A stretch of DNA of 21,354 bases from a virus. The notes under the pieces are model-generated. The model ran no database searches, was not told the origin of the DNA, and saw nothing but the letters and a program-made list of their open reading frames with translations. Below are positions 1 through 21,354 of this stretch, in pieces. The stretch spans positions 1 to 21,354 of the IMG/VR virus record IMGVR_UViG_3300031708_000015; one strand, 5' to 3'. The position numbers and the translations under genes are program-made. How positions within the stretch are numbered: position 1 is the first letter of the stretch; the number at the start of each line of letters is the position of its first letter.

Positions 1-69
1 GTGTGGACACTGTCACAGACCTTGCGATACGCTGGACTCATCAATTCTGATAAGGGATTACGCCGATGA
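1..69 (+). CDS. 3' end of an unidentified upstream gene (partial)
   Basis: The first 69 bases hold an open frame (frame 1) that runs in from outside the window and ends in TGA. This stop overlaps the ATG of the endolysin gene as ATGA, the junction style used through most of the window, which is the main reason to prefer this frame. The visible tail is about 22 residues, ends in Lys-Gly-Leu-Arg-Arg, and is too short to identify. A second frame also enters from the edge and stops at 48-50, so the frame is uncertain. Nothing can be said about function. Confidence 0.3.
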   Translation: MWTLSQTLRYAGLINSDKGLRR

Positions 70-491
70 CACCGGACGGAAAAACGAAATTGAAACAATT
101 ACTGGTGCAGCATGAGTCTTATAAGCAATTTCCTTATTCTGATATCACTGGTCATATTACCGTGGGTATCGGCAGGAATTTGTCTGATAGAGGGATTTCT
201 ACCACTGAAGCTTTTTATTTGCTTGATGATGATATCCTCTATTTCTCTAGTAAGCTTAATCATTTTCTTTCTTGCTTTGCTAACCTAGATGAAAGCAGGC
301 AAATAGCCCTTATTGACATGTGTTTCAATTTGGGGATACAAGGCTTTCTGAATTTCAAAGAAATGATTGCAGCGCTTGAAGCTGGAAATTATGAAGATGC
401 AGCTAAAGAGATGCTAAATTCAAAATGGGCTGAACAGGTGCAAGACAGGGCTACTTGCTTGGCTAACATTATTCGTAGCGGAGAAATTTAA
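66..491 (+). CDS. Endolysin, T4-type lysozyme (glycoside hydrolase family 24)
   Basis: Peptidoglycan muramidase that breaks the cell wall at the end of infection. The 141-residue product carries the GH24 catalytic triad with the spacing of T4 lysozyme: Glu17, Asp26 and Thr32 (Glu-x8-Asp-x5-Thr), inside the conserved stretch HESYKQFPYSDITGHITVGI. The usual glycine-rich GIGRNL segment follows. There is no signal peptide or N-terminal anchor, so the enzyme should stay in the cytoplasm until the membrane is opened. The holin two genes downstream (742-1146) is the obvious partner. The start ATG overlaps the upstream stop, with AAGGGA at 53-58 as ribosome binding site. Family assignment is secure; bond specificity follows from the family. 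Confidence 0.93.
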   Translation: MTPDGKTKLKQLLVQHESYKQFPYSDITGHITVGIGRNLSDRGISTTEAFYLLDDDILYFSSKLNHFLSCFANLDESRQIALIDMCFNLGIQGFLNFKEMIAALEAGNYEDAAKEMLNSKWAEQVQDRATCLANIIRSGEI

Positions 492-522
492 CATCACGGA
501 TGATTTATTTATCTGAGGTGTT

Positions 523-738
523 ATGCTTAAATTCGAGAACAAAAGTAATGGCCGATTTTATTACATTGAAGTTAAAAGGGATATGTTTGGAGATGGTGTG
601 GTTAATATTATTCGCGGTGGTAACAACATTAGCGTTGAGCGTATTGTTTTTTGTGGTAATGCTCGATCAATACGAGAAAAGGTCAGACAGATTAGTAGGC
701 GTAGAACAGCCAGAGGATATACTTTAATTCAAGGATGA
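523..738 (+). CDS. Lone WGR-domain protein
   Basis: A 71-residue protein that looks like a single WGR domain and nothing else. The pattern is visible along its length: an aromatic strand (NGRFYYIEVKRD), the turn MFGDGVV, a glycine-rich segment RGGNN where the family name motif normally sits, and the closing basic segment with ARGYTLI. WGR domains are known from PARPs and from bacterial proteins and are thought to bind nucleic acid; what a free one does in a phage is unknown. It lies between endolysin and holin, three bases before the holin start. The start has GAGG just upstream. A second frame over the same DNA encodes a hydrophobic segment (see findings). The domain call rests on pattern recognition. 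Confidence 0.7.
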   Translation: MLKFENKSNGRFYYIEVKRDMFGDGVVNIIRGGNNISVERIVFCGNARSIREKVRQISRRRTARGYTLIQG

Positions 739-741
739 TAT

Positions 742-1146
742 ATGGGACTTTTAAGCCTGATCGGACTGGGCAATGAATTAGCAAAGCCAATTGAAGCAGT
801 ATCAAATCTTTATACCACTGACAAAGCCAGAATATGGGCTACTACGGCTCAGGAAGAAGTTGAGCAGCAAAGAGGATTGGCGCAGCTGCAAAACGATGGA
901 ATCATGGCAGCTTCCGCTAATTTCTTCACCGAGGCGTGGCAGCCGATGATCGCTTGGACTGCTGGATTGTGTTTGGCACTTTATTACATCCCACAGCTTA
1001 TTGTTATCAATTTGGTATGGTCGCTTCACGTTCTTGAATCAGGGCATATTCACACTTTCCCAATTAATCCCGATGACTTAATGCACCTTGTTTATATGCT
1101 ATTCGGCTTCGGCGGCTACAATATTGCCAAGAAGTTGATTAAATAA
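742..1146 (+). CDS. Holin, three-transmembrane (GTA/phage holin) type
   Basis: Small membrane protein of 134 residues expected to form lesions in the inner membrane that let the cytoplasmic endolysin reach the wall. Residues 1-60 are an amphipathic region rich in Gln and Glu. Two clear hydrophobic segments follow at about 69-95 and 112-126, the first preceded by the motif WQPMIAW and the second ending in a glycine-rich FGFGGY before a basic tail. This organisation matches the family called holin of 3TMs, whose members have a similar RPM-x-W motif before the first helix. The start is preceded by AAGGATG. With the endolysin it forms a compact lysis cassette; no obvious two-component spanin is seen beside it. 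Confidence 0.75.
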   Translation: MGLLSLIGLGNELAKPIEAVSNLYTTDKARIWATTAQEEVEQQRGLAQLQNDGIMAASANFFTEAWQPMIAWTAGLCLALYYIPQLIVINLVWSLHVLESGHIHTFPINPDDLMHLVYMLFGFGGYNIAKKLIK

Positions 1147-1162
1147 ATTTTATGCGTATAAT
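1135..1162 (+). promoter_or_regulatory. Putative sigma70-like promoter
   Basis: TTGATT (1135-1140) and a perfect TATAAT (1157-1162) are separated by 16 bases, with transcription expected to begin near 1169. The -35 lies in the last codons of the holin gene. It would drive the small basic gene at 1199 and, by read-through, the terminase genes. The -10 match is exact and the spacing acceptable; the -35 matches four of six positions. Host polymerase use is inferred. Confidence 0.5.
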
Positions 1163-1198
1163 TTATTCAAGGTGAATTTAATTCCAAGGAGCAGGAAA

Positions 1199-1387
1199 AT
1201 GGCGCACAAAGGACATCACGCGAAAGTTAAGCACCACATGGAAAAACACGAACACCACGCAAAAAAAGCAATGGAACACGCTCATATGGCAAAGAAAATG
1301 ATGAGCAAGCCAATGGCTGGATTATCGAAAGATAATGAAAAAATGATGGCCAAAAAAGGCGATAAGAAAGGAAGCAAGTACCCATGA
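1199..1387 (+). CDS. Small Lys/His/Met-rich basic protein, function unknown
   Basis: A 62-residue protein with extreme composition: 16 Lys, 10 His and 9 Met, concentrated in repeated short blocks such as KHH, EHH, KKMM and HAHMAKK. Composition and the absence of hydrophobic segments suggest a soluble, strongly cationic, mostly helical or disordered protein that could bind nucleic acid or metal ions; neither is proven. I chose ATG 1199 rather than an earlier in-frame start because AAGGAG (1186-1191) is correctly spaced before it and the extra N-terminal residues would include that site. It follows a good promoter and its stop overlaps the next start as ATGA. Similar His/Lys-rich microproteins occur near terminase genes in other podoviruses, from general knowledge. 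Confidence 0.7.
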   Translation: MAHKGHHAKVKHHMEKHEHHAKKAMEHAHMAKKMMSKPMAGLSKDNEKMMAKKGDKKGSKYP

Positions 1388-1587
1388 ATGCAAGATGTTT
1401 ATCTTGTCTAGGCCGAAAAACTTTGCTTTCTCTGGGTAACATGCAGAAAACATGTCCTTATTGTTTCGGCCTTGGATACATAAAAGAAGAAAACAAAGAA
1501 TTAGTAACGTCCTTAGCAGAAGTTCTGGAAAAGCCCAAACGAGGGCGCAAACGTAAAGTTTTTAGCGAGAAAGTTTTACAGTGTTAG
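1384..1587 (+). CDS. Small zinc-ribbon protein with DnaJ-like CxxCxG motifs
   Basis: A 67-residue protein with two cysteine pairs, Cys5-x2-Cys8 followed by Leu-Gly and Cys24-Pro-x-Cys27 followed by Phe-Gly-Leu-Gly-Tyr. This arrangement resembles the zinc-binding CxxCxGxG repeats of DnaJ and very probably coordinates one zinc ion. The C-terminal half is basic, with KPKRGRKRK near residues 50-58, suggesting nucleic-acid contact. It overlaps the upstream gene as ATGA and has AGGAAG upstream. It sits just before the terminase genes and could be an accessory to DNA packaging or transcription, but there is no direct evidence. A second, larger protein with the same style of zinc motif is encoded at 7507-8178. 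Confidence 0.7.
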   Translation: MNARCLSCLGRKTLLSLGNMQKTCPYCFGLGYIKEENKELVTSLAEVLEKPKRGRKRKVFSEKVLQC

Positions 1588-1632
1588 AGGTTTATTTAAC
1601 AATTATTTTTTTAGAATTTGTAATGGGTCAAT

Positions 1633-2124
1633 ATGTCTGACAAGCCAAAACATCCCGGAGGAGCGCCAACAGATTATACTGTTGAGCTTGGTGATGAAAT
1701 TTGCGAAGTCATTGCTTCTTCCCCAAAGGGATTAATTGCATTATGCAAAGAAAACCCGCATTGGCCTTGTCGAGAAGTTATTTATCGCTGGAAAAGAAGA
1801 CATCCGGAGTTCGGTCTCAAATACGCACAAGCTAAAGCTGATCAAATTGAGCCTTTAATTGATGAGTGTATTGATATTTCTGATGACACTTCATGTGATA
1901 CTTTAATAAGAGTAAATCAAAATGGTGAAGAATATGAAGTTTGTAATACTGAATGGATTAATCGTTCACGACTAAGAGTTGATACCCGTAAATGGTTCGC
2001 TTCAAAGTTGGCTCCAAAGATTTATGGCGATAAATTAACAGAAAAAGATAATTCAGAATCGCTCACCGACGCAGTTGTAGCAATGAAAGAATTGGCTGAT
2101 AAATGCCTGCAACCGAAAAGTTAA
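1633..2124 (+). CDS. terS: Terminase small subunit
   Basis: DNA-recognition subunit of the packaging motor: it binds the concatemeric phage genome and delivers it to the large subunit. The 163-residue product begins with the typical GGAPTDYT segment, followed by a helix-turn-helix-like region (about residues 22-55) including CREVIYRWKRRHPEF. A helical middle carries the acidic DECIDISDD stretch, and then comes the hallmark RLRVDTRKWFASKLAPKIYGD (about 119-139). These features match the small-subunit family seen in many proteobacterial phages. It is immediately followed by and overlaps terL by 22 bases, as expected for a packaging operon. The ribosome binding site is weak. Confidence 0.88.
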   Translation: MSDKPKHPGGAPTDYTVELGDEICEVIASSPKGLIALCKENPHWPCREVIYRWKRRHPEFGLKYAQAKADQIEPLIDECIDISDDTSCDTLIRVNQNGEEYEVCNTEWINRSRLRVDTRKWFASKLAPKIYGDKLTEKDNSESLTDAVVAMKELADKCLQPKS

Positions 2125-3641
2125 ATTCTGATTTAATTAATCTTGGGTCAAAATTATTAAGCTCATTCTTTTTGTTTAATCAGTTTTTCTATGAATTGAG
2201 AACAAAACGCGAATTCCTTATCAGCAATCCATTACACCGTGAACCGCATGTTCAGACAATTTGTCGCGAATTAACAGATGTATTCTTGCTTAAAACACCT
2301 AGATTAATGATTAATATTCCACCCGGATTTAGCAAATCCACGCTATGCCAAAACTTTATTGCGTACTGTATGGCGTGGTATCCAGATTGCAGGTTTCTTT
2401 ATTTGTCACATTCATTTGACCTTGCAGCGACTCATACGCATACAATTAAAAAGATTTTGGAACTGCGAGAATATAAAGAATTATTCAATGTGCATTTACG
2501 CAGAGATCAATCTGCAAAGGATTTCTTTGAGACTACAGATGGTGGAGCGGTCGCTGCATTTGGTAGTAAAGGCTCAATCGTTGGCCGTGATGCTGGATTA
2601 CCGGGATTAAAAAGATTTAGTGGCTGTTTATTATTGGATGACATGCATAAACCAGACGAGGTACACAGTGACACAATCAGAGAAAAAGTACATAAAAACT
2701 ATTTCGAAACAATTGAAACAAGATTACGAAGCGCAAACGTCCCAGTGGTTTTTATCGGGCAGCGATTACATGAAGACGACTTATGCGCGCATTTGCTCAA
2801 CGGGGCAGATGGAATGCAATGGAAACATGTGTGTCTCAAAGCCTTAGATGATAATGGTAATGCACTCTATCCTGAAGTGATGCCAAAATATAAATTGCTT
2901 ACCATGAAAGACAAACAACCTTATGTTTTCAGCGCACAGTATCAGCAAGAACCAGTACCGGCGGGAGGCGCACTATTCAAGCAAGAATGGTTTGAAGCGG
3001 TTGAAGAACCGGAAATATTAGCAACCTTTCTTACATTTGATGGAGCTGAGACAGAAAAGCATTATAATGATGCTACGGCCATGAGTTTTTGGGGGTTGTA
3101 TAAACTCAAACATGAAAATATTGATCTCGATCTTTATGGGTTACACTGGTTAGATTGCTGGGAGGAATGGGTTGAACCGAAGGATTTGGAACAATTATTT
3201 ATGGATTTCTATGCTGGCTGTCTGCGTCATCCTGTTAAGCCTACAGTTAGCGCTATTGAGAAAAAATCTACTGGAACAACCCTCTTGTCATTGCTTAAAA
3301 AACGACAGGGACTATCCCTCATTGATGTCGAGAGATCGGTTGCTGATGGCAGCAAGACAGATAGATTCATAGAGATGCAACCCTATATTGCAAGCAGGCA
3401 AATAACATTACCTCTGTATGGCAAGCATAATTCAAAAGTGATAAAACACATGACAGCAATTACAGCAAGTAACGTACATAAACGGGATGATATTGCTGAC
3501 ACATGCCAGATTGCGATTGAGATAGCCTTGATTCGCAAATTAATCATCAGGCAATCAGTTAGTGGACAGAAAGAAAATGATGATAAGGTTAAACGCGTAT
3601 TGCGCTCACAGATGGCGGCTCAGAAGTTGAGGAATAAATGA
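2103..3641 (+). CDS. terL: Terminase large subunit (packaging ATPase and nuclease)
   Basis: Motor and headful nuclease of DNA packaging. The 512-residue protein has an N-terminal ATPase with a variant Walker A loop PPGFSKST (about 73-80), a Walker B segment CLLLDD ending at Asp179-Asp180 followed by MHKPDE, and a coupling motif GQRLHEDD (about 219-226). The C-terminal RNase-H-like nuclease shows the expected acidic residues: Asp313 in TFDGAETE, Glu386 in SAIEKKSTG, and Asp462/463/466 in KRDDIADT. Length is typical for the family. The gene overlaps terS by 22 bases and its stop overlaps the next start as ATGA. The Walker A loop has Phe-Ser where many homologues have a basic residue and Gly, but Lys and Ser/Thr are kept, so the enzyme should be active. 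Confidence 0.95.
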   Translation: MPATEKLNSDLINLGSKLLSSFFLFNQFFYELRTKREFLISNPLHREPHVQTICRELTDVFLLKTPRLMINIPPGFSKSTLCQNFIAYCMAWYPDCRFLYLSHSFDLAATHTHTIKKILELREYKELFNVHLRRDQSAKDFFETTDGGAVAAFGSKGSIVGRDAGLPGLKRFSGCLLLDDMHKPDEVHSDTIREKVHKNYFETIETRLRSANVPVVFIGQRLHEDDLCAHLLNGADGMQWKHVCLKALDDNGNALYPEVMPKYKLLTMKDKQPYVFSAQYQQEPVPAGGALFKQEWFEAVEEPEILATFLTFDGAETEKHYNDATAMSFWGLYKLKHENIDLDLYGLHWLDCWEEWVEPKDLEQLFMDFYAGCLRHPVKPTVSAIEKKSTGTTLLSLLKKRQGLSLIDVERSVADGSKTDRFIEMQPYIASRQITLPLYGKHNSKVIKHMTAITASNVHKRDDIADTCQIAIEIALIRKLIIRQSVSGQKENDDKVKRVLRSQMAAQKLRNK

Positions 3642-3874
3642 TGACAGATAATAACTATAAATTAATAATAAATTTTTTAAATAAACTTTGTGAAGAATTG
3701 AGTGATGAAGATTTTATATTTGATAGAAGTGAAGAAATAATTTTCAAACATAACAATAAGCCATTATATAAATCTGAATTTTTATGTATTATTTCAAGTA
3801 TAAGAATAAAAGATTTTTTAAATAAATTAGGTGAAAATAATGAAACCAATAGCATTCAGCGGAATGATGTGTAA
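3638..3874 (+). CDS. Small unknown protein in very A+T-rich DNA
   Basis: A 78-residue (or 77 if the second ATG is used) acidic, Lys/Asn/Ile-rich soluble protein without recognisable motif. Its start overlaps the terL stop as ATGA, supporting real translation. Codon use is markedly more A+T-rich than in terL or the portal gene, with runs of AAT, AAA, TTT and ATT codons, which suggests recent acquisition or a fast-evolving accessory gene. It overlaps the following gene by about 35 bases. No signal peptide or membrane segment is seen. Confidence 0.5.
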   Translation: MMTDNNYKLIINFLNKLCEELSDEDFIFDRSEEIIFKHNNKPLYKSEFLCIISSIRIKDFLNKLGENNETNSIQRNDV

Positions 3875-4037
3875 CCCGAAAGACATAGAGAAAGAAGGTG
3901 AGTTCAAGATTAAGGGCGTGATTAATCCCGCACGTGCTGACCATCCTCAAATCGTGAGATATGAACATTTTCCATCCAGTGCCGAAAGGGACAAGAGATT
4001 TGAGATGATAACCAAGTTATTGAAGGAAACGCCGTGA
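3840..4037 (+). CDS. Small phage protein of unknown function
   Basis: A 65-residue protein starting MKPIAFSGMMCNP and containing HFPSSAERDKRFEMITKLL near its C-terminus. I chose ATG 3840 instead of the in-frame GTG at 3831 because AGGTG (3829-3833) sits six bases before it. It overlaps the preceding frame, and its stop overlaps the next gene as GTGA. Base composition returns to that of the surrounding structural genes. No domain is recognised. It lies in a three-gene cluster between terminase and portal, so a packaging or accessory role is possible but unsupported. Confidence 0.6.
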   Translation: MKPIAFSGMMCNPKDIEKEGEFKIKGVINPARADHPQIVRYEHFPSSAERDKRFEMITKLLKETP

Positions 4038-4207
4038 AATTTGAAGAAATGAGCAAACTTGAGCAAAAGAAGTTTGTTAATACTTATCTGCGGGCTACGA
4101 TAGCCTATTATAAGAAAAATGATAATAAATGCGGTTATCTTGATAAATGGGAATCAGATTTGTTAGCCGAAAGGGAAAATCTGGATAAGGGGATTATTGC
4201 TGAGTAG
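4034..4207 (+). CDS. Small unknown protein with GTG start
   Basis: A 57-residue reading frame starting at GTG 4034, which overlaps the preceding stop as GTGA, with AAGGA at 4023-4027 as a well-placed ribosome binding site. It encodes a charged, probably helical peptide beginning VKFEEMSKLEQKKFV, with two tyrosines in IAYYKK and an acidic C-terminal half. No hydrophobic segment or known motif is seen. The spacing, site and coupling make it a credible gene despite its size. It is the last gene before the portal, from which it is separated by 52 bases. Confidence 0.55.
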   Translation: MKFEEMSKLEQKKFVNTYLRATIAYYKKNDNKCGYLDKWESDLLAERENLDKGIIAE

Positions 4208-4259
4208 ATAATGATTATTTTTTAATCTACAATAGCTCATCGAATTATGGATAATTTGC

Positions 4260-6437
4260 ATGGCATACGGAATTATTGACGAGAAACAGGACAAGAAAGA
4301 CCCTCAAGCACGTTTGGCGAGGATGAAGGCCAATATCGAGCGAACGAATATATACTGGAAGCCAAACGCTAAACGGTTCCATGAATTCCAGAAGTTTTGT
4401 TTCAAGACCGCTATATCTGTCAGTGATAAAGCCTCGTTAAACCAAGTCCAGAAGCCCATTATTGAGTTCAATATCGTCAATGCCCCTTTGTCACGCCAAT
4501 GCGGTGAGTTCAGCAAACAAGAACCGTCCATTGAAGTATCAGCCAAAGCTGGTAAGAAGGTTGACCCGCAAATCATTGAGTTTTTAGATGGCCATATCCG
4601 CTACATTCTGGACGAATCAAAGAAGCGAAATACCCAGTATCATATTTACCGCGATTCCATGTCAGGCGGTTTTAGTAATTTTAAACTATTGACCGAATAC
4701 GAAGATGAAATGTCATTTGACCAAGTCATCCGTGTGGTACGCGGCAATATGCCGACCATGATTGGCTATGACCCGATGGCGCGTGAAGCGGATAAATCAG
4801 ATGCAGAGTTTTATTTTGAACTCTTTCCGATGGAAAAAGACCAGTTCAAGCACGAATATCCCGACATTCCCCTTGATCAGTTGGATTTCCTGAAAGCCGA
4901 TGGAACATTCAACTGGTCATTCAAGAACCAAGATCAATATGTCATTGTGTTAGCAGACTATTACGAAAAAGTAAAAACCAAGAAGAAAATAGTCAGGCTC
5001 GCCAATAATGACGTGATGATCAAAAAAGATTATGAAGAAAAATTAAAACAATGGAACTCAGAGAATCATATTGAACAAGCTCCTGCGGTCATTGACGAGC
5101 GCGAGAGCGATTTTGTTCATATCAGGCGTTCAAGGATAATGCAAACGCATATCCTTGAAGAAAAGGATACCATGTTTAAATATAACAACTTGGTCTATGT
5201 CGATGGAGACTCAGTTATCATCCAGGATGAAGATAACGCGAACATGGAACAGTTCACCAAGCCTTATATTTACCATGCGGAAGGACTCCAACGCCTGATT
5301 AATTTCACCGGGCAGGTCATAGCTAATGACTTCGAAAACATGGTTCAGCACAAGTTCATGATTGCTGAAGAAGCATTGCCTACCCAAGAGGAAGCACAAG
5401 ACGGATGGAATAATGTGCAGAAAGCTGCATTATTAGTCCATAAGGCATTTTCAGATATTAACCCTGATAAGCCTTTGCCGATTCCTCAAGCTGTCAATAG
5501 AGTTCCGTTGCCTCCAGAGGTCATGGTTACATTCCAGTCTGGCATGCAGATCATGCAAAATATTCTGGGTTCCTATGATGCATCCCTCGCACAGAATGAA
5601 CAGCAAATATCAGGCGTTGCGATAGTTGAGGCGGCAACTTTATCCAATGGCGCGGCCATGCCATATGTCATTAATTACATGCAATCCCTGACAACCGTTG
5701 CCAATAATATCGTTGACCTCTTGCCAAAATTAACGAAGAACAAAGCCCCAAGGGAATTTCCTGTCATTAAAAAAGATGGCAAGAAAGAAAATGTGAAGAT
5801 CAATCATCCGGGTGGGATGATGCTGGATTATGACAGCTCTCATATTCAGGTTAACGTTGAGGCAGGTGTTAATTTTGCTATTGCGAAAAACAAGGCATTA
5901 CAGCAATTAACATTATTGATGAAAATATCCCCTGAATTTGCTGAATTCATGAACGAGATGGGCTTGGAGACATTGCTGGATAACATCGAGTTCAGGAACA
6001 GTGATTTACTACGCGCCAAAGTTGAGCAATGGCGGCAGATGAAACAGCAACAGAAACAGAATCAGCCTGACCCAGAAGTAATTAAAGCGCAAGCCACGCA
6101 GAAAATGGCGCAGTTGCAAGAACAAGGCATGATGAATGAAATGCAAAAGACTCAGTTAAAGAGTGAAGAACTATCAGCGAAGACTGCATTAGATACTGAG
6201 CGCCTCATTATTGAGAAAGAGAAAGCAGATAACGACAGGCTTGAAATACTTGCAAAAATTGGCGAATCAAAGGATAAACTACATGCCGCTGAAAGACGGG
6301 CTGAAGCTGAGGAAGAACGCGCAAGGGCTGACCTTGGATTAAAGACAGACCATCAGCATCATACGCAATTCAGGGAGTTAGCAGAGACTGCAATAAAACA
6401 TCATTCCGCGACTAAGGAAAAGGAAATTAAAGAATGA
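4260..6437 (+). CDS. Portal protein, P22 gp1-like
   Basis: Forms the dodecameric ring at one vertex of the head through which DNA enters and leaves, and on which scaffold, terminase and tail dock. At 725 residues it has the same length as P22 gp1. The N-terminal region (about 15-110) includes YWKPNAKRFHEF and the family-like block PIIEFNIVNAPLSRQCGEFSK. The middle contains FSNFKLLTEYEDEMSFDQ and GYDPMAREADKSDAEF, typical of P22-type portals. From about 600 to the end it is a long charged coiled coil rich in Gln, Lys and Glu, the expected barrel that projects into the capsid in P22-type portals. Its stop overlaps the next gene as ATGA. The ribosome binding site is weak (GGAT). Confidence 0.9.
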   Translation: MAYGIIDEKQDKKDPQARLARMKANIERTNIYWKPNAKRFHEFQKFCFKTAISVSDKASLNQVQKPIIEFNIVNAPLSRQCGEFSKQEPSIEVSAKAGKKVDPQIIEFLDGHIRYILDESKKRNTQYHIYRDSMSGGFSNFKLLTEYEDEMSFDQVIRVVRGNMPTMIGYDPMAREADKSDAEFYFELFPMEKDQFKHEYPDIPLDQLDFLKADGTFNWSFKNQDQYVIVLADYYEKVKTKKKIVRLANNDVMIKKDYEEKLKQWNSENHIEQAPAVIDERESDFVHIRRSRIMQTHILEEKDTMFKYNNLVYVDGDSVIIQDEDNANMEQFTKPYIYHAEGLQRLINFTGQVIANDFENMVQHKFMIAEEALPTQEEAQDGWNNVQKAALLVHKAFSDINPDKPLPIPQAVNRVPLPPEVMVTFQSGMQIMQNILGSYDASLAQNEQQISGVAIVEAATLSNGAAMPYVINYMQSLTTVANNIVDLLPKLTKNKAPREFPVIKKDGKKENVKINHPGGMMLDYDSSHIQVNVEAGVNFAIAKNKALQQLTLLMKISPEFAEFMNEMGLETLLDNIEFRNSDLLRAKVEQWRQMKQQQKQNQPDPEVIKAQATQKMAQLQEQGMMNEMQKTQLKSEELSAKTALDTERLIIEKEKADNDRLEILAKIGESKDKLHAAERRAEAEEERARADLGLKTDHQHHTQFRELAETAIKHHSATKEKEIKE

Positions 6438-6697
6438 ATTTTAGTGAAGCATTAGAACTAATTAAACAAGGCAAAAAGTTAACGCGTACTGGATGGAATG
6501 GACAGAATATGTTTGTGTATTTAGTTCCGGGATCTCAATTCATTGTTAATCGTCATCCGTTATTAGGTATTTATCCTGATGGAACAGAAATAAATTATCG
6601 CCCTCATATTGATTTAAAAGCAGCTGATGGTACATGTGGCGTATGGTCAATTTCTAATAATGATGCATTATCAGAGGATTGGAGAGTATTGGAATGA
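6434..6697 (+). CDS. DUF2829 family protein, Thoeris anti-defence 2 (Tad2)-like
   Basis: An 87-residue protein with the full length and pattern of the DUF2829 (Tad2) family. The N-terminus is MNFSEALELIKQGKKLTRTGWNG with Trp21 in the conserved G-W-N-G turn, then the strand MFVYLVPGS, a YRPHIDLKAADG segment, and the C-terminal signature W71-x5-NDALSEDW with Trp83. Characterised Tad2 proteins bind and sequester the cyclic ADP-ribose-type signal made by the bacterial Thoeris system, thereby blocking NADase-mediated abortive defence; some members also bind other nucleotide signals. The gene is coupled to the portal gene by ATGA and starts the accessory block. Family membership is well supported; activity on a particular ligand is inferred. 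Confidence 0.8.
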   Translation: MNFSEALELIKQGKKLTRTGWNGQNMFVYLVPGSQFIVNRHPLLGIYPDGTEINYRPHIDLKAADGTCGVWSISNNDALSEDWRVLE

Positions 6698-6816
6698 AAC
6701 CGAAAAAGAATAATTGCAAGCTGAAAGATAAAGTTAAGAAGCATGAACAGAAAGAAGATAAGCTTTACAAGAAGCTTGAGCGCGAAAACAAGAAATTTGA
6801 GAAGGGGATTAAGTGA
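6694..6816 (+). CDS. Lysine-rich microprotein (40 aa)
   Basis: A 40-residue reading frame whose ATG overlaps the stop of the Tad2-like gene (ATGA) and whose stop overlaps the next start (TGATG). The product is dominated by Lys and Glu (blocks [25 protein letters not shown]), has one cysteine, and is predicted by eye to be one amphipathic helix. The end-to-end coupling on both sides is the main evidence that it is translated. Function is unknown; the charge suggests nucleic-acid or protein contact. Confidence 0.55.
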
Positions 6817-6962
6817 TGCCATTAAAAAAAGGTAAATCTAAAAAAGTTATCAGCGAGAACATTAAGGAATTGCGTAACAGTGGCCGTCCTGAAAAACAAT
6901 CAATTGCCATCGCAATGTCTGAAGCTGGAATATCTAAAAAGAAGAAGGCTAAAAAGAAATGA
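6816..6962 (+). CDS. Small basic phage protein, DUF6496-like (MPLKKGKS... type)
   Basis: A 48-residue basic protein beginning [19 protein letters not shown], with a central [15 protein letters not shown] and a poly-lysine tail. This pattern, MPLKKG-x-S-x-K-x-I-S-x-N-I followed by a PxKQ-x-IAIA helix and a lysine-rich end, is a recurrent family of small phage-encoded proteins that I associate with DUF6496; function is not known. The start overlaps the previous stop (TGATG) and the stop overlaps the next start (ATGA). The C-terminal run of Lys probably binds nucleic acid, which is an inference. Confidence 0.7.
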
Positions 6963-7162
6963 ATTATAAAGACCCGACACCAGAAGAATTAAAGTTAATG
7001 CAAGAATTTTCAGAAGTATGCAGTAGAGGAATGGATTTAATAATGAAATGCGAACAAAACATCATGCTCCAACATGCGTCTGCTCGTTTGCAGGAATCTA
7101 TGGGATGGTTTCATAGTTATGTGATTAATGGGGGCAAGTTGTCGAATGAATCTGTTAACTAA
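6959..7162 (+). CDS. Small helical protein, possibly Acb2/Tad1-like
   Basis: A 67-residue helical protein with the layout Thr-Pro-Glu-Glu-Leu at the start of helix one (residues 7-11), a loop near 28-36, then a second helix [19 protein letters not shown] (about 40-58). The heptad pattern and the closing A-x3-L-x2-S/A-M-x-W-x3-V motif resemble the small phage nucleotide sponges of the Acb2/Tad1 type, which bind cyclic nucleotides from CBASS and Thoeris. The resemblance is weak and made by eye, but it lies three genes after a Tad2-like gene in the same coupled operon. It may equally be an unrelated small helical protein. Translation is supported by the ATGA start. Confidence 0.5.
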
Positions 7163-7316
7163 AGTATTTCCCAAGAAAAAATATGTCAGTGAATTTGTCA
7201 AACGCCAGAGAGAATTACAATCAAGAATAGGATATAAGGTTTTATGGCTGTCAAAGCCTGCTGAGAAGTTGGCTGGTATTACCTATGTCAAGAAGTTACA
7301 TGGGGAATTGAAATGA
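7146..7316 (+). CDS. Small basic unknown protein (56 aa)
   Basis: A 56-residue basic protein [17 protein letters not shown]... ending KKLHGELK. I chose ATG 7146 over the in-frame ATG at 7128 because the G-rich stretch 7130-7134 can then serve as a ribosome binding site and overlap with the previous gene is minimal; the longer form would add six residues. Its stop overlaps the next start as ATGA. No domain is recognised, and no membrane segment is present. Confidence 0.5.
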   Translation: MNLLTKVFPKKKYVSEFVKRQRELQSRIGYKVLWLSKPAEKLAGITYVKKLHGELK

Positions 7317-7510
7317 TCTTGCAATTGAATCCCACTATTCCGGTATGGGTAAAAGACATTGGTACAGGACAAGCAATAGGATGGATGGATTATTCAAGCG
7401 AGCATCATTTGCTTTGGGTTATAGCTCTTGATAGTAATGGAGAAATATGGACAATTCCTAATCCTCAGGTAAGATTGCAAAAGAATTTTAGTATGGGAAG
7501 ATGTTTATGA
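7313..7510 (+). CDS. Conserved small phage protein, function unknown
   Basis: A 65-residue, probably all-beta protein with the pattern LNPTIPVWV, a DYSSEHHLLWVIALD segment, EIWTIPNPQVRLQKN and a final MGR. This IP-x-DY-x-EH-x-LLWV-x-W-x-NPxVR-x-QxN pattern recurs in small proteins of many phages of proteobacteria, usually within structural gene clusters, and I recognise it as a conserved but uncharacterised family. Start and stop are both coupled to neighbours by ATGA. The number of Trp residues and the compact size suggest a small folded beta barrel; the role is unknown. Confidence 0.7.
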   Translation: MILQLNPTIPVWVKDIGTGQAIGWMDYSSEHHLLWVIALDSNGEIWTIPNPQVRLQKNFSMGRCL

Positions 7511-8178
7511 CTTTATCGTGTGATCCAGCTCAAGAAACATTGTCAGTCTGCATTCATGGTGCGCCTGTGAAGTTTGGACGATGTCTGCTTTGTAATCCAA
7601 TGGAAAGAAAGACTGTAAATATTGGCGATTTGATAGATGAGTTAATTGCGCTCAGAAATCGCATTGAGGCTTTGCATGAATATAAACTCAGGCAGATTGA
7701 TGATCACAGGAAATTAAATAAATGGCAAGAAGGGATACAAAAACAAATAAATGATGTGATAGGTTTATTTGTTAAGGCTGATTCTGTACTTGAAAATGAC
7801 ATCATAAAATTGCAACAATCCCGTGAAGCGCATTCTAGAAGTAATAAAGATATTTTTGAGAGAATTGATGGGTTAGAAAAGCTTTACTATTCATCAACTG
7901 ACGTTGAACAAGTATTATTGAATAGGATTAATGAATTAGAAGATAAATTGGAAAATATAATTCCACGTGTCTGGAGTGCAGAACAAAAAGGCTGCATTGC
8001 CATGGATGCAATTGAGGGTAATGGAAGATTTAAAGGTAAATCACCTCATAAATGTCCAATTTGTGATGGAAAAGGAAAACTATATCCTGACAAGCCAGAA
8101 ACTGGAATGATTTGGGATTTTAAGGATAATAATCAAGTATGTGATTCATGCCAAGGCAAAGGAATATTATGGGGTTAA
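7507..8178 (+). CDS. Coiled-coil protein with N-terminal and C-terminal zinc motifs
   Basis: A 223-residue protein. The N-terminus has Cys15-x-His17 and Cys26-x2-Cys29, a likely small zinc site. Residues about 35-150 are a long charged helix with coiled-coil character. The C-terminus has Cys183-Pro-x-Cys186 with DGKGKLY and Cys212-x2-Cys215 with QGKGILWG, a DnaJ-like zinc ribbon like the protein encoded at 1384-1587. I chose ATG 7507 because it overlaps the previous stop (ATGA) and has GGGAAG at 7495-7500; an ATG two codons earlier lies inside that site's spacer. Last gene of the accessory block before the leader of the scaffold gene. Function unknown; perhaps an elongated adaptor binding nucleic acid or a chaperone. 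Confidence 0.75.
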   Translation: MTLSCDPAQETLSVCIHGAPVKFGRCLLCNPMERKTVNIGDLIDELIALRNRIEALHEYKLRQIDDHRKLNKWQEGIQKQINDVIGLFVKADSVLENDIIKLQQSREAHSRSNKDIFERIDGLEKLYYSSTDVEQVLLNRINELEDKLENIIPRVWSAEQKGCIAMDAIEGNGRFKGKSPHKCPICDGKGKLYPDKPETGMIWDFKDNNQVCDSCQGKGILWG

Positions 8179-8184
8179 TACCTG

Positions 8185-8214
8185 TTGCATATTTACGCAG
8201 TTAAGCGATAAAAT
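8185..8214 (+). promoter_or_regulatory. Possible promoter of the scaffold-coat unit
   Basis: TTGCAT (8185-8190) and TAAAAT (8209-8214) with an 18-base spacer. The -10 matches five of six consensus bases; the -35 only three of six. Transcription would start near 8221 and give a leader of about 120 bases before the scaffold ATG. Position between the accessory block and the capsid genes supports a role in boosting capsid expression. Confidence 0.35.
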
Positions 8215-8234
8215 ACAGTAAATGCGACTAAGCG

Positions 8235-8342
8235 CTCTAACTTAGAGAAATTCAACCCTTTGCAGGGGAGAAGCTGCAAAGACTTGGCTTCCCAAGAGAA
8301 ACAACACCTAGGCACAGGATTAGTGCTGTAAAAGAGGTGTGA
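8235..8342 (+). promoter_or_regulatory. Structured 5' leader of the scaffold gene with occluded ribosome binding site
   Basis: This non-coding stretch folds into successive stems that can be read directly: CTCT/AGAG (8235-8238 with 8244-8247); an 8-base perfect stem 8258-8265 with 8274-8281 closing the loop GGGAGAAG; a 5-base stem 8283-8287 with 8292-8296 closing CTTC; and a 6-base perfect stem 8304-8309 with 8335-8340 enclosing a smaller hairpin (GCAC 8312-8315 with GTGC 8323-8326). The last stem pairs ACACCT with AGGTGT, which contains the Shine-Dalgarno sequence of the scaffold gene, so translation should be blocked when it forms. P22 scaffold is known to repress its own synthesis after transcription; this leader could serve a similar control here. 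I do not recognise it as a known riboswitch class. Confidence 0.55.
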
Positions 8343-9077
8343 ATGGATAACGAAACTACTACGGGCTTGCAAGAACAGGCTCCTGTTGAACAACAACCAG
8401 TTACACCACAATCTGAACCCGTAACACCAACAGAATCTAAACCTGTTGAAAAGATGTTCCCTCAGTCTCATGTGCAGGCAATCGCCGCAAAAGAGGCGAG
8501 GAAAGCGGAGGAAAGGGCTGAAGCAAGGGTGCGCCAAGAATACGAAAGCAGGATGGCACAATCTCAGCAACAGCAGGCTCCAGGCTTGGGCGGTATGCCA
8601 CAGCAACCATCGCAGGAGGATATCCAGCGATTGATCCGCCAAGAGGCATTCAATATGTCTCGAGAACATCAGGCAAAGCAGATTGAGCATGACTGGATAA
8701 GTTCAATGGATGCTGAAAAGGCGGCTGATCCTGAATTCTCGGATTTATACGATGCAATCGGGATTGAACAGCAACCAGGTCTGATATTGGCAATGTCTGG
8801 AATGGAGAACAAAGCTCAAGTTGTTAAAGACTTGGCAAAAAATCCTTCCAAATATGCAAATATCCTGATGCTTGCAAATGGGAATGCACCGAAATTGGCA
8901 CAGATGGAACTGAATAAATTATCAGCCTCCATTAAAGCCAATCAGGACGCGCTCAAACAGCCTAAAGTAGATGCTCCTCTTACCCATCTCAAAGCCTCCA
9001 ACATTGGCGGGGATGATGGTAACTATGCCACGATGTCTACGACTGATTTCCGAAGTCAGCCTTGGCTTAGAGGATAG
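8343..9077 (+). CDS. Capsid scaffolding protein
   Basis: Internal scaffold that co-assembles with coat protein into the procapsid and leaves before or during DNA packaging. The 244-residue product has a Pro/Gln/Glu-rich disordered N-terminus (about 1-35), a charged helical segment KEARKAEERAEARVRQEYES (about 50-69), a second Gln-rich linker, and a helical C-terminal half ending FRSQPWLRG. Low complexity, high charge, absence of catalytic motifs and position directly before a P22-like coat gene are all typical of scaffolds. Closest analogue by position is P22 gp8. Its ribosome binding site, AGAGGTG, lies in the 3' arm of a leader stem. Identity rests mainly on order and composition, not on a conserved signature. 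Confidence 0.8.
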   Translation: MDNETTTGLQEQAPVEQQPVTPQSEPVTPTESKPVEKMFPQSHVQAIAAKEARKAEERAEARVRQEYESRMAQSQQQQAPGLGGMPQQPSQEDIQRLIRQEAFNMSREHQAKQIEHDWISSMDAEKAADPEFSDLYDAIGIEQQPGLILAMSGMENKAQVVKDLAKNPSKYANILMLANGNAPKLAQMELNKLSASIKANQDALKQPKVDAPLTHLKASNIGGDDGNYATMSTTDFRSQPWLRG

Positions 9078-9093
9078 TTACTAAAAAAGCATC

Positions 9094-9119
9094 ATCTCCA
9101 AAACGGATTTTTTGGAGAT
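9094..9119 (+). promoter_or_regulatory. Perfect 10-bp stem-loop covering the coat gene ribosome binding site
   Basis: The 10-base arm 9094-9103 (ATCTCCAAAA) is exactly complementary to 9110-9119 (TTTTGGAGAT) around the six-base loop CGGATT. The 3' arm contains GGAG (9114-9117), the only good Shine-Dalgarno sequence for the coat start at 9127. It is not a standard terminator, because the T run lies inside the stem. It should limit ribosome entry unless opened by upstream translation, a protein or another RNA. Confidence 0.6.
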
Positions 9120-9126
9120 TAATGAC

Positions 9127-10458
9127 ATGGCAGTTCCGAATAATATTCTACAAACAGTGCAGACTTATCAAAAAGCTGAACTGGCATTTTTATTAAATTC
9201 ATTTTGTGGTATTTCTTTAAGTAACAAGAAATTCCAGAGATTTAACGAGCTGGTCGCAAACTTGGGCGATACAGTGACTTTCGATAGAGGCCCACGTTAT
9301 ATCACTTATAACGGCCTTGTTATCACTCAACAACAATCCCAACAGTTAGTACAAACCCTTAGTGCTTCACAAAGTGCTAACGTATCCGCTGCTTATACAG
9401 ACCAACAGTTCATTTTCCAAGTACGTGATTACATGGATCGCTTTGGTGAAGCAGCAATGAAGGAATTGGGGACCAAGATTGAAACCGATATTTTACGCAA
9501 CTTCATCTCTGGCGTGTATATCAATGACCCGCAAAATCCAAATTATTGCACACAGACTGCTGCTCAAATAAACAACGGTCCGTATCGTTTTTATGGGGAC
9601 GGCGTTACTCAAATTAATTCATTTGGTCAGCTCGCTCAGTCCGTAGCAAATTTTGAAGACTACGGGTGCGCCAAAACCAAGACGATAGGCATCCTGCCAA
9701 CCACCGCTATTCCGCAAATCGTCAATACTGGTTTGCAACAGTTCGCAATGAATCGAAACAATGTAATGGCTAATAGTTGGGAATTGGGCGAATTTGCAGG
9801 AGTCAAATGGTATTCCTCAAACCTCCTTCCAACCCAGACCGCTGGCTATGTTGGTGCTGCTGGCAATCCAAATAACATTATTACGGTCGTATCAGTCAAT
9901 GATAATACTGGCAATAATGTTACCCAGATCACCTTTACTGAGCCACAAGGCTTATCACAGGCAAACCCATTAAATCCGGGCGATTTAGTCCAGTTCAATG
10001 ATGGTGTAAGCGGTTTTACTAACATGCGGTTCCTGACTTATATTGGCCATGTGATTTGCCAACAGCCTGTACAGTTCCGTGTGATTTCATGCACTGCATC
10101 CGTTTCAGGCACATTCACCGCAACCATTCAAACAACGAATGGCGTGGGCTTGGTTTGGGCGCAGAACTTAAACCAGAACTTGAACCAGACCATTCAAGCA
10201 GGCATGACATGTACCGTTCTGCCTTCCCATAAGGCTGGTATCTTAATGTCCGGTGATCAGTTCTATTTGGCTATGCCTCAATTACCTGAACAGGAACCAT
10301 TCCCGACCGTCAATCAACAAGATAAAGACTCAGGGGCTGCAATTCGCCATTACTGGGGCGTACAGTTCGGGCAAAACGTCAGGAGCTACGTGAGAGATTC
10401 TATATGGGGCAGCTCATTGGTTTCTGAAAACTGCATGCGCTTAATATTCCCTATGTAG
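9127..10458 (+). CDS. Major capsid (coat) protein, P22 gp5-like
   Basis: Builds the icosahedral shell with an HK97-type fold. I start it at ATG 9127 (MAVPNNILQTVQTY), preceded at nine bases by GGAG, rather than the earlier in-frame start, which would fall inside the leader hairpin. The product is then 443 residues, close to the 430 of P22 gp5. Family-like features include the N-terminal AELAFLLNSFCGISLSNKKFQRFN, the block GDTVTFDRGPRY, the helical stretch VRDYMDRFGEAAMKELGTKIETDILRN (spine helix region), and the C-terminal YWGVQFGQNVRSYVRDSIWG. It follows the scaffold gene, as in P22. A hairpin follows it. Confidence is high from sequence style and gene order together. Confidence 0.88.
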   Translation: MAVPNNILQTVQTYQKAELAFLLNSFCGISLSNKKFQRFNELVANLGDTVTFDRGPRYITYNGLVITQQQSQQLVQTLSASQSANVSAAYTDQQFIFQVRDYMDRFGEAAMKELGTKIETDILRNFISGVYINDPQNPNYCTQTAAQINNGPYRFYGDGVTQINSFGQLAQSVANFEDYGCAKTKTIGILPTTAIPQIVNTGLQQFAMNRNNVMANSWELGEFAGVKWYSSNLLPTQTAGYVGAAGNPNNIITVVSVNDNTGNNVTQITFTEPQGLSQANPLNPGDLVQFNDGVSGFTNMRFLTYIGHVICQQPVQFRVISCTASVSGTFTATIQTTNGVGLVWAQNLNQNLNQTIQAGMTCTVLPSHKAGILMSGDQFYLAMPQLPEQEPFPTVNQQDKDSGAAIRHYWGVQFGQNVRSYVRDSIWGSSLVSENCMRLIFPM

Positions 10459-10465
10459 TTGACAA

Positions 10466-10487
10466 TCCCCCGTGAAACAACGGGGGA
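10466..10487 (+). terminator. GC-rich hairpin after the coat gene (terminator-like, no U run)
   Basis: TCCCCCGT (10466-10473) pairs perfectly with ACGGGGGA (10480-10487) around the loop GAAACA. It lies eight bases after the coat stop. No T run follows, so it is not a complete intrinsic terminator; it may stabilise the 3' end of coat mRNA or reduce read-through. A smaller GTTC/GAAC hairpin follows at 10491-10504. Confidence 0.4.
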
Positions 10488-10536
10488 AATGTTCCACGTA
10501 GAACGATTGGATAAACGAATTTAAAGGACTACCAAA

Positions 10537-11346
10537 ATGACTCAAATTTATGACCAAGCAGTTCCGATTGTTAACCTGCCATTTTTATATATCAATGGTG
10601 CGATTGCTAGCACTGTTTCTGCCCATACCTCACAGATTTCATTATCTGCTGGTATCATGCGTGATCAATCAAATACCTATGACATGAATATTGGTAATTA
10701 CAATGGCCAGACAAATGCCTCTGCTACAGCAAATGTCGCAACAATCATTAATTGCGCTGTTACTGGCTTTAATGGATTGGATGTAGGCACATTAGGCGCA
10801 TCCAAAGTCTATTATATCTATGTTATTTCCGATCCTGTTAGCGGTAATCCAACGGGTGCGGTGGCCTCCCTAGCCGCGCCTTCCGTTGGCCCACTCATGC
10901 CATTCGGATATAGCGCTTATCGTCATGTCGATTTTGCCGTGACAAGTTCAGGTTCAGTATTCCTTGCTGGTTATACTTCAGGCAATAATAGCAATCGTAA
11001 TTTCTTCTATGACGCGCCAATCTCGGTTGGGACAACTGCAAGTTCTGCATCTTATGCAGCAATTGATCTGACAAAATTTGTACCTCTTGTCAATAACCTT
11101 CCTGTTTATCTGAATGCAAGTATTTCCGGCACTGCTGGCGATACGTTGAAATTGCAACCGGGTAACGCAACAGGTGATGCGGTGACAATTGAGGCTCAAG
11201 TTAACAGCCAAGCGGTTATCCAGCAAGTATTGGTTCTATCTCAAAATACAGTCATCAGTACGGTTAATTCACCTACTATTAATTATAAAAATAGTGGAAC
11301 GGATACCATCGCTATTCTGGTTGGCGGTTTCAATTTTGCTATCTAA
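10537..11346 (+). CDS. Putative virion surface/decoration-type structural protein
   Basis: A 269-residue, Ser/Thr/Gly/Ala/Asn-rich, beta-strand protein with almost no charged residues. It has an N-terminal segment AVPIVNLPFLYINGAI, a middle with FGYSAYRHVDFAVTSSGSVFLAGY, and a C-terminal beta region ending in AILVGGFNFAI. Composition and lack of catalytic motifs are those of virion surface proteins such as head decorations or short fibres. Position directly after the coat gene, with a GGAC ribosome binding site, suggests a head-associated role. I do not recognise a named family. No signal peptide or membrane segment is seen. Confidence 0.6.
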   Translation: MTQIYDQAVPIVNLPFLYINGAIASTVSAHTSQISLSAGIMRDQSNTYDMNIGNYNGQTNASATANVATIINCAVTGFNGLDVGTLGASKVYYIYVISDPVSGNPTGAVASLAAPSVGPLMPFGYSAYRHVDFAVTSSGSVFLAGYTSGNNSNRNFFYDAPISVGTTASSASYAAIDLTKFVPLVNNLPVYLNASISGTAGDTLKLQPGNATGDAVTIEAQVNSQAVIQQVLVLSQNTVISTVNSPTINYKNSGTDTIAILVGGFNFAI

Positions 11347-11365
11347 GTAAGATTGGGGAAGCATT

Positions 11366-12145
11366 ATGTTATATCCTGTCTATGAAAGCGTAGATCAGTA
11401 TCTGGCACAGTCTCCTAATACGAGTACTGTGCCGCCTAATGCTTCTTATCTTGCCTCACAGTTAATCAGCAGGGCATGGAATCTTTCTGGCATCGTCGCA
11501 AGGGAATTTGAAACGGTAAGCGGTCAGGAAGGAAGTGATGGATTATATTTACTTAACGAATTACTTGCTGCTAAATCTTACGACCTTAAATTAATTCCTT
11601 ATTGGGGACGAATAGAATTTAATTTGAAGCAAGGACAAGAGCGTTACTACATACCTAATTTATTTCAGGTTGAAACATTCACTTTTAATATTAGTGAAGT
11701 AAGATTCCCGACATTCAACGCAGGACGAAAACAATATTTTGGTGATGGTCGTGTTGACAACATACAATCACTTCCTTTTGAATGGCATTTGGAAAGAGAA
11801 TTAGACGGATGTTATTTCTATGTTTACTATCTGCCTAACCAACAATATACAGCTAAAATCTCGGGAAAATTTGCATTAACGAATGTTGAATTACAAACTA
11901 ATTTATCTAAATTGTATGATTTATTTTATATTAGTTATCTACGCTATTGTTTAGCTGAATATCAGTGCTTAGAGTACGATATTTCGTTTGCTCCAGATAA
12001 AATGAAAATGAAACAGCAGATGGAGCAAAAACTACTTTATGTTTCTCCACCTGACTTCACGATGAAAAAATTAAGTTTTATGAATACTAATAATCCGTTT
12101 AACTGGGCCCATATCAACATTTCTCCAAGCTGGAATGTTTCATAG
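11366..12145 (+). CDS. Head-tail adaptor, P22 gp4-like tail accessory factor
   Basis: Ring protein that binds beneath the portal after packaging and prepares it for tail attachment. The conserved block LISRAWNLSGIVAREFETVSGQEGSDGLYLLNELLAAKSYDLKLIPYWGRIEF (about 31-83, given here as its landmarks) resembles gp4-type proteins: a Gln-Glu-Gly-Ser-Asp segment after a first helix and a second helix leading into a strand with Tyr-Trp. The C-terminal half adds a beta domain and a helix with PDKMKMKQQMEQKL. At 259 residues it is longer than P22 gp4 (166), like many relatives outside enteric phages. GGGGAAG upstream supports the start. It follows coat and precedes the gp10-like gene, in agreement with P22 order. 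Confidence 0.78.
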   Translation: MLYPVYESVDQYLAQSPNTSTVPPNASYLASQLISRAWNLSGIVAREFETVSGQEGSDGLYLLNELLAAKSYDLKLIPYWGRIEFNLKQGQERYYIPNLFQVETFTFNISEVRFPTFNAGRKQYFGDGRVDNIQSLPFEWHLERELDGCYFYVYYLPNQQYTAKISGKFALTNVELQTNLSKLYDLFYISYLRYCLAEYQCLEYDISFAPDKMKMKQQMEQKLLYVSPPDFTMKKLSFMNTNNPFNWAHINISPSWNVS

Positions 12146-12191
12146 TTTAAATTTATTTAATAATTAGTTACCAACAACAAGGAGCGTTATC

Positions 12192-13001
12192 ATGGTTACT
12201 TCAATCACGCAAGAACAGGGTTATACTGGCTTAAATTTAAAAATTCCCCGTATTGTTACTACTGCTACACTTGTCCAAGTCACTGCTGTTGGATGGTATA
12301 ACAATACTCAAGTATCAAGTGGTCAACCCGGATTAAATCCACAAGATTTAGTCGCTATTTGTTATAGCTATGGTGCATCTGGCGAAAATACTGAATTATT
12401 CAAGGTCAGTATTGCAAATGGTGTCGTGACATTATCCCTTGATGCATCCGGCGTGATATTGCCTGTAGTGTCAGGCCATTTTGCTAATTTTTCTGGGACA
12501 ACAGGATTAATTGCTGATGATGGATATTTACCATCCAATGCTTCGTTGACAAACGTTGTCATGCAAGATGCTGCTTCTGTCAGTGGAAATATTCCGAAAT
12601 ATAATGATGTGAATGGGACATTGATTGATAGCGGATTAGCAGAAAGTAATATTGTTGCAAAAAATGCGGTTAATACATTTAGTGGCGTAGGCTCCATCAT
12701 CCTTCCTAAAATAAATGGAACAGAAGCATCCAATGCGGTGACTGCAAGCGGTGTGGCTGGCGTCATTACGACATCATCATTAAGCACGGCTGGTGGTGGT
12801 TCTTATGCGATTACTTGGACAAATACAGTAATGACAGCGACATCTGTTGTATTGCTTACTATCGCAGGCGGTACAAATACGACTGAAAATATTACTTTGA
12901 AAATTGTTCCGGGCGCAGGATCAGGGACCTTAACTATTTACAACAACACGGTAGCCACGGCGCTTAACGGTACTATATTTATTAGTTATCTTGTTATTTA
13001 A
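12192..13001 (+). CDS. Fibre-like virion protein
   Basis: A 269-residue Ser/Thr/Gly/Val-rich beta protein. The middle contains ASVSGNIPKYNDVNGTLIDSGL, a segment typical of phage fibres and appendages where Gly-Asn-x-Pro-Lys-x-Asp/Asn and Gly-x-Leu-x-Asp-Ser-Gly are repeatedly found. The C-terminus (about 190-269) is a beta domain with YAITWTNTVMTATSVVLL, a Pro-Gly-Ala-Gly-Ser-Gly turn and a final NGTIFISYLVI, resembling C-terminal domains of trimeric fibre proteins. AAGGAG upstream gives a strong start. It lies between the gp4-like and gp10-like genes, which are adjacent in P22, so it is an extra virion protein probably attached to the neck or tail. The role in host binding is inferred. Confidence 0.6.
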   Translation: MVTSITQEQGYTGLNLKIPRIVTTATLVQVTAVGWYNNTQVSSGQPGLNPQDLVAICYSYGASGENTELFKVSIANGVVTLSLDASGVILPVVSGHFANFSGTTGLIADDGYLPSNASLTNVVMQDAASVSGNIPKYNDVNGTLIDSGLAESNIVAKNAVNTFSGVGSIILPKINGTEASNAVTASGVAGVITTSSLSTAGGGSYAITWTNTVMTATSVVLLTIAGGTNTTENITLKIVPGAGSGTLTIYNNTVATALNGTIFISYLVI

Positions 13002-13015
13002 GCAAGGATCGTTTC

Positions 13016-14635
13016 ATGGCCAAGGACAGTGCTGCCCGCTATAAGGATTTACCGCTTAAGATGGTGGGTGGCACCCGTTACGGTCGATACCCCAAGGTCT
13101 CATCCGAACAAAGTTACAACCTCATTATTTCTGATGGCTTCATGACCCCGTTCGCGGGTTATAAAAATGTCATCACGATTGACCCGCTAGGACAGGGTCG
13201 CGGTATTTATGCGAGTACTAAAAACAATCGCATGTTTGCTGTGATTAACTCTACTGTTTACGTGATTAATCCTTACTTGAATTATGCTGCTGCTGTTGGG
13301 AATCTTGCGACAACACGCGGCGATAATTGTTTTATTGCTGAGAATAATAACGGGATAGTTTTATTCAGTGATTATGAATATCTGTATGCTTACAGTTATT
13401 CAACTAATACGTTAACACAATTGACCAGCACAAAATCCATTATTGCAAATCCCGGATATATTACTTTCCAGAATGGCCGTTTCATTGTTCCTGATACATC
13501 AACAAATCTCTGGTATATATCAAACGTAGGTGGCACGACATTTTCTGCAACGTCACAATTTCAGGGCGCATTGCAGACTAAACCTGATACTTGCCAAGCC
13601 TGTTTACGGTTCCCCGGTAAAGGAAATTTGATCCTTGTCATGGGCAATGTGGTCACTGAACAATGGCAGGATGTTGGGGCGCAGTTATTTCCCTATCAGC
13701 GTACACAATACAGCAATATTGATTATGGGTGCCTGAATGCTGCGAGTATTGACCAGAATGAAAATATTGTTTGTTGGGTAGCAGGAAACGAAAAATCAGG
13801 GCCATTCATTTTATTCACGGATGGGTCAGCAATTAAAAGAATCTCAAATGATGGGATAGATTATAAGTTAGCGAATTTGACCGACCCAACAAATGTTTAT
13901 GGCTACTTATTTCGCCAAGATGGTCATTTGATTTATGTGGCAACATGGCCTACAGACAATATTTCTTACGCTTATGATTTTAACACGCAAGAGTTCTCAA
14001 CATTAAGCAGTGAGCAAATGGGAGCGTATATTGCTAAGGATGTATGCTATTTTAATGGTCAATATTATTTCGTTAGCATCATTGACGGTAACATCTACCA
14101 GATGGGAAGCAATCTTTATACTTATGATTATGGCAATGGCAATGTATTTGAGATACCTCGAATAAGGATACCGCCTCCGATCAGGCTGCCTGACCAATCC
14201 CGATTTATCACTGGCTATGCAGGATTTACGATTGAACAAGGCCAGTTTGTTTTTGATGACAGGAATACGCAAAGTTTGCTTGGTACTGAGCAGAGTTATC
14301 CTATTACCACGCAAGGCGGTCAGCCTTATGTTGCGCCGATCTATAGCCCTCCCAATCCTCCTTACACGCCTTATTCGTTGAATGGCTCACAGCAATATAT
14401 CGGATTGGGTTATAATTTCAGGAACAATGTTCCAAGGGTTGATTTGTCACTCTCTAAAGACGGTGGGGTCAATTATGGGAGTGATGTCTCAATCCGCATG
14501 AGGGCGCAAGGTAAAAGACAGAATAGGCTCATGTGGTGGAGATTGGGGGCAAGTAATGAGTTGTACCTCCAACATAAATTTTTTGGTTTTGGTCGCTTCC
14601 TTTTTTCGGATGGGATTTGCGGGGTATATCAATGA
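13016..14635 (+). CDS. Packaged-DNA stabilisation protein / tail hub, P22 gp10-like
   Basis: Plugs the portal-adaptor channel after packaging and forms the hub to which tailspikes and needle attach in P22. The 539-residue protein begins with the family-like RYKDLPLKMVGGTRYGRYPKVSSEQSYNL and a GYKN-x-I segment, continues as repeating beta blades (propeller-like, about 60-370), and ends with RMRAQGKRQNRLMWWRLGASN followed by a short beta segment, the conserved C-terminal motif of this family. It is somewhat longer than P22 gp10 (472). AAGGA lies upstream. The stop overlaps the next gene's ATG. Position after the gp4-like gene agrees with the assignment. Confidence 0.82.
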   Translation: MAKDSAARYKDLPLKMVGGTRYGRYPKVSSEQSYNLIISDGFMTPFAGYKNVITIDPLGQGRGIYASTKNNRMFAVINSTVYVINPYLNYAAAVGNLATTRGDNCFIAENNNGIVLFSDYEYLYAYSYSTNTLTQLTSTKSIIANPGYITFQNGRFIVPDTSTNLWYISNVGGTTFSATSQFQGALQTKPDTCQACLRFPGKGNLILVMGNVVTEQWQDVGAQLFPYQRTQYSNIDYGCLNAASIDQNENIVCWVAGNEKSGPFILFTDGSAIKRISNDGIDYKLANLTDPTNVYGYLFRQDGHLIYVATWPTDNISYAYDFNTQEFSTLSSEQMGAYIAKDVCYFNGQYYFVSIIDGNIYQMGSNLYTYDYGNGNVFEIPRIRIPPPIRLPDQSRFITGYAGFTIEQGQFVFDDRNTQSLLGTEQSYPITTQGGQPYVAPIYSPPNPPYTPYSLNGSQQYIGLGYNFRNNVPRVDLSLSKDGGVNYGSDVSIRMRAQGKRQNRLMWWRLGASNELYLQHKFFGFGRFLFSDGICGVYQ

Positions 14636-14952
14636 TCGTAATCCCCGTACCAAATAATCCTCAAATGGTAGACAAGGAAGGAAATTCCACCTCTGACTGG
14701 GGGAATTTTTTTGATCAAAATATCCAGCAAATGCAGATTAATTTAAGTGACGAAGGTTTTGTTATTCCTTCTGTTTCAAGCGCTAATAATTCGGTTAATC
14801 CTCCCGCATCAGGGGGGCAATTGGCTCAAGTGCAAGCCAGTTATGGACAGCAGACAGGCGCACAGTTAGGGACATTAATTTATGATCCCAATACGAATCA
14901 ACTTAAAGTATTATTGAGTGATGGAACGTTTCACGCGATAACAACATCATAA
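14632..14952 (+). CDS. Small tail-associated protein
   Basis: A 106-residue protein starting MIVIPVPNNPQMVDKEGNST, followed by DWGNFFDQNIQQMQINLSDEGFVIP (about 23-47), a Ser/Asn/Gln-rich linker and a C-terminal beta segment IYDPNTNQLKVLLSDGTFHAI. The N-terminal VDKEG-x-Trp-x-FF pattern is common in short tail and fibre-adaptor proteins of podoviruses and siphoviruses. I use ATG 14632, coupled to the previous stop as ATGA with GCGGGG seven bases upstream, instead of a TTG at 14617. In P22 the tail needle gene sits here, but this protein lacks a long trimeric coiled coil, so it is not an obvious needle. Confidence 0.6.
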   Translation: MIVIPVPNNPQMVDKEGNSTSDWGNFFDQNIQQMQINLSDEGFVIPSVSSANNSVNPPASGGQLAQVQASYGQQTGAQLGTLIYDPNTNQLKVLLSDGTFHAITTS

Positions 14953-14962
14953 GGATTATGAT

Positions 14963-15712
14963 ATGGCTTACGATTGGGGTGGAGGTATTTCAAGAGGTGG
15001 AGAGGGTGCAAAATCAGGATTTGCAGCTGGTGGCCCGTGGGGAGCAGCAGCAGGTGGTGCATTAGGCTTATTAAGCGGTTTTATTCCTCAGAAAGACCCT
15101 TTCAAGGAAGCGAATAAATACCTGGACCAGATTCCTGATGAGTTAAAGCAATACTTAATGCCTTACATTAAATGGGGCAAGCAAGCGCATCATAAATTAA
15201 ATGATTTAAGCAATGAATATAGAAGTGAATATGAAGACCCCAATGCGATAATTTCACGCATTGGCGCGGGCTATAAAGAATCACCCGGCTATCAATGGCG
15301 ATTAAATCAAGGCGAGAACGCCATTAATAATGCCGCAGCCACGAATGGCATGGCTGGCACTGCTCAACATCAGCAACAAGCTGGTGAACTTGCCGATAAT
15401 CTTGCATCGCAGGATTATGAAACATTCCTGAATCATGCGTTAGGATTGCGCTCAGAAGGGCTTACAGGCAGGGGCGATATTGAAAAAGGGTTCTTTAATA
15501 CTGGAGCAGGCGCTAGTGGTAGTTTAGCTGCGAGCCTTGCGAATTTACTCAAGAGCCGTGCTTATCTAGGTTATGAGAATGCAAAGAATAAAAACAAGCA
15601 ATTGAATGACGCTCTTTCCAGCGTATTTTCTATGGGTGGAAGTATGGGCGGTGGTGCTGGTGGTGGTGGTAGCGGTGGTGGATCATCAGATTTTGGAACA
15701 TGGGGATGGTAA
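14963..15712 (+). CDS. Putative ejection (DNA transfer) protein, P22 gp7-like position
   Basis: A 249-residue protein with an N-terminal Gly/Ala-rich segment that is membrane-active in appearance (about 18-40, AAGGPWGAAAGGALGLLSGF). The central signature is SPGYQWRLNQGENAINNAAATNG (about 110-132) followed by an Ala/Gln helix ending NLASQDYETFLNHALGL. The C-terminus is a poly-glycine tail. The SPGYQ-x-R-x-x-QG-x-x-A-I-x-N-x-A-A-x-x-G pattern is characteristic of virion proteins annotated as DNA transfer or internal proteins in short-tailed phages. These leave the virion ahead of the genome to form a conduit across the host envelope. It is the first of three consecutive genes of this type. Assignment is by motif and order. 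Confidence 0.65.
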   Translation: MAYDWGGGISRGGEGAKSGFAAGGPWGAAAGGALGLLSGFIPQKDPFKEANKYLDQIPDELKQYLMPYIKWGKQAHHKLNDLSNEYRSEYEDPNAIISRIGAGYKESPGYQWRLNQGENAINNAAATNGMAGTAQHQQQAGELADNLASQDYETFLNHALGLRSEGLTGRGDIEKGFFNTGAGASGSLAASLANLLKSRAYLGYENAKNKNKQLNDALSSVFSMGGSMGGGAGGGGSGGGSSDFGTWGW

Positions 15713-15718
15713 TTAATC

Positions 15719-17023
15719 ATGGCTGACTTTCCTGTTTTTGATATTGATCCTAGGATATTTGAAAAACCCACTTTGGAAGAAGGGGGATTCGGTGGTGTGC
15801 TTTCAAATGCTATTGCCAAGAGACTGGCTAGGGCGAAAATGCAAGAAGCTGAAAAAGAAGCGCCTTATGCTGGATTGGCAAAATTGGCTTCTATTCTTTC
15901 TCAAAGCGCTTATGCAAATGCTGTCACACCTCAATTTCAGGCAAAATTATTAGGCATACCGGGCGCTATTGCCAATCTTAAAACCCCACAATCAACGCTT
16001 AATAATCTTGAAAAATATGGACAGACGGGCAGTACTGGCAATGTCATGCAGGATTATATTAATCGTGAATTGTTAAAGATTGCACAAGGCAATCAACCAA
16101 CTGAGCCGGGATTCTTGGGGACGATTGGAAAGGGGATTAAAAATATATTCATGGGAGGCAATCAAGAGCAACCTATGGCGAGTGCTGAAGCTCCTATTGT
16201 GACAGGCTATAACGAAGGAACGCCTAATCAGCCACAAACACAACGATTTGCGCCTGTTAATGCTACACAGCCCAATCCTTCTGGTAGATCACCAGAAAGC
16301 TTGGCATATAGCACAAATCAGGCATCTGCTAATAGGACAGTTTCTAAAGGCACTGAACAAGGTAAAAAAGAGGGCGAACAACAAGCAGCTTATGGTGAAC
16401 AAGCTGAATCCATCACTGGGCAACAAAAGTCATTAAAGACATTGAATCGGGTATTTCAAGATCCTGAAATTGAAAAAATATCTGATGTGCCTTTTGCTTC
16501 CCAAAAATCCATACAATGGTATAAACAGACTGGCACGCCATCCCAAAAATACAAATTGGGTTTAATGGATTCAGCCATGAATACTTACATTACTTCATCG
16601 CTTAAGATGTTTGGTTCAAGAGCAACTGATACTGATCTTAATTTTATAAAAAATGATTTAAAGCCATCAAGTGATGACACGATGGATGTAAGAAAAGGTA
16701 AATGGATTGCATTGCAAGAATATACAGAAGCAAAAGCGCAACAAATAAAACTGGCTGATAAATTTATGAGCCAAGGCATGTCCAAAACTGAGGCTGAATT
16801 TAAAGCGGCTGACATGGTTGATACTGATGCAATCAGGGATAATGCTTACAAGGCAATTTATCCTGAAAAAGTAAATGCTAATGTTAAGAATGAAGCAAGT
16901 GAAAAAGGTTATACAAGAACCATGTGGACACCTCCTGACCCAGTTACGGGTAAAAGACGTAAAGCATTGGTTCATGAAGAAGATGTTAAAAATGCATTAA
17001 AAGAGGGCTGGAAAGATGCCTGA
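15719..17023 (+). CDS. Putative second ejection protein
   Basis: A 434-residue protein. Residues about 40-100 are Ala-rich and helical, 130-215 are a Pro/Gln/Asn-rich disordered linker, and 225-400 are helical. The helical part contains SSLKMFGSRATDTDLNFIKNDLKPSSDD (about 287-314) and a regular helix EYTEAKAQQIKLADKFMSQG, a pattern found in internal virion/ejection proteins of podoviruses. It starts seven bases after the preceding stop and overlaps the following gene by eight bases, which suggests coordinated synthesis in fixed ratios. Function is deduced from order (ejection proteins follow the tail genes in P22) and composition; no enzyme motif is visible. Confidence 0.6.
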   Translation: MADFPVFDIDPRIFEKPTLEEGGFGGVLSNAIAKRLARAKMQEAEKEAPYAGLAKLASILSQSAYANAVTPQFQAKLLGIPGAIANLKTPQSTLNNLEKYGQTGSTGNVMQDYINRELLKIAQGNQPTEPGFLGTIGKGIKNIFMGGNQEQPMASAEAPIVTGYNEGTPNQPQTQRFAPVNATQPNPSGRSPESLAYSTNQASANRTVSKGTEQGKKEGEQQAAYGEQAESITGQQKSLKTLNRVFQDPEIEKISDVPFASQKSIQWYKQTGTPSQKYKLGLMDSAMNTYITSSLKMFGSRATDTDLNFIKNDLKPSSDDTMDVRKGKWIALQEYTEAKAQQIKLADKFMSQGMSKTEAEFKAADMVDTDAIRDNAYKAIYPEKVNANVKNEASEKGYTRTMWTPPDPVTGKRRKALVHEEDVKNALKEGWKDA

Positions 17024-19826
17024 GATAAGAGCTATCTATTTAGATGAACCTCAAGAAATGCAATCTACTCCTAAAAAATCTTCTGTTCGTTTTAAAGAAG
17101 TGCCAGAGGAAGAAGAAAGTTTTCTCAAATCATATTTAATGGCAAACCCTAGAATGGCTAAAGATTTAGGGGATGCCATTTTAGATAGAATGAAAAAAAT
17201 ACCTGAATATGCAGAAAGTGCAAAAACAGAGATACCGGGATTCTTTGAACTTCCAGCAGATAAAGCAAGAAATCAAGCTCGCGCTGGATTAGCTGAATTT
17301 GGTGAAACTGTTTTTAATTTACCTCACGATTTCATTAATTATGCAACGAATAGATTGCATTTATTCCCAAAAGATATTAACGAAAAAGTCCAGATGGCAA
17401 GAATGCCAGCCGATACTCAGGAACTCATTAACCAGAAATTTGGTAAACCTGAATACCCGGGGGAAGGGTTCTCAAGAGGTCTGGGAAAGCATGTAAATGA
17501 TGTGCTTGCCTTAGGTGGTTTATCAAAAACATTAATGCCTTATCTTGACCCCCGAAATATACCAAGGTCATTAAAAGATACCTCTAAACTTGAAAGCCAA
17601 TTAGTCAGGGCTGAGGAAGATGTTGCTGGCGCTGAAAGTCTGGAACAACAAGAAAAGAATGCTGCAATGAAGGCTGGTCACGGCACAGGGAATGTTTATC
17701 TTCTTGAAGGTAAGGCAAATAAAGCTAATAAAAAATTAAATGATCTATACGCACAATTAAATGAAGCCCCTCCAAAAACCTATGCTGAACAATTAAAGGC
17801 AGGTGAGGATTTAGCAAAATATCACCAGGAATATAATGATGCAAAAGCAGCATTAGATCAGGCAAAATCCGCTTCTGTTCAAGAAGTAAAAACGTCTAAT
17901 CCAGATATTATTCAAAATAAGATTAATGAAAAACAGGCGAAACTTGATCAATTAACTAATGATATGAAAAATGGCAGGCCTGTTACTGACGAACAATTAG
18001 GTCAGGCTCAAGTTGAGCTTGATGCAGCCAAAAATGAATTTGAACAAAATAAAAATTATGCTGAAAGCAATTTTGGTTCATCAAAGGAAAATGCATTACA
18101 ATTAAAAATTAATAATAATGCTAACAAAATAAATGAGCTAGAATCAAAGCTAACGAATCAAAAAGAAACTCCTGTTGAATCCGCATTAAATGAAGAAAAT
18201 CCTACTTTTGAGCAAAAGAAAATTCCCAATATTTCAGAATATGCTGAAAATGAAAAACGATCAACTTCCTATCATGAAAATGCACAACAAATGGTTAATC
18301 AGGCTGAGGGTCAAATAGCCCATCATGTTAATGAAAATGCCAATCATGCAGTCAGGGCATCAAAAGAAATGAAAAATGAAATCACTTCAATCAACAATTA
18401 TTGGAGTGATGCTTATAAAGCATTAACTGATAAACTCAAAAAAAGTAAGTTCAACCTGACTAATAGAATGCCTGATATTGATGAGTTTTTTATCAGTACT
18501 GATAATGGTGAATTGATTGATTTATTAAAAAAATCCCCTACTACAAAAGATGTGTCAGCCTCTGATTTCATGACTAAACAAAAAGAATTCAGGGATGCCA
18601 GATATGATTTATTGAAACGAGCAAAAGAAGAACCCAATGCCTCCAAAAGAAGGGAATTATTTGATGCTTACCAAAAATCTGAGCGTGTAGATAGAATAAT
18701 CAATCAAACATTGCAGGATGGGCTTGGCGAATATTTGCCAGAATATCAAAGAGTAAATAAGGGATATAGTGAGCAAGTCTTTCCATTAAGGGAAAATCCC
18801 ATAGCCAATAAAATCATGGAAGGGAAACCCATGTCATCTGACATTGCCCATGAATTAGCTGGTGATATGGAAGGACAAACATTATTAAGGGAAATTGCCT
18901 CACGAAATAATGAAGTCAAACGCAATATTATGGGGCAGCAATATAAAAAGGGTGGAAAGGACAAATCAGGTTTTTATAATCCTGATGAATCAGTTCGGGA
19001 ATATTTAAACACAATGCCTGATTTGAATAGGTTAATGGGACGAAGGGAAAGCGCTATTAATTCTGCTTCAGAATCGAAAGTTAACTTAGATAGATCTAAA
19101 GCATTACATGAAGAAGCAAAGGTAAGTAATGCCAGGATTGAAAAAGAAAACGCCCAGATCGAAAAAGACAGGATTAAACATGAAAAAGAACAAGTAGAAA
19201 AAAAAGAAGCTAGACGTTTGGCGGAAGAAAAAGAAAAGGCAAAAATTGCCAAACAAAAAGAACAGGATTTGAATGAAATAAAGGCATTACAAGAAAAAAA
19301 TACTTTATTGGGTGGTATTAAACAAAAATTAGCTGAATCATCTGAGAAAAAAGGAAAACTTGAGTCCTATTATAAAGAATTAAATGATTTAAAAACACAC
19401 CACGAAAATACTCATCAATCCATGAATGAGATTAATCAGGATTTTAAAGTATTGAACAAGCATTTAGATGCTATTAAAAGCGCACAGGAAAAAGTTAAGG
19501 GAATTAATAAGCCTGAAAAAGTTGCTATTGGGAAAGCTCCTGATATTAAAAAAATGAAACAGGAAATATCAGATTTGCATGAAAAGTTAGCTGGCCTTGA
19601 TGAGAATATCAAGAAATTACATGAAGCCAAAAACAATACTGATTTAAAATTATCCAAGAAATTAGAGATACAGAAAACATTGAATGAAGCAATTGCCATG
19701 CGGAAAGAAGCCAGAAGGCGGTTAAAGGTTGCCGGGACAACGATTACTGGGTTAACTGCATTTCAGTTTCATCCCACAATAAAAGATTATTTATTGAATA
19801 GGAAAAGTAATGAATCAAGAACATAA
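17016..19826 (+). CDS. Large coiled-coil protein, putative third ejection protein
   Basis: At 936 residues this is the largest protein of the window. The N-terminus (about 1-180) is mixed and includes a Gly/Leu-rich segment. From about 185 to 440 and again from 690 to 900 there are long, highly charged coiled coils rich in Lys, Glu, Gln, Asn and Ala. They are separated by a helical region containing DMEGQTLLREIASRNNEVKRNIM. The C-terminus ends with TTITGLTAFQFHPTIKDYLL, a short hydrophobic patch. No lytic transglycosylase or peptidase motif is visible. Size, helical content and location after two ejection-type genes suggest the counterpart of P22 gp16-like internal proteins. A structural ruler or adhesin-like role is the alternative. 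Confidence 0.6.
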   Translation: MPEIRAIYLDEPQEMQSTPKKSSVRFKEVPEEEESFLKSYLMANPRMAKDLGDAILDRMKKIPEYAESAKTEIPGFFELPADKARNQARAGLAEFGETVFNLPHDFINYATNRLHLFPKDINEKVQMARMPADTQELINQKFGKPEYPGEGFSRGLGKHVNDVLALGGLSKTLMPYLDPRNIPRSLKDTSKLESQLVRAEEDVAGAESLEQQEKNAAMKAGHGTGNVYLLEGKANKANKKLNDLYAQLNEAPPKTYAEQLKAGEDLAKYHQEYNDAKAALDQAKSASVQEVKTSNPDIIQNKINEKQAKLDQLTNDMKNGRPVTDEQLGQAQVELDAAKNEFEQNKNYAESNFGSSKENALQLKINNNANKINELESKLTNQKETPVESALNEENPTFEQKKIPNISEYAENEKRSTSYHENAQQMVNQAEGQIAHHVNENANHAVRASKEMKNEITSINNYWSDAYKALTDKLKKSKFNLTNRMPDIDEFFISTDNGELIDLLKKSPTTKDVSASDFMTKQKEFRDARYDLLKRAKEEPNASKRRELFDAYQKSERVDRIINQTLQDGLGEYLPEYQRVNKGYSEQVFPLRENPIANKIMEGKPMSSDIAHELAGDMEGQTLLREIASRNNEVKRNIMGQQYKKGGKDKSGFYNPDESVREYLNTMPDLNRLMGRRESAINSASESKVNLDRSKALHEEAKVSNARIEKENAQIEKDRIKHEKEQVEKKEARRLAEEKEKAKIAKQKEQDLNEIKALQEKNTLLGGIKQKLAESSEKKGKLESYYKELNDLKTHHENTHQSMNEINQDFKVLNKHLDAIKSAQEKVKGINKPEKVAIGKAPDIKKMKQEISDLHEKLAGLDENIKKLHEAKNNTDLKLSKKLEIQKTLNEAIAMRKEARRRLKVAGTTITGLTAFQFHPTIKDYLLNRKSNESRT

Positions 19827-19896
19827 ATGGTCGATAATACCGAATAGTAAATATGTTAAGACTAGCCAGATGATGAAAGTTAATATCATGGTTTAA
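19810..19896 (+). CDS. Possible 28-residue microprotein
   Basis: A short frame starting at ATG 19810 inside the last codons of the 936-residue gene, with AGGAAA just upstream, ending TAA at 19894-19896. The peptide MNQEHKWSIIPNSKYVKTSQ... is polar and has no motif. Coupled starts are the rule in this phage, which is the only support. It may be non-functional. Confidence 0.2.
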   Translation: MNQEHKWSIIPNSKYVKTSQMMKVNIMV

Positions 19897-19964
19897 TTTC
19901 TCCTCAATTTGTGGGGAATATAATATAATTTATACACGGAAGCAACTTATTCAAGGAAAGAATA
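19897..19964 (+). promoter_or_regulatory. Hairpin and tandem TATAAT boxes before the tail fibre gene
   Basis: TCCTCA (19901-19906) pairs with TGGGGA (19912-19917, one G-U pair) around ATTTG. Two overlapping TATAAT hexamers follow at 19919-19924 and 19924-19929. No good -35 is present at normal distance. The hairpin lacks a T run. The combination suggests a weak stop plus a new promoter for the fibre gene, but both parts are incomplete. AAGGAAAG (19954-19961) is the ribosome binding site of the fibre gene. Confidence 0.3.
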
Positions 19965-21354
19965 ATGGCAAACATTGATCCGCGCTTTTACTGTACAAGT
20001 GATCTTGAGGAATACATGGTTGATAATTCCTCCGGTTTGCCATTATCGGGCGGTATTATCTATTTTTACTCAGATGTAAATCGAACTAGCCTTAAGCCTG
20101 TTTACCAGTTGACTGGTTATCCGGGAAACTACACTTATTCGCCTTTAAACAATCCCTGTACCTTATCAAGCTCTGGCACGTTTCAAGATGGTTTAGGTAA
20201 CAATATTGTCCCATACTACTATCCGTTTACTGGTACACCAGAACAAAATACAGGTGTTCAAGAACTTTATTATGTTGTTGTCCTAAACTCTGGATTTGTA
20301 CCGCAATTCACTCGTCAAGGATGGCCGCAGGCAGCGGGTGCGCCGACCCCTCCTGTAGCTGAGGATGAGATTGATAATTTCATTCCTAACGGCCAATTTT
20401 TGGCGCATAACAATATTATTTCAGCGACTGAACCGCCTAGAGTATCACTCACCTTTACTCAAGTGAGCGGAAGCGTTCCTGTCTACGCCCAAGCAATTGC
20501 TCAAGGCGGATGGAATTTTACTTATTCGCAAGGTTCTACTGCTACTTTTACCAATTCATTCCAGACCATTCCTCCATCTGGTGGATGGGGCATGAATTCT
20601 TTCCCCCGCTATGCCTTCCAGTTTGTTTGTTCGGCCATTGGGAACGTCCCACAATACCGTGATTTACGCATTATCTGGCCTGACGTGAATAAGTTTTCCT
20701 CTGGCAATCCTCCGGGGTCAACTCCTTATACGCTATTTTTTGATGCAAAAAGCGGTGACGGGAATGCTTATACATTTACCCTTTACCAATTTTATTATTA
20801 TGGTACGGGTGGAAGCCCGGGCGATTATTACGAATCAGCGCCTATTGCAACAATTACTATTGGGCCAAGCGGGAGTTTTGTCTCGCATAATATCAATAAT
20901 ATATTTTTCCCTGCTAATGAAGGCTCAATTGGCACGAATAATGACGATCATTGCGGCCTTGCATTAAGAGGCCCTGCTAGTGGCTGGAATGTGGTTCTTA
21001 CGGATTTTTTAATGACTGAAGGCACCGCAACCTTTACCTCTTTTCCCGTACAAACCAATGACCAGATGCTATCAAGAGGTGTCGCTGGATGGATGCCGAC
21101 CCCTGACCCATACGGTAATGATATGTACTTGCCGCTTATATTGACACCTCAAGGCATGACTTTTGACCATTCTATTATTGGTACGGTAAACGCAAAATTT
21201 ACGACTACGCCGTTTAACAATGAATTACTGTGTTATGTGTCTGCTTATCTGGTAGGCGCATATTCAGCAATTGGGATACCTTATACGCGATTGTTTGCCA
21301 AGTTCTTTAATACTTCTACCAATATATACCCTTTTGGCTCAGGCGCATCATTTA
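19965..21354 (+). CDS. Tail fibre/spike protein (N-terminal 463 residues, cut by window end)
   Basis: Starts MANIDPRFYCTSDLEEYMVD after AAGGAAAG and stays open to the window edge, so at least 463 residues. The N-terminal 110 residues have the pattern DNSSGLPLSGGIIYFYSDVNR, LKPVYQLTGYPGNYTYSPL and LSSSGTFQDGLGNN, which is a recurrent attachment domain of phage tail fibres and spikes. From about 142 there is an NGQFLAHNN start of a beta-sandwich module like those in carbohydrate-binding appendage proteins, and the remainder is Gly/Ser/Thr/Tyr-rich beta structure. It should bind the virion through its N-terminus and the host surface through later domains. Catalytic residues cannot be judged because the C-terminus is missing. 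Confidence 0.7.
   Translation, partial: MANIDPRFYCTSDLEEYMVDNSSGLPLSGGIIYFYSDVNRTSLKPVYQLTGYPGNYTYSPLNNPCTLSSSGTFQDGLGNNIVPYYYPFTGTPEQNTGVQELYYVVVLNSGFVPQFTRQGWPQAAGAPTPPVAEDEIDNFIPNGQFLAHNNIISATEPPRVSLTFTQVSGSVPVYAQAIAQGGWNFTYSQGSTATFTNSFQTIPPSGGWGMNSFPRYAFQFVCSAIGNVPQYRDLRIIWPDVNKFSSGNPPGSTPYTLFFDAKSGDGNAYTFTLYQFYYYGTGGSPGDYYESAPIATITIGPSGSFVSHNINNIFFPANEGSIGTNNDDHCGLALRGPASGWNVVLTDFLMTEGTATFTSFPVQTNDQMLSRGVAGWMPTPDPYGNDMYLPLILTPQGMTFDHSIIGTVNAKFTTTPFNNELLCYVSAYLVGAYSAIGIPYTRLFAKFFNTSTNIYPFGSGASF

Follow-up and report, generated by a model that had tools for sequence, protein, structure and literature searches.

The scaffold protein of phage P22 (gene 8) is autoregulated post-transcriptionally, with unassembled scaffold lowering its own synthesis. 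This feedback has been known for decades, and to our knowledge no defined RNA site has been assigned to it in any tailed phage. The locus described here raises the question of whether the untranslated bases in front of a scaffold gene could be such a site. The window, that is, the whole stretch of 21,354 nucleotides that we analysed, is a virus record of 21.4 kb that carries a P22-like capsid module, in which a portal gene (PF16510) is followed by a short block of genes, then an ORF at 8343-9077 and the major capsid protein gene. A preliminary description had proposed that several stems upstream of this ORF form a cis-regulatory RNA that hides the ribosome binding site. We found that positions ~8220-8342 are best explained as a 5' untranslated leader, whose transcript starts just upstream and encodes scaffold and then the major capsid protein; taken whole, with the control of scaffold translation discussed below, this reading has about even confidence. 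In all likelihood the leader is a previously unrecognised RNA device by which the amount of scaffold protein is set.

The gene downstream of the leader

The product of the ORF at 8343-9077 had no direct family match of note. Four of 35 scaffold homologues matched the PHROG head scaffolding protein, and the predicted structure (mean pLDDT 78) had the P22 scaffold 9kyw as its top PDB match, which was weak (E 0.16, prob 0.84). The top matches among viral structures included proteins named scaffolding protein, with E down to 2e-5. Judged by its position, its predicted fold and the PHROG matches of its homologues, the assignment of this ORF as the scaffold gene is sound. A conserved basic helix at residues ~41-76 of the protein is only suggestive.

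Two neighbouring features were also observed. The ORF just upstream of the leader (7501-8178) carries a CxxCxGxG-like zinc-finger segment at its end and matched the DnaJ central domain below the cut-off. At 9094-9119, the 3' arm of a 10-bp hairpin (ATCTCCAAAA/TTTTGGAGAT) contains the Shine-Dalgarno site of the gene for the major capsid protein; this arrangement recurs, with some letters changed, in L002-L004 and several other relatives, and shuffled spacers often yield 7-bp stems.

Fold of the leader

All pairings quoted in the preliminary description were present in the sequence, namely the 8-bp stem of CTTTGCAG (8258-8265) with CTGCAAAG (8274-8281), the hairpin with the CTTC loop, the stem at 8304-8340, and CCCT 8256-8259 with AGGG 8264-8267. 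Taken as a plain nested fold, the leader is barely above chance (-33.5 kcal/mol, z -1.58, with 13 of 200 shuffles equally good), and energy-based folding is weak evidence here. This near-random energy would suit the view that the stems are chance pairings in an AT-rich spacer with no conserved function. That view is contradicted by the covariation and shuffle tests given below, and we regard it as extremely improbable.

Comparison with relatives supported a structured leader of another shape. The stems at 8258-8281 and 8283-8296 exist, but the overall fold differs from the one first described and contains two tandem pseudoknots, the order from 5' to 3' being P1, pseudoknot 1, P3, pseudoknot 2 and the ribosome site (Table 1). 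The CCC and GGG bases at 8256-8267, which had been taken for a competing hairpin state, turned out to be half of the conserved pseudoknot 1. The 5'-most stem by comparison is P1, at which point the energy model chooses another.

Table 1. Features of the leader and its surroundings, in positions of the window
Feature	Position	Strand	Parts	Evidence or remark
Putative sigma-70-type promoter	8184..8213	+	TTGCAT-18-TAAAAT	Weak, 8/12 consensus match; same motif and spacing in L003 (TTGTAT-18-TAAAAT)
Hairpin P1	8228..8245	+	CTAAG 8228-8232 / CTTAG 8241-8245	Compensatory changes in L002, L003 and L004; hairpin with other letters in L005
Pseudoknot 1	8256..8279	+	S1 CCC 8256-8258 / GGG 8265-8267; S2 TTGCA 8260-8264 / TGCAA 8275-8279; loop 3 GAGAAGC 8268-8274	Both S1 and S2 show covariation, within the subgroup as well as family-wide
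Hairpin P3	8283..8296	+	CTTGG 8283-8287 / CCAAG 8292-8296, CTTC loop	Compensatory changes in L003 and L004; equivalent hairpin covaries family-wide
Pseudoknot 2	8307..8327	+	T1 CCT 8307-8309 / AGG 8316-8318; T2 GGCAC 8311-8315 / GTGCT 8323-8327; loop 3 ATTA 8319-8322	Covaries in the subgroup; letters change between subgroups
Alternative stem	8304..8340	+	ACACCT 8304-8309 / AGGTGT 8335-8340	Present in the window, not conserved; incompatible with pseudoknot 2
Shine-Dalgarno region	8333..8338	+	AGAGGT	Sequence
Scaffold protein gene	8343..9077	+	244 aa	Between portal (PF16510) and major capsid protein

No tRNA was found, and the leader contains no + strand intrinsic terminator; since this terminator is missing, a transcriptional attenuation switch is unlikely. 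A short ORF starting at ATG 8222 was considered as a leader peptide (MRLSALT) and rejected: there is no Shine-Dalgarno-like site 5' of the ATG, the peptides differ in L003 and L004, and P1 covaries as RNA, all as read from the sequences. Just upstream, ACGCAGTTAAGCGATAAAATACAG at 8194-8217 resembles a decayed pseudoknot 1 of the type found in group 3 (see below); it overlaps the putative -10 box and gave a weak model match of 7.2 bits.

Conservation and covariation

Homologues were gathered via the major capsid protein and the region 5' of the scaffold gene was taken, which gave 83 distinct leaders including that of the window (82 homologues). The scaffold protein used as search bait found no relatives. 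The leaders form three groups: group 1 (the window, L002, L003, L004 and L005), group 2 (54 mutually close leaders) and group 3 (the remainder). What the homologous leaders have in common is a hairpin flanked by two H-type pseudoknots in tandem, placed directly before the start codon of the scaffold gene. In group 2 the order is pseudoknot 1 (S1 CGT/ACG, S2 GCCA/TGGC), hairpin P3 and pseudoknot 2 (T1 CGG/CCG, T2 TGAC/GTCA).

The preliminary description had called for covarying pairs to be sought in homologous leaders, and we found them in both pseudoknots and in P1 and P3, but not in the stem covering the Shine-Dalgarno site, which is not conserved. In a sequence-only alignment of 53 group 2 leaders, 93.4% of pair cells were paired, and two-sided changes numbered 65 compared with 13.0 after shuffling (0 of 500 shuffles); when the partner strand was slid, only 21-40% were paired. 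With group 3 added via a covariance model (45 leaders), the paired fraction was 92.7% and two-sided changes numbered 144 compared with 36.5, with slid controls at 24-40%. Here, two-sided changes were seen in all five helices, S1 and T1 included, and because S1 and T1 are absent from the covariance model their covariation was not fitted. The shuffle leaves relatedness in and the slid control removes it, and the two agree. Among conserved pairs, G-U cells exceeded A-C cells (26 versus ~6), indicating that the structure belongs to the RNA of the + strand. For the subgroup of the window, 32 of 77 pair cells differed on both sides from L002-L004, with one changed on one side and one broken, in an alignment that was fitted to the structure by hand; only four close relatives of the window exist in the collections.

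The letters also changed while pairing was kept. T1 is swapped between groups (CGG/CCG in group 2 versus CCG/CGG in group 3), and T2 occurs as GAC/GTC, TCAC/GTGA or CAC/GTG. Within group 2 the letters of pseudoknot 2 are highly conserved (ACGGTGAC.CCG...AGTC), and three leaders of group 3 (L163, L206 and L084) could be parsed only in part. This strong covariation in relatives, together with the near-fixed spacing to the start codon described below, bears out the earlier proposal of a structured RNA that acts in cis and is linked to the scaffold gene. The leader is almost certainly a genuine conserved structured RNA.

Several relatives depart from the common plan. In L005, whose capsid protein is 84% identical, the leader upstream of 3187 keeps P1 and P3, and both pseudoknots are missing, a natural deletion or loss. 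Conversely, L213 (1028-1196) and L044 (upstream of 3105) carry a second tandem copy of the unit of pseudoknot 1 and P3, which suggests that leaders may grow through module duplication.

Comparison with chance

Scored with a fixed descriptor of the tandem pseudoknot, the window reached a value that none of 20,000 dinucleotide shuffles and one of 2,909 other 110-nt segments of relatives attained. Scores of at least 44 were found in 56 of the 83 leaders versus 62 of the 2,909 control segments; since the descriptor was written with these leaders already known, this per-family comparison weighs more than the single value of the window. Generic covariance models did not detect the window leader itself. 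Model R2 found L003, an 86% capsid relative of the window, at E 0.014 and in exact register with the start codon, and L003 aligns with the window. Thus the window is tied to the family via L003 and its subgroup, not by a direct model match.

Distribution of the element

Covariance model R1 matched 71 of the 83 loci at E <=0.1, with E-values that are rough owing to a short calibration; every match ended at the scaffold start codon, and 17 loci lay well outside the training group. When R1 was run on 27 whole virus contigs it gave one site each, apart from six contigs of divergent groups with none. One weak extra site, in the contig of L017, falls within an ORF and was set aside as probably due to chance. 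The exact DNA pattern for pseudoknot 2 was present in 12 contigs, and the three new ones among them likewise carry it at the scaffold start. Overall, the element is common to dozens of related freshwater phages, and contigs of the relatives are binned as Legionella, Flavobacterium and Paraglaciecola.

We also scanned, under strict filters, overlapping sets of 143, 369 and 398 bacterial genomes and found matches solely beside this capsid module, in a Legionella-binned contig and in one genome of the same order. In the latter (L295; G158 contig 26, 66500-73500), the leader precedes a scaffold gene near a P22-like portal, the capsid protein is 50% identical and T2 adds a further compensatory change (CAC/GTG). 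Its capsid module and leader are located in a 98-kb contig, probably a prophage, which gives a hint at the host group.

No leader match was found in Rfam 15 at the gathering threshold for the window and 14 relatives, and permissive searches were also empty, in line with the earlier view that the leader fits no known riboswitch class. INPHARED phages gave no meaningful match to the capsid proteins of the window, L078 and L084 or to the leader DNA, so no isolate is known.

These searches bear on the idea that a host protein or a small molecule is the ligand, with the knots serving as binding pockets that report the state of the cell, as in a true riboswitch. Ligand pockets are commonly compact knots, and the strong conservation of letters in pseudoknot 2 of group 2 would fit such a pocket. 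Nevertheless, in the several hundred genomes scanned the element was never found before a bacterial gene, although bacteria carry most riboswitches widely, and the letters of pseudoknot 2 vary between subgroups. We consider this reading unlikely. CsrA was rejected as a general regulator: just 8 of 28 contigs carry its gene, and the group 2 knots do not conserve GGA. The CsrA homologues (PF02599) on those eight virus contigs of the clade, for example at L288 2019-2204, are an observation in their own right, and CsrA encoded by a phage could act on mRNAs of the host or of the phage.

Promoter, start codon and ribosome site

In group 2, promoter-like hexamers with at least 9 of 12 matches occurred in 74% of leaders versus 3.3% of control positions, and the -10 box ends ~7 nt before pseudoknot 1. 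With a promoter just upstream, the RNA of this group most likely begins with the element. In the window, the motif listed in Table 1 points to a putative transcription start near 8220. The distance from the end of pseudoknot 2 to the AUG is 14-16 nt in 40 of 54 group 2 leaders, and 15 nt in the window. The position of the promoter, the near-fixed AUG spacing and the lack of a terminator favour an action on translation initiation over attenuation.

Three other functions were weighed against these data. The knot lies at the very 5' end in group 2, directly behind the -10 box, and large amounts of scaffold and capsid proteins are needed; a compact 5' pseudoknot could thus be an mRNA stabiliser that shields the scaffold-capsid message from decay enzymes, with no ligand and no switching. 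A plain stabiliser would require neither an additional, almost invariant pseudoknot at a distance of 14-16 nt from the AUG nor restriction to the scaffold gene, and the first structure in the window is a hairpin and not a knot, which leaves this a minority reading, though one to be taken seriously. An antitermination element, in which the RNA modifies RNA polymerase to read through downstream terminators, would explain why the structure comes immediately after a promoter, where the structural operon begins. HK022 put and the B. subtilis EAR element are of this kind, RNA structures that closely follow the promoter of a long operon, and the present element resembles them in that respect. Unlike them, it keeps a nearly fixed distance to the start codon, which antitermination does not require, and it matches nothing in Rfam; the single site per genome also speaks against antitermination, which we judge quite unlikely. 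Finally, the compact conserved fold adjoins assembly genes and might be a stand-alone structural RNA, cut off from the message and acting in trans in capsid assembly or packaging. This is very improbable, as in every homologue the structure extends up to the start codon, at a nearly constant distance, and it shows no sign of a processing site or terminator.

The preliminary description had the Shine-Dalgarno site hidden by the stem 8304-8309/8335-8340, and this part did not hold. The perfect 6-bp stem was found in the window only. Pairing of the Shine-Dalgarno strand in 28 leaders of groups 1 and 3 was the same as in permuted pairs of leaders (541 of 1,000 permutations as good), and in group 2 it was likewise no better than permuted (852 of 1,000). 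The stem would compete with pseudoknot 2, and a switch specific to the window is possible; it is not the conserved feature.

Discussion

The fold of the leader is conserved, and its strand, its position, its association with a promoter and its restriction to scaffold genes are established. We propose that pseudoknot 2 would occupy the landing place of the incoming 30S subunit, and that holding or melting it would change the initiation of scaffold translation in cis. We infer such control of scaffold translation with somewhat better than even confidence. The knots would most likely be recognised by a trans-acting protein. The simplest choice for this protein is scaffold itself, in an autogenous feedback loop; its role as the ligand is a tentative suggestion, and it should be seen as a putative binder. 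In its full form, the proposal is a tandem-pseudoknot assembly sensor, an unrecognised class of cis-acting RNA in which free scaffold would bind the knots and block its own translation, so that output would follow procapsid assembly. This we put forward as a conjecture that may well prove wrong. Against control by the leader stands L005, in which the element is dispensable, given that both pseudoknots are absent. The strong differences in the letters of pseudoknot 2 between subgroups would be unusual for one conserved binding surface, although recognition of helix shape would allow them.

In P22, as here, the scaffold gene lies between the portal and coat genes and encodes the same kind of protein, and the regulatory logic would match. 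In P22 (NC_002371) a gap of 13 nt separates gene 8 from the portal gene, and a homologous leader is absent; therefore P22 must use another site, and the parallel is one in principle only. A search of the open literature on scaffold autoregulation or phage structured RNAs found nothing relevant. The preQ1-I and similar riboswitches consist of a small H-type knot, often with an A-rich third loop, close to the ribosome site. The present knots are likewise small, H-type and close to the ribosome site, but their loop 1 is 0-1 nt, they have no Rfam match, and they are tied to one phage gene rather than to metabolic genes.

In function, the leader comes closest to the operator of T4 gene 32, although it is not a member of that family. 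In T4, gp32 binds a pseudoknot in its own leader for autogenous control; that leader consists of one ~28-nt knot and, between knot and start codon, UUAAA/UAAA repeats that are weakly structured and span more than 40 nt, and among related phages the letters of the knot vary while the fold is kept, for which recognition of helix shape has been proposed (PMC535899). In both systems the leader carries an H-type pseudoknot before the ribosome site of its gene, with a fold that is kept despite changes in letters. They differ in that the present leader has two knots plus hairpins, with the last knot 14-16 nt from the AUG and no UUAAA/UAAA repeats, and in that its gene encodes a scaffold, a putative autogenous binder, instead of a single-strand binding protein.

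These results describe a compact, covarying RNA element that belongs to a single gene in dozens of P22-like capsid modules, and its exact pairs make the question of scaffold feedback testable. They add a structured RNA family that is absent from Rfam, and a tandem pseudoknot design for work on RNA structure. If the assembly sensor is true, scaffold feedback in tailed phages would gain, as far as we know, its first defined RNA element.
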